Below, piece after piece: positions 1 to 64,000 of a DNA stretch of 64,000 nt. Position 1 is the first letter of the stretch. Every line of letters starts with the position of its first letter. Source of the DNA: Acidihalobacter yilgarnensis (GTDB taxonomy: Bacteria; Pseudomonadota; Gammaproteobacteria; DSM-5130; Acidihalobacteraceae); assembly GCF_001753245.1 (NCBI RefSeq), contig NZ_CP017415.1, positions 558,001 to 622,000 on the forward strand. The letters are read 5' to 3'. Below the pieces are notes generated by a model. The model was given only the letters and a program-made list of their open reading frames with translations, had not been told where the DNA came from and searched no databases. The position numbers were made by a program, and so were the translations under genes.

Positions 1-94
1 TTGGGAAATCGTTCCGGCCAACGACAAACGCCTCGCGCGCGTCGTGGTGATCCGGGCCTTCGCCAAGTGCCTCAAGGCCGCGCTGGACGGCTGA
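1..94 (+). CDS. C-terminal end of a PPK2-like kinase (partial)
   Basis: Only the last 30 codons lie in the window, read from base 2 and ending in TGA at 92-94. The tail reads W-E-I-V-P-A-N-D-K-R-x-A-R-V, which resembles the end of polyphosphate kinase 2 / polyphosphate:AMP phosphotransferase domains, where a W-x-x-V-x-A-N-D-K-x-x-A-R stretch precedes the final helix. Such enzymes move phosphate between polyphosphate and nucleotides. The catalytic Walker motifs are outside the window, so this rests on a short tail only. Confidence 0.45.
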   Translation, partial: WEIVPANDKRLARVVVIRAFAKCLKAALDG

Positions 95-150
95 GCGGAG
101 TGCTTGCAAAGGTCGGTCATCTTCTATAGTTTGCCTGTCAGTCATACGAA

Positions 151-2180
<2,030 letters not shown>

Positions 2181-2205
2181 TCCCACAGGGCATGACTGTT
2201 CTTTG

Positions 2206-2235
2206 AAGAAGGGGGCAATGCCCCCTTCTTTTTTG
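2206..2235 (+). terminator. Rho-independent terminator of thiC
   Basis: A perfect 10-bp stem (AAGAAGGGGG at 2206-2215, CCCCCTTCTT at 2221-2230) with a 5-base loop runs into a T tract. It separates thiC from the toxin-antitoxin pair and shows that the reading-frame extension of the next gene back to 2203 is not its true start. Confidence 0.9.
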
Positions 2236-2250
2236 CCTGGAAGTACGCCA

Positions 2251-2613
2251 ATGGCGTATAAACTGCGAATGGAAATCGTTGAGACCCGTGTATCCAACAA
2301 GCAGATCACCGCCTTGGTCGACGATGAGGATTACGCGGAATTGCAGCAGGCGTTGATTCATCGGCCTGATCTTGGCGATCTGATCCCTGGTAGTGGCGGG
2401 TTGCGCAAGGTGCGCTGGGTCCAACGCGGCCGCGGAAAGCGCGATGGCATTCGGGTGATTTATTACTGGTACGACCCAGAACACATGATCTATATGCTTC
2501 TCGCCTATGCCAAGAACGAGCAGGAAAATCTGACACAGGATCAGATGAAGATACTGCGCAAACTGATACGAAGAGAAATTCGGACATGGATAAGGCATTG
2601 TTTGACGAATTGA
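2251..2613 (+). CDS. RelE/HigB-type toxin of a type II toxin-antitoxin pair
   Basis: About 120 residues from the ATG at 2251, which has a GGAAG ribosome site eight bases upstream. An in-frame extension back to 2203 would run through the thiC terminator and is rejected. The segment G-G-L-R-K-V-R-W-x-x-x-G-R-G-K-R-x-G-I-R-V-I-Y-Y-W is the hallmark of RelE-like mRNA interferases that pair with an XRE antitoxin (HigB/NadT-like). Such toxins cleave mRNA, usually at the ribosome. The following antitoxin gene overlaps it by 28 bases, the usual toxin-first order of HigBA modules. An alternative start is 2269. Confidence 0.85.
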   Translation: MAYKLRMEIVETRVSNKQITALVDDEDYAELQQALIHRPDLGDLIPGSGGLRKVRWVQRGRGKRDGIRVIYYWYDPEHMIYMLLAYAKNEQENLTQDQMKILRKLIRREIRTWIRHCLTN

Positions 2614-2876
2614 CAGAAAGTCTGAAGGAAGCCGGGAATATTTGCTACGGAGGTCAGGCGTCGCCACGCAGATTTGCGTTCGATGCATTGGACGTAAAGG
2701 CCATCCGTGAGCGTACGGGTCTTTCGCAGGGGCGATTTGCGCTTCTCATGGGCGTAAGCGTCAGAACGCTCCAAAACTGGGAACAGGGAAGGCGGCAACC
2801 CCAAGGGCCGGCGGAGTCGTTGCTAAGGATCGTGAAGAACGACCCACAAGGGGCGATGAATGCGCTACATGGGTAA
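2586..2876 (+). CDS. XRE-family antitoxin (HigA/NadS-like)
   Basis: 96 residues. A helix-turn-helix of the Cro/C1 type spans roughly residues 37-75, with I-R-x-R-T-G-L-S-Q-x-x-F-A-x-L-x-G-V-S-x-x-T-L-x-x-W-E-x-G-x-R-x-P. The F-D-A-L-D-V-K-A-I-R lead-in is typical of antitoxins cognate to RelE-like toxins. It should neutralise the toxin and autorepress the operon. It overlaps the toxin gene by 28 bases, so translation is probably coupled. Confidence 0.88.
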   Translation: MDKALFDELTESLKEAGNICYGGQASPRRFAFDALDVKAIRERTGLSQGRFALLMGVSVRTLQNWEQGRRQPQGPAESLLRIVKNDPQGAMNALHG

Positions 2877-2980
2877 CGCTATTTCAAAGTGTGATGAGTG
2901 AGTCGGGATAGCCTTTTATTGTATATTGATGCTTGATAGCAAGGCGCAGCCCAGAATCCGGGCGTGTGTCGGCTGTTAAT

Positions 2981-3087
2981 GATGCAACAATACGAGACCT
3001 CGCGCGCCATGCGCGGACTTGAAATGCAAGAGGGTATCTGACCCCGTTTCCACGTTTCCGGATGCTACAAAACGAGACCTGCCCCCG
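2981..3087. repeat. Short direct repeats ending in a GACCTGCCCCCG motif
   Basis: The 20-mer at 2981-3000 and the 20-mer at 3061-3080 match at 18 of 20 positions (GATGCWACAAWACGAGACCT). The second continues into GCCCCCG, so 3076-3087 is the exact inverted complement of 4407-4418. A related TATCTGACCCCG lies near 3033. Similar GGGGTCAGGTC sequences are, as I recall, often found beside IS200-like or REP-associated elements. No transposase is intact here. Confidence 0.55.
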
Positions 3088-3138
3088 TTTTCCTGGTCCC
3101 TGTTTAGCAATGTGCCATGCACCAAGAGCTTTAAACTC

Positions 3139-4395
3139 ATGACTGAAATATCGCGGGACAACCACGTAATTCGCGTTTCAGGTGATCTAAAGGATTTTCA
3201 TTACCTGTTGGCTCAATTTCATCAAGGCATAGAGAAAGCAGCATATTCTGAATTGATTCTGGATATGTCGGAGTGTACGTCAGCGTTTCAGAATTCAATG
3301 CTTTCCGTTTGCGCTCAAGTAACCGCATACAGGGAAGCTGGCATCGATATAGAATTAATACCACCCAAGAATCCGAGGCTATTAAGTTTATTTCGCAATA
3401 CAAACTGGGGTTACTTCCTAGATCCTCGAAAGTTTGATCAATCGCATTTTCGCGGACACTCACGAATCCCGGCCACCAGATATAAGACGCCTGATGAACA
3501 GCAAAACTCCGTCAACCGAATCGTAAATATTGTCCTTGGTGCTTTACCTGACTTACAAAGATCAAATTTAGCGGCATTTGAATGGTCTATTAATGAAATC
3601 ACTGACAATGTTTTATTACACTCTGAATCTCCAATAGGTGGGTTGGTGCAGGTTTCTACGTTTGAAAAAAATACCAAAAGCATTCAATTTGTTGTAGCCG
3701 ATGCGGGTGTTGGAATACCTCAAACACTTAAAGGTGGTCGACCTGACATTACATCAGACACGGATGCTCTCGATAAAGCCATTCGGGAAGGCGTCACCCG
3801 TGATGCGAAGATTGGCCAAGGGAATGGATTGTTCGGTACTTTCCGCGTATGTAGCAAATCTAATGGGTATTTTCAGGTTGACTCAGGACATGCTAGGTTG
3901 GAATTTAATTCTAAAAATGGCTTGTCAATATCAAATCAAAATATTCCATATTCTGGTACGTTAGTTGTCGCAACTATCGATTTTACTGATCCAGACTTGC
4001 TCGAAGACGCGCTCCAATTTGGCGGAAAACCGTACAAGCCGATTGATTACCTAGAGTTAGAATACGAGAAGTCGGATGGTATTCCTATCAATTTTATTCT
4101 CATAAATGAGTGTCAGGCATTTGGGAGTCGTGTTTCTGGTCGCCCACTTCGACAAAAGTTACACAACATATTGCGCATGTCTGGATCTCCCCAGATTGCG
4201 ATAGATTTTGATGGTGTCCCGGTGGTGTCGAGCAGTTTTGCCGATGAGGCTTTTGGAAAATTATTTCTACAGCTTGGGCCGGTGCAGTTTATGCAGAAAG
4301 TTAAGCTGATTAACATGGCGGATACGGTTGAAGGACTTATTAACAAAGCTATTGCTCAACGAATGCAGTATGGGGCATCAGATATTGACCCATAG
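3139..4395 (+). CDS. STAS-like / GHKL ATPase / DUF4325 protein, function unknown
   Basis: 418 residues from ATG 3139, and visibly more AT-rich than its surroundings. Three parts are seen. Residues 1-110 resemble a STAS-type fold (L-I-L-D-M-S pattern). A GHKL ATPase spans about 125-290, with N-box E153-x3-N157-x3-H161, G1 box DAGVGIP (188-194) and glycine loop GQGNGLFGTF (226-235). The C-terminal domain from about 325 has D-F-x-G-V-x-V-V-S-S-S-F-A-D-E-x-F-G-K-L-F, the signature I associate with the STAS-like DUF4325. The architecture recalls anti-sigma kinase/STAS switches, but no sigma factor or partner gene is adjacent. It sits alone between a toxin-antitoxin pair and a tandem duplication and is bracketed by inverted repeats, so recent transfer is likely. 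Confidence 0.75.
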   Translation: MTEISRDNHVIRVSGDLKDFHYLLAQFHQGIEKAAYSELILDMSECTSAFQNSMLSVCAQVTAYREAGIDIELIPPKNPRLLSLFRNTNWGYFLDPRKFDQSHFRGHSRIPATRYKTPDEQQNSVNRIVNIVLGALPDLQRSNLAAFEWSINEITDNVLLHSESPIGGLVQVSTFEKNTKSIQFVVADAGVGIPQTLKGGRPDITSDTDALDKAIREGVTRDAKIGQGNGLFGTFRVCSKSNGYFQVDSGHARLEFNSKNGLSISNQNIPYSGTLVVATIDFTDPDLLEDALQFGGKPYKPIDYLELEYEKSDGIPINFILINECQAFGSRVSGRPLRQKLHNILRMSGSPQIAIDFDGVPVVSSSFADEAFGKLFLQLGPVQFMQKVKLINMADTVEGLINKAIAQRMQYGASDIDP

Positions 4396-4406
4396 AGCAA
4401 GTGATT

Positions 4407-4418
4407 CGGGGGCAGGTC
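4407..4418. repeat. Right inverted repeat partner of 3076-3087
   Basis: CGGGGGCAGGTC here is the perfect reverse complement of the 12 bases at 3076-3087. The pair encloses the ATPase gene and its leader. The same motif (GGGGTCAGGTC) recurs at 5290-5300 at the edge of the second duplicated copy. Confidence 0.6.
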
Positions 4419-4540
4419 CAGAATTGTAACATTCGCTAACTCAGATATTAAACACGCCACATGGTTTCGGGCGCGAATCAAGTTCAACGTGATGGATTTT
4501 TCCAAGCGACGCGCCCGAAACGCCTTGTCTCTGCGGGTAG

Positions 4541-4626
4541 GCCTCGCCCGCACACGCCGTCCAGGTGAGGCCTGCTCGGGCGGCGTCCTTGCCGCCCGAC
4601 CCCGCGTCATCGTGTGCGGGCGAGGC
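4541..4626. repeat. Long inverted repeat with nested hairpin (copy 1)
   Basis: A perfect 15-bp inverted repeat (GCCTCGCCCGCACAC at 4541-4555, its complement at 4612-4626) encloses a second stem, CGGGCGGC / GCCGCCCG. It can fold as a large cruciform or RNA hairpin. The surrounding 4630-5050 has no convincing gene. It includes a short CTTTG..CAAAG hairpin around 4860-4880. Confidence 0.7.
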
Positions 4627-5055
4627 AAGGTGTAAACGGGATTAAAGATCAAAGGCGAAGCCGCGAAGTGTCGCGGTTGTGTGTTTTCTACCTTATCGCT
4701 TTGCCTCGCGGGGATGCGGCTGGACGGGGGCGGCCCCCGGAGGACTCGGGCCGAGCAGCCGGCGCCCGGACGGCGCTTGGCTGCGACCCCGGCCATACGT
4801 ATTCACGCGAGGTTGCCTGTAGGGCCAAGGTGATCTGGGACGAATTTCTTGGGTGATTTTCTTTGTTCGTCCAAAGAAAGTCACTCGCACGCCCGCACTT
4901 AAACCCAATAAAGAACATCGCTGTTCAAGGCGTGTGAAACAAGCCTGCCATTCCGTATCGATTCTTCAGTAATCGGGATTAATCGCGAAACGTAAAACAG
5001 TAATTCAGTTGACTGCGTGAATCTCTTTGGTCAGAGATACTTCAGAGCGCCACGC

Positions 5056-5190
5056 TCACTCCTCGTCAGACTGATCCCGCCTATCCGCATTATCGGGCTG
5101 AGCAAGCAATCTGGGCACGACGTATAGAAGAACAACCGCCCCGGCAACGACAATGCCAAGCAGTATCAGAAAGCCGATGCCGTCGTTCAT
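5056..5190 (-). CDS. Small single-pass membrane protein (copy 1)
   Basis: 44 residues from the ATG at 5188-5190, which has a strong GGAGG site four bases upstream. The longer in-frame start at 5250 lacks one. Residues 5-28 form one hydrophobic helix (GFLILLGIVVAGAVVLLYVV), followed by an acidic, polar tail ending D-Q-S-D-E-E. An identical gene lies 880 bases away. I do not recognise a family. Confidence 0.55.
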   Translation of the reverse strand: MNDGIGFLILLGIVVAGAVVLLYVVPRLLAQPDNADRRDQSDEE

Positions 5191-5295
5191 CTGTCCTCCC
5201 GAGGCCCGCCGGCGGCATAGATAGACACCATCGGCGGGCAAGCAAAGCATCGCAGCATTAGATGCTCGTCTGCAGCAGATCGAAAATCTGGGGTC

Positions 5296-6160
5296 AGGTC
5301 CAGAAATGTAACATTCGCTAACTCAGATATTAAACACGCCACATGGTTTCTGGCGCGAATCAAGTTCAACGTGATTGATTTTTCCAAGCGACGCGCCCGA
5401 AACGCCTTGTCTCTGCGGGTAAGCCTCGCCCGCACACGCCGTCCAGGCGAGGTCTGCTCGGGCGGCCCTTGCCGCCCGACCCCGCGTCATCGTGTGCGGG
5501 CGAGGCAAGGTGTAAACGGGATTAAAGATCAAAGGCGAAGCCGCGAAGTGTCGCGGTTGTGTGTTTTCTACCTTATCGCTTTGCCTCGCGGGGATGCGGC
5601 TGGACGGGGGCGGCCCCCGGAGGACTCGGGCCGAGCAGCCGGCGCCCGGACGGCGCTTGGCTGCGACCCCGGCCATACGTATTCACGCGAGGTTGCCTGT
5701 AGGGCCAAGGTGATCTGGGACGAATTTCTTGGGTGATTTTCTTTGTTCGTCCAAAGAAAGTCACTCGCACGCCCGCACTTAAACCCAATAAAGAACATCG
5801 CTGTTCAAGGCGTGTGAAACAAGCCTGCCATTCCGTATCGATTCTTCAGTAATCGGGATTAATCGCGAAACGTAAAACAGTAATTCAGTTGACTGCGTGA
5901 ATCTCTTTGGTCAGAGATACTTCAGAGCGCCACGCTCACTCCTCGTCAGACTGATCCCGCCTATCCGCATTATCGGGCTGAGCAAGCAATCTGGGCACGA
6001 CGTATAGAAGAACAACCGCCCCGGCAACGACAATGCCAAGCAGTATCAGAAAGCCGATGCCGTCGTTCATCTGTCCTCCCGAGGCCCGCCGGCGGCATAG
6101 ATAGACACCATCGGCGGGCAAGCAAAGCATCGCAGCATTAGATGCTCGTCTGCAGCAGAT
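5296..6160. repeat. 0.87-kb tandem duplication, copy 2
   Basis: Second copy of 4414-5280, separated from it by 15 bases (5281-5295) ending in GGGGTC. It abuts and includes the 3' end of the gene at 6138-6806. The inverted repeat seen in copy 1 recurs at 5423-5437 and 5492-5506. Confidence 0.93.
5936..6070 (-). CDS. Small single-pass membrane protein (copy 2)
   Basis: Same 44-residue product as at 5056-5190, with the same GGAGG ribosome site and the ATG at 6068-6070. It lies 67 bases downstream of the Ser/Thr-rich protein gene on the same strand, so the two were probably co-transcribed before the duplication. Confidence 0.55.
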   Translation of the reverse strand: MNDGIGFLILLGIVVAGAVVLLYVVPRLLAQPDNADRRDQSDEE

Positions 6161-6806
6161 TGCCTACGGCGGATGTGTTGCTGCCGGGCAGTCCGTTCGA
6201 AAAGGCTTGCAGAAAACCAGTCAGACTCGTGCTACTGGAATTGCTTCCCATCGCAGTGACCAGGCTTTGGAAGCTTTGTTGAAGGTTGGCCAGGCTGCTC
6301 GTCGATTGGCTGCTTGTGGTGCCTGATGTTGCCGAACTCGACGATGTGCCTGAAAGCTGCTGGATCAGGTTCTGCAATGCGGCCTGGAGATGATGTCCTC
6401 CATGATGATGCATGCCTTGCATACCGGGGTTGCCGGTCGTCTGAGCATTGGGGTCGGTGGTGCCATTCGTGCCACTCTGACCTTGCAGCGCCGCCATGAG
6501 GCTCTGGATGAAGCTGGCCAACGCCATTTGTGTCGCGGACTGGGAAGTCGCTCCGGATGTGCTTGCTGAATTATTGGTGGTCAGGGTGCTGCTAACGGCG
6601 GTGTTGGTCGATCCGCTAGTTTGGCCAACGCCGATCTGGGAAAGGGCTTGCAGAACCGAATTAACCAAACCACCGCCTTGCGAAGACTGGTTTTGCCCGC
6701 CGATTGTCAGGCCGGCTGGTGTTTGATTTGTATTCGATGCGGTGGTGTTGCGTAAATTGAGTTGTGCAAACAGGTTGTTTGAACCCGGTATGCTGGAAAT
6801 CGTCAT
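6138..6806 (-). CDS. Low-complexity Ser/Thr/Gln/Asn-rich protein
   Basis: 222 residues, ATG at 6806 with AGAGG about nine bases upstream. More than half of the residues are S, T, N, Q, G or A. Three short amphipathic stretches (LVNSVLQALSQIG, ASFIQSLMAALQGQ, LQAALQNLIQQLSG) break up the polar linkers, and a His-rich patch (GMHHHGGHH) sits near residue 133. There is no signal peptide or membrane segment. The repeated helix-linker layout suggests a secreted or surface protein without a cleavable signal, but that is inference and I know no named family. Its last seven codons are duplicated at 5262-5280. Confidence 0.6.
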   Translation of the reverse strand: MTISSIPGSNNLFAQLNLRNTTASNTNQTPAGLTIGGQNQSSQGGGLVNSVLQALSQIGVGQTSGSTNTAVSSTLTTNNSASTSGATSQSATQMALASFIQSLMAALQGQSGTNGTTDPNAQTTGNPGMQGMHHHGGHHLQAALQNLIQQLSGTSSSSATSGTTSSQSTSSLANLQQSFQSLVTAMGSNSSSTSLTGFLQAFSNGLPGSNTSAVGNLLQTSI

Positions 6807-7149
6807 GTGTTTGTGCCTCTGATGATGGGCTTCGGCTTGCAGACGCTGCGCGGCTGATGGAGCAATGTGCGTGCCAGAGGCCAGTCATTGGCCATATACG
6901 TTCAACTGGACCTATGCGTACTCTTGGAAATGCCGACCAAGTTGGCGATATGCCTACGAATGGCTGCGGACCTGGCTACCCCATAGGGCGGAGACACGGA
7001 TATCCGTGCTTTCTGTATTACAGTCAGGACCTTCGGTTGGCAGGATGTTGCCAGTGGTTGGCAAGCGAGTGCCTCCGGTCATGTCCGCGTTTGCCGCTTT
7101 GCCGTAGGCGGATGCAGCATAAGGTGAATCTGTCGGGCGACAAACTCAG
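6807..7149. other. Intergenic stretch with an 18-nt TGG period
   Basis: There is no convincing intact gene. TGG codons recur at exactly 18-base spacing at 6889, 6907, 6925, 6943 and 6961. In the frame opening with ATG 6865 this gives Trp every sixth residue with Tyr-rich fill. No good ribosome site is seen. Confidence 0.4.
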
Positions 7150-7336
7150 TGGTCCCCGTGCTCAGCGCCGCCGTGTGCCGGCGCCAGTTTCGCGCAAAAT
7201 TGCAGCGAACCATCACGACTGGAACGCGCCCATCGTCGCGGCCTACCAGACGGGGGCCTACCGCTATCGAAAAATTGGCGAGTACATCGGGCTGCACTTG
7301 GCGACGGGCGGGTACGTCGTTCGCGCGCGATCGTGA
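7150..7336 (+). pseudogene. C-terminal HTH remnant, transposase-like
   Basis: The frame ending at 7336 reads R-A-Q-R-R-R-V-P-A-P-V, then H-D-W-N-A-P-I-V-A-A-Y-Q-T-G-A-Y and K-I-G-E-Y-I-G-L-H-L-A-T-x-G-Y-V-V-R-A. This matches the pattern of the C-terminal helix-turn-helix (x-I-x-x-x-F-G-L-H-x-x-T-V-x-R-x-V) of REP-associated IS200-like transposases and relatives. The catalytic HUH domain is absent, so only a 3' remnant remains. The family assignment is from memory of the pattern. Confidence 0.4.
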
Positions 7337-7397
7337 TAAAGCGCACGGACGCGTATCGGCGGTCGCGCGGCGGGGAGACCTATACTCTTTAGCTTGG

Positions 7398-7427
7398 GCA
7401 TCAATGTCTGCCGCATCAATGTCTGCC
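7398..7427. repeat. 15-bp tandem repeat
   Basis: GCATCAATGTCTGCC occurs twice head to tail (7398-7412, 7413-7427), followed by a degenerate GCAGCAATG. Confidence 0.7.
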
Positions 7428-7522
7428 GCAGCAATGGCTGGCTGATTGACGGTTAATTACACGGTGTGCGGCCAGGACTCGCTGCATGCGACAAGGGCAG
7501 GATCTAACCGGGGGGTGAGATT

Positions 7523-7681
7523 GTGGGAATATCGACGATTGTGGTGTTGGTGCTGATCGGGGCAGGCGTGCTCTATGCCATCGCCATCTTCAACCAGCTG
7601 GTGGCGCTGAAGAACCGTTACACCAACGCCTTCGCGCAAATCGAGGTGCAGCTCAAACGTCGCTACGACCTGATCCCCTAA
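7523..7681 (+). pseudogene. lemA: Truncated LemA-family gene
   Basis: From GTG 7523, with a GGGGGG site upstream, the product has one N-terminal membrane helix (residues 4-22) and then [30 protein letters not shown]. This is the diagnostic start of LemA, where N-L-V normally follows. A TAA stops it after 52 residues instead of about 190, and the sequence after 7681 is unrelated. The rest of lemA is missing, so this is a broken gene. Confidence 0.85.
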
Positions 7682-7764
7682 CCCATCTGGATTCAGGAAC
7701 GGCGGTTCCCAATTTGAAGTCGAATATCCGTTCGCGTTGATCCCGCCATCAAAAAGATTGCGCT

Positions 7765-7842
7765 AAGGGGGAGTCCATATACGCCCGGGTTTTGTGGAGG
7801 CCGTTGATCGTCTCGGCCAGGGCATTATCAGAGGTCAGAATA
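7765..7842 (-). pseudogene. Fragment of an IS3-type transposase (OrfB)
   Basis: On the minus strand 7834 to 7776 reads S-D-N-A-L-A-E-T-I-N-G-L-H-K-T-R, close to the conserved DNALAETINGLYK block after the second Asp of IS3-family DDE transposases. It is only about 25 codons with no start or remaining domains. It lies just beyond the lemA break and probably marks the rearrangement that truncated it. Confidence 0.55.
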
Positions 7843-7995
7843 CCCTATGCGACCCTGAATGGACTGAACACTGAACCTCGGTCATGGTCAGAACCAGCAT
7901 AAGCGAAAAACATACAAAGGTTTTCACCACGACGAGACATTTCGCTGCAACGTTCAAATCCGTCGGATCACGACACACCCTTGGGAGAACTGCCC

Positions 7996-9408
7996 ATGAC
8001 CGGCACATCGCCGCTGCGCCCGGCAAAACTCCGCCAAGGCGAACTCGGCCTTGGCTACATAGTTTCCGCAACCCTGGCCAACATCGCCCCGGCGATGAGT
8101 TTCTACTTCGGCTTTGCGGTCATCGCCGTCGGTGCTGGCGTGGCGGCACCGCTGACCATTTTGGCCGCCATGGTTGCGGTGTTGTTTCTGGCCAATACGC
8201 TGGCTGAATTTTCACGATTCACGCCTTCGGCTGGTTCTTTTGTCACTTTCATCGGTAAGAGTTTCGGCCCGACCGCAGCGGTTACCGCAGCGGTCTTCCT
8301 CATTTTCGGCTACATCCTTGCTGGCTCAGCGGTAGTTGCCATTATGGGTGGTTGGACGGCTGAGACGATCCACAGGTATTTAGGCATTAACATTCCCTGG
8401 GAAATTCTCACCCTAGCCGCCATCATCCTGGTCGGGACGATGACGGTACGCGGCGTTCGCCTGTCCACCGCATGGGCAGCCGCCGCTTTTTGGGTGGAAT
8501 TGGTGGTTCTAGTGGGCGTCGGCATCGCCATTCTGGCGGTCCACGGCCAGCTCAATCTGCATCCCTTCGAGCCGCACTATCTCGACGGCGGATTGAAAGG
8601 CCTCGGCCTCGGCTTCCCCATTGCCATTTTTTTATTTGTTGGCTGGGAGAACGCCTCGATGATGGCTGAAGAATCCAAGGAGCCGCGCCGCCTGGTGCCG
8701 CGTGCGCTGTTCACCAGCGCCATCGCCATCGGTGTGCTCTACACCTTTCTCGCCTACGCCACCGAAGTGGGTTTCGGCTACGACGTAAAAGCGCTCAACG
8801 CTGCGCAAGTACCTTACGTCGACCTCGCCACACACTTGCTCGGTGGCATCGTCGTACTGCTGTATCTGGCCGGGATCACCAGCATTTTCGGCTCGTTGAT
8901 CGGGCTGGTGAACGCGCAATCGCGAATCCTTTTCAACAGCGGGCGAGAAGGCCTACTACCGAACGTGTTCGGTGCCGTGCATGCAGAGCACCAAACGCCG
9001 TGGGCGGCTATCGCCACCTTTTTGCTGATCGCGTTGGCCTTGTTATTCATGTTCGCCGGAAGCAAGCATCCGGTGGTCTACTTCGGCGAAGCAGCAACCT
9101 GTGGCACCATTCCCGTCGCTATCACCTACGGCGTGACCAACCTGGCCTTGCCGTTCTACGTTTGGCGCAAACAACGCACTGCCTTCTCATGGCTGCGGCA
9201 CGCGGTGCTGCCCGTACTCGGCTTCCTGGCCATGATTTTGCCCGTGTGGGGGCTGATCACACCCGGTCAGCCCTATCCGTTCAACCTCTACCCCTATGTC
9301 GCACTGGTAGTGTTCGTCCTCGCCTTCCTCTACGCGCGGCACGTGGTCAACCGCGATCCCCGCGTAGGTGAACGTATCGGTTCTGTGGTTGCCGACGAGG
9401 CTAAATAG
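7996..9408 (+). CDS. APC-superfamily amino-acid permease
   Basis: 470 residues with about twelve hydrophobic helices. The ATG at 7996 is preceded by GGGAGA seven bases upstream. An in-frame TTG at 7981 is less likely because it precedes the ribosome site. The first helix carries the family motif around N-I-A-P-A-M-S-F-Y-F-G-F. A conserved F-x-x-F-V-G-W-E-N-A-S-M-M-A-E-E-S-K-x-P-x-R loop follows helix 6, typical of amino acid/polyamine permeases. It should import or exchange amino acids or amines across the inner membrane. No neighbouring catabolic gene reveals the substrate. Confidence 0.88.
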   Translation: MTGTSPLRPAKLRQGELGLGYIVSATLANIAPAMSFYFGFAVIAVGAGVAAPLTILAAMVAVLFLANTLAEFSRFTPSAGSFVTFIGKSFGPTAAVTAAVFLIFGYILAGSAVVAIMGGWTAETIHRYLGINIPWEILTLAAIILVGTMTVRGVRLSTAWAAAAFWVELVVLVGVGIAILAVHGQLNLHPFEPHYLDGGLKGLGLGFPIAIFLFVGWENASMMAEESKEPRRLVPRALFTSAIAIGVLYTFLAYATEVGFGYDVKALNAAQVPYVDLATHLLGGIVVLLYLAGITSIFGSLIGLVNAQSRILFNSGREGLLPNVFGAVHAEHQTPWAAIATFLLIALALLFMFAGSKHPVVYFGEAATCGTIPVAITYGVTNLALPFYVWRKQRTAFSWLRHAVLPVLGFLAMILPVWGLITPGQPYPFNLYPYVALVVFVLAFLYARHVVNRDPRVGERIGSVVADEAK

Positions 9409-9651
9409 TAACTATTGGTATCGGTGCAGATACACAGGCACCGAGGCCGGTCACGGAGCGTGTTCAGACGGCATTGGAGCGTTGGGCATTATTGCCTGCC
9501 GCATCGCAGGGAACCGATACCGCCGTTGGGGGATCAGAGAGTAGCGGGCTGACACGACGTTCAGCGTAATATGCGGACTCTTCGCGTTCGGTATTGCCGA
9601 GTCACGTGACAGGGGCCCGATAATTCACATGCAAATTCCAGGAGTTAACAG

Positions 9652-10343
9652 ATGGGCGAAATGATCAGTTTCAAGCGGCCTGACGGTCAGGATTCGAAGG
9701 GGTACCTCGTCGAGCCGGCACAGGGCAGCGCTGCACCAGGTATCGTGGTGATCCAGGAGTGGTGGGGCTCAACGACCAGATCAAGGGCGTTGCGGAGAAG
9801 CTGGCCGCTGTCGGTTATCGCGTGCTGGTGCCGGATCTTTATCGCGGTAAGTTGGCGCTGGAGGCGAATGAGGCCGAGCATCTGATGGGCGACCTCAACT
9901 TCGGGGATGCGGCGGGGCAGGATATCCGCGGTGCCGTGCAGCATCTCAAGGGCACGGGCAGCACTAAGGTTGGCGTCACTGGCTACTGCATGGGCGGCGC
10001 GCTGACGGTGCTCGCGGCGGTATTCGTGCCGGAGAGCGACGCCAATGCCATCTGGTATGGTTATCCGCCGCTCGAATACGTCGACGCCACTCAGGTCAAG
10101 GCGCCGTTGCTCGGCCATTGGGGCACCCAGGATCAGTTCTTCGCCATCGATGGCGTGGATGCCCTGGAAACCAAGCTGAAGGCCGCCGGCGTCGGTTACG
10201 AGTTCCATCGCTACGACGCCAAGCACGCCTTCGCGAATGAGGAGGCGGATTCGAAGAACCTGCCGCCGCTCGAATACAACCCGGAAGCGGCTGAACTCGC
10301 CTGGACTCGCACGCTGGCTTTCTTTGACAAGCACCTGCACTGA
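9652..10343 (+). CDS. Dienelactone hydrolase family protein (frameshifted)
   Basis: The product is split in two frames. Residues 1-37 end ...V-V-I-Q-E-W-W-G in the first frame and continue L-N-D-Q-I-K-G-V-A in the next. The break lies in the G run at 9764-9767. Adding one G gives a continuous 230-residue protein, the normal family length. The nucleophile motif G-Y-C-M-G-G and the catalytic His in K-H-A-F are present. The family consists of cytoplasmic alpha/beta hydrolases acting on dienelactones and related esters. The rest of the gene is intact, so a sequencing undercall is as likely as a true mutation. AGGAG precedes the ATG. Confidence 0.82.
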
Positions 10344-10466
10344 TTGAACGGTTGCCCCGGTCGTGCGCAACGCGCGGTCGGGGCGATGGAACCCGCTCGC
10401 CCGGCCACGGCCCCGATCTGCCGACGATGACATCCTGCGACGAATCTGCGCAGGATGATTGTAGTG

Positions 10467-11161
10467 TCAGGGTAACTGATTCGGCGCCCCGACCGCTTTC
10501 AGGTAGGCCGCGAGATCACGGCCGACACCGTCCCCGAAGTTTTCCCCGCTGTCTTCGATTCGCGTCAGGCGGTCGATGCGGAAGTTGCGAAAGTCCTCGC
10601 GCAACCGGCACCAGGCGCCGACGGTCCAAGCATCCCCCAGAATGCCAGACACAGCGGTTCGATCTCGCGCCGGCTTTCGCGCCCGGATTCGTCGCGATAA
10701 TCGATGTGCAGAACCCGGTACTCGTGGATGGCTTCGTGAAGGCGATCGATCATCCCGGAGGTGGCTTCGTACCAGACCTTGGGTGGCGCGAACACGCGAG
10801 TTCGGCTGGCGTGTAGTCTCAGCGACGACGGAATGACGGCGTCGATCTTGAGCATGGCCGCGCGCGCGCCAGTCGCGAGATGACCGCCTGCGAAGGCGCA
10901 TACGAACCGTGCGCCGACGGCCAGCGCCTCGATTTCCGCCGCGCTGAACATTAGCGGCGGTATGTCCGCGCCCTTGCGCAAGACGTAGCCAATGCCGGCC
11001 TCGCCTTCGATGGGGATGCCGGACAGTTGCAGATCTGCGATATCGCGATAGACCGTACGCAGCGAGACACCCAGCGTTTCCGCCAGCGCACGGGCGGTCA
11101 AGGCCGTGCGCCGGCCGCGCAAGGCATGGACGATCAAAAACAGGCGGTCCGCACGACGCAT
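10467..11161 (-). CDS. YafY-type HTH/WYL transcriptional regulator (frameshifted)
   Basis: An N-terminal DeoR-like HTH (L-A-E-T-L-G-V-S-L-R-T-V-Y-R-D-I, about residues 26-41) is followed by a WYL domain (H-I-D-Y-R-D-E-S-G-R-x-x-R-x-I-E-P-L near 152-169). The frame is lost at F-W-G and resumes as D-A-W-T-V-G-A-W-C-x-L-R-x-D-F-R-x-F-R-x-D-R. The break is in the C5 run at 10634-10638 (+ strand), and one more C restores a 231-residue protein. Such regulators bind DNA and sense small ligands through the WYL domain. It is convergent with the hydrolase gene. Confidence 0.85.
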
Positions 11162-11241
11162 GGCGGCATCATGCCCGGGAAACGAGGCTGCTGCGAGCGC
11201 GACCCGGCCGAGCGATCATGCGGTCCGGCCGGACCATGATC

Positions 11242-11889
11242 TCAAGTTGTGACCCCGGCATCCTGCGTCTCGGCGAGTTCGATATCGGCGGCATAGGTGC
11301 GTTGCACGGCAGGGCGGGCAAGATAGCGGTCGATATAGGCGCGGATCGCCGGGTGCTCCGGTATGAGTTCAAAGTGTGTCGTAAAGTTGAGCGAGGAAGC
11401 CCAGAGTATATCGGCCGAGCTGAAACGTTCGCCCAGCATCCAAGGGCCTTGGTGTTCGAGATGATCGGTGAGTGTTTTGAACAAGGTATCGAAATCGCCA
11501 TAGGGTGAAGTCGAGTAGGGTGCGGGTGCGTGCTGCTGCTGGCGATCGATGACCGCGGGTTCGAAGCAGGAGCCGTAGAGCGCCAGCCAGCGCAGATAGG
11601 GACCGCGTTGCGGATCGTCGACGGTGGGTGCGAGTCCGCCCGCTGGGAAACGGTCAGGCAAGTAAATGTGTATGGCGACGCGTTCCGTGATCACAGCGTC
11701 ACCGTCCTTCAGGGCCGGCACCTTGGCCAAGGGGTTGATGGCGCGATAGCTGGGGTCGTATTCGGCCTCGTCCTTGAGATTGATGGCGTGTATTCGATAG
11801 GGCGCACCCAGCTCTTCAAGCAGTACGCGAACGGACGAGGAGCGGCTGTGCGGCGCGTGGAAGAAGGTCAATTCGGATGGGCTGTTCAT
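11242..11889 (-). CDS. Glutathione S-transferase family protein
   Basis: 215 residues from the ATG at 11887-11889, preceded by AGGAG. The frame extends upstream to 12291, but that part is Pro/Ser-rich and lacks a ribosome site. The thioredoxin-like N domain shows F-H-A-P-H-S-R-S-S-S-V-R-V-L-L-E-E-L-G (residues 9-27) and N-P-L-A-K-V-P-A-L, with the cis-Pro. The C domain has L-x-x-x-P-W-M-L-G-E-R-F-S-S-A-D-I-L. This matches cytosolic GSTs that conjugate glutathione or act in ring-cleavage pathways. Substrate unknown. Confidence 0.87.
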   Translation of the reverse strand: MNSPSELTFFHAPHSRSSSVRVLLEELGAPYRIHAINLKDEAEYDPSYRAINPLAKVPALKDGDAVITERVAIHIYLPDRFPAGGLAPTVDDPQRGPYLRWLALYGSCFEPAVIDRQQQHAPAPYSTSPYGDFDTLFKTLTDHLEHQGPWMLGERFSSADILWASSLNFTTHFELIPEHPAIRAYIDRYLARPAVQRTYAADIELAETQDAGVTT

Positions 11890-12372
11890 GGCTTGGCGAC
11901 TCCTGACGGTGGTTGTGTTGTGCCCGGTTTGCGATGAGGCGAGCTGGGCAAGGAGATGCTCAGTTTGCGAGGGGGCTGCTGACACCCTGCTGTCAGCAGG
12001 ATTGAAGTCGATTGCCCCGAACGCCGCATGAGGCGTGCTGGGTGATGTCGTCAGGTTGGCGGCCCCATGGATTGGGCCTGCTTTTGATCCGCGCGACTTC
12101 GATTCCGTGATGGTGATTGCTGACAGAGCCCCATCGCCCGTACGCCGTGATGCGCCTTGGCGATGGGGCGTTCGAGGCTTTATGAGTAAAAGGATGTGAG
12201 ACGGGCTTGGCGGGGCAGGCGGTCGGGATGGTGTGTCTACACCGTCGTGACGAAGCTTGTGCCCACTTGGCAGAGGATCTCCGCCCATCACTCTGTACTC
12301 GAGTGTGAGTGATGTGTGGTGGCTTGCATGTGGTTCACTTGGGGTGCCCGGTGATGTGCCGGATTTTCTGGA
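11890..12372. other. Intergenic region without a supported gene
   Basis: The region holds an 11-bp stem (GCCCCATCGCC at 12128-12138 with its complement at 12159-12169, 20-base loop) that could end transcription. Nothing else is recognised. Confidence 0.5.
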
Positions 12373-12408
12373 AATCGCCCCACCTGCGTATCGGCAGGTG
12401 GGGCGATT
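12373..12408 (-). terminator. Terminator-like hairpin after the PEP-CTERM gene
   Basis: Perfect 15-bp stem AATCGCCCCACCTGC / GCAGGTGGGGCGATT with a 6-base loop, lying 30 bases beyond the stop of the minus-strand gene. Confidence 0.7.
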
Positions 12409-12438
12409 GTGGTCTGGACAGATGGTGAGTGGGGCAGC

Positions 12439-13311
12439 TCAGGCGAGCAATGGATGCCCACTAGGTATGCGCTTGCCTGCGGCGCGCTGGCGCCAGCCGA
12501 GGAAACCGAGGATCGACAGACCCAGGCCCCAGGTGATCAGCGTGGAGGGTTCGGCCACATTGAGGCCACCGCCACCGACCGAGCCGATGGGTACCGAGGC
12601 GAAGCGCAGCGTACCGCCCGCAACCAGATATTCACCGAAGCCGTCGCCGAAGAAGGTGACCTTCGAGAAGGTGCTCGCGCTATCGATTGCGCCGATGAAG
12701 TTGGTATAGCTGTTCGCGGCGGCATAGCCCGGATTGTCGTTGGCACTGAGGGCATTTGCGGGCAGCGTTGCGGTACCGCCATCGAAGGCGATCCACAAGC
12801 CGGAACCCGTTGCCGGTACGCCGTAGGTTGACTGGATCGAGGCGGGTCGCGTGCCGGCCATGCAGCACGTGGCCCAATCGCCTACCTCGAAGCCGAAGGC
12901 GTTGATCGGCGAGCTGAAGTCGAAGGTGAGTCCCGAGTTGTAACCGGGAATCGGTTCGCCCGCGCTCGTATTCGGGTTGATGATCCAGACCGCGCCCGAC
13001 AGCGCGATACCGTTACTGCTGTAGCCTGAGGTCATGGTCGGCGTTCCGCCATTCGGGCGGCTGACCGTAACGGTAGCCGCGTTGCCGCCGGCATCGGTGT
13101 AGTTGTAGGTGTTTTGCCCGTTAACGACCTGGGTTGTGACTACCGAAGTACCGGCGCCGTTGACCACGTTATCGAATTGGGAACCGATACCGGAGAGCGG
13201 CGTATCGACCACGTAAGGAACCGCCAGCGCCGCAGTGCTGGCGACCGATAATGCAATCGCTCCCGCGATCGCGACCGCGCGCGTGTGAAGTTGCAAGCCC
13301 GTTATGTGCAT
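12439..13311 (-). CDS. PEP-CTERM-type exported protein
   Basis: 290 residues. A signal peptide covers about residues 1-30 (VAIAGAIALSVASTAALA). The secreted body is rich in G, S, T and N. The C-terminus carries the sorting tag A-E-P-S-T-L-I, a hydrophobic helix G-L-G-L-S-I-L-G-F-L-G-W, then R-Q-R-A. Such tags are known to be recognised and cleaved by exosortase (EpsH), usually linked to exopolysaccharide export. A GGGGG site lies nine bases before the ATG. No exosortase gene is in the window. Confidence 0.85.
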   Translation of the reverse strand: MHITGLQLHTRAVAIAGAIALSVASTAALAVPYVVDTPLSGIGSQFDNVVNGAGTSVVTTQVVNGQNTYNYTDAGGNAATVTVSRPNGGTPTMTSGYSSNGIALSGAVWIINPNTSAGEPIPGYNSGLTFDFSSPINAFGFEVGDWATCCMAGTRPASIQSTYGVPATGSGLWIAFDGGTATLPANALSANDNPGYAAANSYTNFIGAIDSASTFSKVTFFGDGFGEYLVAGGTLRFASVPIGSVGGGGLNVAEPSTLITWGLGLSILGFLGWRQRAAGKRIPSGHPLLA

Positions 13312-13544
13312 TTTGATTTACCCCCTTAATATTTTCGGTGTGTTAACCGGAGACATTTCATGTTTTGAATGTCACATACGGATCAAAGCACAAAACAAGC
13401 CATATTTTTATTGTTTTAATATTCAATGTGTTATTTATAATCAATGCGTACAGTGTGGTTTATTGTAAGGTAAATCGACACTGGTTTGGGGGTAAGCGGC
13501 CTGTGGGTTGCTTGCCCCCTGGGCGAAATGCGAGCGGGTTAGGC

Positions 13545-14968
<1,424 letters not shown>

Positions 14969-16483
14969 ATGGCGTCTCAGACGGGGCGATTGGTGGTGCT
15001 GGTGCATGGCTGGAGCGTCTATGAGACGTCGGTATACGGCGGCTTGGCGGAGCGACTGGAGATGGAGGCACGGCGCGAGCCGGGGCTGGGAATTGATGTG
15101 CGGCAGATCTGGTTGAGCGAGTACGTCAGCTTTCGCGACGAAGTTCGTCTGGAGGATGTGTCACGGGCCTTCGAGGCTGCCGTGCGCCGCGAGCTGGGCC
15201 CACTACTCGACGCGGGGCGTCGATTCGCCTGCATCACGCATTCTACTGGCGGACCTGTGGTACGCGACTGGTGGGATCGCTACTATGTCCAGCGGTCGGG
15301 TGGCGGCGTGTGCCCGATGAGTCATCTGATCATGTTGGCGCCCGCTAATTTCGGCTCCGCACTGGCACAGCTCGGCAAGGGCCGGGTCGGGCGTTTGCGA
15401 GCCTGGTTTGCGGGCGTGGAGCCAGGCCAACATATGCTTGACTGGTTAGAACTGGGGTCCACGGAGGCCTGGGCGCTTAATCGGTCGTGGTTCGACTACC
15501 CCCGCGTGCCGGCAGCGCGACAGCCGGTGTTCCCCTTCGTCCTCACCGGGCAAAGTATCGACCGACATCTGTACGACCCGCTTAATACCTATACCGGTGA
15601 ATTGGGTTCGGACGGGGTGGTGCGCGTTGCGGCGGCTAATCTCAACGCGACCCTTATTCAATTGGAGCAGCGTGCGCCAGTGCAGACGAACGCGGGCCCG
15701 CATCCAGGTTATACGGCGAAAATGTTGCGACTGAAGGCTGTACGCCGTGCGCCGCGTACGGCCTTCGCGCTGATCGCAGGCAAGGCGCATTCGGGCGAGA
15801 AGATGGGCATCATGCAAAGCATCCGAGCCGATGCGACGGCGGATGCAACTGTTGATGCGGTCCTGGCGTGTCTCCGGGTAGGCAGTCGGCAGGATTATCT
15901 GCGTTTGTGCGATGTGTTCGATACCTTGACCGCTGACGTGCAGCACCGGGAGCGCGTGGAGACACCACCCGGCATTCTGCTGCCGGGACGGCGCTTTATC
16001 CACGACCCGTATTCGATGCTAATCTTCCGGGTTCGGGACGATGCTGGTTACATGGTCGAGGACTTTGATTTGGCGTTGACGGCGGGTCCGGGAAACGACC
16101 CCAATCACTTGCCGGCGGGCTTTTTCGCGGACCGACAGAAAAATGGGCGTAACAAGAATGCGCTGACCTTTTTTCTGAACCACGCGATCATGGCGGGAGA
16201 TCATCCGCTGTTGGATGTACAGGGTGGCGTATTACGCGAGGCGCTACCCGGCGCTGGCAGTTTGGGTATTCACATTCGGCCCTACCCCGGTGAAGGCCTG
16301 GTGCACTATCTGCCGGCCGCACTGAAGGCGAGCGTGCGGCGTCTGGCGCAATTTATGAATCCACACGAAACCACCTTGGTGGATATCACGTTGCGACGTA
16401 TCGTCCGGGCGCGCGTGGCGCGTCTGACAAACGACAAAAATCCGAATGATTTCAGGCAGGGAGACGCGGGGCCGGCGTTATGA
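14969..16483 (+). CDS. Alpha/beta-hydrolase (lipase/phospholipase-like)
   Basis: 504 residues from ATG 14969, with GAGAGGAGG five bases upstream. The in-frame GTG at 14963 overlaps that site and is rejected. An early oxyanion loop V-L-V-H-G-W-S (residues 10-16) and the nucleophile elbow C-I-T-H-S-T-G-G-P-V-V (Ser92) define the N-terminal hydrolase half, as in PGAP1/DUF676-like lipases. The elbow is H-S-T-G rather than the strict G-x-S-x-G. The C-terminal 200 residues (from about 330) are a separate unrecognised domain. There is no signal peptide. It could be a lipase effector or an intracellular esterase; neither is proven. Confidence 0.7.
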   Translation: MASQTGRLVVLVHGWSVYETSVYGGLAERLEMEARREPGLGIDVRQIWLSEYVSFRDEVRLEDVSRAFEAAVRRELGPLLDAGRRFACITHSTGGPVVRDWWDRYYVQRSGGGVCPMSHLIMLAPANFGSALAQLGKGRVGRLRAWFAGVEPGQHMLDWLELGSTEAWALNRSWFDYPRVPAARQPVFPFVLTGQSIDRHLYDPLNTYTGELGSDGVVRVAAANLNATLIQLEQRAPVQTNAGPHPGYTAKMLRLKAVRRAPRTAFALIAGKAHSGEKMGIMQSIRADATADATVDAVLACLRVGSRQDYLRLCDVFDTLTADVQHRERVETPPGILLPGRRFIHDPYSMLIFRVRDDAGYMVEDFDLALTAGPGNDPNHLPAGFFADRQKNGRNKNALTFFLNHAIMAGDHPLLDVQGGVLREALPGAGSLGIHIRPYPGEGLVHYLPAALKASVRRLAQFMNPHETTLVDITLRRIVRARVARLTNDKNPNDFRQGDAGPAL

Positions 16484-16734
16484 GGCAAGCAGGTGTCGCC
16501 AAGGCTTGCATCCTATCAGCGCGCTTACCGGAACTGATCGGTACGAAGGTGAATACCCATGTCAGCAAAGTGGCATATCGAGGACGATCAAAGACTCGGT
16601 TATGGTACGCGGCGCCTGAGGCGGCTTCCGGTTCTTGGCCCGCCTGGGACAATGGTAGTGCGCCCGGAGACACTTTATATGTCTGGCTGAAATTCGCCGG
16701 GAATATGAGCATCAATTCTCAATCGAGTCTGTAA
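16480..16734 (+). CDS. Small ORF coupled to the hydrolase gene, doubtful
   Basis: 84 codons opening with an ATGA overlap on the hydrolase stop, which would allow coupled translation. The composition is unremarkable, I recognise no family, and an overlapping 44-codon frame at 16559-16693 looks equally plausible. Kept at low confidence because of the overlap only. Confidence 0.25.
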   Translation: MRQAGVAKACILSARLPELIGTKVNTHVSKVAYRGRSKTRLWYAAPEAASGSWPAWDNGSAPGDTLYVWLKFAGNMSINSQSSL

Positions 16735-17898
16735 CACGATGGAAAGAACAAAAATAAATCAGGCAAAAATAATCCTAATGGCGAGGATTATTTTGGTCAT
16801 AGCAGCCGTATCGGTTGGTATGACGGTATTTTATGTAATGAAGAACAATGCTGAAAATCAGTTAGTGACAGGTTTGCGCTCATCCCTGGAAAATATCGTG
16901 GTGCTGGAGGAGGCCACCATAAAGCATGGTTTCGAGAAAACCATGACGATTGCCACGCGCCCGTTTTTGATCAAGCAAATCGAAGTGTTGAATGCGCAGC
17001 CTGGCAATGCGACCGCGCAGATCGCATTACAAAAAGGCGTCAATTCGTTTCTCCTGACAGGGCCCTCAGCGATTACGCTGTACGACAAGATGGGACACGA
17101 GGTCGCACATGCCGGACGCTTTGTCCGAAGTCCTGAAGTGATGGTCCCCATCCGAGTGCCTGGGCACGCGCAGCTGCTGTATAGAAACGGGTATTTCCTA
17201 CGCTCGATGATGAAGGTCGAGCTTGGTGGGCAGGCGATCGGGAAGGCGGTCGTGGAAACGCCCCTACCCACCCTGGATCAGCTGTTTAAAAGCACCGGGC
17301 GCCGGGGAACCACGGCGGAATTGGTCATGTGCGTGCCCTCAGGCGAAGTCAACATGAGTTGTTTCCCCACCTCGCTGACACGCAAGCCGCTGCACTTGTC
17401 GAGGACATCCCGCACTGGGATACCACTGCCGATGAGTTATGCCTTGCAGGGAAAGGTCGGTTCGATTATTGCGAAGGATTATCGTCACAAGGAGGTGGTA
17501 GCGGCCTATCGTCCGGTCGGTCGGACAGGACTTGGCGTGGTTCTGAAAATCGATAGCGCGGAGTTGTATGCACCCATCTGGAAACAGCTGAGGTATCTGT
17601 TGCCGTTGCTGGCCGGTTTGTTGTTGATCGCCCTGTTGTCGCTGCGCTGGCTGTTCACGCCGCTGGTGGCGGAATTGGTGCGTTCCGAGCGGGACGCCCA
17701 CGAGGCGAACGAACGCTTGCGCGACAGCGAGAGCCAGGTCCGGACCCTGGTGGAGAGTGTCAACGAAGGTATCGTTGCCATCTCTGAAAATGGAATCATC
17801 GAGCTGTTCAATCCGGGGGCGGAGCGTATGTTCCAATATCGCGGTGAAGAAGTCCTGGGCCGAAACGTTTCATTGCTCATGCCAGAGCCCTTCTCTAG

Positions 17899-19199
17899 CA
17901 GGCTGTTGAAAAACTCCCCAGATTGTCGAAGATGGGGTCTCGGATAAATAAGGACGATAGCGAAGATGCGAGGAGCTGATATTCAGCAGGACGGGCTGTT
18001 CAGCACGGTGAGTCCGGAGCAACGAGTGCCGAAGGATCACCCACTTCGGCCGATCCGGCAGATGGCCGATGAGGCGCTTGCGGCATTGGATGGCGACTTC
18101 GATGCGCTTTACGCAGGACTGGGGCGCGACTCGATCCCACCGGAGAAGCTGCTGCGGGCCCAGCTGCTGATGGTGCTGTACTCGATTCGAAGCGAACGCC
18201 AGCTGATGGAGCAGCTCGACTACAACCTGCTATTTCGCTGGTTCGTGGGCTTTTCGATGGATGACAAGGTCTGGCACCACTCGACGTTCACCAAGAACCG
18301 CGATCGGTTGCTTGAGGGCGAAGTGGCGCACCGCTTTTTTGCCCAGGTGCTCAAGCAGGCCCGGGGTGCGGATCTGCTGTCCAGGGAGCATTTCAGCGTC
18401 GACGGCACCCTGATCGAGGCCCTGGCTTCGCTCAAGAGCTATCGGCCGAAGGATGAAGACGAACCGCCGACGCAGGGCGGCGGCCGCAACCCCTCGGTGG
18501 ACTTCCGCGGTGAGCGCCGCACGCGCGACACCCATGCCTCGAAGACCGACCCGCAGGCCTTTCTCTTTCGCAAGAGCCAAGGCACGACCGCCAAGCTCAG
18601 CTACATGGGCCATCTGCTGATGGAGAACCGCCACGGCCTGGTGGTCGATGCGCGGGTCAGTCAGGCGACGGGCCGGGCCGAACGGGAGGTGGGTGCCGAG
18701 ATGGTCGAAGCGCTCACAGGCACGCATCGGGTGACCGTGGGCGCGGACAAGAACTACGACACACGGGGCTTCGTGCGGCGGCTTCGCGAGGCGAACGCCA
18801 CGCCACACGTTGCGCAGAACGACACCCGGCGTACGTCGGCGATCGATGGACGTACCACGGCACATCCTGGCTACCGCAGCAGCCAGACGATCCGCAAGCG
18901 GATCGAGGAATGCTTTGGGTGGGCGAAGACGATCGGTGGGCTGCGCAAGAGCCGGTTTGTAGGTCCCGAGAAGCTCGACTTTCAGTTCGTGCTGACGATG
19001 GCCGCCTACAACCTGGTTCGGATGCGCAATCTGGGGGTGGCGGCATGTTGAGGGCTGTCATTCGAGGGATTACTGCGTCCGAAACACCGATTTCCAGAAC
19101 CATTGACCCAACAATTGGCGTAATTCATCCGTATCGGCATTTGCAGACGATCTTTCGCGCCCAAAATGCCGAGAAATCGCGGCCAATTTCAACAGCCTG
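17899..19199 (+). mobile_element. IS5/IS1182-type insertion sequence, 1301 bp
   Basis: Perfect 13-bp terminal inverted repeats (CAGGCTGTTGAAA at 17899-17911, its complement at 19187-19199) flank one transposase gene. CTAG is duplicated on both sides (17895-17898 and 19200-19203). Clean ends, an intact transposase and an exactly restorable target gene indicate a recent insertion. Confidence 0.95.
17966..19051 (+). CDS. DDE transposase of the IS
   Basis: 361 residues. The N-terminus (L-F-S-x-V-S-P-E-Q-R-V-P-x-D-H-P-L-R-P-I-R) and F-R-W-F-V-G-x-S-M-D-D are typical of the group annotated as IS5-family. The catalytic Asp residues fall in F-S-V-D-G-T-L-I-E-A and V-G-A-D-K-N-Y-D-T, and the Glu in R-K-R-I-E-E-C-F-G-W. 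All are present, so the enzyme should be active. Confidence 0.95.
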   Translation: MRGADIQQDGLFSTVSPEQRVPKDHPLRPIRQMADEALAALDGDFDALYAGLGRDSIPPEKLLRAQLLMVLYSIRSERQLMEQLDYNLLFRWFVGFSMDDKVWHHSTFTKNRDRLLEGEVAHRFFAQVLKQARGADLLSREHFSVDGTLIEALASLKSYRPKDEDEPPTQGGGRNPSVDFRGERRTRDTHASKTDPQAFLFRKSQGTTAKLSYMGHLLMENRHGLVVDARVSQATGRAEREVGAEMVEALTGTHRVTVGADKNYDTRGFVRRLREANATPHVAQNDTRRTSAIDGRTTAHPGYRSSQTIRKRIEECFGWAKTIGGLRKSRFVGPEKLDFQFVLTMAAYNLVRMRNLGVAAC

Positions 19200-19960
19200 C
19201 TAGTGAACATGACGGGTATCTGACCCGTTATTGGCGAACAGGCGAGGCACATGTGATCGGGCATCCGCGCGAGGTCACCGCCAGGCGAAGCAATGGCGAG
19301 ATATTCCCTGTTGAGCTACGGATTTCCCAGCTTGATCGAGAGGGTCGTAGGGGATTCATCGGAATGCTCCATGACATCACGGAACGCAAAACCATCGAGG
19401 CGCAGATGACACACTTTGCGAATTACGATGCGTTGACGAATCTGGCCAACCGGCGGCTGGTCCAGGATAGAGTCCAACAGGCGATCATGCATGCGCAGCG
19501 CGCACAGGCCCGCTTTGCGGTGATGTTCATCGATCTCGATAAATTCAAGCGTGTCAACGACAGCCACGGACACGATGTGGGTGATCAGTTGCTACAGGCG
19601 ATCGGCCGACGCTTGGCCGCCTGCCTGCGTGCCGAGGATACGGTGGGGCGTCAGGGCGGGGATGAATTCATCGTGTTGTTGGCCAAATTGAGGACGCCCG
19701 CGGATGCTGTGCGTGTGGCGGAGAAGATCCTGGAAGGTTTGTCCATGCCGTTTGCGATCATGGGCCACGACTTGCGTATTGGCGCCAGTATCGGCATCGC
19801 GGTCTATCCCGGCGATGGTGAAGATTTCGAAACCCTGATCAGGCACAGCGATGCTGCGATGTACCAGGCCAAGAAATCGGAGGACTTAAAGTATCACTTC
19901 TTCGATCCGATTGAAGGCGACACGCCTCCTGTCGACGAAGTCGTGGCACCGAGTGAATAA

Positions 19961-20438
19961 GTATCCGCCAGATGGTCAGGGCAGATCTGTGAGGGGAGAG
20001 GCGTAATCGCGGCAATATGCATGCCGATGCCGGGCTCGTGTCGAAGATGCCCGAATTCTGGCGTCGGCGTCATCAGCGGGACTGGCGATTCTTGCTCGCG
20101 CGCAGACTACCGTCGCTGAAGGCGATGCGGACCCCAGCGTACACGTTGGCGGCACCGTGGTGTGGTTTGTGGTGTGGCCGTGGGATTTTTCCGGCATGTC
20201 TTGTGGTGTGGCAACTTCTGTGCGCGCCAGGACTTCGTTGACGCCATCGTTCTGAACATCCACCCACCATGCGCCTCTATGCGGGGAGGGCCGTGAGTGG
20301 TTTGCGGGTGGTATGCGACGGCATCGAGTGAGATTGGGGTGAGTATGTTGTCGGTCGGTCATGGAAGTCAGGAGAGCATCAGACGTCCCAGGGCCATTCC
20401 GCCTGCGCAAACACGGACATGTCGCTATCATAAGGCCG
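19961..20438. other. Intergenic region without a supported gene
   Basis: No frame here has convincing coding character on either strand. It probably contains the promoter of the next diguanylate cyclase gene. Confidence 0.4.
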
Positions 20439-21767
20439 ATGGATGAGCCTCTTTCCGCCAAAATAATGGACCTGCTGATCGACACCATTTGCGTGGTTGA
20501 TCATGCGGGATGCTTCATCTATGTGAGTGCATCAGGCGAGCACTTGTTCGGTTATGCACCGGAAGAACTGCACGGTCGTAACATGATCGAGCTGGTGCAC
20601 CCGGATGATCACGCACGCACGCTGTCAGCGGTCGATGAGATCATGGATGGCGAGCCGTTGATGCATTTCGAAAATCGTTACGTGCGCAAGGACGGACGCA
20701 TTGTGCACATCATGTGGTCTGCTCGCTGGTCCGAATCCGACCGGCTACGCCTTGCGGTGGCGCGCGATGTCACCGAACTCAGACGCGCGGCACAAATCAA
20801 GCAGGCGCTTTACGAGATTTCCGAGGCGGCGCATGCGGCCGAAGGGCTGCCTCCCTTGTATCCGCTGATCCACCGGATTATCAGCAAGCTGTTGCCAGCC
20901 GAGTGCTTCCATGTCTGTTTGTACGATATGGCGAGCGGCCGGTTAAGCTTCCCCTATTACATCGACGGACGGGATGGCGAGCCTCGCGCCGAACCGGATC
21001 GTTCGTTGCAGGAAGACCCGTTCATCGCAGAGGTGATTCATTCCGGCCATGCCTTAATCAGGTCGGCGACCCTGGCGCCCATGCCGGATGGCTCTGAAGC
21101 GGTTTGCGAGGGGGATTGGATAGGCGTACCGCTGGCTTCGCAGAACGGCGTGATTGGAGCACTGGTGCTGCGGACACACGGTTCCAATGGCCGTTACACG
21201 GCCGAGGACATGGAGCTATTGCAGTTCGTTTCAACCCAGGTCGCTACGGCCATCGAGCGCAAACAGGCCGAAACTCGTCTTCAGTATCTGGCGTTACATG
21301 ATGCCCTGACTCGATTGCCGAACAGAACGCTATTTTATGATCGGCTTGATATGGCGCTCGAACACGCAAAGCGTGACGGCAACCAGTTGGCGTTGCTCTA
21401 TCTGGATCTGGATGATTTCAAGCGCATTAACGATGAACATGGTCATGAAATGGGTGACCATCTGCTACGCGCCGTGGCCGAGCGATTGGTGAAATGTGTG
21501 CGTGCGCAGGATACGGTTGGGCGTATGGGGGGAGATGAATTCACCGTGCTGCTGAGCAATATCCAGGGTCCAGTTAACGTACAGACAATAGAAAATAAAA
21601 TATCAAAAGAGCTGTCGAAACCCTTCGTGATCGGCGCCGAATGCTTATCGATTACCACCAGTATTGGCAGGGCCATTTATCCAGATGATGGCGATAACCG
21701 TGAAGCACTGCTCCATCTGGCCGATACCGGTATGTATGCAGGCAAGCGTAACAGCGGCATATCGTAG
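20439..21767 (+). CDS. PAS-GAF-GGDEF diguanylate cyclase
   Basis: 442 residues from ATG 20439; the frame opens at 20361, but the PAS homology begins right after this ATG. Domain order: PAS (about 10-125, V-V-D-H-A-G-C-F-I-Y-V-S ... V-T-E-L-R-R), GAF (about 135-285), GGDEF (about 290-440). The active site is G-R-M-G-G-D-E-F, and the R-A-Q-D I-site sits five residues before it, so product inhibition is expected. There are no membrane segments, so it is a cytosolic enzyme making cyclic di-GMP from GTP. It lies downstream of the interrupted cyclase. Confidence 0.9.
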   Translation: MDEPLSAKIMDLLIDTICVVDHAGCFIYVSASGEHLFGYAPEELHGRNMIELVHPDDHARTLSAVDEIMDGEPLMHFENRYVRKDGRIVHIMWSARWSESDRLRLAVARDVTELRRAAQIKQALYEISEAAHAAEGLPPLYPLIHRIISKLLPAECFHVCLYDMASGRLSFPYYIDGRDGEPRAEPDRSLQEDPFIAEVIHSGHALIRSATLAPMPDGSEAVCEGDWIGVPLASQNGVIGALVLRTHGSNGRYTAEDMELLQFVSTQVATAIERKQAETRLQYLALHDALTRLPNRTLFYDRLDMALEHAKRDGNQLALLYLDLDDFKRINDEHGHEMGDHLLRAVAERLVKCVRAQDTVGRMGGDEFTVLLSNIQGPVNVQTIENKISKELSKPFVIGAECLSITTSIGRAIYPDDGDNREALLHLADTGMYAGKRNSGIS

Positions 21768-21771
21768 ACTG

Positions 21772-21794
21772 GGCAAGGCAAGGCAAGGCAAGGC
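21772..21794. repeat. Pentanucleotide repeat (GCAAG)n
   Basis: Four head-to-tail copies of a GCAAG unit just after the cyclase stop codon. Outside coding sequence, it may be a length-variable tract. Confidence 0.7.
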
Positions 21795-21936
21795 GTAACG
21801 TGCGCCTGAACAGGCATGTTTAGCCACGATGGGCCTTGGTAGCGATGATGTTTTCCATGTCATTAATTGATGATGAATTATTCAATAATAATACACAAAA
21901 ACAATAGTTTTTTGTTTTTTATTGATTTTTTGTGTC

Positions 21937-21963
21937 ACATGAAATGTAAATTAAGTTTCATGT
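21937..21963. promoter_or_regulatory. Inverted repeat in the AT-rich leader of the TonB receptor
   Basis: ACATGAAA (21937-21944) and TTTCATGT (21956-21963) form an 8-bp inverted repeat with an 11-base spacer, about 100 bases before the receptor start within an AT-rich tract. It is a candidate operator. The factor is unknown, and the sequence is not a clear Fur box. Confidence 0.35.
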
Positions 21964-22065
21964 CAGGTTCTAGGGCGCCACTTACTCTGAAAATCCCTCG
22001 CTGTTGCTGATATCCACGATCAGGGTGGATGTCCTCTGCAGATCCATTTCAATCGAGGTGAGTCT

Positions 22066-24432
22066 ATGTGTGGTCTCTTTACCGTCCGTCCCATTATGTT
22101 TGCGCTGGTGGCATTCGCTGCAAGTGTGATTTCTCCAATGGTTTTCGCCGCGGGCGAAACCACGATGCCGAAGACTACGAAGCCACAAGCCGATATCAAC
22201 GTCGGTGAAGTGAGTGCGACGGTTGGTTCAAAATCCGGTGAACTGGGCAATGCCGTAAAATCGTTGACGCCAGAAGCGAATTTTAAGTCTGGCCAGTCGG
22301 TCAAGGTTCTCGGGCGGCACGAAGTGACAGCTGCAGGCCCGGTTGGGGGCAGCGCACAGGCATTGAGCTATGCGCCCGGCATCAGTGTGTCCGGTTATGG
22401 TGGAACCGGTGCGACCAAGAACTCCATCAGCGTCAATGGTATCAAACAGGGTTGGGGTGGTTTTGCCGGCGGACAAATTGACGATGGCAGTCTGTCGGTG
22501 ACTTTCGATGGCGTACCCATGGTCGATCCATCGACTGGTTTGTGGGAAAGCCCGGAAGTGCCACAGCTCGATTTACTGCAGGGGATTGGCATTACCTATG
22601 GTCCTGGTAATCCACTTGATCGTTGGTACAACAACATTGGCGGCCAAATCGCCTTCGTGCCGCTACAGCCGACACGTAAGGTCGGCGGTTCGGTCAAGCT
22701 GACTTACGGTAGCTACGGTTCACGCAAGCTCTTCGTGGAAGGCCGCACCGGCAGCGTGGGTGGTTGGTCCACCATCGTTGCGGGTGGCATGGGTTCCAGC
22801 AATAGCTACCGCACGAGCTCCGATGGTTTCCTGAATCCTAGCTACAACTACGCCTGGTTCGCCAAAACCATAAAAACTTTTAGTAATGGTGATTTTTCGG
22901 CAGGGGCCTATCTGGCCAAGGGTTCCGGTTACCGTCCGGTGCCAATACCGATCAATCCGATTGTCGGTGTAACGATGAATGGTACTGCAAACAGTCCGCT
23001 GTACAGTCAGCAAACATCGGGATACTACGCCGCGCTACCAGGCTCGGTATGGCACAAGCAGGACACCAACGGCACTTGGCTGTTGTACAGCAAATTGAAT
23101 GTAGAGATGGACCAGATTTCTTCGGTACACAATATAGCTTGGTATCGTCATGGTTATCGAGTCCATTTTCATTACAATAACTATGGATTGAGTAATCCCA
23201 GCAATCTCTACGAATACAATAATCCACATGATGATGTTTACGGTGACAAGCTCTGGTTCTCCGTTGACCTTCCCTATGACGAATTGGATTTCGGTGGATT
23301 TTTTCTCAATAGCCAATACAATTCAAGAAATGCATTTTACAATTCGAATTCACCGTATTACGGCTCAGCAGAAATCCCAAATGCAAGCTATCGCAGTGAT
23401 TACTGGGACCAGACGGATATCGCTGCCTTCATTCAGGACAGAATCAGTCCTGTCGCGAATGTGCATGTGACCCCGGGTGTGCGTGTGATTAAGTATTTTA
23501 CGCGTTATTATCCTGCGGCACTACAGGATTTCGCGCAGGCATACGCGCTTTACCCAAGCAATAATCAAGGGCAGTTGCCGCCGTCTAAAAATAACTTTTC
23601 CAAAATTGAGCCATCGCTCGATTTCAACTGGAAAGTACAGAAAAACATGGCGATTTTCGCCAATTATTCGATTGCACATAAAGAGCCGCAAGTGGGTGGC
23701 GGTGGTGGCTTGTACCAGTCGACGCCAGCGGTTTATAGCTTGGAGAGAAGCACTGATTTCAACGTCGGTGTAAAAATACATGTGCCAGATGAGCGTCATC
23801 TGCATGATTTTCTGCTGAGCGCAAGTTATTACCATTTGCATTACGCCAATCAATACATACCACTTTATGATACCAGTGGTAATTATCTCGGCGATGCGAA
23901 TGGTGATTCGACATATCAGGGTATCAACCTGGCAGTGACTGACAAGCCTTACGCAGGAGCCGATGTGTTCGCTAACCTGAATGTGGAGAAGGCGATATTC
24001 ACGCGGTATGTGACCGGTGGTGTCAGTTACGATGGCCTACCCGTTTCTAATGTTCCTGACAGCACGTTCAATATCGGAGGTGATTACAATACCTATGTTG
24101 CGGGCGGCGTGTTGACGCCTAGGACGTGGTATCAGTACTGCGGTGCGCAGGCAATCTTCAACGACAATACGGGAGCGCCTAGCCGGCAAAAACTCGCGGG
24201 TTATGGCACGCTTAATCTTGGAGTGGACTACACGATCCCAACCGCATCGAGCGGTATGGGATTGAAGGATATCAAGCTGAGTCTGGATGTGCTGAACGTG
24301 ACGGACAGTCACTATAATGTGTTCGAGTACATCACGGGCGGTGGTCTGCTTGGTGGTAATTCTGCAGGCCAAGCGCTGGTCCTGCCGGGGGCGCCCCTAA
24401 CGATTTACAGCAGCCTTTCGGCCAATTTCTGA
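22066..24432 (+). CDS. TonB-dependent outer-membrane receptor
   Basis: 788 residues. The signal peptide ends near V-F-A-A-G-E (about residue 29). A plug domain follows (about 60-210: A-L-S-Y-A-P-G-I-S-V-S-G-Y-G ... S-V-N-G-I-K-Q-G-W, then V-T-F-D-G-V-P-M). The beta-barrel continues to a terminal Phe (S-S-L-S-A-N-F), needed for outer-membrane assembly. It should take up a scarce ligand, a metal complex or other, using TonB energy. A GAGGTGA site precedes the ATG. No TonB/ExbBD or ABC transporter is nearby, so the ligand cannot be inferred. Confidence 0.88.
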   Translation: MCGLFTVRPIMFALVAFAASVISPMVFAAGETTMPKTTKPQADINVGEVSATVGSKSGELGNAVKSLTPEANFKSGQSVKVLGRHEVTAAGPVGGSAQALSYAPGISVSGYGGTGATKNSISVNGIKQGWGGFAGGQIDDGSLSVTFDGVPMVDPSTGLWESPEVPQLDLLQGIGITYGPGNPLDRWYNNIGGQIAFVPLQPTRKVGGSVKLTYGSYGSRKLFVEGRTGSVGGWSTIVAGGMGSSNSYRTSSDGFLNPSYNYAWFAKTIKTFSNGDFSAGAYLAKGSGYRPVPIPINPIVGVTMNGTANSPLYSQQTSGYYAALPGSVWHKQDTNGTWLLYSKLNVEMDQISSVHNIAWYRHGYRVHFHYNNYGLSNPSNLYEYNNPHDDVYGDKLWFSVDLPYDELDFGGFFLNSQYNSRNAFYNSNSPYYGSAEIPNASYRSDYWDQTDIAAFIQDRISPVANVHVTPGVRVIKYFTRYYPAALQDFAQAYALYPSNNQGQLPPSKNNFSKIEPSLDFNWKVQKNMAIFANYSIAHKEPQVGGGGGLYQSTPAVYSLERSTDFNVGVKIHVPDERHLHDFLLSASYYHLHYANQYIPLYDTSGNYLGDANGDSTYQGINLAVTDKPYAGADVFANLNVEKAIFTRYVTGGVSYDGLPVSNVPDSTFNIGGDYNTYVAGGVLTPRTWYQYCGAQAIFNDNTGAPSRQKLAGYGTLNLGVDYTIPTASSGMGLKDIKLSLDVLNVTDSHYNVFEYITGGGLLGGNSAGQALVLPGAPLTIYSSLSANF

Positions 24433-24438
24433 TATCCC

Positions 24439-24476
24439 CGACACTAGGGGTGGCGAAGCATCCACCCCTAGTGTCG
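24439..24476 (+). terminator. Terminator after the TonB receptor
   Basis: Perfect 15-bp stem CGACACTAGGGGTGG / CCACCCCTAGTGTCG with an 8-base loop, six bases after the stop codon. Confidence 0.8.
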
Positions 24477-24569
24477 ATTCAAGTCCGTTTTTGTTGATGT
24501 TGTCCGTGGGTTACCAATATCGAAATAAAGCCGCCTGATCGTGATATGCCGCCAGTCTCAGCCTGAGAT

Positions 24570-24977
24570 TCAGCGTCCGGGTAGGGTGATCTCAAGGCTT
24601 TTGCCGCCATAGCCATAGCGTTGATCCCGAGCCTGAATGATGATGTTGTGTACCGACGGCGGGATTTTTACGCCATAAAGATCTCGGGTGAAAGGCTGTT
24701 CCTCCGCGTGATCGTGCCACAGCTTGCGTTCACCATAGATCACGCCATTCGGCCCGGTGACACGAAAACCATCGGCATAGCGTTGAGGGGTATCGTAAGG
24801 CGACGAGATGGTGACGTCGAAGTCGAACGTATCCGTGCCGTGTGGTTTGACATCCGCCACCACCACGTCCGGAAATTCCTGTTCGGCGGCTCCTGCCTCG
24901 CCCGGCACCGCCGTGAAGTACCACAGGAACGCGAAGGCAAGAAATGCGCAATAGCGATTATGGTTGTGTCGATACAT
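24570..24977 (-). CDS. Small exported protein, function unknown
   Basis: 135 residues. A signal peptide (about 1-30, FLAFAFLWYFTAVPGEAGAA) precedes a single small domain with F-D-F-D-V-T-I-S-S-P, Y-A-D-G-F-R-V-T-G-P-N-G and E-R-K-L-W-H-D-H-A-E-E-Q-P-F-T-R. The last block looks conserved in exported hypothetical proteins I recall, but I cannot give a function. The His residues (H-D-H) could bind metal; this is conjecture. It is convergent with the TonB receptor gene. Confidence 0.6.
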   Translation of the reverse strand: MYRHNHNRYCAFLAFAFLWYFTAVPGEAGAAEQEFPDVVVADVKPHGTDTFDFDVTISSPYDTPQRYADGFRVTGPNGVIYGERKLWHDHAEEQPFTRDLYGVKIPPSVHNIIIQARDQRYGYGGKSLEITLPGR

Positions 24978-25051
24978 GTTCAGATTTCCAGGTTAGGTCA
25001 TGCAGGGGCGAGAAACACGACAAGGTTTGGCATACATCGGATGATACGAGC

Positions 25052-25475
25052 TTATTGATGTGCAGGTAGGGCGTAAAGCGTCTTAAGCTGATTGACGAAT
25101 TGCAGTGGGTGGGCAATGACACCTGAGAGAGTCCGTATGCGGGCGCCGTTCTTGTAGGCGATTTGGGAGGGCAAGGCAGCGATGCCGAACATCTTTGCCC
25201 CTGCTGGCAATTTGTACCATGGCGTCCATTGGACCCGTACGAACGAAATTCTATTGTCGAAATGGGTGGGTGCTCACGGCATCAAACGGCGGGTTGGCAT
25301 GTACGCAATACGTGCAGTCGGGGTCCGGACTCGTGAATTGAGCCACGACGTTTGCATGCGCGTGCAGGTAAACGGGGAGCGCCTTGACCGGTATGGTCAT
25401 GACCTCGGCTATGACCGGCGTGGGTAGGCAGGTGCCGAGCAATAATACGGCCGTTGCCCGAATAAATCGTTGCAT
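25052..25475 (-). pseudogene. Exported thioredoxin-like protein, frameshifted
   Basis: Start ATG at 25473-25475 with AAGGAG six bases upstream. A signal peptide (ATAVLLLGTCLPTPVIA) is followed by V-V-A-Q-F-T-S-P-D-P-D-C-T-Y-C, a C-x-x-C redox motif after a thioredoxin-like strand. The frame stops at 25251, but a second frame continues F-D-N-R-I-S-F-V-R-V-Q-W ... M-F-G-I-A-A-L-P-S-Q-I-A-Y-K-N-G-A, with the cis-Pro region, down to TAA at 25052. Removing one base near 25262-25272 would give a 140-residue thioredoxin-fold protein of the periplasm. Whether the shift is real or an error cannot be told. Confidence 0.65.
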
Positions 25476-25881
25476 CGAATGCTCCTTGGTGAGCGAGACC
25501 GAATCCATCGGAACACTTAAGCATGCCGCCGTGATGATGACAAGTGCATGTGCTAGCCGGGCCTGGCCGTTTCATATTGGCGCACGAGACCAAGGCGTCA
25601 TGATGCATGTGGCGGTGGTCAGTTGCGTGCGTGGCTTAACGCCATTGGTGCGCATTAAAATGGTCTCATATTGATCGAAATCAAAGTCCTCGTATTTTCC
25701 TGCGTGCGGGTGCTTGCGTGGCGGTAATCGCCTGCGTACTTTCGCTTACCCTCCAGCCTTCTAAATCAGTACGCATTACGCGGATGGTGATGTGCGTGTC
25801 CAATTTAAGGTGGGTCTTTATATGGTATCCGGAATATCGGTTCGGGTATTCGCATCGAAAATTCGCAAGGAGTCATGACTC
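25476..25881. other. Intergenic region before the porin gene
   Basis: No supported gene. It separates two divergent genes and must hold both promoters. Confidence 0.4.
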
Positions 25882-27015
25882 ATGAAGAAAACCCTTATCG
25901 CTGCCGCGGTGGGCGCGGTGATTGCGGTCCCCGTCGTTGCACAGGCGGATGTGACCCTGTACGGCAAATTCGAGCCATCGCTCGACTACCTCAACACCAA
26001 CACCACCGGTGGCGTGACCAACGGCAGCTCGACCAGCAAGAGCATCTCTGGGTTCTCCCTGAACAGCTCGCGTTGGGGCGTCAAGGGTTCCGAGGATCTG
26101 GGTGACGGCCTGCGCGCGCTGTTCCAGGTCGAGAGCACGATTTCCACCGACGGCAAGGCCGCACTGGGCAACCGCAACACCTTCGCGGGCATCGCCGGCG
26201 GCTTCGGCACGGTGATTGCCGGTCGTCACGACACTCCGATGAAGAGCTTGGGCCGTGCGGTCGACCTGTTCGGCGATCAGATTGGCGACAGCCGTAATCT
26301 GATCAGCGGCAAGTACAACGGCAGCGTGGGTTTCGATTTGCGCGTACCGGATGTGGTCGCCTATGTCACCCCGCAGATAGGCGGTTTCAAGGGTGTGGCG
26401 GCCTATGTGTTTGATGGCGGCGTCAGTAACGCAGGGACGTACAGTCTGCTGGGCGAATACAAGATGGGTCCGGTGATGGTGGGCTTGGCCTACGAGAGTC
26501 ACGGCAAGGGCCTGTACAACGGTGGAAGCGGAACCACTGCCTCGCCCTATACCTACGGCACGAATGCCGAGACCGGCGTGCGTTTGGCGGGTAGCTACAA
26601 GATCGGCGCCTTCAAGCTGGTGGGCCTGGTCGAGCAGCTGACCAATCTGGGCGGTTACCAGTACATCGGTAACAGCTCCGCGAACCCGAAGGCCAAGGCC
26701 ACCGTGTATGGCTTCGGTGGCATGTACACCATGGGCTCGAACGCGATCAAGGCGCAGGTGTACCAGGCCAACCCGGATGGCAGCAACAACAACTCCACGA
26801 TGTTCGCGATCGGCTTTGATCACACCTTCAGCAAGCGTGTGATGGCCTTTGTCGACTACGCGCACATGACCAACCAGAGTGGCGCGATGATGAACGTATG
26901 GGGCGGCGGTCACAGCGCCACCTACGTCAATGCCAACAACAGCCCCGCGACCGTTACGGTGGGTGCTGGCAAGAACCCCTATGCCATCTCCACCGGCATG
27001 ATGATCAAGTTCTAA
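25882..27015 (+). CDS. Gram-negative general porin
   Basis: 377 residues. The signal peptide M-K-K-T-L-I-A-A-A-V-G-A-V-I-A-V-P-V-V-A-Q-A is cleaved before D-V-T-L-Y-G-K-F. S-R-W-G-V-K-G-S-E-D-L-G-D-G-L-R-A-L-F-Q-V-E and G-F-G-T-V-I-A-G-R-H-D-T-P are landmarks of trimeric diffusion porins (Porin_4/OmpC-like). It ends in a terminal Phe (M-M-I-K-F). AAGGAG lies nine bases before the ATG and a strong terminator follows. It should form a passive channel for small solutes in the outer membrane. Confidence 0.93.
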   Translation: MKKTLIAAAVGAVIAVPVVAQADVTLYGKFEPSLDYLNTNTTGGVTNGSSTSKSISGFSLNSSRWGVKGSEDLGDGLRALFQVESTISTDGKAALGNRNTFAGIAGGFGTVIAGRHDTPMKSLGRAVDLFGDQIGDSRNLISGKYNGSVGFDLRVPDVVAYVTPQIGGFKGVAAYVFDGGVSNAGTYSLLGEYKMGPVMVGLAYESHGKGLYNGGSGTTASPYTYGTNAETGVRLAGSYKIGAFKLVGLVEQLTNLGGYQYIGNSSANPKAKATVYGFGGMYTMGSNAIKAQVYQANPDGSNNNSTMFAIGFDHTFSKRVMAFVDYAHMTNQSGAMMNVWGGGHSATYVNANNSPATVTVGAGKNPYAISTGMMIKF

Positions 27016-27035
27016 ATTGCGCCGCTTGTGGCCGT

Positions 27036-27071
27036 ACGGTTCGGGTGCCGTCTGGCACCCGAACCGTTTTT
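27036..27071 (+). terminator. Rho-independent terminator of the porin gene
   Basis: 14-bp stem ACGGTTCGGGTGCC / GGCACCCGAACCGT with a 4-base loop, followed by TTTTT. Confidence 0.9.
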
Positions 27072-27258
27072 GGGGAAAGGGCGGACGAATTCGGTCGCCT
27101 GAGCAGGTATGGATAGTTTATAGGCTATCGAATTACAAGTTCACGGACCAGGGGCTGGTCTTGAATGAGATGTTTGGAAATTGGATTCGCTTGTGTATCG
27201 GGTGGGGAGCGCATGAATGCCATAGATCAGGGCAATGGCGAAATCAGGAGAATGCGTA

Positions 27259-27714
27259 ATGACCATCAGATGGACAGAGGATTTGAATACCGGTATCGAG
27301 GTGATCGACAGGCAACACATGAGAATTGCCGATTACATTAACGAATTGGAGCATATCCATCAAAAAAATGACCGCGTCGTGACCGGTCGGGTACTGGACG
27401 AGTTGATGGATTACACGCTTTCGCACTTCGCATTCGAAGAGAGTCTGCAGGAAGAAGCCGGCTACGAATACCTGCGACCGCATCAGAAGGTACATGAGCT
27501 GTTTACGCGTCGGATCAATCAATATTTGAATCGCTATCGGTTGGGGGACGACGTGGCGGGTGAAATTCACGGACTGTTGCGTACTTGGTTGGTCAGTCAT
27601 ATCAAGCACGACGATGCGGATTACGTGGCTGCGGTTCGGGACAATATGCTCGCCATTCTTGCCGAGAAACAGCGTAGCAAGCACGAAGGTTGGTTGAGCC
27701 GATTTTTCCGCTAG
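27259..27714 (+). CDS. Bacteriohemerythrin
   Basis: 151 residues from ATG 27259, with AGGAG eight bases upstream. All seven diiron ligands are visible: H20 (I-D-R-Q-H), H56 and E60 (H-F-A-F-E), H75 and H79 (H-Q-K-V-H), H114 and D119 (H-I-K-H-D-D). It is a soluble oxygen-binding protein that may store or sense oxygen. It is not fused to a signalling domain here. Confidence 0.95.
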   Translation: MTIRWTEDLNTGIEVIDRQHMRIADYINELEHIHQKNDRVVTGRVLDELMDYTLSHFAFEESLQEEAGYEYLRPHQKVHELFTRRINQYLNRYRLGDDVAGEIHGLLRTWLVSHIKHDDADYVAAVRDNMLAILAEKQRSKHEGWLSRFFR

Positions 27715-28260
27715 AAATTTGTATGGCGGTGGTTGGCGGCTGTTGCGATACGGCGATCTGGCGACAAACCGCTTCGCGTCTCAACGGGATGTGGCTAGGG
27801 CCGCCTGTACGCGCATCTAGCGTCTGCTGATAATTATTTTCATGATACGTTTGTTTTATAAGAAAAATATAAGAGGTATGACAAGATGTTGGTGTCTCCG
27901 AACGAGACGGGATTATTGGTGCCGCTTGAGATCAATCGGGCGTTGCCTGAATCGCACTGGCCGTGGGCACTTTTGGTGTGATGCTGCTATATGTGCTGCT
28001 ATTCGGGATTCCCCTTATTCGGGCAATCCGCATTCATCTTGGCTCTTAAGGGCAATGGCGTGAAAATCACGCCAGAGCAGTTTCAGCATTCTCATCTAAA
28101 GACTCTTCAAGGCTTGCGTGCGTCTGGACGTTGCAGCCGCTCTCCTTTTGCTCGTGGTGGCGATGATCGGTACCCTAGTCAAGCGATATTGGCCGTAGGT
28201 ATGCCGTTAATCGCCGGATAGTCGAGGCTTGCCGACAAGTCAGGCGAATGCGGCGTCGGT
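27715..28260. other. Gap with a possible degraded small membrane gene
   Basis: The frame around 27955-28047 encodes one clear hydrophobic helix (IALAVGTFGVMLLYVLLFGI), then P-L-I-R-A-I-R and a stop, but an in-frame TGA precedes it and no ribosome site is found. A different frame upstream (ATG 27885) gives 31 codons. It may be a decayed small membrane-protein gene. Nothing else is seen. Confidence 0.3.
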
Positions 28261-29067
28261 TCATGATGGGTCGGTGGCGTGCGCCTCGATACGCTGTACC
28301 TGGATGAGCTGCGAGCTGGGATAGACGGCTGGGCCGAATTGGCTGTAGACCGCGACATCCGCCGCATCCCGACCATAGCCGATGGCGACATAACCACCGC
28401 GCATGACCGTTTGTGTCGCGTCGAAGGTATACCAGCGCCCGCCAACATAGGCTTCGAACCAAGCGTGTAGGTCCATGGGGACCAAATTATGCAGATAGCC
28501 AACCACCATACGTGCGGGGATGCTCAGGCTGCGGCATAGGGCGATGCCCAGGTGAGAGAGGTCGCGACAAACGCCCGACTGCCTGAGATTGACCTCCACC
28601 GCCGATAGCGGAAGATCGCTGCTGCCGGGGCGGTAATCGATGTGGCTCTGTAGCCAGTCAACAATGGCTTGGACCTGATCGTAACCTGGCGGCGTATCAC
28701 CGGCGATTTCAGCTGCCATTAGGCCGAACCGGTCAGATTCGCAATAGCGGCTGGGCAACAAATAGCTGAGTACGGCATCCGGCAGGCGCTGAACATCGAC
28801 AAAGGGTGCGCCGGGCGCTTGGTCGATATGGTCCGCAGTCTCGACCTCTGCAGCCGTGCATACGGAGAATGCGCCGGCTGGCGCGATCAGGCGCTGACAG
28901 AGATTACCGTATCCGTCGGTGAATTCAATGACCGGGACGCTGGGTGTAAGGCGATATTCTTCGCGCGCGATCCACTGCTGGGCCCCGCTGCGCGGGCGCA
29001 GCATCAGAACGAACGGTGTCGGCAGAGCGATCTCGAAGGCTAGTTCACAGCTGGTGTGTAGCCACAT
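28261..29067 (-). CDS. Transglutaminase-like cysteine protease family protein
   Basis: 268 residues. The catalytic triad of the transglutaminase-like superfamily is visible: C167 in [12 protein letters not shown]201 in D-L-H-A-W-F-E-A-Y and D216 in F-D-A-T. The N-terminal 90 residues form the beta-rich domain usual in this bacterial group. There is no signal peptide, so it is probably cytoplasmic. These proteins are thought to hydrolyse peptides or amide bonds; the substrate is unknown. It stands alone by spacing. Confidence 0.88.
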
Positions 29068-29500
29068 GAAGCACTATTCCGGTAGGGTGGGGTAGGCAGT
29101 GAAGCATCCTCGAAGCGCACAAGCAATCAAAGCCATCAATCAGATGGGGTGCCGGCCTGGGCGGCGAGGGTCAATGAATTGCCCTGTTCGCGCCATACTG
29201 GCGTAGGCGAGAGTGATTCAAGCTCAGTATTCATTAATTTTGGTCAATCGTACGCCGTCCAATGGACGTATGCTTTCAGCGAGCGAAGAAAAAATGCTGG
29301 CGCGCGGCATGGTGTGATATGCGGCCAATGTTTGGCTGCGCCTATTATCGATAAAACTTAATAACTGATTGTATATGAAATAATATTTATGGTTTTTCGG
29401 TTTTGTTCCAGGCGTAAACTGTGTTTAGAATAAAGATATGTGTGCGCGGTAATCGCCAAATCAATCATAAGGGGGGCATGGCGACACTGGAGTAAGTAAT
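29068..29500. other. Intergenic region, AT-rich near the next gene
   Basis: No gene recognised. The AT-rich part from about 29340 to 29450 probably contains the promoter of the following outer-membrane protein gene. Confidence 0.4.
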
Positions 29501-30679
29501 ATGAATCGATTGACAGATTGGAGTGCGACCGGCCTAGCCGTGGCGGCGGGCCTGTTGTGTTGCGGCCAAGCGAAGGCGACAGAGGTGTCGACACCAAATC
29601 ACTTGACGCTGGGTGGCGGTTTGGTGACGGAATACCAGTACAAGGGATACGCCTATGCGCAACAAGCTCCAGGCGGTGACTTCAAGCTCGATTATTTCGA
29701 AGTGAACGTCAAGGGACGGCATGGTCCACTGAGCTATGCTGCCGAGGAACGATTCTCCGGAGTCAATTTCAATAGCCCCTACCAATTGCTGCACTACGGC
29801 TGGGCCGCCTACCGCTTCGGCGCAGCCGGGGATGAGCAGATCAAGGTCGGATATTTCAAAGTACCGTTTGGTACATTGCCTTATGGCTATCAAAGCTTTT
29901 GGGGGAATCTCGGTTATTACATGGGTCTGACGGATAATCAGGCGGCAGGTATTGGTTACAAATACACGCCGGGTAACTGGCGGTTCGATGCCGATTTCTT
30001 CAAAAATAACACCCTCGGTCAGACCACGACTTATGGAATTAACCCGGTCGGTGATTACCACAGTGTCAACACCGGGAATGTGCGCGTTGGTTACACTTTT
30101 CACGAGGGGGCTGCACATCGCATTACTTTTGCCTGGTCGGGCAAGGCGGGTCAACTCGAGCTGGGACCAACACCGAACAACCAACACACGGGCAAACAAT
30201 GGGCGACTGCGGCTTCGATAAACGGCCATTGGGGACCCTGGATGTTGCAAATGCAGGCCACGGCCTATGCCTATCACGTCCCTGGAAGCAGCCCCTATCA
30301 GCGGCATTCGATCACGGTCGAAAGTTATGGCTATCAGTACCAGATTCCTGCAAAGGGACAGCTCTACGACATCAGTCTGGGGAAAAACTTCGGCATCAGT
30401 TGGGGACCGTTTCACAAACTTCAGGTTTATGACGATTACGGTTACCTCAAGGTGGCCACGCCATCGAGGCGTTTCCTCGACGCCAGCGGGAATACCGTGG
30501 GCGACATTCAATTGAACGAAACCGGCGTGGAGGCTGTGGCGGGTCCGGTCTATCTATGGGCGGAACTGATCGCGGGTAAGAATGCGGCTGGCCCTGGGTT
30601 CACCGGATACGACAATGGCAACTGGTATTCGCGCATCAATGTGGCGATGGCATATTACTTCTCAACGGCCAATGGCTGA
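29501..30679 (+). CDS. Porin-like outer-membrane protein
   Basis: 392 residues. The signal peptide ends near A-K-A-T-E (about residue 27). The remainder is a run of alternating, aromatic-rich beta strands (G-H-W-G-P-W-M-L-Q-M-Q-A-T-A-Y-A-Y, Y-L-W-A-E-L-I-A-G) with V-G-Y-F-K-V-P-F-G near residue 125, as in phosphate-selective or carbohydrate-type porins. GGAG precedes the ATG. It is likely a substrate-selective outer-membrane channel; the substrate is unknown. Confidence 0.72.
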   Translation: MNRLTDWSATGLAVAAGLLCCGQAKATEVSTPNHLTLGGGLVTEYQYKGYAYAQQAPGGDFKLDYFEVNVKGRHGPLSYAAEERFSGVNFNSPYQLLHYGWAAYRFGAAGDEQIKVGYFKVPFGTLPYGYQSFWGNLGYYMGLTDNQAAGIGYKYTPGNWRFDADFFKNNTLGQTTTYGINPVGDYHSVNTGNVRVGYTFHEGAAHRITFAWSGKAGQLELGPTPNNQHTGKQWATAASINGHWGPWMLQMQATAYAYHVPGSSPYQRHSITVESYGYQYQIPAKGQLYDISLGKNFGISWGPFHKLQVYDDYGYLKVATPSRRFLDASGNTVGDIQLNETGVEAVAGPVYLWAELIAGKNAAGPGFTGYDNGNWYSRINVAMAYYFSTANG

Positions 30680-30716
30680 TGAGTGAACGGGCCGCTTTAC
30701 CGCGCGGAACCGATTT

Positions 30717-30757
30717 GCCCCCTGCACCGGCAACGAACGGGCGCCGGTGCAGGGGGC
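30717..30757 (+). terminator. Hairpin after the porin-like gene
   Basis: Perfect 15-bp GC-rich stem GCCCCCTGCACCGGC / GCCGGTGCAGGGGGC with an 11-base loop, 37 bases after the stop. No T run follows. Confidence 0.65.
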
Positions 30758-31099
30758 ACTGCCTGTGCGCTGCAGGCTTTGTGCGGTATGTATATGCGTG
30801 AGGCGCGCACCAGTTTGGTGCGTTCCGGGGGTGGTTGCGCCGAGGCTAAGCGTGATATTTTCCTGTTGATCCAAGTGCTTTTTGACTGGATTTGCACTAG
30901 CTTTAAAGGGAAGAGGAGCCCCATTGTGGTGCGGGTCGCGCCAACACTGCTCTTCTGCTTACAGGGAATTTAAGCGTAAACTGACAGGCGAATCGGAGGG
31001 GCTGGGCTAGGGCATTCGGTGAGCCGCATGCGGATTAGCAGTCGGCACGGAGGATCGCCGCGCATCAATGATTTTGTGTCCGTACCGGTTGGGTTCCCG

Positions 31100-31115
31100 T
31101 GGCACTGCAATTGCA
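31100..31115 (+). promoter_or_regulatory. Sigma-54-type promoter of the prkA operon
   Basis: TGGCAC-N5-TTGCA (31100-31105, 31111-31115) matches the -24/-12 consensus TGGCAC-N5-TTGCW exactly, with correct GG/GC spacing. It lies about 127 bases before the prkA start, leaving a leader of about 115 bases. In E. coli yeaGH is known to be RpoN/NtrC-linked, which fits. The rest of 30758-31241 shows no gene. Confidence 0.75.
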
Positions 31116-31241
31116 TCGGTTCATGTGGAGGCGTCCTCTGTAGGCCCGTGCCGATACCAAAATCAAGAATAACGGAGCCGGGGCAAACCTCAGGTGGAAC
31201 GTCCGTATCTGAAACGGTTAGTTTCGAGAGAGGGTATGTCC

Positions 31242-33164
31242 ATGACCATATTCAATCGCTATCAGTCACGATACGCGGAAAATCGAGAAGAGGAGTTGTC
31301 TCTTCAGGCGTATCTGGAACTTTGTAAACAAGATCCCACCGTGTACGCCACAGCAGCAGAACGTATGCTGATGGCAATTGGCGAGCCGGAGTTGGTGGAT
31401 ACGCGCCACGATGCTCGATTAAGCCGACTTTTTTCCAATAAAATTATAAAAATCTATCCCGCATTCAGGGAGTTCTACGGGATGGAGGAGAGTATCGAGC
31501 AAATCGTGGCCTATTTCCGCCATGCAGCTCAGGGTTTGGAGGAGAAAAAGCAGATTCTGTATCTGCTGGGTCCTGTGGGCGGTGGCAAGTCATCGTTGGC
31601 TGAGAAGCTCAAGTCATTGATGGAGAAGGTGAGTTTCTATGCCATCAAGGGTTCGCCGGTAAACGAGTCACCGCTGGGCTTGTTTTCGCCGACAGAAGAT
31701 GCCGATATCCTCGAAGAGGACTACGGTATTCCGCGTCGCTACCTCAAGGGAATTATGTCGCCCTGGGCGGTTAAGCGCCTGCATGAATTCCACGGCGATC
31801 TTTCAAAATTCACGGTGGTTAAGCTCCGCCCATCCGTGCTCGAGCAAATTGGCATCGCCAAAACAGAGCCTGGCGATGAAAACAACCAGGATATCTCCTC
31901 GCTTGTGGGTAAGGTTGATATCCGCATGCTGGAGCAGTATTCCCAAGACGACCCGGATGCTTATTCCTATTCCGGTGGGCTCTGCCTCGCCAATCAGGGC
32001 TTGCTCGAATTTGTGGAGATGTTCAAGGCTCCGATCAAGGTGTTGCATCCTTTGCTGACGGCAACCCAGGAAGGTAATTACATGGGGACCGAGGGCCTCT
32101 CAGCCATACCATTCGATGGGATTGTGCTCGCGCATTCCAACGAATCCGAATGGTTATCGTTCAAGAACAACCGTAACAATGAGGCATTCCTGGATCGTAT
32201 CTACATTGTCAAAGTGCCTTATTGCCTGCGCGTCTCCGAGGAAGAGAAGATCTATCGCAAGCTGTTGCGTAATAGTTCTCTGTCAGAGGCCGCGTGTGCG
32301 CCGCATACGCTTGAAATGATGGCACAGTTCGCCGTGCTTTCTCGTCTTAAGGATCCGGATAATTCAAATACTTACTCGAAAATGCGGGTCTATGATGGTC
32401 AGAATCTCAAGGATGTGGACCCCAAGGCCAAGTCCTATCAAGAGTATCGGGAGTATGGGGGTGTGGACGAGGGCATGAATGGCTTGTCGACGCGATTTGC
32501 CTTCAAAATCCTTTCGCGAGTATTCAATTACGATCATCAGGAAATCGCTGCCAACCCTGTGCATCTACTGCATGTGTTGGAGCAGCAGATCGAGCAGGAA
32601 CAGTACCCACCCGAAGTGCGGGATGCCTACATCACTTACCTCAAGGAGTATTTGGCGCCGCGATACGCCGAGTTCATCGGCAAGGAGATTCAGACGGCGT
32701 ATCTAGAATCGTATTCTGAATATGGCCAAAACATATTCGATCGTTATGTCACTTACGCTGATTATTGGATACAGGATGAAGAATATCGGGATCAGGATAC
32801 TGGCGAGATCCTGGATCGTGTGGCTCTCAACGAGGAATTGGAGAAGATCGAGAAGCCGGCGGGGATTAGCAATCCCAAAGACTTCCGGAATGAGATTGTG
32901 AATTTCGTGTTGCGGGCAAGGGCTAACAATCAGGGCAAGAACCCAGCGTGGACCAGTTACGAGAAGCTGCGGGAGGTGATCGAAAAGAAGATGTTTTCGA
33001 ATACTGAGGATTTGCTGCCGGTTATTTCCTTTAATGCCAAGGCCTCAACCGAGGACCAGAAGAAGCATCAGGCCTTCATCGAGCGCATGGTGGACAAAGG
33101 ATATACTGAAAAACAAGTGCGGTTACTCGCCGAGTGGTATTTGCGCGTACGTAAGTCCTCCTGA
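31242..33164 (+). CDS. prkA: Serine protein kinase PrkA (YeaG)
   Basis: 640 residues from ATG 31242 (E. coli YeaG has 644). This start, M-T-I-F-N-R-Y, matches the family N-terminus and has AGAGGG seven bases upstream; the ATG at 31236 is too close to that site. Walker A G-P-V-G-G-G-K-S is at 110-117 in the N-terminal AAA-like domain, with the PrkA kinase domain C-terminal. It is cytosolic and known to take part in adaptation to nitrogen starvation and stationary phase. It is followed at 13 bases by yeaH, then spoVR. Confidence 0.95.
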   Translation: MTIFNRYQSRYAENREEELSLQAYLELCKQDPTVYATAAERMLMAIGEPELVDTRHDARLSRLFSNKIIKIYPAFREFYGMEESIEQIVAYFRHAAQGLEEKKQILYLLGPVGGGKSSLAEKLKSLMEKVSFYAIKGSPVNESPLGLFSPTEDADILEEDYGIPRRYLKGIMSPWAVKRLHEFHGDLSKFTVVKLRPSVLEQIGIAKTEPGDENNQDISSLVGKVDIRMLEQYSQDDPDAYSYSGGLCLANQGLLEFVEMFKAPIKVLHPLLTATQEGNYMGTEGLSAIPFDGIVLAHSNESEWLSFKNNRNNEAFLDRIYIVKVPYCLRVSEEEKIYRKLLRNSSLSEAACAPHTLEMMAQFAVLSRLKDPDNSNTYSKMRVYDGQNLKDVDPKAKSYQEYREYGGVDEGMNGLSTRFAFKILSRVFNYDHQEIAANPVHLLHVLEQQIEQEQYPPEVRDAYITYLKEYLAPRYAEFIGKEIQTAYLESYSEYGQNIFDRYVTYADYWIQDEEYRDQDTGEILDRVALNEELEKIEKPAGISNPKDFRNEIVNFVLRARANNQGKNPAWTSYEKLREVIEKKMFSNTEDLLPVISFNAKASTEDQKKHQAFIERMVDKGYTEKQVRLLAEWYLRVRKSS

Positions 33165-33177
33165 GCGGGGTGCCTGA

Positions 33178-34443
33178 ATGAGTCAGCTCATTGACAGAAG
33201 ATTAAATGGACGCAACAAAAACGCGGTCAATCGCCAGCGTTTCATACGGCGATACAAGAATCAGATCAGGCAAGCGGTAGGCGAAGCTATTGCCGGCCGT
33301 AGCATTACCGATGTCGACAAGGGTGAGCAGATCAGTATCCCGGGAAAGGACATTTCAGAGCCGATCTTTCATCATGGAAAATCGGGACGGCACGAAGCGG
33401 TACATCCGGGTAACCATGATTTTATCGTGGGCGATCGGATCAAGCGCCCGGCTTCCGATTCGGCAAGCGGTGGTGACGGCGCCAGTCAGGATGAGGGAGG
33501 AGAGGATGATTTCATTTTCAACCTTTCCCAGGAGGAATTCCTGGAGTTTTTCTTCGAGGATATGGCGTTGCCGGATCTGGTCAAGACTCAGCTGGCGAAG
33601 ATGGACGATTACAAATCAGTTCGCGCCGGCTATACACCGAGCGGCGTACCCTCCAATATCGATGTGGTGCGATCACTGAGAGGCGCGCTGGCGCGCCGTA
33701 TTGCATTGAGTGCGCCTCATCGCAGGACACTGCGGGAGCTTGAGACGGCAATGGAAGTGCTGTTGGCGGAGGCTGACCCGTGTGAGCCGGTGAAAATCGA
33801 GTCGCTGCAACATGAAATGGAAATGCTCCGGCAGCGTATCGAGCGTATCCCGTTCATCGATACCTTCGATTTGCGTTTCCGCAATCGCATCAGACAACCC
33901 AAGCCGGCATCGCAGGCTGTGATGTTCTGTTTGATGGACGTGTCTGGTTCCATGGATGCTGCGCGCAAGGATATCGCGAAACGTTTTTTTATCCTTCTTT
34001 ACCTTTTTTTAACGCGAAATTATGAACATATCGAGGTTGTGTTCATCCGTCATCATACAACCGCAATGGAAGTGGACGAGCACGACTTTTTCTATGCGCG
34101 AGAAACAGGTGGCACTGTGGTTTCAAGCGCTTTGGAATTGACGTACGAAGTCATCCGCGAGCGCTATCCTTCCGCCCAATGGAACCTGTACGTTGCCCAG
34201 GCATCTGATGGGGACAACTGGAGCGATGATTCACCGTTGTGCCGAGATTTGTTGATCGAAAAAATAATGCCCTGTCTGCAATATTATGCTTATGTTGAAA
34301 TCGAGGCTGAGAAACCACAGAATTTGTGGATGGAGTACGAAAAGGTCAGGGCGATGCATGAGAATTTCGCAATGCAGAGAATCAGGACGCCTGGCGATAT
34401 CTACTCCGTGTTTCGCGAGCTTTTTAGGAAGCGTGAATCATGA
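33178..34443 (+). CDS. yeaH: YeaH/DUF444 family VWA-domain protein
   Basis: 421 residues. The N-terminal half is charged and variable, including an acidic linker near 93-112. The C-terminal half is a von Willebrand A fold whose metal site D254-x-S-x-S (D-V-S-G-S-M-D) is intact, with a T-G-G-T-V-V-S-S-A loop further on. It is the constant partner of PrkA; its biochemical role is not settled. The stop overlaps the spoVR start by four bases (ATGA), so the two are translationally coupled. Confidence 0.94.
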   Translation: MSQLIDRRLNGRNKNAVNRQRFIRRYKNQIRQAVGEAIAGRSITDVDKGEQISIPGKDISEPIFHHGKSGRHEAVHPGNHDFIVGDRIKRPASDSASGGDGASQDEGGEDDFIFNLSQEEFLEFFFEDMALPDLVKTQLAKMDDYKSVRAGYTPSGVPSNIDVVRSLRGALARRIALSAPHRRTLRELETAMEVLLAEADPCEPVKIESLQHEMEMLRQRIERIPFIDTFDLRFRNRIRQPKPASQAVMFCLMDVSGSMDAARKDIAKRFFILLYLFLTRNYEHIEVVFIRHHTTAMEVDEHDFFYARETGGTVVSSALELTYEVIRERYPSAQWNLYVAQASDGDNWSDDSPLCRDLLIEKIMPCLQYYAYVEIEAEKPQNLWMEYEKVRAMHENFAMQRIRTPGDIYSVFRELFRKRES

Positions 34444-35942
34444 GAAAAAAATGCTTGTCCGAAGGGTCTGAATGGACGTTTGAGCTAATTCAGCGCTACG
34501 AGCATGAAATTGCAAGAGTGGCGGCGCATTATGGGCTGGACACCTACCCCAACCAGATAGAGATTATCAGCGCGGAGCAGATGATGGATGCCTATTCGTC
34601 ATCCGGGATGCCCGTCGGTTACAATTATTGGTCTTATGGGAAACAGTTTATCGCGGTGGAACAGCGCTATAAGCGCGGCCAAATGGGGCTGGCTTACGAA
34701 ATCGTCATCAACTCGGATCCCTGTATTGCCTATCTCATGGAAGAAAATACCATGATGATGCAGGCCTTGGTCGTTGCCCATGCTTCCTATGGGCATAATT
34801 CTTTTTTCAAGGGTAATTACCTTTTCCGCACATGGACCAATGCAGACGGGATCATCGACTATTTGCTGTTCGCGAAGAATTATATTAGTCAGTGTGAGGA
34901 GCGTTATGGTGAGGAAGCGGTCGAGTTGTTGCTCGATTCCTGCCACGCGCTGATGAATTATGGTGTGGATCGCTACAAACGACCAACACGACTGTCCGCA
35001 CAGCGGGAGAGGGCGCGTCAACAGGAACGCGAGGCTTATCAGCAATCTCAGGTCAACGACCTTTGGCGGACATTGCCAGTCAGGGCCATGGATGAATCGT
35101 TTGTCACGGACGAGGCGCGCTTTCCGGGTGAGCCACAGGAAAATCTACTTTATTTCATCGAGAAGCACGCACCATTGCTCGAGCCTTGGCAGCGCGAGGT
35201 CGTGCGTATCGTACGCAAAATTGCGCAGTATTTTTTTCCGCAGCGCCAGACCCAGGTTATGAACGAGGGCTGGGCGACCTTCTGGCACCATACGATCATT
35301 AATCATCTGTACGATGAAGGCCTGCTGAGTGACGGCTTCATGCTGGAATTCATGCAGTCGCATACCAACGTGGTATTCCAGCCGGGATACGACGATCCGC
35401 GCTACAGCGGTATCAACCCATACGCGCTGGGCTTCGCAATGATGACTGACATCAGGCGAATCTGCGAGCGACCGAACGAGGAGGATCGCCAATGGTTCCC
35501 GGAGCTTGCCGGGTCAGATTGGCTGCAGTCACTCGATTTCGCGATGCGCAATTTCAAAGATGAGAGTTTTATCGTGCAATACCTATCGCCCAAGGTGATT
35601 CGCGACCTCAAGCTATTTGCGATACTCGACGATGATAGTCGCGAGGCGTTGGAGGTGTCGGCAATACACGACGATATGGGTTACCACCATGTGCGTAACG
35701 CGCTGGCCGAGCTGTATAATCTTGGCAGCCGCGAACCCGATATTCAGGTCTACCGAGTCGACCGTCGGGGTGACCGTTCGCTCACGTTACGCCATACCCA
35801 GCACAATCGGCGTGAACTAGGTGAGTCGACGGATGAAGTGCTCCGCCACGTCGCTCGCCTATGGGGTTTTGATGTGCGACTGGAAAGCGTCTTCGATGAC
35901 GGCTCCGTCGAGTTGACCCATTCTTGCCAGGTACCCCACTGA
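34440..35942 (+). CDS. SpoVR family protein (YcgB)
   Basis: 500 residues. Family blocks are visible: Y-G-L-D-T-Y-P-N-Q-I-E-I-I, G-M-P-x-x-Y-N-Y-W-S-Y-G-K, Y-E-I-V-I-N-S-x-P-C-I-A-Y-L-M-E-E-N-T and Q-V-M-N-E-G-W-A-T-F-W-H. The conserved His/Glu pattern suggests metal binding. It is the third member of the conserved prkA-yeaH-spoVR module in proteobacteria. Named for a Bacillus spore-cortex gene, it has no sporulation role in Gram-negatives. Its function is unknown beyond links to stationary phase. Confidence 0.93.
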   Translation: MRKKCLSEGSEWTFELIQRYEHEIARVAAHYGLDTYPNQIEIISAEQMMDAYSSSGMPVGYNYWSYGKQFIAVEQRYKRGQMGLAYEIVINSDPCIAYLMEENTMMMQALVVAHASYGHNSFFKGNYLFRTWTNADGIIDYLLFAKNYISQCEERYGEEAVELLLDSCHALMNYGVDRYKRPTRLSAQRERARQQEREAYQQSQVNDLWRTLPVRAMDESFVTDEARFPGEPQENLLYFIEKHAPLLEPWQREVVRIVRKIAQYFFPQRQTQVMNEGWATFWHHTIINHLYDEGLLSDGFMLEFMQSHTNVVFQPGYDDPRYSGINPYALGFAMMTDIRRICERPNEEDRQWFPELAGSDWLQSLDFAMRNFKDESFIVQYLSPKVIRDLKLFAILDDDSREALEVSAIHDDMGYHHVRNALAELYNLGSREPDIQVYRVDRRGDRSLTLRHTQHNRRELGESTDEVLRHVARLWGFDVRLESVFDDGSVELTHSCQVPH

Positions 35943-35986
35943 AACCCGCCGGACGCGGGGTGGAAAACTCTGGCCCTGGAGGCTGA

Positions 35987-36619
35987 ATGTCGCTGCCGCT
36001 ATCCCATCTCGCCGGTTTCGGCCTCGTTAGCCTCGCTATGGTCCTGACCCCAGGACCGAACATGATCTATCTGGTGTCGCGCACGCTCTGTCAGGGACGG
36101 CGTGCGGGTCTGCTGTCGCTCGCCGGCGTGGCCACCGGCTTCATGTGTTACATGCTGTGCGCCGCGCTGGGCATCACCGCGTTGCTGATGGTCGTGCCCT
36201 ATGCCTACGATGCGCTACGCGCGGCCGGCGCCGCCTATCTGTTGTTGCTTGCCTGGCAGGCGGTACGCCCCGGTGGACGTTCGCCGTTTCAGGTACGCGC
36301 CCTGCCTATTGAACGTGACGGCCGGCTGTATCTTTCCGGCCTGCTCACCAGCCTGCTCAATCCCAAGGCCGCGGTGCTCTCCCTCTCACTGTTGCCGCAA
36401 TTCATGACGCCACATGGCGATGCGTTCATACAGTCGCTCGAACTCGGCTCAGCGCAGATCGCCATTAGCCTGACGGTGAATACTCTGATCGTCGTCGCTG
36501 CGGGCGCGGTCGCCGTTTTCCTGAGCGCCCGTCCAGGTTGGCTGATCGCGCAACGCTGGCTGATGGGGGTGGTGCTGTGTGGGCTGGCGCTTCGGCTGGC
36601 CTTCGACCGCCCTCAATAA
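35987..36619 (+). CDS. LysE/RhtB family amino-acid exporter
   Basis: 210 residues with six hydrophobic helices. The family signature near the start reads L-T-P-G-P-N-M-I-Y-L-V-S-R-T-L-x-Q-G-R-R-A-G-L-L-S-L-A-G-V-A-T-G, and L-L-N-P-K-A-A-V-L-S-L-S-L-L-P-Q-F appears mid-protein. TGGAGG precedes the ATG. It should export an amino acid or derivative across the inner membrane. It lies 44 bases after spoVR and may be read through from that operon. Confidence 0.92.
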   Translation: MSLPLSHLAGFGLVSLAMVLTPGPNMIYLVSRTLCQGRRAGLLSLAGVATGFMCYMLCAALGITALLMVVPYAYDALRAAGAAYLLLLAWQAVRPGGRSPFQVRALPIERDGRLYLSGLLTSLLNPKAAVLSLSLLPQFMTPHGDAFIQSLELGSAQIAISLTVNTLIVVAAGAVAVFLSARPGWLIAQRWLMGVVLCGLALRLAFDRPQ

Positions 36620-36932
36620 TACCGGCCGATCATCGAGACGCGTGGCCAGGGACGGAGGCTGTGAAAATCAGGTATATCCCTCGAATAAACAACCGCGCGT
36701 TTTAAGCGTGAAAACGCAGAGCGCCTGAAGATCGGTTTTGATACTGTGCAGCGCATGTCGCCATGGTTTGGCACGCCGTCATGGGCCTTGTCCGCGCAGT
36801 TTTGGTCGAATCTTCAATCGTGTGAACAGGCACACATTCGTCGGGAACTTGATCCCGGTCGTCGCACGACTGCTTGGCGTCTCCCATAATCCTTAAGATG
36901 GATATCGCGCAACGGTGCGAGGGCGGACAGGC
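36620..36932. other. Intergenic region without a supported gene
   Basis: No gene recognised. It must contain the cbpA promoter. Confidence 0.4.
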
Positions 36933-37889
36933 ATGGAATTCAAAGACTACTATCGGACCCTCGGCGTATCGAAGGATGCGACACAGGACGAGATCAAGCG
37001 GGCCTACCGCAAGCAGGCGCGCAAGTATCATCCGGACGTGAGCAAGGAGGAGGACGCCGAGGCGCGCTTCAAGGAAGTGAACGAGGCCAACGAGGTGCTC
37101 AAGGACCCGGAGAAGCGCGCCGCCTACGATCAGCTCGGCGCCGACTGGAAGTCAGGGCAGGACTTCCGGCCGCCACCGGACTGGAATCAAGGCTTCGAGT
37201 ATCACGATGTCGACCCTGAGGCTGCGGCGCAGTTCAGCGACTTTTTCGAGAGCCTGTTTGGCGGCAATTACGCCGGTGGCCATGGCCGTCGTGCCCATGG
37301 GGCGCACTATCATGCGCGCGGCGAGGATAGTCATGCGCGGATATTCATCGAACTGGAAGATGCCTATCACGGCGCGACCCGTGCTCTTGCGCTCAAGCAT
37401 ACCGAGCTGGGGGAGGACGGGCGTCCGCACGTGGTCGAGCGGACATTGAACGTTCGTATCCCCGGGGGCGTGCGCGAAGGGCAGATGATTCGCCTCGCTG
37501 GCCAGGGTGGGCCAGGGCTCGGAGAAGGGGGGGCGGGAGACCTCTATCTGGAGGTGGTCTTCCGGCCGCATGCGCTTTATCGCACCGAGGGACGCGATGT
37601 CTACCTTACGCTGCCGGTCGCGCCCTGGGAGGCAGCGCTGGGCGCGAGCGTGCAGGCGCCGACACCCGCCGGCCGCGTCGATCTGAAGATTCCCGCCCAC
37701 TCGGCCGGCGGGCGGCGCCTGAGACTCAAGGGCCGCGGCATTCCCGGCGAGCCGGCGGGCGATCTGTACGTGGTGCTGGCGATTGCGTTGCCGCCGGCTG
37801 ATACCGATGCCGCGCGCGAGGCCTACCGGGCCTGTGAGCGGGCCATGCCCTTCGATCCGAGGGCTCAGCTTGAAGGAGGGCGCTCATGA
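36933..37889 (+). CDS. cbpA: Curved-DNA-binding protein / DnaJ-type co-chaperone CbpA
   Basis: 318 residues from ATG 36933. The J domain (residues 4-70) has Y-Y-R-T-L-G-V, K-R-A-Y-R-K-Q-A-R-K-Y-H-P-D-V with the essential HPD, and F-K-E-V-N-E-A-N-E-V-L-K-D-P. A Gly/Phe linker follows (near 105-130), then the two beta domains of the DnaJ C-terminus, with no zinc-finger cysteines, as in CbpA. It stimulates DnaK and binds curved DNA. Its stop overlaps the cbpM start by four bases. Confidence 0.94.
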   Translation: MEFKDYYRTLGVSKDATQDEIKRAYRKQARKYHPDVSKEEDAEARFKEVNEANEVLKDPEKRAAYDQLGADWKSGQDFRPPPDWNQGFEYHDVDPEAAAQFSDFFESLFGGNYAGGHGRRAHGAHYHARGEDSHARIFIELEDAYHGATRALALKHTELGEDGRPHVVERTLNVRIPGGVREGQMIRLAGQGGPGLGEGGAGDLYLEVVFRPHALYRTEGRDVYLTLPVAPWEAALGASVQAPTPAGRVDLKIPAHSAGGRRLRLKGRGIPGEPAGDLYVVLAIALPPADTDAAREAYRACERAMPFDPRAQLEGGRS

Positions 37890-38200
37890 CACGCGAACCG
37901 TTGACGCCGTTGAGCGGCGAGTTGATCGGCGATGAGCTGGAATTGACGCTGACCGAGTTGTGCATCACCTGCGGTGCGTCGAGCGAGCACATCGTCGAGC
38001 TGGCTGAGGAAGGTATTGTCAGCCCGCTGGGCGGCGATGTGCCGGCTTGGCGCTTTCGCGTTATCGAGGTTCGTCGTGTGTACCGCGCGCTGCGCCTGCA
38101 GCGCGATCTCGGCGTCAACGTAGCCGGTGCCGCGCTCGCGCTGGAGTTGCTAGATGAGATCGAGGCCCTGCGGGCGCGCCTGGGTACGCCGGGGAGCTGA
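37886..38200 (+). CDS. cbpM: Chaperone modulator CbpM
   Basis: 104 residues of a MerR-like fold. L-T-L-T-E-L-C-I-T-C-G-A-S-S-E-H-I-V-E-L-A-E-E-G-I-V-S-P is the family opening, and the later Y-R-A-L-R-L-Q-R-D-L-G-V-N-V-A-G-A-A-L-A-L-E-L-L-D-E-I is the hallmark helix pair. It is known to bind the CbpA J domain and inhibit its co-chaperone and DNA-binding activity. It is coupled to cbpA through an ATGA overlap. Confidence 0.94.
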   Translation: MTREPLTPLSGELIGDELELTLTELCITCGASSEHIVELAEEGIVSPLGGDVPAWRFRVIEVRRVYRALRLQRDLGVNVAGAALALELLDEIEALRARLGTPGS

Positions 38201-38604
38201 GTGCGGTGGCAGGTTACATCGATGTGCGGGCCTTGCGACGATGTGCTTGGCGCTAGGTGCCGCAAGCCGTCGTGTTGCTGGCCGTCATGGCCAATTTCCC
38301 GACCCTATTCGGTTCGATGTTGTGGGAGGCGGCTGGTCTGGTACTGTTGGTCGGATGGTCGATCGTATCCTGCGGCCGGTGCCGCCGCCAGAGCTGGCGA
38401 CGCGTCGTTTCGGTGTCGTGCCGGAGGGGTCGCAGCAGTTATTTGGCCTGTGGTCGCTGCAGGCCGAATTCAGGCCAACGCCCGGCGGACCCGCCGCCGA
38501 TTCCGGTAACGGGCACCCGCTATTCCATTCCGCTCGTCACGCCACCTCGGTGGGTTTCTGTTTCTGAGCGATTTGTTTCCGTAATCTGACGATGAGGTTA
38601 TTCC
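38201..38604. other. Gap with no convincing gene
   Basis: Several overlapping frames are open, including one at 38257 with a hydrophobic first 45 residues, but none has a ribosome site or recognisable sequence. Possibly a decayed gene. Confidence 0.35.
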
Positions 38605-39042
38605 GTGAGCGATTCACTGCATATCGTTTGTCCGCACTGTGATGCGATTAACCGCATCTCCGCTCCCCGGCTGAGCGATGGTCCGAAGTGCGGGGGGTGC
38701 CATCGCCCACTGTTCACGGGCGAGCCACTGTCGCTCTCAGGCGAGCGTTTCAACAAGCACGTTGCGCGCAGCGACATCCAACTGCTGGTGGACTTCTGGG
38801 CGCCCTGGTGCGGTCCCTGCCGGATGATGGCGCCGTACTTCGCCGAAGCAGCGGCGCAGCTTGAACCGCACATGCGTCTGGTGAAGGTGGATACCGAGGC
38901 CGAGCCTGCACTGGGCGCGCAGTTTTCGATCCGCAGTATCCCGACGCTGGCCTTGTTCAAGTGCGGACGCGAGGCGGCGCGCCAAGCCGGTGCAATGGGG
39001 GTGGCCGACATCGTGCGCTGGGCGCGTGCCAATGGGGCCTAA
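38605..39042 (+). CDS. trxC: Thioredoxin 2 (TrxC)
   Basis: 145 residues from GTG 38605, with GAGG seven bases upstream. An N-terminal zinc ribbon (C-P-H-C at 9-12, C-G-G-C at 29-32) precedes a thioredoxin domain with active site W-C-G-P-C and the cis-Pro segment R-S-I-P-T-L. The zinc ribbon separates TrxC from TrxA. It reduces protein disulfides in the cytosol, often under oxidative stress. Its TAA overlaps the convergent stop codon of the next gene. Confidence 0.96.
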   Translation: MSDSLHIVCPHCDAINRISAPRLSDGPKCGGCHRPLFTGEPLSLSGERFNKHVARSDIQLLVDFWAPWCGPCRMMAPYFAEAAAQLEPHMRLVKVDTEAEPALGAQFSIRSIPTLALFKCGREAARQAGAMGVADIVRWARANGA

Positions 39043-39551
39043 TCGGTTTCCGGCTCGCCGCGCCGGCGGCTGGTCCAGAAGCGCTCCAGCGGAAATTGCC
39101 CCACCTGTTTGACGGTGCGGGTGACGACGTAGGTGAAATAGCGCTCGACGCCCATGCCGTCTTCCAGCCAAGCGTCGATCATGCTCTGGTAGGCGGCGAT
39201 GTCGTCGGCCACGACTAGCAGCAAATAATCGAAGCCACCGGCGACCGCGTAGCAGGTCAGTACCTCCGGACGCTGCCCGACCGCGCCCTCGAAGCGCACG
39301 AAATCCTCCGCGCGGTGCCGGCTGAGCGTCACCTCGACCAGGAAGTGCGCCACGTCGAGCAGCTCGCTGATGGCCACCTCTGCGTGATAGCCGAGGATGA
39401 AGCCCTCGCGCTCGAGACGGCGCAAGCGCTCCCAGCAGGGGGTGGGCGAAAGGTGGATCGCTTCTGCGAGACGCAGCTTGGACATGCGCCCGTCGCGCTG
39501 CAGCGCGGACAGGATGGCCAGGTCGTAACGGTCCAGGCGCGCACGTCGCAT
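39039..39551 (-). CDS. doeX: Lrp/AsnC-type regulator of ectoine degradation (DoeX)
   Basis: 170 residues. An N-terminal winged HTH (D-R-Y-D-L-A-I-L-S-A-L-Q-R-D-G-R-M-S ... L-S-P-T-P-C-W-E-R-L-R-R-L) is followed by the RAM ligand-binding domain (about 70-150). It is the last gene of the minus-strand doeB-doeX unit, 50 bases after doeB, next to the divergent catabolic operon. DoeX/AsnC proteins in this position are known to control ectoine catabolism in response to pathway intermediates such as N-acetyl-diaminobutyrate. The name follows from the context. Confidence 0.87.
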   Translation of the reverse strand: MRRARLDRYDLAILSALQRDGRMSKLRLAEAIHLSPTPCWERLRRLEREGFILGYHAEVAISELLDVAHFLVEVTLSRHRAEDFVRFEGAVGQRPEVLTCYAVAGGFDYLLLVVADDIAAYQSMIDAWLEDGMGVERYFTYVVTRTVKQVGQFPLERFWTSRRRGEPETD

Positions 39552-39601
39552 CGTTCAACCCTGGGCCGGCCACGCGCCGGCGGTGGTTCTGCGTATGAAA
39601 C

Positions 39602-40606
39602 TCATGGTCTTCGCTTGTCGTCGTGGCCGATCACGGCCAGCGTGTCGCCGCGCGCCACGCCGCCGCGCGCCGCCCGGCACACGAGGATACCATCCCGCGG
39701 CGCGTGCAGCGGCAGCGGCGCCTGTAACGGGGTGTCGATGTCGTACAGCTGCGCGATGGTCTGCCCCGCTTCGACCGTATCGCAGACCTCGACGAGCGGT
39801 TCGAGGAGTCCGTCGCGCAGCGCCATCACGTAGCCGTCCTCTGGCACCTCCAGAAAGCGCGTCGGCGTTGGTGTCTGCGGGGCGTCGTCGATCATGCCGA
39901 GCGCGACGAGACAGCGCAGCAGGCCTTCGTGAGCCAGGGTCACGGTGGCGGGCGTGACACCACCGCCGCCGCCGAGTTCGGTCGACAGGAAGGGCAGGCC
40001 CATAGCCTCGGCCGCGCTGTCTAGCTCGCCAACGCTATCCAGCTCAGTCAGTACCTGGGTGAAGGGAGCGGCGAAGGCCTCGGCAAGCGCACGCGTCGCC
40101 GCCCGCTGGGTTGGATCCGAGAGGTGATGGATGACCGCGCTGGGGGCGAAGCGCAGGGTACTGCCCCCGGAGTGGATGTCGATCACCGCGTCGGCGAGCG
40201 GTAGCAGTTGCGAATGCATCCAGTGCGCGATGGCTGCAGTAGGGCCGCCGTCTGCATGGCCGGGGAAGCTGCGATTCATATTGGTGCCATCCAGCGGCGA
40301 CAGTCGCTTGCCCGCCTTGAGCGCGGGGTAGCACAGCGCCGGTAGGGCGAGAATACGCCCGCGCAGCGGTGCGTCGGCCAGACCCTGCAACAGACGCATG
40401 ATGCCGAGCGGGCCTTCGTATTCGTCGCCATGGCTCGCGCCGCTGAGCACCAGCGTCGGCCCCGGCGCGCCGACGCACGCGACGATCGGTGTGAGCAAGC
40501 GTCCCCAGGCGGAGGTGTCGGTAGACAAGGGTAGGTGCAGATTGCCGGCACGCAGGCCGGGAGCATCCAGGTCGATATCGCAATGTACGCGGCTGTTGCC
40601 GTTCAT
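39602..40606 (-). CDS. doeB: N-alpha-acetyl-L-2,4-diaminobutyrate deacetylase (DoeB/EutE)
   Basis: 334 residues from the ATG at 40604-40606, with GGGAG upstream; the frame open to 40684 lacks a site. It belongs to the succinylglutamate desuccinylase/aspartoacylase family of zinc hydrolases: G-A-S-H-G-D-E-Y-E-G-P (His and Glu ligands), N-M-N-R-S-F-P-G, and D-I-H-S-G-G-S (third ligand). It removes acetate from N-acetyl-diaminobutyrate made by ectoine ring opening. It is divergent from doeC and shares the intergenic control region. Confidence 0.92.
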   Translation of the reverse strand: MNGNSRVHCDIDLDAPGLRAGNLHLPLSTDTSAWGRLLTPIVACVGAPGPTLVLSGASHGDEYEGPLGIMRLLQGLADAPLRGRILALPALCYPALKAGKRLSPLDGTNMNRSFPGHADGGPTAAIAHWMHSQLLPLADAVIDIHSGGSTLRFAPSAVIHHLSDPTQRAATRALAEAFAAPFTQVLTELDSVGELDSAAEAMGLPFLSTELGGGGGVTPATVTLAHEGLLRCLVALGMIDDAPQTPTPTRFLEVPEDGYVMALRDGLLEPLVEVCDTVEAGQTIAQLYDIDTPLQAPLPLHAPRDGILVCRAARGGVARGDTLAVIGHDDKRRP

Positions 40607-40922
40607 GATTTTCTCCCGTGTGATGGCATCAAGAAACCGTGATGCTGCCGGCGAGTCAAGCGCCGTGCGTGTGGCGGGCTGCACGGTCGCGGGCGCGACA
40701 GACGGTAACCGCTGGCGCAGCGCCTTGTTTGTGCTGATTTTATGGTCTTACATGTCGGCGACCGGTCCAATTTGAAGCGGTACTACAGGGAGAACTCTCC
40801 GCCAGAGCGCGGGGCTAAAGACCACGGTGTTGCCTGGTCGCGGCCATACTGTATGGCAGGAGTGCCGGCATAGCGTCGGTATCGTTTCGTGCATTCGTAC
40901 ACCGTCATCCGGAGGGCGCCAT
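40607..40922. promoter_or_regulatory. Divergent control region of the ectoine cluster
   Basis: 316 bases between doeB and doeC that must hold both promoters. GCCATAC-T-GTATGGC at 40843-40857 is a perfect 7-bp palindrome around one central base, 66 bases before doeC, and is a candidate operator for the Lrp-type regulator DoeX. Binding is inferred, not shown. Confidence 0.55.
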
Positions 40923-42398
40923 ATGACCGCACAAGCCATCAGTCGCGACCTTGCCACAGGCCTTGCTGAACCCGATCTCTGGCGTGAACGGGATTGGGTC
41001 GCGGGAGAATGGATCGCCGAGGGCGGACGTATTCCGGTTAGCGACCCTGCCACCGGCGAAACCTTGGGTCATGTGCCTGCAGTCGGTCCGGCAGTGATGC
41101 GTCGCGCCATCGATGCCGCGTCCGAGGCGCTGCCGGCCTGGGCGGCGTTGACGCCGGACGCGCGGGCCGAGCGTCTGCTGGCCTGGTACGAGGGCATGCG
41201 CCGTCATCGCGAGGATCTTGCGCGCATCATGACGTTGGAGGAAGGCAAACCCCTGGCCGAGGCACGCGGCGAGATCGACTACGCCGCCAGCTTCGTGCGC
41301 TGGTTCGCCGAGGAGGGTCGGCGCGCCTACGGCGAAACCATTCCCAGCCACCTGCCGGGGAGCCACCTGAGCACGGTACGTCGGCCCATTGGCGTTACCG
41401 CCGCGATCACACCCTGGAATTTCCCTTCGGCGATGGTGACGCGCAAGGCTGCCGCCGCGCTTGCCGCCGGCTGCCCGATGATCGTGCGACCGGCGAGCGA
41501 GACCCCGTTTTCGGCCCTGGCGCTCGCGCGTCTCGCCGAGCTGGCTGGCATTCCCGGCGGGGTCTTCCAGGTCGTCACCGGCGACGGCCGCACGCTTGCG
41601 GCCGAGCTGATGCGCGACGTGCGCGTGCGGGGGCTGAGCTTCACGGGTTCCACCGAGGTCGGCAAGGCCCTGATTCGCCAGTCGGCGGACACGGTCAAGC
41701 GACTGACCCTGGAGCTTGGGGGCAATGCGCCGTTTATCGTATTCGACGATGTCGATCTTGATGCCGCGGTCGCGGGCGCGATGGCGGCCAAGTTCCAGAC
41801 CTCCGGCGAAGACTGCCTAGCCGCCAATCGCATTCTCGTGCAGCGGCCACTCTACGCGCGCTTTCTCGAACGCTTCGCCGCGGCCGCATCGCGCCTGCGT
41901 GTCGGCCACGGCCTGGATCGCGATACCGAGATCGGCCCGCTGATCGACGAACGCGCGGTGGCCAAGGCGGCGGCGCACGTCGCCGATGCGCGCCGCCTCG
42001 GCGCCCGCATACTTGCTGGCGGCGAGGCGCTCGGCGGCAATTTCTACGCGCCGACCGTGGTCGCCGATGTTACGCCAGAAATGGCCTTGTTCCGCGAAGA
42101 GACCTTCTCGCCAGTCGCCGCCGTGATGCCCTTCGACGATGAGGCCGAGGCGATCCGCCTGGCCAACGACACCGAGTACGGCTTGGTCGCGTACTGCTAT
42201 ACGGATGGTCTTGCCCGCGCCGCACGCGTCGGCGAAGCGCTTGATTACGGCATGGTGGCAATCAATTGCGCCAAATTGACCGGCCCGCCGATCCCCTTCG
42301 GTGGCGTCAAACAGTCCGGTCAGGGACGTGAAGGCTCGCGCCATGGCCTCGACGAATACAGCGAAATTAAATACACCTGTCTCGCCCTGCCGGCGTGA
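40923..42398 (+). CDS. doeC: Aldehyde dehydrogenase of ectoine degradation (DoeC)
   Basis: 491 residues from ATG 40923, with GGAGGG upstream. It is an NAD(P)-dependent aldehyde dehydrogenase of the succinate-semialdehyde type: I-T-P-W-N-F-P-S near the cofactor site, F-T-G-S-T-E-V-G-K, catalytic E264 (L-E-L-G-G-N-A-P-F) and C298 (S-G-E-D-C). In this pathway it oxidises aspartate semialdehyde, formed by DoeD, to aspartate. It is the first gene of the five-gene plus-strand operon; 22 bases separate it from doeD. Confidence 0.92.
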   Translation: MTAQAISRDLATGLAEPDLWRERDWVAGEWIAEGGRIPVSDPATGETLGHVPAVGPAVMRRAIDAASEALPAWAALTPDARAERLLAWYEGMRRHREDLARIMTLEEGKPLAEARGEIDYAASFVRWFAEEGRRAYGETIPSHLPGSHLSTVRRPIGVTAAITPWNFPSAMVTRKAAAALAAGCPMIVRPASETPFSALALARLAELAGIPGGVFQVVTGDGRTLAAELMRDVRVRGLSFTGSTEVGKALIRQSADTVKRLTLELGGNAPFIVFDDVDLDAAVAGAMAAKFQTSGEDCLAANRILVQRPLYARFLERFAAAASRLRVGHGLDRDTEIGPLIDERAVAKAAAHVADARRLGARILAGGEALGGNFYAPTVVADVTPEMALFREETFSPVAAVMPFDDEAEAIRLANDTEYGLVAYCYTDGLARAARVGEALDYGMVAINCAKLTGPPIPFGGVKQSGQGREGSRHGLDEYSEIKYTCLALPA

Positions 42399-42420
42399 GA
42401 CGTACCCACTGGAGGACATC

Positions 42421-43857
42421 ATGACCCTGGAAGCCACTACTCCCCGTGACAGCGCCGCTCTGGCCGAGCTAGAAGCTGCCGACCGCGCCTACGTGTTGCA
42501 TCCGTCCACTCAGCTCAAGGCTCACGCCCACGGCTTGTCGGGCGGCCCGCAGATCATCACCGGCGGCCAGGGCGCGACCATCCGCGACGCCCACGGCAAT
42601 GAATTTCTCGACGGCTTCGCCGGTCTGTACTGCGTCAACATCGGTTACGGCCGCACCGAGGTGGCCGATGCCATTTCGCGACAGGCGCATGCACTGGCCT
42701 ATTATCACAGCTACGCCGGCTACTCGAACGAGCCGCTGATCGAGTTGTCCGAGCGCTTGATCCGCATGGCGCCTGCGGGTATGAGCCGGGTGTATTACGG
42801 CCTGTCCGGTTCGGATGCCAATGAGACCCAGATCAAGCTGGTCTGGTACTACAACAACATCCTTGGCCGCACCACCAAGAAGAAGATCATCTCGCGCCAC
42901 CGCGCCTACCACGGTTCCGGTGTGATGACCGGTAGCCTGACCGGCCTGCCGGTGTTCCATCAGGCTTTTGATCTGCCGATGCCGCAGATTCGGCATACGC
43001 TCACGCCGCACTACTACCGGCGCGAGGACGCCGGCATGAGCGAGCTGGAGTTCTCGCAGTACTGCGCTGACGAGTTGGAGCGCATGATTCTCGAGGAGGG
43101 CCCGGACACGGTCGCGGCCTTTATCGGCGAGCCGGTGCTCGGCACCGGCGGCATCATTCCGCCGCCCGAGGGTTACTGGGAAGCGATCCAGGCGGTGTTG
43201 CACCGCTACGACATCCTGCTCATCGCCGACGAAGTGATCACCGGTTTCGGTCGCCTGGGCACCCCCTTCGGTTGCGATCGTTACGGCATCGAACCCGACC
43301 TGATGACCCTGGCGAAGGGACTGACCAGTGCCTACGCGCCGTTGTCTGCGGTGATGGTCGGCGACCGCGTGTGGCGGGTACTTGAGGAAGGCGCCGACCG
43401 TCTCGGCGCGCTGGGCCATGGCTGGACCTATTCCGGCCACCCGCTGGGCACGGCGGCTGCGCTGGCCAATCTCGACATCATCGAGCGTGAAGGCTTGATC
43501 GAAAAGGCGCGCACCACCGGCGACTACCTGCTTTCCAGTTTGCGCGAGGCACTCAAGGATTCGCCCATCGTTGGCGAGGTCCGTGGCGCCGGCATGCTGG
43601 CCGCGGTCGAATTCGCACGCGACCCAGCGGCGCGTCTGCCGTTCGCGCCCAAGTATAAGGTCGGTGTGCACGTGTACGAGGCTTGCCGTGCGCGCGGCGT
43701 GCTCGCTCGCGCCATGCCGCATGGCGACATCCTCGGTTTCGCGCCGCCACTGGTGCTGACCCATGCCGAGGCCGATCGCATCATCGAGACCACACGCGAG
43801 GCCGTGGCCGCCGTGACCGACGACCTGAGCAATCAGGGCGCGCTGAGTGGCGGCTGA
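42421..43857 (+). CDS. doeD: Diaminobutyrate transaminase (DoeD)
   Basis: 478 residues from ATG 42421, with GGAGG upstream. Class III PLP aminotransferase: G-L-S-G-S-D-A-N-E-T phosphate loop, L-I-A-D-E-V-I-T-G-F-G-R, and the Schiff-base K299 in T-L-A-K-G-L-T-S-A-Y. It converts L-2,4-diaminobutyrate into aspartate semialdehyde for DoeC. The eutB start lies 11 bases inside its 3' end, so translation is coupled. Confidence 0.93.
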   Translation: MTLEATTPRDSAALAELEAADRAYVLHPSTQLKAHAHGLSGGPQIITGGQGATIRDAHGNEFLDGFAGLYCVNIGYGRTEVADAISRQAHALAYYHSYAGYSNEPLIELSERLIRMAPAGMSRVYYGLSGSDANETQIKLVWYYNNILGRTTKKKIISRHRAYHGSGVMTGSLTGLPVFHQAFDLPMPQIRHTLTPHYYRREDAGMSELEFSQYCADELERMILEEGPDTVAAFIGEPVLGTGGIIPPPEGYWEAIQAVLHRYDILLIADEVITGFGRLGTPFGCDRYGIEPDLMTLAKGLTSAYAPLSAVMVGDRVWRVLEEGADRLGALGHGWTYSGHPLGTAAALANLDIIEREGLIEKARTTGDYLLSSLREALKDSPIVGEVRGAGMLAAVEFARDPAARLPFAPKYKVGVHVYEACRARGVLARAMPHGDILGFAPPLVLTHAEADRIIETTREAVAAVTDDLSNQGALSGG

Positions 43858-44833
43858 GGCAGGCACGCCGACTCCGGCCGACGTCTACCGCGCCCGCGCC
43901 CGCATCGCCGGGCGTGTGGCGCGCACGCCGCTGCTGTCCTCGCCGCGTCTGGCGCGCGCGTGCGGTGCTGACACGGTGTCGCTCAAGCTGGAGATGCTGC
44001 AGCTCAGCGGGGCCTTCAAGTTGCGCGGGGCAACCAATGCCTTGCTGGCGTTGGCGCCCGAGGTTTGCGCGCGCGGTGTGGTCACCGCTTCCACCGGCAA
44101 CCACGGTCGCGCGTTGGCCTACGCGGCGCGCGCCGAGGGCGTCGCCTGCACCGTCTGCCTGTCCGGGCTTGTGCCCGAAAACAAAGCGGCGGCCGTGCGG
44201 GAGCTGGGTGCTGAGGTCGTGCGTACCGGCGATGACCAGGACGCCGCCGTGGCCGAGGCGCTGCGCCTCGCGGCCGAGCACGGTTTCAGCTATATCCCGC
44301 CCTTCGACCACGCCGAGGTGATCGCCGGGCAGGGGACCATCGGCCTGGAGCTGCTGGAGGACGCACCGGATCTCGACACCGTGATCGTGCCGCTGTCCGG
44401 CGGAGGACTGCTCGCCGGTGTCGCCTTGATCGTCAAGGCGATCAATCCCGCTGTGCATATCGTCGGTGTCAGTCCGGAACGCGGCGCGGCGATGATCGAG
44501 AGCCTGCGTGCCGGGTATCCGGTCGAGGTCGCCGAGGAGGGCACCCTGGCCGATAGCCTCGGCGGCGGCATTGGCCTGGACAATCGCCATACCTTCGCTC
44601 TCGTGCGTGGGCTGGTGGACGAGGTCGTGCAAGTGTCGGAAGGGGAAATTGCCGCCGCCATGCGGGGGCTCTACCGCCACGAGCGCCTTGTCACCGAGGG
44701 CGCGGCGGCAGTCGGCGCGGCACTGCTCGCGCGCGGCGGAGTACCCGGTGGCGGTGGCCGCGTGGCGGCTCTGATCACCGGCAACAACGTCGATATGGAC
44801 GCATTCACCCGCCTCGTGCGCGAGAACGACTGA
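43847..44833 (+). CDS. eutB: Threonine-dehydratase-like EutB
   Basis: 328 residues from GTG 43847. A fold-type II PLP enzyme of the serine/threonine dehydratase group: K58 in L-S-G-A-F-K-L-R-G-A is the PLP lysine, S-T-G-N-H-G-R-A-L-A-Y-A-A is the substrate loop and S-G-G-G-L-L-A-G the phosphate cradle. EutB belongs to hydroxyectoine utilisation clusters, where it is proposed to dehydrate hydroxylated diaminobutyrate derivatives. It overlaps doeD and ends one base before eutC. Confidence 0.9.
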   Translation: MAAEAGTPTPADVYRARARIAGRVARTPLLSSPRLARACGADTVSLKLEMLQLSGAFKLRGATNALLALAPEVCARGVVTASTGNHGRALAYAARAEGVACTVCLSGLVPENKAAAVRELGAEVVRTGDDQDAAVAEALRLAAEHGFSYIPPFDHAEVIAGQGTIGLELLEDAPDLDTVIVPLSGGGLLAGVALIVKAINPAVHIVGVSPERGAAMIESLRAGYPVEVAEEGTLADSLGGGIGLDNRHTFALVRGLVDEVVQVSEGEIAAAMRGLYRHERLVTEGAAAVGAALLARGGVPGGGGRVAALITGNNVDMDAFTRLVREND

Positions 44834-44834
44834 C

Positions 44835-45824
44835 ATGAGTGTACTGATCCTGACCGAGCGCGAGTTGCGCCGACTCGTACCCCTGAATCTGGCCGCGATC
44901 GGCGCCGCCGAGCAGGCGTTTCGCGCCCTTGGCGAGGGTCGAGCCATCCAGCCGCCGGTGCTGGCGCTGGAGATCGCGCCGCGCAATGCTGAAGTCGATA
45001 TCAAGACCGCCTACATCGACGGCCTGCCGCAGCTTGCGATCAAGGCTTCCTCAGGCTTTTTCGATAACCCGGCACGCGGCCTGCCCAGCCTGTCCGGCTT
45101 CATGGCGGTGCTCGACGCCGAGACCGGGCGCATGGCCGCGATCTTGCTGGACAACGGCTATCTCACGGATCTGCGTACCGCCGCCGCCGGCGCACTGGCG
45201 GCGCGTACCTTGGCGCGTCCCGACGCCCGCATTGCCGGCGTGCTTGGCTGTGGCCTGCAGGCGCGGCTACAGATCGAGGCGCTTGCCCTGGTGCGCCCGC
45301 TCGAACGCGTGCTGGTGTGGGCGCGCGATGGTGTGGCCGCGCGAGCTTATGCGGCCGAGATGAGCGGCCGTCTTGGCATCTTGGTCGAGTCCCGCGATAC
45401 GGCCGAGGCCGTGGTGCGCGAGGCGGAGATCGTCGTCACCACCACGCCCGCGCGCGCGCCGATCGTGCAGGTCGAATGGCTACATCCGGGCTTGCACCTG
45501 ACCGCGATGGGATCGGATGCGTACTACAAGAACGAAATCGCCCCCGCTGCCGTCGCGCGGGCTGATTGCTTCGTCTGCGACGTGGCTGTCCAGAGCCTCG
45601 CCCTCGGCGAGCTGGGGCCGGCGGTGGCGGCTGGTGCCATGCCCGCTGACACCGCGCCTGCCGAGCTGGGCGTGGTGCTTTGCGGGCAGGTGCCGGGCCG
45701 CGGCGGTGACGAAGCGATCACGCTCTGCGATCTGACCGGCACTGGTGCTCAGGATACCGCGATCGCTGCATATGCACTGGCGCGTGCGCGCGAAGCGGGG
45801 TACGGTCTGAGCATTGGGGACTGA
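44835..45824 (+). CDS. eutC: Ornithine-cyclodeaminase-like EutC
   Basis: 329 residues of the ornithine cyclodeaminase/mu-crystallin family: K-x-x-x-G-F-F-D-N-P, L-L-D-N-G-Y-L-T-D-L-R-T-A-A-A-G-A-L-A, and the Rossmann loop G-V-L-G-C-G-L-Q-A-R. In the hydroxyectoine pathway EutC is thought to process the product of EutB with NAD(H). It follows eutB after one base and is part of the same operon. Confidence 0.9.
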   Translation: MSVLILTERELRRLVPLNLAAIGAAEQAFRALGEGRAIQPPVLALEIAPRNAEVDIKTAYIDGLPQLAIKASSGFFDNPARGLPSLSGFMAVLDAETGRMAAILLDNGYLTDLRTAAAGALAARTLARPDARIAGVLGCGLQARLQIEALALVRPLERVLVWARDGVAARAYAAEMSGRLGILVESRDTAEAVVREAEIVVTTTPARAPIVQVEWLHPGLHLTAMGSDAYYKNEIAPAAVARADCFVCDVAVQSLALGELGPAVAAGAMPADTAPAELGVVLCGQVPGRGGDEAITLCDLTGTGAQDTAIAAYALARAREAGYGLSIGD

Positions 45825-45899
45825 AGCGCTGAAGCGAGGCCCGACGCGGAGAGGGGGCCGGCACCGAGGCCGGTGGAAGATAGATCGAGAGGCTAATGC

Positions 45900-47150
45900 A
45901 TGACGAGTGAAACCCCCTACCAGCATGCCAGTGCAGTGTCACCGGTCGGCTGTCCCGCGCGCCACAACGGTACCTGGCCGCTGACCTTCAGCCCGCTGGA
46001 ATACGCCGATCGTCTGCTGCGCACCAAGACGCTGATGAAGGCGCAGGGCATCGAGGTGCTGCTGGTCTTCGACCCGGCCAACATGAATTACCTGACCGGT
46101 TACGATGGCTGGTCCTTTTATGTGCCGCAGCTCATTGTGGTGGCTCTGGCGGAGCCGGAGCCGCTGTGGATCGGGCGCGGCATCGACCTCAACGGTGCGC
46201 GCGAGACGACCTACGTCGACGATGGCAACATTTATGCCTACTCGGATCGCTACGTGCATCACGACCATCGCCATCCGATGGATTTCGTGGCGCACATCCT
46301 GCGCGAGCGCGAGCTGGATAATGCCCGCATCGGCCTGGATATGGACAGCTACTACTTCTCCGCACGCGGCTTTGAAGTGCTGCGTCGCCAGCTGCCACAC
46401 GCAAACTTCACCGACGTCACCCGGCTGATCTCCGGCCTGCGCTCGATCAAATCGCCGCAAGAACTCGAATACATGCGCCAGGCCGGGCAGATTATGCAGC
46501 GCGTGATGAAGGTCGCGCTCGGGCACATCGAGCCCGGCATTCGCCAGTGTGACGCCGTGGGTGAAATCTATCGCGCACAGATGCGCGGGACCCAGGCCTA
46601 CGGCGGCGACTATCCGGCCATCGCGCCTATGCTACCTACCGGGCGCGGCACCTCCAGTCCCCACCTGACCTGGACCGACAAGCCTTTCGTACGCGACGAG
46701 GCGTGCATCCTGGAGCTGGCCGCCGCGCGTTACCATTACCATTGCCCGATGGCGCGCACCGTGTACATGGGCTCGCCGCCCAAGCGCCTGGTGGACGCGG
46801 CGATGATCGTCGCCGACGGCGTGCAGGCCGCGCTGGAGGCGGTCAAGCCGGGCGCCACCTGCGAGGCCATCGAGGCGGCTTGGCGCTCGGTGACCGCGCC
46901 GCGCGGCATCGTCAAGGAATCGCGCATTGGCTATTCCATGGGCTTGAACTACCCGCCCGACTGGGGCGAGCACACCATGAGCCTGCGTCCTGGCGACCGT
47001 TCCGTGCTCGAACCGGGCATGACCTTCCATCTCATCCCTGGCATCTGGATGGACGACTGGGGCGTGGAGATTTCCGAGAGCTTCGTGGTCACCGCCGACG
47101 GCCACGAGCTGCTCGCGCCGTTCCCGCGCAAGCTGTTCATCAAGCCCTGA
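45900..47150 (+). CDS. doeA: Ectoine hydrolase DoeA (EutD)
   Basis: 416 residues of the M24 / creatinase-prolidase pita-bread family, with GAGAGG seven bases before the ATG. N-terminal segment F-D-P-A-N-M-N-Y-L-T-G-Y-D-G-W-S-F-Y and the catalytic half with H-x-x-L (S-S-P-H-L-T-W) and E-P-G-M-T-F-H-L-I-P-G-I-W are family landmarks. The usual metal-ligand set of aminopeptidases is largely replaced, as is known for DoeA. It opens the ectoine ring to N-acetyl-diaminobutyrate and is the last gene of the operon. Confidence 0.93.
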   Translation: MTSETPYQHASAVSPVGCPARHNGTWPLTFSPLEYADRLLRTKTLMKAQGIEVLLVFDPANMNYLTGYDGWSFYVPQLIVVALAEPEPLWIGRGIDLNGARETTYVDDGNIYAYSDRYVHHDHRHPMDFVAHILRERELDNARIGLDMDSYYFSARGFEVLRRQLPHANFTDVTRLISGLRSIKSPQELEYMRQAGQIMQRVMKVALGHIEPGIRQCDAVGEIYRAQMRGTQAYGGDYPAIAPMLPTGRGTSSPHLTWTDKPFVRDEACILELAAARYHYHCPMARTVYMGSPPKRLVDAAMIVADGVQAALEAVKPGATCEAIEAAWRSVTAPRGIVKESRIGYSMGLNYPPDWGEHTMSLRPGDRSVLEPGMTFHLIPGIWMDDWGVEISESFVVTADGHELLAPFPRKLFIKP

Positions 47151-47169
47151 GGGCGCAGGTGAGCAAACC

Positions 47170-48141
47170 CTAGAAATAGCCTTCCTGCTCGGCGACGGCG
47201 TTGACCAGCGCGCGGCCGCCGTCGAGGCTGTTACTGATGCCGTGGCGGTGGTCGATCCACCAGCGCGCCTCGGTCTGCGCCTCCAGGTAGGCCGTCGCCC
47301 GCGCGATACCCTGTTTGATTGTGCGCCAGTGGTCTGGGTCTTCGCGCTCGGCCTCGGCATCGACGCGCGCGACCCAGACGGTGAGCTTGTCGATACCGCC
47401 GAAGGCGGATAGGCGCACGCCCTCGGCCCAGGCGACCTGTTTTTCGGAGCCCTCCAGCGGCGGTAGCCCGCGTGCCTGCGCGGCGAGGCGCGCGGTGGCG
47501 GCCTGTCGCGCGCGTTCGGCTTCGGCTTCCTCCGCCTGGCAGAGCAGGCAGGCACCGGCGGTGAGCTGCTGAATGCGGTCGGCCCAGGTGTAATCGTCGT
47601 CGCCGTAGAAGGGGTAGAGCGTCACGTGCTCGCAGGCGTGACGGACGGTCTTGAGCTCGAACTGCTCGCGGGTGGCGCCATTGCCTTGGTTTGGCCCGAA
47701 GAGCGTGCAAGGGATGCCGCGCGCGGTGTAGTCGCGCGCAACATCCAAGTGTTGCGCCGACTCGTAGACGCGGCGGATGCGCCGCCCGGCGTAGTGCCGC
47801 TCGATCACTTCGGTCTTGAAGGCCAGTGCCGGGCGGCGATCGTGCTCGGGGCGCAGCCACAGGGCGTCGTGTGTGATCTGCCAGTCGTGCAGCCATTGCT
47901 TCGTCTGCACGCGTACGGCGGCGCTACGTCCGCTCAGCAGGACTACCGGCGTGCCTGCCTCGCGGGCCTGGTTGAGGCGGTGAATCAGTGGCAAATTGGG
48001 CATGTCGTCGATACAGGCCGCGTGGAAAGCCGCCCAGTCACGCTCGCCGGACTCATTGTGCAGGTGATGCAAACGATGTTCGACCAAGGCAAGCACGCCG
48101 TCGAGGCCGCAAATCGCGATTTCTTCGGCATCCTCGTTCAT
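47170..48141 (-). CDS. HAD-like phosphatase-fold protein lacking the nucleophile
   Basis: 323 residues from ATG 48139-48141, with AAGGGGG upstream. Residues 1-170 match the polynucleotide-kinase phosphatase-like HAD group (C-G-L-D-G-V-L-A, D-W-A-A-F-H-A-A-C, V-V-L-L-S-G-R-S-A, L-W-L-R-P-E-H-D-R-R-P). The normal D-x-D-G motif reads G-x-D-G, so the nucleophilic Asp is missing. The C-terminal part (about 215-323) has L-P-P-L-E-G-S-E-K-Q-V-A-W-A-E-G and A-R-W-W-I-D-H-R, which recalls a small domain of phage-like hypothetical proteins. It may be a binding or regulatory protein. It is convergent with doeA. Confidence 0.7.
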   Translation of the reverse strand: MNEDAEEIAICGLDGVLALVEHRLHHLHNESGERDWAAFHAACIDDMPNLPLIHRLNQAREAGTPVVLLSGRSAAVRVQTKQWLHDWQITHDALWLRPEHDRRPALAFKTEVIERHYAGRRIRRVYESAQHLDVARDYTARGIPCTLFGPNQGNGATREQFELKTVRHACEHVTLYPFYGDDDYTWADRIQQLTAGACLLCQAEEAEAERARQAATARLAAQARGLPPLEGSEKQVAWAEGVRLSAFGGIDKLTVWVARVDAEAEREDPDHWRTIKQGIARATAYLEAQTEARWWIDHRHGISNSLDGGRALVNAVAEQEGYF

Positions 48142-48360
48142 CGTGATATCCCCCTTGCGGATACCGCCGTGCGCGGCAGATGCGTAAAAACGGGTAAAGC
48201 TTTGCGGTGTCGGCACAGACTGAAATCGCCGGCAGACCGCGCGGTATCTGACTTTTCCGCATTTACAGACAAATCAGCGAGGGATGATGCTCTGGAACCC
48301 CTGCAGCGGATTTCTGTCCATCGGCCAGACATGCGTTTGCCAGACAGGGAGAAAAACATC

Positions 48361-49845
48361 ATGAAAAGGACAACTCTATCGCTGCGGTCACGGCGGACAC
48401 CGGGTATGTGGTTCACCGCATTATTGGCGGTGATCTTCGGGCTTGGCGTGGGCGCGACCGGTTGGGTGTACGCGGGTACCCGCGATCTGCCTATCCATCC
48501 GAACACCTCACCTCAGAGCCAGTTGGTCAATTTGCCGAACTTGACGCCCATCATCAAGCGCGTCGGCGATACCGTGGTCAATATCAGCAGCACCAGCTCG
48601 AAGGTGGTCAACGCAGGGCCGCGCGATCCGTTCCCACCGAACTCGCCGTTTCATCAGTTCTTCCGGCAGTTCATGGCGCCGGGCGGGCAGCACCATGAGA
48701 AGGTGAGCGATCTGGGCTCGGGCTTCATCCTCAGCCCCAATGGTTACATCGTCACCGCCGGGCACGTGGTACGCGGCGCCAGCCATATCATAGTGACCCT
48801 GACCAACCATCATACTTATCCGGCTAAGCTAGTCGGCCTGTCGGTGCGCTACGATACCGCGCTGCTCAAGATCGATGCGCACGGTCTGCCTACCGCGCCC
48901 ATTGGCAACTCCGATAATCTCCAGGTAGGGCAATGGTTACTCGCGGTCGGCGCACCGTTCGGCTTTTTCAACACGGTGACCCAAGGCGTGGTCAGCGCGG
49001 TTAACCGCACGCTGCCGCACGACGACGAATACATCCCTTTCATTCAGAGTGACGTGCCCATCAACCCCGGCAACTCGGGTGGTCCGCTGTTCAACATGTC
49101 CGGTCAGGTGGTCGGCATCAACGACCAGATATACACCAGTAGTGGCGGTTATATGGGCTTGTCGTTCTCCATCCCGATCGATGCCGTGATGCACGTGGTG
49201 GACGACTTCAAGCAACATAAGCCGGTGCAGTTCGGCTGGCTGGGTGTCGAGGTTCAGGATGTGAGCACGCAGATGGCGAAGGCCCTCAACCTCAAAGAGC
49301 CGGTGGGCGCGCTGGTTGCCTCGATTTCGCATCACAGCCCCGCGACCAAGGCCGGTCTCAAGCCCGGCGACGTCATCGTGACCTTCAACGGCAAGCCGAT
49401 CGACAACGTCGGTCAACTGCCGCCGATGGTGGGTAACACCATGCCCGGCACACAAGTCGATATCGGCATCCTGCGCGATGGCAAGCCGATGACCCTGCAT
49501 GCCACCGTGGGTGTGTTGCCGCAGCATGGCGACGGCAGCGGATCGACCGCGGGCGGCAACATCTCGCGGCTGCATATCCAGGTCCAATCACTGACGTCGA
49601 AGGAGAAAAAGCATCTCGGCGTCGATCATGGCGTGTTGGTCATCGGCGTCGGTGAAGGGCCGGCCGCCGAGGCAGGCATCACACCCGGCATGGCGATTCT
49701 GGACCTCGCTGGGCATCCGATCGACACACCCGAACAGCTGCGCCATCTGGTCGATAGTCTACCGGCCGGGCACTCCATCGCGGTACGCGTACGCCAGGGC
49801 AATCAGAGCTTGTTCACCGCCATCATCCTGCCGCCGGCCCATTAA
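48361..49845 (+). CDS. Periplasmic Deg/HtrA-family serine protease
   Basis: 494 residues from ATG 48361, with GGGAG upstream. A membrane anchor or signal (residues 17-38) precedes a trypsin-like domain with the triad H135 (T-A-G-H-V-V), D165 (R-Y-D-T-A-L-L) and S239 (G-N-S-G-G-P-L), then two PDZ domains (about 295-385 and 405-490). This is the DegP/DegQ layout for degrading misfolded envelope proteins. The anchor lacks an obvious signal-peptidase site, so it may stay membrane-bound. Confidence 0.94.
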   Translation: MKRTTLSLRSRRTPGMWFTALLAVIFGLGVGATGWVYAGTRDLPIHPNTSPQSQLVNLPNLTPIIKRVGDTVVNISSTSSKVVNAGPRDPFPPNSPFHQFFRQFMAPGGQHHEKVSDLGSGFILSPNGYIVTAGHVVRGASHIIVTLTNHHTYPAKLVGLSVRYDTALLKIDAHGLPTAPIGNSDNLQVGQWLLAVGAPFGFFNTVTQGVVSAVNRTLPHDDEYIPFIQSDVPINPGNSGGPLFNMSGQVVGINDQIYTSSGGYMGLSFSIPIDAVMHVVDDFKQHKPVQFGWLGVEVQDVSTQMAKALNLKEPVGALVASISHHSPATKAGLKPGDVIVTFNGKPIDNVGQLPPMVGNTMPGTQVDIGILRDGKPMTLHATVGVLPQHGDGSGSTAGGNISRLHIQVQSLTSKEKKHLGVDHGVLVIGVGEGPAAEAGITPGMAILDLAGHPIDTPEQLRHLVDSLPAGHSIAVRVRQGNQSLFTAIILPPAH

Positions 49846-49866
49846 TCCGGTTGCAGGTCTGTAAAC

Positions 49867-49900
49867 CGCGCGGCGGTGTCCTGGTGGGCGCCGCCGCGCG
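49867..49900 (+). terminator. Terminator-like hairpin after HtrA gene
   Basis: Perfect 10-bp GC stem CGCGCGGCGG / CCGCCGCGCG, 14-base loop, followed by CTTGTTT. Confidence 0.65.
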
Positions 49901-49975
49901 CTTGTTTCCGGCGTACGGATGTTACGCTTGCGCCTCGTTGTCACCCTCGCGCGCACCCTTGCTAGGAATCTGCCT

Positions 49976-50575
49976 ATGTCCAATCACAAACCTTACTCCG
50001 AATCCAGTGAACAGAACCGGATGCCGATCCTCGCCGTCTTGAGGCGTCTATTCGCGGCTTCTGGCCGCCTGCTCGAAATCGGTAGCGGCACGGGTCAGCA
50101 CGCCGTGTATTTCTCCACCGATCTGCCACATCTAGCCTGGCAGCCCAGCGACGTCGCCGAAAACCTCCCCGGTATCCGTGCCTGGCGTGACGCGGCCGGT
50201 CTCGACAATCTGCTCGAACCCGTTGTCCTGGATGTGAGGCAGCGCCCCTGGCCGATCGAGGCTGCCGATTATGTCTATTCGGCCAACACCGCCCACATCA
50301 TGTCCTGGCCTGCCGTTGGTGACTTTATTGCCGGCGTTGGCGAAGTGCTTGCGCCCGGCGGCCGCTTCGCGCTCTACGGCCCCTTCAATTACGGTGGGCA
50401 ATTCACCAGCGAGAGCAATGCCCGCTTCGATGTCTGGCTCAAGGGCCGTGATCCGCAGAGCGGTGTACGCGACTTCGAGGCCGTGGACGCGCTGGCCATC
50501 GCCGCCGGTTTACGGTTGCTGGAGGATATTGAGATGCCGGCGAACAACCGGGTGTTGTGCTGGGAGCGGGTTTGA
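49976..50575 (+). CDS. DUF938-family SAM-dependent methyltransferase
   Basis: 199 residues from ATG 49976. The opening S-E-S-S-E-Q-N-R-M-P-I-L and the SAM motif L-L-E-I-G-S-G-T-G-Q-H-A-V-Y-F are diagnostic of DUF938. Y-S-A-N-T-A-H-I-M-S-W and L-Y-G-P-F-N-Y-G-G complete the set. A class I methyltransferase fold is clear; the substrate is unknown. It is monocistronic by its surroundings. Confidence 0.9.
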   Translation: MSNHKPYSESSEQNRMPILAVLRRLFAASGRLLEIGSGTGQHAVYFSTDLPHLAWQPSDVAENLPGIRAWRDAAGLDNLLEPVVLDVRQRPWPIEAADYVYSANTAHIMSWPAVGDFIAGVGEVLAPGGRFALYGPFNYGGQFTSESNARFDVWLKGRDPQSGVRDFEAVDALAIAAGLRLLEDIEMPANNRVLCWERV

Positions 50576-50918
50576 GTGGCGGAACATACAGGAGGAGCTT
50601 TTCGCTGAATGACGTATTTTGTGGCGATAAATGTTCCGTATGATTCGTGCCAGGAGAGGGAAACTCACCGCTGCTGGTTGATCGCCTTCGAATGACGGGA
50701 GGGCGTCCAGAAACCGTGCAGTATTCGTTCTGATAAGGTTTATCAGTGTGAAATCCGGAGTTCTAATCGCGGCCTGGCGGATGGCCAAAACCATGTTTCT
50801 AGAATGGTTTTCGTGGGCGTGACTTGTAACAACTCAATATTCGATGCCGACGATTTCGCCGAGGTACTGAATTGTCGATGACCGACCTGGATTGATATTC
50901 ATGGCCGCACAGGAAATC
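50576..50918. other. Intergenic region without a supported gene
   Basis: Neither strand shows a convincing frame. Confidence 0.4.
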
Positions 50919-50948
50919 GGCGGCGCCCCTCCCTCTAAGAGCGCCGCC
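50919..50948 (-). terminator. Hairpin after the PEP-CTERM gene
   Basis: 8-bp stem GGCGGCGC / GCGCCGCC with a 14-base loop, 16 bases beyond the stop codon of the minus-strand gene. Confidence 0.5.
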
Positions 50949-50963
50949 TACGGCCTTAATCTA

Positions 50964-51590
50964 TTAGCTCGCCTTGCGGGCCTTGCGGCGACGTGCCAAA
51001 TAGGACACGCCCAGTAGGCCAATGCCGAACATGCCAAGGCTGGCGGGTTCTGGGACAGGTACAGTATGGGTGACGTTAAATGTAACGAAGTTGCCGCCCA
51101 AGGCATTGTAGTCCTGTGTGGTCGAGAAGTTGAACAGAGCTTGGCTGCCGTTCCAGGTGCCTGTACTAGCTGCTCCGCCCAAGCTGCCGGACGCGTAAGC
51201 AACGCTTTGGATGGGTGACACAAAATTAAAATTACTCAGGTCGATCGAGAATGAACCTGGTCCGGCACCAGCGGTTGATCCGTAAAAAGAAAATGTAATC
51301 GTGTCCAGTGTCGGAGATACGTTGGCGAATGAAAAGCCGCCCGACACCCCTGAATTGTAGGCGCAATTGGGCGCTGTAATAGTGGATCCAACACAGAATC
51401 CTGGGTTGCCTGGGTCGGTATAAGTGCCCGCTGACGCGTTGATCACGGTGTTGCCGGTACTGGAGGTGGTAAATGAGTATGTCGAACCGACAATCGTGGA
51501 ACTACTGATTAGTGTTGCGTCGGCGACGGCCGAGAAGCTTAGCGTTATCGCTGCCAGCAAACTAAGGGTCAGGGATTTTGCGTATTTCAT
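50964..51590 (-). CDS. PEP-CTERM sorting-domain protein
   Basis: 208 residues from ATG 51588-51590, with GGAG five bases upstream; an in-frame ATG at 51683 is rejected. Signal peptide (L-S-L-L-A-A-I-T-L-S-F-S-A-V-A-D-A), a Ser/Thr/Gly-rich secreted body, then the textbook tail V-P-E-P-A-S-L-G-M, hydrophobic helix F-G-I-G-L-L-G-V-S-Y-L, and R-R-R-K. An exosortase should cut at the PEP motif. It is unrelated in the body to the other CTERM protein at 12439. Confidence 0.93.
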   Translation of the reverse strand: MKYAKSLTLSLLAAITLSFSAVADATLISSSTIVGSTYSFTTSSTGNTVINASAGTYTDPGNPGFCVGSTITAPNCAYNSGVSGGFSFANVSPTLDTITFSFYGSTAGAGPGSFSIDLSNFNFVSPIQSVAYASGSLGGAASTGTWNGSQALFNFSTTQDYNALGGNFVTFNVTHTVPVPEPASLGMFGIGLLGVSYLARRRKARKAS

Positions 51591-51984
51591 TTTTTCTCCA
51601 GTGTTCCAGATTGAGAGGCTTTTTTTCGAAGTCTGACGACCAAAGCAATTACCATGCCGATATTTATTTTCCATATAAAACATTATGTTGTGATTCTGTG
51701 TGTTTGGGATCTGTAAGTATTTCCGACACCAATGTGTAGAGGCTGGTGTTAAGACCGATATCCATGATGTCCTGACGGTGGCCTATAACCGCTTTCGGCT
51801 ATTGCCATGGCATGTGATTTGCTATGGTTTGCGCGTTAAGCGGTCGTCCAGGTGACAAGTATGTCGATGGGGCGGGTGGATGAGTCCTGCGGACTCTTGC
51901 CGATATCAGAAATCTAATCGAAGTGAACTTGTGGTATCTATTTGGACCACAGCGTGGGCTGTGGTCTGTAAAAATTTTATTTTA
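51591..51984. other. Intergenic region without a supported gene
   Basis: Contains the promoter of the PEP-CTERM gene and possibly the true start of the PilZ gene. The PilZ frame is open back to 51880. Confidence 0.4.
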
Positions 51985-52722
51985 ATGAAGCGGCGGCGAA
52001 CTATCGGCAGTCGCGTAACGAGCGAGAATCTAGGTGTGAATCAACAACAGGATGTTGCTGAAATAAAAAAATGGTCGGAAGAATCAACTACCGAAAATAT
52101 CGCTGCTGTTTTGATGGGAGGGTTGAAGGTTTTTGTTCAGATTCCGCCTTACACGACACGTTTTGAGGCGAGCGTGCTGGGCTGTGTGTCCGATGAGTAT
52201 TTAATATTCAGGACTGCCAGGGACAAGGCGTCTGGCGCACCGACAATCCCGCCGAGGGTGGGCGATAAGGTCGTCGTGCGTTTTTTGGTCGATGGCGTTG
52301 CGTATGGGTTCTTGAGCTCTGTGGTTCACGCAATTTCAATACCAGAGCCATTGCTGTTCATGCAGTATCCGGATGCGATCAAGCAAGTGAGTGTCAGACA
52401 GCACAAGCGCTTGGCCTGCCGCCTGCCGTGTACGCTGACTAACGATGCGGGTCAAAAGGAAACCGTGTTATTGCTGGACATTTCCGAGCAGGGCGCGAAG
52501 ATTGCGTGCAGGGAACAGTCGGTGGAAGGGCATGATTCAGGTACGCCGGTCGGGCTGGAACTGACATTGCCGGGGCCGCATGGCATGCAGGCGATGATCG
52601 GAAAAATCGTTCGAATTACACAGCAAGGCAAGGCGAGTATTGCAGGCGTCGTGTTCGATCAGCCATATCCGGAATTGCTGGCAAATTTGTATGCGATTCT
52701 TTGTCTCGATCAATTGTTGTGA
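51985..52722 (+). CDS. YcgR-like PilZ protein (cyclic-di-GMP receptor)
   Basis: 245 residues from ATG 51985. The start is uncertain: no good ribosome site, and the frame is open from 51880, with GTG 52036 as another choice. A flagellar-brake-type N domain (about 45-140) precedes a PilZ domain with R-Q-H-K-R-L-A-C-R and L-L-D-I-S-E-Q-G-A-K-I, the RxxxR and D-x-S-x-x-G binding motifs. It should bind cyclic di-GMP and alter motility or polysaccharide output. No flagellar gene adjoins it. Confidence 0.83.
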   Translation: MKRRRTIGSRVTSENLGVNQQQDVAEIKKWSEESTTENIAAVLMGGLKVFVQIPPYTTRFEASVLGCVSDEYLIFRTARDKASGAPTIPPRVGDKVVVRFLVDGVAYGFLSSVVHAISIPEPLLFMQYPDAIKQVSVRQHKRLACRLPCTLTNDAGQKETVLLLDISEQGAKIACREQSVEGHDSGTPVGLELTLPGPHGMQAMIGKIVRITQQGKASIAGVVFDQPYPELLANLYAILCLDQLL

Positions 52723-52920
52723 GTATTCAACGTACGCGTTGTAAATCTGACTGCGGCGGGTCGGCATGATGCGATTTCGCGTGCGGCAATGTGATGCCAA
52801 TGCTTCAAATATGGGTAGCCGGGCCCGATATGCACCATGAGGGCACGCCCAGCGGTACGAGACGATGACTTCCGATGGGAGACCTCGAACGTGAGCCTCT
52901 GAACGCGATATGCTGCGCGC

Positions 52921-53619
52921 ATGCCCTACACACCCTTACCGGCGCACGGTACCGCAGGCCAGGACGATGCCGCGACGATGGTATTGTTCCTCGTGGCTGG
53001 GTTGCTGGCCGCGCTGGCCGGCTATGTCAATGCCGTGATGCTCAGCTATGCCGGTCTGCCGGTCAGTCACATGAGTGGACCGGCCACCTTGCTGGGGATC
53101 GATTTGGGACATCTTGAGCTTCATCGCTTGTTGCTGTTGCTCGGGATCATGTCGGGTTTTCTGCTTGGCGCGATGGCAAGCGGTCTGATGATTTCATCCA
53201 CTGTGCTGCGGCCGGGGCGAAGTTATGGCGTCGCGTTGCTCATCGAGGGGGGGTTGCTGGGCCTGGCCTCTTTGAGCGCGACGTTCGGCCATATGCCGCT
53301 GTCGCTGATGTTGGCGGCGATGGCTTGCGGATTGCAAAATGCGTTGGCTGCGAGTTACCGCGGGCTAACGCTGAGAACGACGCATGTGACCGGTATCGTG
53401 ACGGATATTGGGGTGTTGCTGGCACATCGGTTACGGCGCAAGCAAATCAAGACCTGGAAGCTGCTTCTGTTGGTATTTATTCTGGTGGGTTTCATCGCAG
53501 GCGGCTTCGGTGGTGTGCTGGCGTTCATGCGGTGGGGCGCGCAGGCGTTGAATTTATCTGCCGCACTTTGTCTGTTGATCGCGGTGGTCTATCTGCCGCG
53601 ACAGGCGAAGTCGGAATGA
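52921..53619 (+). CDS. DUF1275 (YoaK-type) membrane protein
   Basis: 232 residues with about six hydrophobic helices. The pattern L-A-G-Y-V-N-A-V-M-L, M-S-G-P-A-T-L-L-G, A-M-A-C-G-L-Q-N-A-L-A-A-S-Y-R-G-L-T-L-R-T-T-H-V-T-G-I-V-T-D-I-G is the DUF1275 signature. It is an inner-membrane protein, possibly a transporter; the substrate is unknown. Its stop overlaps the next gene start by four bases (ATGA). Confidence 0.88.
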   Translation: MPYTPLPAHGTAGQDDAATMVLFLVAGLLAALAGYVNAVMLSYAGLPVSHMSGPATLLGIDLGHLELHRLLLLLGIMSGFLLGAMASGLMISSTVLRPGRSYGVALLIEGGLLGLASLSATFGHMPLSLMLAAMACGLQNALAASYRGLTLRTTHVTGIVTDIGVLLAHRLRRKQIKTWKLLLLVFILVGFIAGGFGGVLAFMRWGAQALNLSAALCLLIAVVYLPRQAKSE

Positions 53620-54020
53620 TCGAAGGTGGTTGCCACTGCGGCGCATGTCGCTACCAACTCGATATCGACGCACTCGACGACGTGGCGGTGTGCCACTGTT
53701 CCGTATGCCGGCGTAGTAGTGGGGGGACGCACGTTACTTGGGCGACCGTGCCACTGGGGGACTTCAGGTGGACGCGTGACGCACCGTTTTGTTACAGGCC
53801 TTCCTGCGGCGGCGAGCGTTATTTCTGTCCGGCCTGTGGCGCGCAGATGGCCTTGTGGACGCCGCTCGCGTCGGAAACGATCGATGTCAGTGTGGTCACG
53901 CTGGATCAGGCGGACCGTTTCCCGCCGGATAGGCATATTTGGATTGGTAGCCGGCTGGCCTGGGTGTCGCTGAACGACGGTCTGGCACGGGAGGATGAGG
54001 AAATTTATCCGCATGAGTGA
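53616..54020 (+). CDS. GFA/CENP-V-like zinc protein
   Basis: 134 residues from ATG 53616, coupled to the preceding gene by an ATGA overlap. Cysteine pairs C-H-C-G-A-C-R, C-H-C-S-V-C-R-R-S and F-C-P-A-C-G-A-Q are the zinc sites of the glutathione-dependent formaldehyde-activating (GFA) fold. Such proteins are proposed to bind glutathione adducts or act as small zinc scaffolds. A second GFA-fold protein lies at 59797. Confidence 0.88.
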   Translation: MIEGGCHCGACRYQLDIDALDDVAVCHCSVCRRSSGGTHVTWATVPLGDFRWTRDAPFCYRPSCGGERYFCPACGAQMALWTPLASETIDVSVVTLDQADRFPPDRHIWIGSRLAWVSLNDGLAREDEEIYPHE

Positions 54021-54053
54021 TCGCGCGGCGACGTGGTCGGCGGTGGATATTTT

Positions 54054-54989
54054 TCAGCCGGTGCCGAGCCAGGCAGCCAATCCCGAGATGGTCAGCACCG
54101 AGATCAGCGTCGAATAGAGGATTGCGTGAGAGGCAATACCGGCCTCGCGGTCGTAGAACTTGGCGAGCATGAACGGCCCGGTGCCGACCGGCAGGGCGCT
54201 CATCAGTAGCGCGGTGTGCGACCAGACCGCCGGCATGTCGAAAACCCACAAGGCGAGCAGGCCGGTCACCAGCGGCTGCAACACCAGCTTGAGTCCAACG
54301 ATGCGCCAGACGCTGCCGCGATTTCGTCCGGGCTGGCGGCGCGAGAGAAACAGTCCGATGGTGACCAGCGCGCAAGGGCTGGCGGCGGCACCGAGCAGGC
54401 TGGTGAAACGTAGTACGGGTTCCGGCAGCGGCAGCCCGGTGAGCGCGTAGATCAGGCCCAGCAATGGCGATAGCAACAGCGGGTTGCGCAGCAGCGAACG
54501 ACCGACCTGGCGGAGGGTGCGGCCGAGGTTTGGGTTCTGCTGCAGGTCGGTCTCGATGAGCACGATGGCGGCACCGAACAACACGGTGGCGGTGATCAGT
54601 GTAGCGATGATGGCCGGCGGCAAGCTGTCCTTGCCGAACAGGATCAGGCACAGCGGGATGCCCATGTAGCCGGTGTTGGCGTAGGCCGCGCTCAGGCCTT
54701 CCAGGCTGAGATCGGCCAGGCGTCGGCCCGGTGAACGGCCGAGCAGCAAGGCGACGACGAAGGTCACGGTGACGCCACCGCCGAAGGCGATCAGAAATCC
54801 CGGGTGATCGACCTCCTGCCAAGTAATTTGTGCCATGGCCTGAAACAGCAGCGCGGGCAGGGCGAGCCAGACCACGAAGTTGTTCAGGCTGTCGGTTGCG
54901 GCTGCACCGAGCAGGCCGCGCCGGCCGGTAATGAAGCCGGCGAGAATGAGGGCGAACACAGGTAGTACGGAGCCCAATACGGAGGTCAT
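54054..54989 (-). CDS. Auxin-efflux-carrier family transporter
   Basis: 311 residues with about ten hydrophobic helices in two five-helix halves, F-A-L-I-L-A-G-F-I-T-G-R near the start, L-N-N-F-V-V-W-L-A-L-P-A-L-L-F and the L-C-L-I-L-F-G-K-D central block. AEC proteins are secondary carriers for organic acids or other small anions. It is the second gene of a GntR-regulator operon, the start overlapping the regulator stop by four bases, so its substrate is probably the ligand sensed by that regulator. Confidence 0.88.
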   Translation of the reverse strand: MTSVLGSVLPVFALILAGFITGRRGLLGAAATDSLNNFVVWLALPALLFQAMAQITWQEVDHPGFLIAFGGGVTVTFVVALLLGRSPGRRLADLSLEGLSAAYANTGYMGIPLCLILFGKDSLPPAIIATLITATVLFGAAIVLIETDLQQNPNLGRTLRQVGRSLLRNPLLLSPLLGLIYALTGLPLPEPVLRFTSLLGAAASPCALVTIGLFLSRRQPGRNRGSVWRIVGLKLVLQPLVTGLLALWVFDMPAVWSHTALLMSALPVGTGPFMLAKFYDREAGIASHAILYSTLISVLTISGLAAWLGTG

Positions 54990-55678
54990 GGACGATCTCC
55001 CGGCCCTGTTTGACGTGACTCCAGGCGCCGAATCATGCTTGCGCCGGCACGTGCGGCATGAGTGCGCGCGGCCTCGGCTGCCGTGTGCTCGTCGCCATCT
55101 AAAATGTGGCGCAGGATCAGCGTATGTTCGTCCCAGGTGCGGCGCGCGGCGCCGCTCTCACGCAGGACCACGGCCATGGCGCGCATCAGATGGGGCCAGT
55201 GCGGCGCGATCACCGCTTCGATTTCTGGGTTTCCGGAGGCGCGATAGAGCGCGGTGTGGAACGCGCGGTCGGCACTCAGCAGCGTGGCCGCCGGGGGTGC
55301 GCCATCGCCGTCCGTGCCTGAGAAAGGTTGTTCCAACGCGTTGCGCTCGGCTTCGGACAGCGCGCCGGCACCCGCACGGCGGGCGGCGAGCCGGGCCGCG
55401 AGCGCGTCCAGGGCCTCGCGCACCTCGTATCGCTGGCGGATGCGTTCGGGGTCGATCTCGGCCACGGCCAGTCCCTTGCGCCCACTTTCCTGTACCAGTC
55501 CGTCGCGCTTGAGCAGCTGCAGGGCATGGCTGACCGGCTGACGTGAGACACCAAGGCGTTCGGCTAGCTCGGCCTGACGCAGACGCTCGCCGGGTGCCAG
55601 ATCGAGTGTGCAAATGGCGTCACGCAGCGTCTCGTAGACCTGGTCGATCAGGGCGGGGTGTGCGGGGAGGCTTAGCAT
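54986..55678 (-). CDS. GntR-family (FadR/VanR-type) regulator
   Basis: 230 residues from ATG 55676-55678. N-terminal winged HTH: Q-V-Y-E-T-L-R-D-A-I, L-A-E-R-L-G-V-S-R-Q-P-V-S-H-A-L-Q-L-L. The C-terminal FCD helical domain carries the metal/ligand His and Asp residues (D-R-A-F-H-T-A-L-Y, H-T-L-I-L-R-H-I-L-D-G). It is coupled to the transporter gene and probably represses both through the palindrome just upstream. A longer frame to 55768 reads across that palindrome and is rejected. Confidence 0.9.
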   Translation of the reverse strand: MLSLPAHPALIDQVYETLRDAICTLDLAPGERLRQAELAERLGVSRQPVSHALQLLKRDGLVQESGRKGLAVAEIDPERIRQRYEVREALDALAARLAARRAGAGALSEAERNALEQPFSGTDGDGAPPAATLLSADRAFHTALYRASGNPEIEAVIAPHWPHLMRAMAVVLRESGAARRTWDEHTLILRHILDGDEHTAAEAARTHAARAGASMIRRLESRQTGPGDRP

Positions 55679-55684
55679 GATCGC

Positions 55685-55705
55685 TTCGGAATTCTGAATT
55701 CCGAA
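55685..55705. promoter_or_regulatory. Palindromic operator before the GntR gene
   Basis: TTCGGAATTC-T-GAATTCCGAA is a perfect 10+10 inverted repeat centred 17 bases upstream of the GntR start. Position and symmetry suit autoregulation by the dimeric regulator. Confidence 0.7.
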
Positions 55706-55869
55706 ATCATGGCGACCAGGCGTGAGGCTGTCAACCATAGTTGAGCGTGCCCGCCGACGCGGTTTCATTCCTCATGCCCAAGGCGTCGTGCGCGGTCCAA
55801 CTCGCGACACGCGCAAGCGGCGATACCATGAGCGGGAAGGCGTCACGGTTCTACGGTGACGATCTAGAA

Positions 55870-55890
55870 ATCGTCAATCGTCAATCGTCA
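55870..55890. repeat. Heptanucleotide tandem repeat (ATCGTCA)x3
   Basis: Three exact head-to-tail copies, the last running into the stop codon of the epimerase-like gene. Copy-number change would alter only the end of that gene. Confidence 0.75.
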
Positions 55891-56835
55891 ATCGGCATTG
55901 CCTTGCTCGATATCCATTGCCCAAGACCGGCGCAATGCCTCGCCCAGCGGCGTATGCGTTGTCGTGAGACCTATTTCGCACAATTTGCGGTCGTCGAGAT
56001 GGATCTCGCAGCGCCATAGATAACGCATTTCGAGTACGCCGCGTGCCAATGGCGAAAATGGCGCAAGCAGGTGCAATGGCCACCAGCGCATCGGGTGCAG
56101 CACCACCGGCTGACCGCTGATCGCCTGTAAGGCTGCCGCGATTTCGGCGAGGCTGGCGCGGTGCCCATGAAAGTGGAATAGGTTCCAGGCGGGCAGATTG
56201 TCGCGGGTGGCGATGAGCGCGGTGGCTACGTTGGCTGCGTCCGGTAGGTAGGCCCAGGTGTGCGTCATGGCCGATGGCCCCGGCGTGGTGAGCCGGCAGC
56301 CGGATGCTTGCCGCCTGATCAGGTGGTGTAACCAGGCACTCGGGGCATGTGGTCCAAAAAAATCGCCCATGCGCAGGACGATCACGCGTGCGCCCCGGCG
56401 TGCCGCGCGTTCGAGCCTTGCCTCCATGGCCAGGCGCAGGCGCCCTTTGCCGGTCTGCGGGCACCGGGGCGAGGTCTCGTCGAAGATGGGGCCGTCGGCA
56501 GGGTCGAAGACGTAAACGTTGGCGGGGAACAGTATGGTCAACCCCCGAGATTCCGCGATGCGCGCGGTGACTTCGAGCATGGGTAGGGCCATGCCCCGCC
56601 AGCGATAATTCGATGGGTTGGCGGCATAGACGATCAGCTCGACGTCTTCGGTGGCCCGCCACACGGCATCGTGATCACGAGCATCGCCGCAGACGATTTC
56701 CGTGCCATCCAAGTGCGGTGGCAAGTGTGTGGGCTCGCGCATCAACGCGCGTAGCTGCCAGCCGTGTGCACGTAAGGCTTCGGCCGTGGCGGCCCCGAAG
56801 CCGCCGCTGATTCCCAGTATCAATGCCTTGGGCAT
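55888..56835 (-). CDS. NAD-dependent epimerase/dehydratase-like protein
   Basis: 315 residues of the extended SDR fold. The nucleotide loop G-I-S-G-G-F-G-A-A-T-A (8-18) starts the Rossmann domain, D-A-R-D marks the adenine pocket and V-Y-A-A-N-P-S-N-Y the next loop. The usual Y-x-x-x-K is not evident; N-V-Y-V-F-D lies in its place, and K-G-R-L-R-L follows. It may be a sugar-nucleotide or atypical SDR, or a binding protein. It is divergent from a LysR gene 109 bases away that may control it. Confidence 0.82.
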   Translation of the reverse strand: MPKALILGISGGFGAATAEALRAHGWQLRALMREPTHLPPHLDGTEIVCGDARDHDAVWRATEDVELIVYAANPSNYRWRGMALPMLEVTARIAESRGLTILFPANVYVFDPADGPIFDETSPRCPQTGKGRLRLAMEARLERAARRGARVIVLRMGDFFGPHAPSAWLHHLIRRQASGCRLTTPGPSAMTHTWAYLPDAANVATALIATRDNLPAWNLFHFHGHRASLAEIAAALQAISGQPVVLHPMRWWPLHLLAPFSPLARGVLEMRYLWRCEIHLDDRKLCEIGLTTTHTPLGEALRRSWAMDIEQGNAD

Positions 56836-56944
56836 GCAGTACTCCGCGAATATGGGCGCCGATTGACGCTGGATGTGTGGCGCTTAGCATCCACTATGTG
56901 TATATGTTGCGAAATAGACATTTTTGTCTGATGGATATGCGTAT

Positions 56945-57847
56945 ATGAATAGCATTGACTGGCGTTGGATACGTGCGTTTCTCGCGGTTGCGGAGACAGG
57001 CAGTCTCTCTGCCGCTGCGCGGGCGCTGGGTGTCTCGCAACCGACACTAAGCCGTGAGATGCAGGCGCTGGAGCAGACGACTGGCCTCAATCTGCTGCGT
57101 AGGACGACACAGGGCGTGACATTGACGGCTGCAGGTGAGCGCCTGATGGCGACGGCTGCACGGATGGGTGAGGCGGCCGACGGTTTTGCTCGCGAGGCTT
57201 CCGGTCTTTCGGCCGCGCCGGCGGGTGATGTGCGCATCAGTGTCAACGAGGTGCTCGGCACCTATCTGCTGCCGCTTGCACTGGCTGCCTTGCGCGTCCG
57301 TTACCCGGGTATTCGCGTGGACGTGGTCATCACCAATCGTGTTAGCAATTTGGGCCGGCGGGAGGCAGACATCGCCTTGCGCATGTTCCGCCCGGCTCAG
57401 TCCGACCTGGTGGTGCGTCGACTGCCAGATATACCGCTTGGTTTTTACGCGCATCGGAATTACGTGGCGCAACATGGCGACCCACGATCATGGGATGAGC
57501 TGGCGTGCCATAGCCTGATCGGCAACGATCAGGACCGGGATTTCATCGATGCGGCGGAGCGGCTGGGTTTGCCGATCGGGCGTGCGGATTTCAGTCTGCG
57601 TTGCGATCATCTGCCGGCGCAGATCGAGCTGGCGAGGGCTGGGGCGGGTATTTGTGCGATGCATACGGGGCTCGCGGCGCGCTGGCCGTCGCTGGTGCCG
57701 GTGATGAGTTGGTTATCGCTACCCCCGCTGTCGTGCTGGTGCGTAACACATCGGGATGTTCGTTACAGTGCGCCGATTGCCGTAACGATGCGGTTTTTGA
57801 TCGAATGGTTCGCCGATGACCCCTACGCGCATGTCGGGGGGATATGA
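56945..57847 (+). CDS. LysR-family transcriptional regulator
   Basis: 300 residues from ATG 56945. Winged HTH at about 4-60: W-I-R-A-F-L-A-V-A-E-T-G-S-L-S-A-A-A-R-A-L-G-V-S-Q-P-T-L-S-R-E, then the substrate-binding domain from about 90. It is divergent from the epimerase-like gene. The 109-base gap carries two GTATATG copies (56900, 56941) and AT-rich T-N11-A-like positions where a LysR tetramer could bind. The effector is unknown. Confidence 0.9.
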   Translation: MNSIDWRWIRAFLAVAETGSLSAAARALGVSQPTLSREMQALEQTTGLNLLRRTTQGVTLTAAGERLMATAARMGEAADGFAREASGLSAAPAGDVRISVNEVLGTYLLPLALAALRVRYPGIRVDVVITNRVSNLGRREADIALRMFRPAQSDLVVRRLPDIPLGFYAHRNYVAQHGDPRSWDELACHSLIGNDQDRDFIDAAERLGLPIGRADFSLRCDHLPAQIELARAGAGICAMHTGLAARWPSLVPVMSWLSLPPLSCWCVTHRDVRYSAPIAVTMRFLIEWFADDPYAHVGGI

Positions 57848-57946
57848 TCGATTGGTGCGCGGGTACGGCATGGCGTGCGTTGCATGGCAGAATGCCGCAG
57901 GGTATCCCGCAGAGTACCGAACCACCCACCTTGAGGAGTGACGAAC

Positions 57947-58414
57947 ATGCTTGAAACGGGACAGATGGCACCCGCCTTCGACACGATCGATCAGAACGGC
58001 ACGCCGGTTGCGTTGGCAGATTTTGCGGGGCGGCAGCATGTGGTGCTGTATTTCTATCCCAAGGACGACACGCCAGGCTGCACCATCGAGGCGAACGATT
58101 TCACACGATTGGCCGACGATTTCACGGCTGCTGGCGCCGCCGTGCTTGGCGTGAGCCGGGATTCCTGCGAGAGTCACCGCGGTTTCATCGACAAGTTTGG
58201 GTTGCGTATTGGCCTGTTGGCGGATACATCCGGCGAGTTGTGCGAACGCTACGGGGTCTGGCAGGAGAAGGAGAAGAACGGTGAGCGGCGCATGGGTATC
58301 GTGCGCTCGACGTTCATCATCGATCGAGATAGCCGGTTGGTCTATGCAGAATACGGGGTTGACCCCAACGGGCACGCAGCGGCGATGCTGGCGCGGGTGG
58401 CGCACCTCGGGTGA
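57947..58414 (+). CDS. bcp: Thioredoxin-dependent thiol peroxidase (Bcp/PrxQ)
   Basis: 155 residues from ATG 57947, with GAGG eight bases upstream. F-Y-P-K-D-D-T-P-G-C-T-I-E-A contains the peroxidatic C45; the catalytic Thr and Arg (G-I-V-R-S-T-F) are in place. The resolving Cys found five residues later in E. coli Bcp is Asn here; C74 and C99 remain as other options. It reduces hydrogen peroxide and organic peroxides in the cytosol. Confidence 0.93.
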   Translation: MLETGQMAPAFDTIDQNGTPVALADFAGRQHVVLYFYPKDDTPGCTIEANDFTRLADDFTAAGAAVLGVSRDSCESHRGFIDKFGLRIGLLADTSGELCERYGVWQEKEKNGERRMGIVRSTFIIDRDSRLVYAEYGVDPNGHAAAMLARVAHLG

Positions 58415-58443
58415 CGCATCTGTAGACAGCCGCTTGGGTGCAG

Positions 58444-58473
58444 CCCTCCCGCGGCACCATACGGCGGGGAGGG
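58444..58473. terminator. Shared hairpin between convergent genes
   Basis: CCCTCCCGC pairs with GCGGGGAGGG with one bulge, midway between the ends of bcp and the reductase gene. It could stop transcription from both sides. Confidence 0.45.
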
Positions 58474-58480
58474 TGTGGAA

Positions 58481-59230
58481 TCAGTCTTCCTTGGCGAGAA
58501 CGAAGGCCTTCTCGACGGTGAAGTTGCCGACACCCTTGTAGTTGGTCATCACCCAGCCCTTGTCTTCGAGGTGATCGGTCATTTCCTGATTCATGTGCGG
58601 GTTGCCGCAGAGCATGACGCGGTCGTGCTCTGGCTCGGGCGCGGGCAGACCGAGCATCTCGGTCAGCTCGCCGGAGCGGAACAGATCCGCGCCGCGACGG
58701 CACACCTCGAAGGGCTCCTGCGTGACCGTGGGGACGTAGCGCAGACGGTCATTGCACAGCGCCTCGATTTCGTGGCGGTAGGCCAGCTCCGGTGCCGTAC
58801 GTACGGTATGCAGCAGGATGACGCGCTCGTGCTGCTCGAAGGTCGCCGGGTCGCGGATCAAGCTCATGAACGGTGCGAGTCCGGTGCCGGTGGCGAGCAG
58901 GTAGAGGTGGCGTCCGGGGCGCACATAGTCCAAGGTCAGGGAACCTGTGGCCTTGGTGTTGATCCAAATACCGTCGCCCTCGCCGATATGTGCCAGGCGG
59001 CTGGTCAGCGGGCCGTCCGGGACATGTATGCTGAGGAATTCGAGATGATCGGCGTCATTCGTCGAGACGATCGAGTAAGCGCGCGCGATCAGCTTGCCCT
59101 CTGGGCGCAGGCCGAGCGTGACGAATTCGCCGTTCTTGAACTGGAAATTTTCCGGGCGGGTGGTCGTGAGGCTAAAGGTTTTGTCCGACCATTTGCGGAC
59201 GGAGGTGACTTGCTGTTCCGTGTAAGGCAT
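58481..59230 (-). CDS. fpr: Ferredoxin/flavodoxin-NADP+ reductase
   Basis: 249 residues from ATG 59228-59230, with GGGAAG upstream; longer frames lack a site. FAD motif R-A-Y-S-I-V-S, NADP motif L-L-A-T-G-T-G-L-A-P-F-M-S-L, C-G-N-P-H-M, and the C-terminal V-E-K-A-F-V-L-A-K-E-D typical of the bacterial subclass I enzymes. It passes electrons between NADPH and ferredoxin or flavodoxin, often in oxidative-stress defence; the neighbouring peroxidase fits that. Confidence 0.95.
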   Translation of the reverse strand: MPYTEQQVTSVRKWSDKTFSLTTTRPENFQFKNGEFVTLGLRPEGKLIARAYSIVSTNDADHLEFLSIHVPDGPLTSRLAHIGEGDGIWINTKATGSLTLDYVRPGRHLYLLATGTGLAPFMSLIRDPATFEQHERVILLHTVRTAPELAYRHEIEALCNDRLRYVPTVTQEPFEVCRRGADLFRSGELTEMLGLPAPEPEHDRVMLCGNPHMNQEMTDHLEDKGWVMTNYKGVGNFTVEKAFVLAKED

Positions 59231-59360
59231 TGAATACTTCCCGATTTCTCTTGGTCTGGCGGCGATTTGGCATGGTCGTGGAGCCTCGCCGCGGTTCAAG
59301 TCAGTCCGGTGCGCGCGCGGGTTGTCGGCGCATCGGGATATGTGCTTGGAGGTGCCTATT

Positions 59361-59795
59361 GTGACACCTGAAAGCGGGCGCTTCGAGGTGCGCCTGACGG
59401 TTACGCCGGCGGACATCGACGCCCTGGGCCATGTCAACAACGTAGTTTACCTCCGTTGGGTTCAGGATGCCGCAATCGCGCACTGGCGGGTGGTCGCCAC
59501 CCCCGAACTGCGGGCTGCGTTGTTGTGGGTGGTGTTGCGTCACGAGATCGACTACAAACGGCCAGCCTACGAGGGCGATGCGATCCTGGCGCGGACCTGG
59601 GTCGGCGAGGCTTCGCGGCGGCGTTTCGTGCGTTATACCGAGCTGCTACGCGCCGCCGATGGCCGCTTACTGGCGCGCGCGCGAACCTTCTGGTGCCCCA
59701 TCGACCGGCATACGCGCAAGGCCATAGCGGTGGGAGAGGAAGTGCGTACCTGCTTGTTGGCACCGATACCGGAACCAAGCGATACGGAGAACTGA
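59361..59795 (+). CDS. 4HBT hotdog-fold thioesterase
   Basis: 144 residues from GTG 59361, with GGAGG eight bases upstream, preferred to ATG 59340. The active-site pattern D-I-D-A-L-G-H-V-N-N-V-V-Y-L-R-W with the catalytic Asp is that of YbgC/4-hydroxybenzoyl-CoA thioesterase-like proteins. It should hydrolyse acyl-CoA or acyl-ACP thioesters. The next gene follows at one base. Confidence 0.9.
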   Translation: MTPESGRFEVRLTVTPADIDALGHVNNVVYLRWVQDAAIAHWRVVATPELRAALLWVVLRHEIDYKRPAYEGDAILARTWVGEASRRRFVRYTELLRAADGRLLARARTFWCPIDRHTRKAIAVGEEVRTCLLAPIPEPSDTEN

Positions 59796-59796
59796 C

Positions 59797-60294
59797 ATGT
59801 TGCTCGAAGGTGCTTGTCACTGCGGCGGTGTCCGCTTCACGGTCGAATCGGCTCAGCCCTATCCCTTCAACCGCTGCTACTGCTCGATTTGTCGCAAGAC
59901 GGCGGGCGGTGGCGGATATGCCATCAACCTCGGCGCAGACAACGCCACGCTCAAGGTCGAGGGCCAGGAATATCTCACCGAATATCGACCGCTAATGCCT
60001 GATCCCGAGACCGGTGAGCGCCGGCCTGACCCGGGGCGACGCTATTTCTGCAGTCGTTGCGGTAGTGCGTTGTGGCTGTGGGATGCACGCTGGCCCGAGC
60101 TGGTACACCCGCTTGCCTCGGCCATCGATACACCGCTGCCGGTGCCGCCCGAACATACGCATCTGATGCTTGGCTCCAAGGCCGTTTGGGTGGAACCCGA
60201 TTTTGGTCCACACGACCGATGCTTCGAGGTTTATCCGGATGAATCGCTGGCCGAATGGCATGCGCGCCTGGGGCTGACTTCATTCCGGGGCTGA
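59797..60294 (+). CDS. GFA-fold zinc protein
   Basis: 165 residues. C-H-C-G-G-V-R-F, N-R-C-Y-C-S-I-C-R-K-T-A-G-G and Y-F-C-S-R-C-G-S-A-L-W-L-W are the zinc-binding blocks of the GFA family. It is longer than its relative at 53616, with an insertion after residue 60. It is in a two-gene unit with the thioesterase. The reaction is unproven; glutathione-adduct chemistry is the usual suggestion. Confidence 0.88.
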   Translation: MLLEGACHCGGVRFTVESAQPYPFNRCYCSICRKTAGGGGYAINLGADNATLKVEGQEYLTEYRPLMPDPETGERRPDPGRRYFCSRCGSALWLWDARWPELVHPLASAIDTPLPVPPEHTHLMLGSKAVWVEPDFGPHDRCFEVYPDESLAEWHARLGLTSFRG

Positions 60295-60750
60295 GACCGG
60301 GTGCCTATGCGGGCACGCGCGGAAGAAGTCGCCCCCTGTTTTGAGTGACCTGGATTTCCCTGCATGGCCATGCCACTCAGCGGGTAGGAGATGTCGCGTT
60401 CTGTACGTTGGTAGTGAATGGCTTGGCAAGGGGCGATTCACCGCAGTGAAACCATGCCTCATGGTTTTGAGGCCATCGGTATGTACGGTTCCGCAGACCG
60501 CCATGGGCGGGCTTATGCGGAAAGTCCGACGGCCCCGGACGCAGGGTCCATGCGGAGGTGTCCCGGTCTATTTTCTGTCATCCGTCGTCCGTGATGGACA
60601 CATTGGTATGGCGTGTCCCTGGCGGCCCATGTCCAAGGCCATCCCACAACGACACGAACACAGGTTGATTGCCGTGGCCCCGGTGCCGTGGTCTGATGGG
60701 CTTCCCGTCACGTACGCTCACACGAGTCACAATGACGTATGGCACCCACC
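60295..60750. other. Intergenic region without a supported gene
   Basis: An open frame starting at 60341 crosses into the AraC-type gene in another frame and is a shadow. No other signal is seen. Confidence 0.45.
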
Positions 60751-61674
60751 ATGGACAGTCGATATCAGGCCAGAATCAACCAGGCCATCGAGTATATCGA
60801 GCATAATATCGGCCAGCGTCTGCCGCTGCAGGCGGTGGCCGAGGCCAGTCACTTTTCCGCGTTTCATTTCCATCGCATCTTCAAGGGCATCATGGATGAA
60901 ACCCTTAGCGACTATGTTGCGCGCCGACGGCTCGAACGTGCCGCAAGCATGCTTGCCTGCGACGCCGATGAGACCATCACCGACGTGGCATTGCGTTTCG
61001 GTTTTTCATCGAGTGCCCATTTCTCGCGAGCTATCAAGGCCCGTTTCGGCTGCAGTCCATCCGATATCAGGCGTTCGGACAAACTCGAGCACGATAAGAT
61101 CGGGACGAATTTCAGCCAGTATGGAAAGACTATGGATCCTGCGGATCTGTATCCTGCCCGCCTCACACTCGAGTCGATGGATGACGCGATGGACTCAGAT
61201 GCCGTGCAGGTAGATGTCCGGGATATCGAAAGTCGGCGCGTGTGTGTGCTTGCCTCGCGCGAGGGTTATCGGCCTGAAGCGATCGCAGAGACCTGGGACC
61301 AGCTCACGGCTTGGGCGGTCGCTCAGGGCATCGAATTGGCGGCGCAGCAGCGTTATGCTTTCTGCCACGATAATCCAGTCGTGACGGCGATGGCTCGATG
61401 CCGCTACGAGGCTGCGGTCGTGATCGTGCCCGGCGTGCGGGTCGAGTCACCGTTTACAAAGGCGACGATCGCGGCGGGCCGTTATGCAGTGATGCATTTC
61501 AGGGGAACGCCGGAAGATACGCTCAAGGCCGAGCTGCGTCTGTTTGCAGACTGGTTGCCGTCCAGCGGCTTCGAGCCGGACAACGCCCCGCTGATGGAGC
61601 ATTACCTCAACGAGGTAAGAGAAGACGGCTATAGGGAAATGGAGGTTTTCCTCAAATTGAAGGCGCTGGCCTGA
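60751..61674 (+). CDS. AraC-family regulator with GyrI-like domain
   Basis: 307 residues from ATG 60751 (60739 is possible; neither has a clear ribosome site). An N-terminal pair of AraC HTH motifs (L-P-L-Q-A-V-A-E-A-S-H-F-S-A-F-H-F-H-R-I-F-K and I-T-D-V-A-L-R-F-G-F-S-S-S-A-H-F-S-R-A-I-K-A-R-F-G) precedes a GyrI-like small-molecule domain (about 150-305). The order HTH first, effector second matches Rob/SoxS-type efflux and stress regulators. Target genes are unknown. Confidence 0.92.
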   Translation: MDSRYQARINQAIEYIEHNIGQRLPLQAVAEASHFSAFHFHRIFKGIMDETLSDYVARRRLERAASMLACDADETITDVALRFGFSSSAHFSRAIKARFGCSPSDIRRSDKLEHDKIGTNFSQYGKTMDPADLYPARLTLESMDDAMDSDAVQVDVRDIESRRVCVLASREGYRPEAIAETWDQLTAWAVAQGIELAAQQRYAFCHDNPVVTAMARCRYEAAVVIVPGVRVESPFTKATIAAGRYAVMHFRGTPEDTLKAELRLFADWLPSSGFEPDNAPLMEHYLNEVREDGYREMEVFLKLKALA

Positions 61675-61764
61675 CGCTTCGGAGACGTATCCATTGCCGC
61701 GTCGCTGAAAGGTCTGTCCGGACGGTTGTATGCTAGGCCGTCCGAAGACGATGCGATATTCGAG

Positions 61765-62205
61765 ATGAATCCCGAAAACACCGATATCCAAATTTCCGGC
61801 GAGGTGACGATTCCCTCGCGGGAGATAGAGCTGACGGCGATCCGCTCGGCGGGACCCGGCGGCCAGAATGTGAATAAGGTGGCGACCGCCATTCACCTGC
61901 GTTTTGATATCACGGCATCCTCGTTGCCGGCAGGTGTGCGCGAGCGCCTGATGGCGCATGCCGACCGACGGATTAGCCGTGACGGTGTGGTGATCATCAA
62001 GGCGCAACGTTACCGCAGTCAGGACCGCAACATTGAGGATGCACGCACGCGCCTGCAGACATTGATCGAGTCCGCGCTAATAGAAGCCAAACCGAGGCGC
62101 GCAACGCGTCCGACGCGCGCCTCGCGCGAACGGCGACTCGCGGGCAAGACGGTGCGCGGGAAAACCAAGGTTCTGCGCGGGCGTGTGAAGGGATCTGACG
62201 ACTGA
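61765..62205 (+). CDS. arfB: Ribosome-rescue peptidyl-tRNA hydrolase ArfB
   Basis: 146 residues from ATG 61765. The release-factor domain has the catalytic G-G-Q in S-A-G-P-G-G-Q-N-V-N-K-V, and the C-terminal tail is strongly basic (K-P-R-R-A-T-R-P-T-R-A-S-R-E-R-R-L-x-x-K), which enters the mRNA channel of stalled ribosomes. It hydrolyses peptidyl-tRNA on non-stop complexes. Length fits YaeJ/ArfB (about 140). Confidence 0.95.
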   Translation: MNPENTDIQISGEVTIPSREIELTAIRSAGPGGQNVNKVATAIHLRFDITASSLPAGVRERLMAHADRRISRDGVVIIKAQRYRSQDRNIEDARTRLQTLIESALIEAKPRRATRPTRASRERRLAGKTVRGKTKVLRGRVKGSDD

Positions 62206-62313
62206 GGCGGGATATCTGGGTGAGCGCGAAACACTGGCGGCGCGTGCTGCTGGGGTGCTGATGTGTGCCACCGGAGGCTCGACCTAGGCGGCGGACGAAG
62301 TAGTAGGGTATGA

Positions 62314-62892
62314 CGTATTCTGATCCTAGGTTCGGCGCTGCGCCCGATCATCACCTCGCTGGCGCGACAATTATCGGCGCAGGGACTGAGACCGCTCTAT
62401 GCACATGCTTTCCTGCCGCACGTCACACTTTATCTCACTAACTACCTGGCGGGGCGCCTGCCCCAGATCGAAGGGCGCCTGCGTGTCCTGGCGGCGGGCG
62501 TGCATCCCTTCGATCTGCGACTGGGTCGCATCGTCGCGACGCCGAGCCACTGGCTGTTGCTGAAAGTGATGGCGAATCGGCGCATGCAGCGGCTGGCCGA
62601 TGCGGTGACCCGTGCGCTCGACCCGCTGCGCGTGCCGCACCCGCCGATGTCGGGCTGGGTCAAGGCCTACCCGGAGAAGCGAGAGGTGTTCCGGCGTTGG
62701 GGGAGTCCGCAGTTCCAGCCCCATCTAACCCTGCTGACCCCGGCCGATCCGGCACGCATTGCGGCCTTCATGCGTGGCCCGAGCGGGTGTTTTACAGGCG
62801 AGGGCGTGCGCGCGGTGGGCATTGGTATCGCCGGGGTTGATGCCCACGGGCAGACGCATCGGGTACTGGTACGCATCCCATTCGAGCCCTAG
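62314..62892 (+). CDS. 2'-5' RNA ligase / 2H phosphoesterase, start unclear
   Basis: Coding character extends from 62314, but no ATG, GTG or TTG is in frame until GTG 62500, which would remove the first catalytic motif. Both H-x-T motifs are present: P-H-V-T-L-Y-L and P-H-L-T-L-L-T, as in LigT-like 2H phosphoesterases. An ATG at 62310-62312 is one base out of frame, so a start-proximal frameshift or 5' truncation is likely. Such enzymes act on cyclic or 2'-5' phosphodiesters of RNA or nucleotides. Confidence 0.65.
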   Translation, partial: RILILGSALRPIITSLARQLSAQGLRPLYAHAFLPHVTLYLTNYLAGRLPQIEGRLRVLAAGVHPFDLRLGRIVATPSHWLLLKVMANRRMQRLADAVTRALDPLRVPHPPMSGWVKAYPEKREVFRRWGSPQFQPHLTLLTPADPARIAAFMRGPSGCFTGEGVRAVGIGIAGVDAHGQTHRVLVRIPFEP

Positions 62893-62896
62893 TCGC

Positions 62897-63786
62897 TCAG
62901 GCCGGAGCTGGCTGGCGACGCGGCAGCATGGCCAGGGTCACACCGCCAATCACCAGTGCTCCGCCAACGAGTTGGGCGGCGGTCGGCAGAATGCCGACGA
63001 GCGTATCGAGCAACATGGCGAAGACGGGCACGAGATTGAGGAACAGCGAGGTGCGGCCCGCACCTAAGTGGGCGATGCCGATGCTCCAGAAGAGATAGAA
63101 CAGCACCGTACCGCCGACGACCATGATCGCCAGTGCGGCCAAGGTCTCGCCGCCGGGCATGGCCAGGGGCTCGCCCGAGCCGAGGGCGACGAGCATCAAC
63201 AGTATGGCGCCGGCGGCCATGACCAGCGAGGTATTGGTCAACGGGGGCCGGCCGGCATGAAACGCCGAGTGAGGACGTTGTAGGCTGCCCAGGCAAAATC
63301 AGCGGCAATCATCAGCGCGTCGCCGCTGGAGATCTTCAGCGCGGCGAGGCGTGCAAGGCTGCCGCCCGAGATCACCACTACCACGCCGATCAGGGCCAAT
63401 GGCAGTGCCGCGATCTGGCGTGCCGTTGGACGTTCGCCCAGGGTGGCTGCCGCGAGTAGCGTGGTGAGCAGCGGATTGGTGGCCAGGATCAGGGCGGCGT
63501 TGGCCGGTGAGGTGTGCTGCAGCGCGAAAAAGAACAATAAGTTGAAACCGCCGATGCCGACGACGCCGAGCATCAGGTAGACCGGGGCATGGCGCCGCGC
63601 GGCACCGATCAGGTCGCCGCCACGCCAGGCCACGATGGCCATGATCAGCAACGTGCCGAAGAGGAAGCGGGCGGCTGCGGCCCACAGCGGCGGGAGCGCG
63701 GTCATGACCGGACCGGCAAGGGTGAAATTGGCACCGCCGAAGAAGACGGCGACGGTGACGAGGAGATAGACGAGTCCCGTATTCAC
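62897..63786 (-). CDS. DMT/EamA-family transporter (frameshifted)
   Basis: Two frames make one protein: the first, from ATG 63786, ends ...R-R-F-M-P-A-G-P-R; the second continues L-T-N-T-S-L-V-M-A-A-G to 62897. The break is in the G5 run at 63243-63247 (+ strand). One more base gives 296 residues with ten helices and two EamA repeats, the normal form of drug/metabolite exporters of the inner membrane. It is divergent from a LysR gene that may regulate it. Confidence 0.85.
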
Positions 63787-63886
63787 CTAAAGTTTTCCTT
63801 GAATTGAATTTATGACTGGCACAGCCTAGATTGCGATAATTAAGACTGCAAACGACATTTCATTGACTCAATTTAAAGAAAATCTA

Positions 63887-64000
63887 ATGACAAGGCGATT
63901 GCCGCCACTGACCGCGATCCGTGCGTTGGAGGCAGCGATTCGTCTGCGTTCCTTCACGCGCGCGGCCGAGGAGCTGCACGTCACGCCCGCAGCCGTCAGT
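63887..64000 (+). CDS. LysR-family regulator, N-terminus (partial)
   Basis: 38 codons before the window ends: [34 protein letters not shown] is the first part of a GcvA-like LysR HTH. It is transcribed away from the DMT transporter 100 bases upstream, a common regulator-exporter pairing. Confidence 0.85.

Follow-up and report, generated by a model that had tools for sequence, protein, structure and literature searches.

Why does a 0.87-kb stretch of DNA stand twice, in tandem, at this locus of Acidihalobacter yilgarnensis, and what set the motif-marked edge at which both copies begin? The locus lies in the window, by which we mean the whole 64-kb stretch analysed here (G000:C1:558001-622000, G000 being the single-contig, 3.57-Mb genome); unprefixed positions are those of the window.

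Architecture of the duplication

When the window is aligned with itself, the two copies form an 873-column alignment at 98.97% identity, with a shift of 882 (Table 1); it is the sole tandem duplication of at least 100 bp in the window (at least 80% identity, gap of at most 100). The alignment confirms the original prediction, tandem copies whose left edge is sharp and marked by a motif, with one correction: its copies had been started at 4414 and 5296, and the homology begins at GGGG, six bases earlier. Between the copies lies a non-duplicated spacer of 9 nt. Seven substitutions and one 2-nt indel separate copy 1 from copy 2, all eight events falling within the first ~181 of the 873 columns—the leftward clustering that had been pointed out at the outset (p about 3.4e-6 under uniform placement)—and the right ~690 bp are identical. 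As also foreseen, copy 1 ends in a copy of 6138–6160, the stop and last 6–7 codons of a 222-aa gene, whose low-complexity product is without a Pfam match and has none among viral contigs.

That the assembly is in error, and the locus really single-copy, is very improbable. The ~690 identical base pairs would suit an artefact, and our case is made from the assembled sequence; against this, the substitutions, the indel and the unique spacer distinguish the copies and the genome is one 3.57-Mb contig. The base differences and the spacer therefore disfavour an artefact.

Table 1. Features of the duplicated unit and its surroundings, in window positions (TIR, terminal inverted repeat, as assigned from sequence; TIRYT, its putative transposase)
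Feature	Position	Strand	Remark
TIR left of ATPase/STAS-like ORF	3062..3086 (G000:C1:561062-561086)	-	1 mismatch to TIR pattern
Copy 1 of duplicated unit	4408..5280	+	self-alignment
TIR of copy 1, G-variant tip GGGGGCAG	4408..4432 (G000:C1:562408-562432)	+	1 mismatch to TIR pattern
GC-rich body of TIR-led element, copy 1	4509..4952	+	approximate, projected from copy 2
44-aa small membrane protein gene, copy 1	5056..5190	-	
3' end of 222-aa gene, truncated copy	5258..5280	-	
9-nt non-duplicated spacer at junction (new joint)	5281..5289	+	self-alignment
Copy 2 of duplicated unit	5290..6160	+	self-alignment
TIR of copy 2, tip GGGGTCAG	5290..5314 (G000:C1:563290-563314)	+	0 mismatches
GC-rich body of TIR-led element, copy 2	5391..5834	+	
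44-aa small membrane protein gene, copy 2	5936..6070	-	orthologous single gene in G001 and G002
222-aa low-complexity protein gene, intact	6138..6806	-	right edge of the duplication in its last codons
TIRYT C-terminal remnant	7106..7327	+	48.6% identity to aa 208-280, E 2.7e-14

The edge motif and its transposase

Both copies open with GGGG(G/T)CAGGTCCAGAA(T/A)TGTAACAT. By its sequence this motif is the terminal inverted repeat (TIR) known from TIRtrons, elements whose transposase (TIRYT) is of the Y1-HuH type. Some TIRtron TIRs share a GGGGWSAS core (PMC3733652, PMC6006769); the tip of copy 2 fits this core and that of copy 1 is a one-base variant. The pattern GGGGNCAGGTCNNG has 16 matches in the genome (control 1), and the 25-nt TIR pattern, allowing up to 3 mismatches, has 25 (control 1). 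An intact 287-aa TIRYT gene lies at G000:C1:26632-27492 between two TIRs, one at 26592 (0 mismatches, 40 bp before the gene) and the other, inverted, at 27475-27499 (2 mismatches, at the gene end); its product matches Y1_Tnp in Pfam (E 6e-11), has C-terminal helix-turn-helix matches below cut-off and, by reading of the sequence, carries the HuH motif NHYH. The common GGGGWSAS core, the Y1-HuH gene with a weak C-terminal helix-turn-helix and the dispersed TIRs give the system the likeness of TIRtron/TIRYT (RAYT subclass 2.1), a likeness drawn from these features. The link that had been proposed between the edge motif and the inverted repeats around the neighbouring ATPase ORF also holds, the minus-strand TIR to the left of that ORF and the plus-strand TIR of copy 1 both matching the pattern.

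The 0.87-kb unit carries one TIR, at its left edge, with no TIR match at the right edge; with no second, inverted TIR it is not a complete TIRtron. A MITE (two-ended non-autonomous element) was likewise rejected, the unit being single-ended. Two-ended TIR elements of 50–360 bp exist at other loci. The TIR pattern occurs in none of the viral contigs, and a literature search for GGGGTCAG and longer strings returned papers unrelated by title.

Some smaller features of these repeats may be recorded here. REPINs are inverted pairs of REP palindromes with GTAG as their head. The TIRs of the two copies read TGTAACAT, but of 133 TIRs 82% read TGTAGCAT, containing GTAG; a facing pair of these could form a GTAG-headed palindrome, and a TIR–REP link is possible. 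The ATPase/STAS-like ORF (DUF4325) stands between two TIRs (3062–4432), both of the GGGGGCAG variant and both with their GGGG tips facing it; to its left, two TIR-like tips 41 nt apart form a small cluster (3038–3086, minus strand). Near the TIRYT remnant, at 7398–7442, is a 15-bp tandem repeat, GCATCAATGTCTGCC, in two perfect copies and one 80% copy.

Composition of the unit

We find the unit to be composite, a TIR-led dispersed element of ~545 bp followed by ~326 bp of host DNA that holds the 44-aa membrane-protein gene—an ORF in both copies, as predicted—and the end of the 222-aa gene. The first ~545 bp consist of the TIR and then a GC-rich body, pieces of which recur elsewhere in the genome (76–87% identity for the longer matches) and are present in both congeners, G001 and G002. 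Five of six dispersed loci in the own genome (453, 837, 2688, 3096 and 3303 kb) have a correctly oriented TIR with up to 3 mismatches 111–305 bp upstream of the best-matching piece; the locus at 3444 kb has no such upstream TIR. The suggestion of a doubled, structured GC-rich region therefore stands for the region, now recognised as the body of a dispersed element, and falls for the structure: as a structured RNA, an alignment of 15 sequences with 37 pairs gained almost no covariation support (term -0.46), and Rfam at gathering thresholds matched nothing in the body, its one match in the window being a TPP riboswitch at another site. The riboswitch (144–238, plus strand; 66 bits) lies directly 5' of an ORF at 291–2180 that reads like thiC.

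The single-copy state in two congeners

Comparison with relatives, proposed as a check on copy number, gives a clear result: the host part of the unit has one match each in G001 and G002 in whole-genome searches, and the neighbourhood, in which the 44-aa ORF is conserved, is single-copy in both. Both congeners have a TIR at the equivalent place. That of G002 departs from the pattern at 2 positions, in a genome with 4 pattern matches (control 0); that of G001 departs at 3, and since the pattern count there is below its control (2 matches, control 5), it is accepted on its alignment with the G002 TIR. The two congener TIRs have at least 25 nt of flank in common. Just a 36-nt piece of the 222-aa gene was detected in G002, which has a further GC-rich copy ~1 kb outside the TIR. 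The ATPase/STAS-like ORF (DUF4325, Pfam) has no match in the 8–12 kb neighbourhood of either congener, where a nitrilase-like ORF (reading of the translation) is found without it.

These comparisons bear on which edges are old. Copy 2 had been called ancestral from the truncation of the gene in copy 1, an argument that is unsupported as stated: any tandem duplication ending inside a gene truncates the upstream copy, so that truncation is uninformative on ancestry. On the right, the old edge is that of copy 2, and the new joint is therefore in the middle. On the left, modest evidence suggests that the outer edge, that of copy 1, is the old one: of the 8 nt flanking copy 1, 6 agree with the congener flank and 2 with the spacer before copy 2 (ungapped count). 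The evidence is modest because allowing a single gap brings out a likeness of the congeners' ATCGTTATTC to the bases before copy 2 (ATCGAAAATCT) as well.

Tandem duplications at outer TIR tips

That tandem duplication is associated with the outer tip of the TIR we hold with high confidence. Among tandem duplications of at least 100 bp, seven of eight have both copies anchored at a tip, against 0.24 expected by random placement, and they come from four genera. The eight unique duplications were drawn from the window, the TIR regions of the own genome and 30 TIRYT loci from genomes of the class (one of them the own genome's locus), TIRYT relatives (E <= 1e-40) being present in 37 of 151 class genomes; the seven are L213 (twice), L216, L221, L143, L144 and the present unit. 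At L143 (own genome, 25.9–26.6 kb) the intact TIRYT gene is preceded by two copies of part of its 5' end, each starting from a TIR, first one of 117 bp (88.9%, shift 118) and then one of 145 bp (90.3%, shift 541; 396 bp of other sequence intervene). L144 (own genome, 1638.8–1639.3 kb) holds three copies running from a TIR to the 5' part of what reads as an oxidoreductase-like gene, the last copy alone continuing into the intact gene. In three other genera, L213, L216 and L221 carry 5'-partial TIRYT tandem copies of 267–309, 200 and 166 bp, 91.9–98.8% identical, whose units begin 0–12 nt outside the tip. A 423-bp perfect tandem duplication at L145 2385–3230 (G000:C1 ~460.9–461.7 kb) was set aside as not tip-anchored; it starts 30 nt inside a TIR and lies, by reading of the ORFs, in an IS3-like orfA.

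At a threshold of 40 bp, the tip-anchored share is 9 of 15 in the TIRYT loci and 4 of 5 in the own-genome regions (one place counted in both), compared with 3 of 11 in 89 motif loci, pattern matches from a collection of 84,980 genomes, and 0 of 3 in a 400-kb control from the own genome. Near-full-length TIRYT relatives (52–73% identity) occur in 11 of the 89 loci, where none of the pairs of at least 60 bp flagged as tandem (L075, L080, L101) is tip-anchored. A pattern for what we take to be a second TIR subtype matched 4 of 114 genomes; among its four loci, L185 has a 78-bp tandem pair.

Shorter tandem duplications (12–60 bp, perfect or one base short) number 38 in the 632,520 bases of the 89 loci, and 19 of them contain a TIR start. 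Fifteen of these 19 units begin 5–8 nt outside GGGG, the other four, one a three-copy array, 13–29 nt outside; the right edge lies at +7 in nine and at +6 in three. Six of the remaining 19, by our reading of the listing, also have a GGGGTC(A) unit, at ends that the pattern missed. In a fixed test, such duplications were found at 21 of 239 outer tips (89 loci and own-genus regions), at 1 of 212 inner edges and at 100 of 178,000 random positions in the 89 loci. Taken together, tip units mostly include 5–13 nt outside GGGG, with a right edge from +6 to several hundred nt.

Ordinary illegitimate duplication or replication slippage, the edge falling at a TIR by chance or through palindrome-stalled replication, could be thought to account for this pattern, since tandem duplications without TIRs are found at two places in the 400-kb control (L195, L203) and facing TIR pairs are, by inspection, self-complementary and could fold. 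We consider it improbable in view of the excess of long duplications at tips and the disparity between outer and inner edges. Single TIRs, furthermore, carry short duplications more often than facing pairs do (16 of 122 vs 5 of 117, p 0.021), which disfavours slippage at a hairpin in particular. Junction microhomology was dropped as a discriminator, tip duplications and other short duplications showing no difference (p 0.91).

A proposed copy-and-rejoin model

The recurrence of doubling at TIR ends in other bacteria suggests that the enzyme itself makes the duplication, and we give about an even chance (roughly 0.5) to a reading in which TIRYT does so in a single step, cutting outside the tip, copying and rejoining. 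What has been observed in its favour is the identity of the TIR, a genome that carries TIRYT, anchoring at tips across several genera, and congeners with a single copy. The resident single-ended element, a TIR with its GC-rich body at the same place in the genus, would supply the fixed left edge; TIRYT, a Y1-HuH single-strand nuclease that we infer to be the cutter, would make its cut a few bases beyond GGGG, on the outer side of the tip; and copying from the free 3' end would proceed through the tip into the adjoining DNA before that end was joined back to the cut one. In the present case the copying would have continued beyond the element into host sequence and ended, at no particular site, within the next gene. 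Such a series of nick, extension and re-ligation would produce units whose left edge stays near the tip and whose right edge varies. The order of these steps is our reconstruction, as is a later recombination between the copies that would have homogenised their right ~690 bp. Known TnpAREP enzymes work through a 5'-phosphotyrosine link that leaves a 3'-OH, and they also rejoin strands (PMC8266576).

The fit of the present unit to copy-and-rejoin is imperfect: it obeys the edge rule and breaks the flank rule. The model predicts matching flanks, and those of copy 1 (AGTGATTC) and copy 2 (GAAAATCT) agree at 2 of 8 positions. Flanks also mismatch for copy 1 of the L144 array (3/8), the third TIR of L143 (2–3/8) and copies 2 and 3 of L213; they match in L216, L221 and copies 1 and 2 of L143. 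Further points against the model are the equal junction microhomology of tip and other short duplications, the tip-anchored share of 3 of 11 (and none of the flagged pairs) in the 89 motif loci, and the 423-bp duplication at L145, whose start is not at a tip.

It is because the spacer differs from the copy-1 flank that a two-step origin has to be taken seriously, although on balance we think it unlikely. A second TIR element, bringing ~8 nt of foreign flank, would have landed within the final codons of the 222-aa gene. Unequal homologous exchange between it and the resident TIR element would then have doubled the intervening DNA; the transposase would supply the repeat and host recombination the duplication. 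This account suits the mismatched flanks and the crowding of differences at the left end as well, or better: it explains the foreign 9-nt spacer, and the eight differences in the first ~181 columns fit a hybrid copy 2 whose left end came from the newcomer. A flank of ~8 nt does seem to travel with the TIR: in homologous-body pairs the first 8 nt agree at 4.04 positions on average and the 8 nt beyond them at 2.30 (46 of 53 pairs, the 7 whose flanks are shared over a greater length being left out; the pairs are non-independent and include tandem copies), whereas random TIR pairs give 2.37 and 2.05. Against it, two events are needed, and the donor copy was not found: among the 16 GGGGNCAGGTCNNG-pattern TIRs only copy 2 has the flank GAAAATCT and, copy 1 apart, the first ~185 nt have no own-genome match above 88%. 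By itself, moreover, it leaves the 12–20 bp tip duplications unexplained.

Copy-and-rejoin can be extended, more tentatively, to a reading of TIRYT as a dedicated one-ended tandem amplifier, and of REP/TIR-type transposases as local gene duplicators. The enzyme would nick a few nucleotides outside GGGG, the 3' end would be extended through the tip and the covalently held 5' end rejoined; extension would often stop at GGGGTCA and sometimes hundreds of bases into a neighbouring gene.

Relation to known systems

What is new here is that outer TIR tips seed tandem duplications. Neither searches of an open-access library nor the available parts of PMC3733652, PMC6006769, PMC8266576, PMC3116915 and PMC2817692 gave a description of TIRYTs producing duplications anchored at the outer tip. 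Known TIRtron TIRs are single, dimeric or grouped, and a tip-edged tandem duplication including host genes is not described in the parts available of PMC3733652 and PMC6006769. The REPIN tandem clusters of Pseudomonas fluorescens SBW25 are likewise tandem copies of a repeat with its flanks, usually with a short non-repeated stretch between (PMC3116915). The present units differ from those clusters in having a TIR as the repeat and a left edge that hardly moves, while their right edge lies anywhere from +6 nt to +871 nt.

IS91/ISCR rolling-circle elements, which have their own rolling-circle transposase and defined oriIS/terIS, undergo one-ended transposition, in which one end is defined and the other varies, taking flanking DNA along. 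From these general features, their working is similar to that proposed here; the differences are that the Y1 enzyme is of the IS200/REP kind and that the copies are in tandem, not moved elsewhere.

The fixed-edge signature beside the tip would be a sequence footprint of enzyme action, countable in public genomes and testable with purified protein. It bears on how TnpAREP enzymes spread repeats and, if the reading is true, gives a transposase a route to double host genes; REP/TIR-type Y1 transposases (TnpAREP) are found in roughly one bacterial species in four (PMC6006769, PMC8266576).

Two further loci add to the picture of the repeat itself. At L136 4340 the 8 nt outside the tip (AAAACCTG) are repeated, inverted, outside the facing tip, the palindrome thus reaching 8 bp past the TIRs. 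In Kineobactrum sediminis (L054 and others; G276) the 25-nt TIR pattern, with up to 2 mismatches allowed, has 115 matches (control 0); among the matches listed, many form closely spaced inverted pairs.
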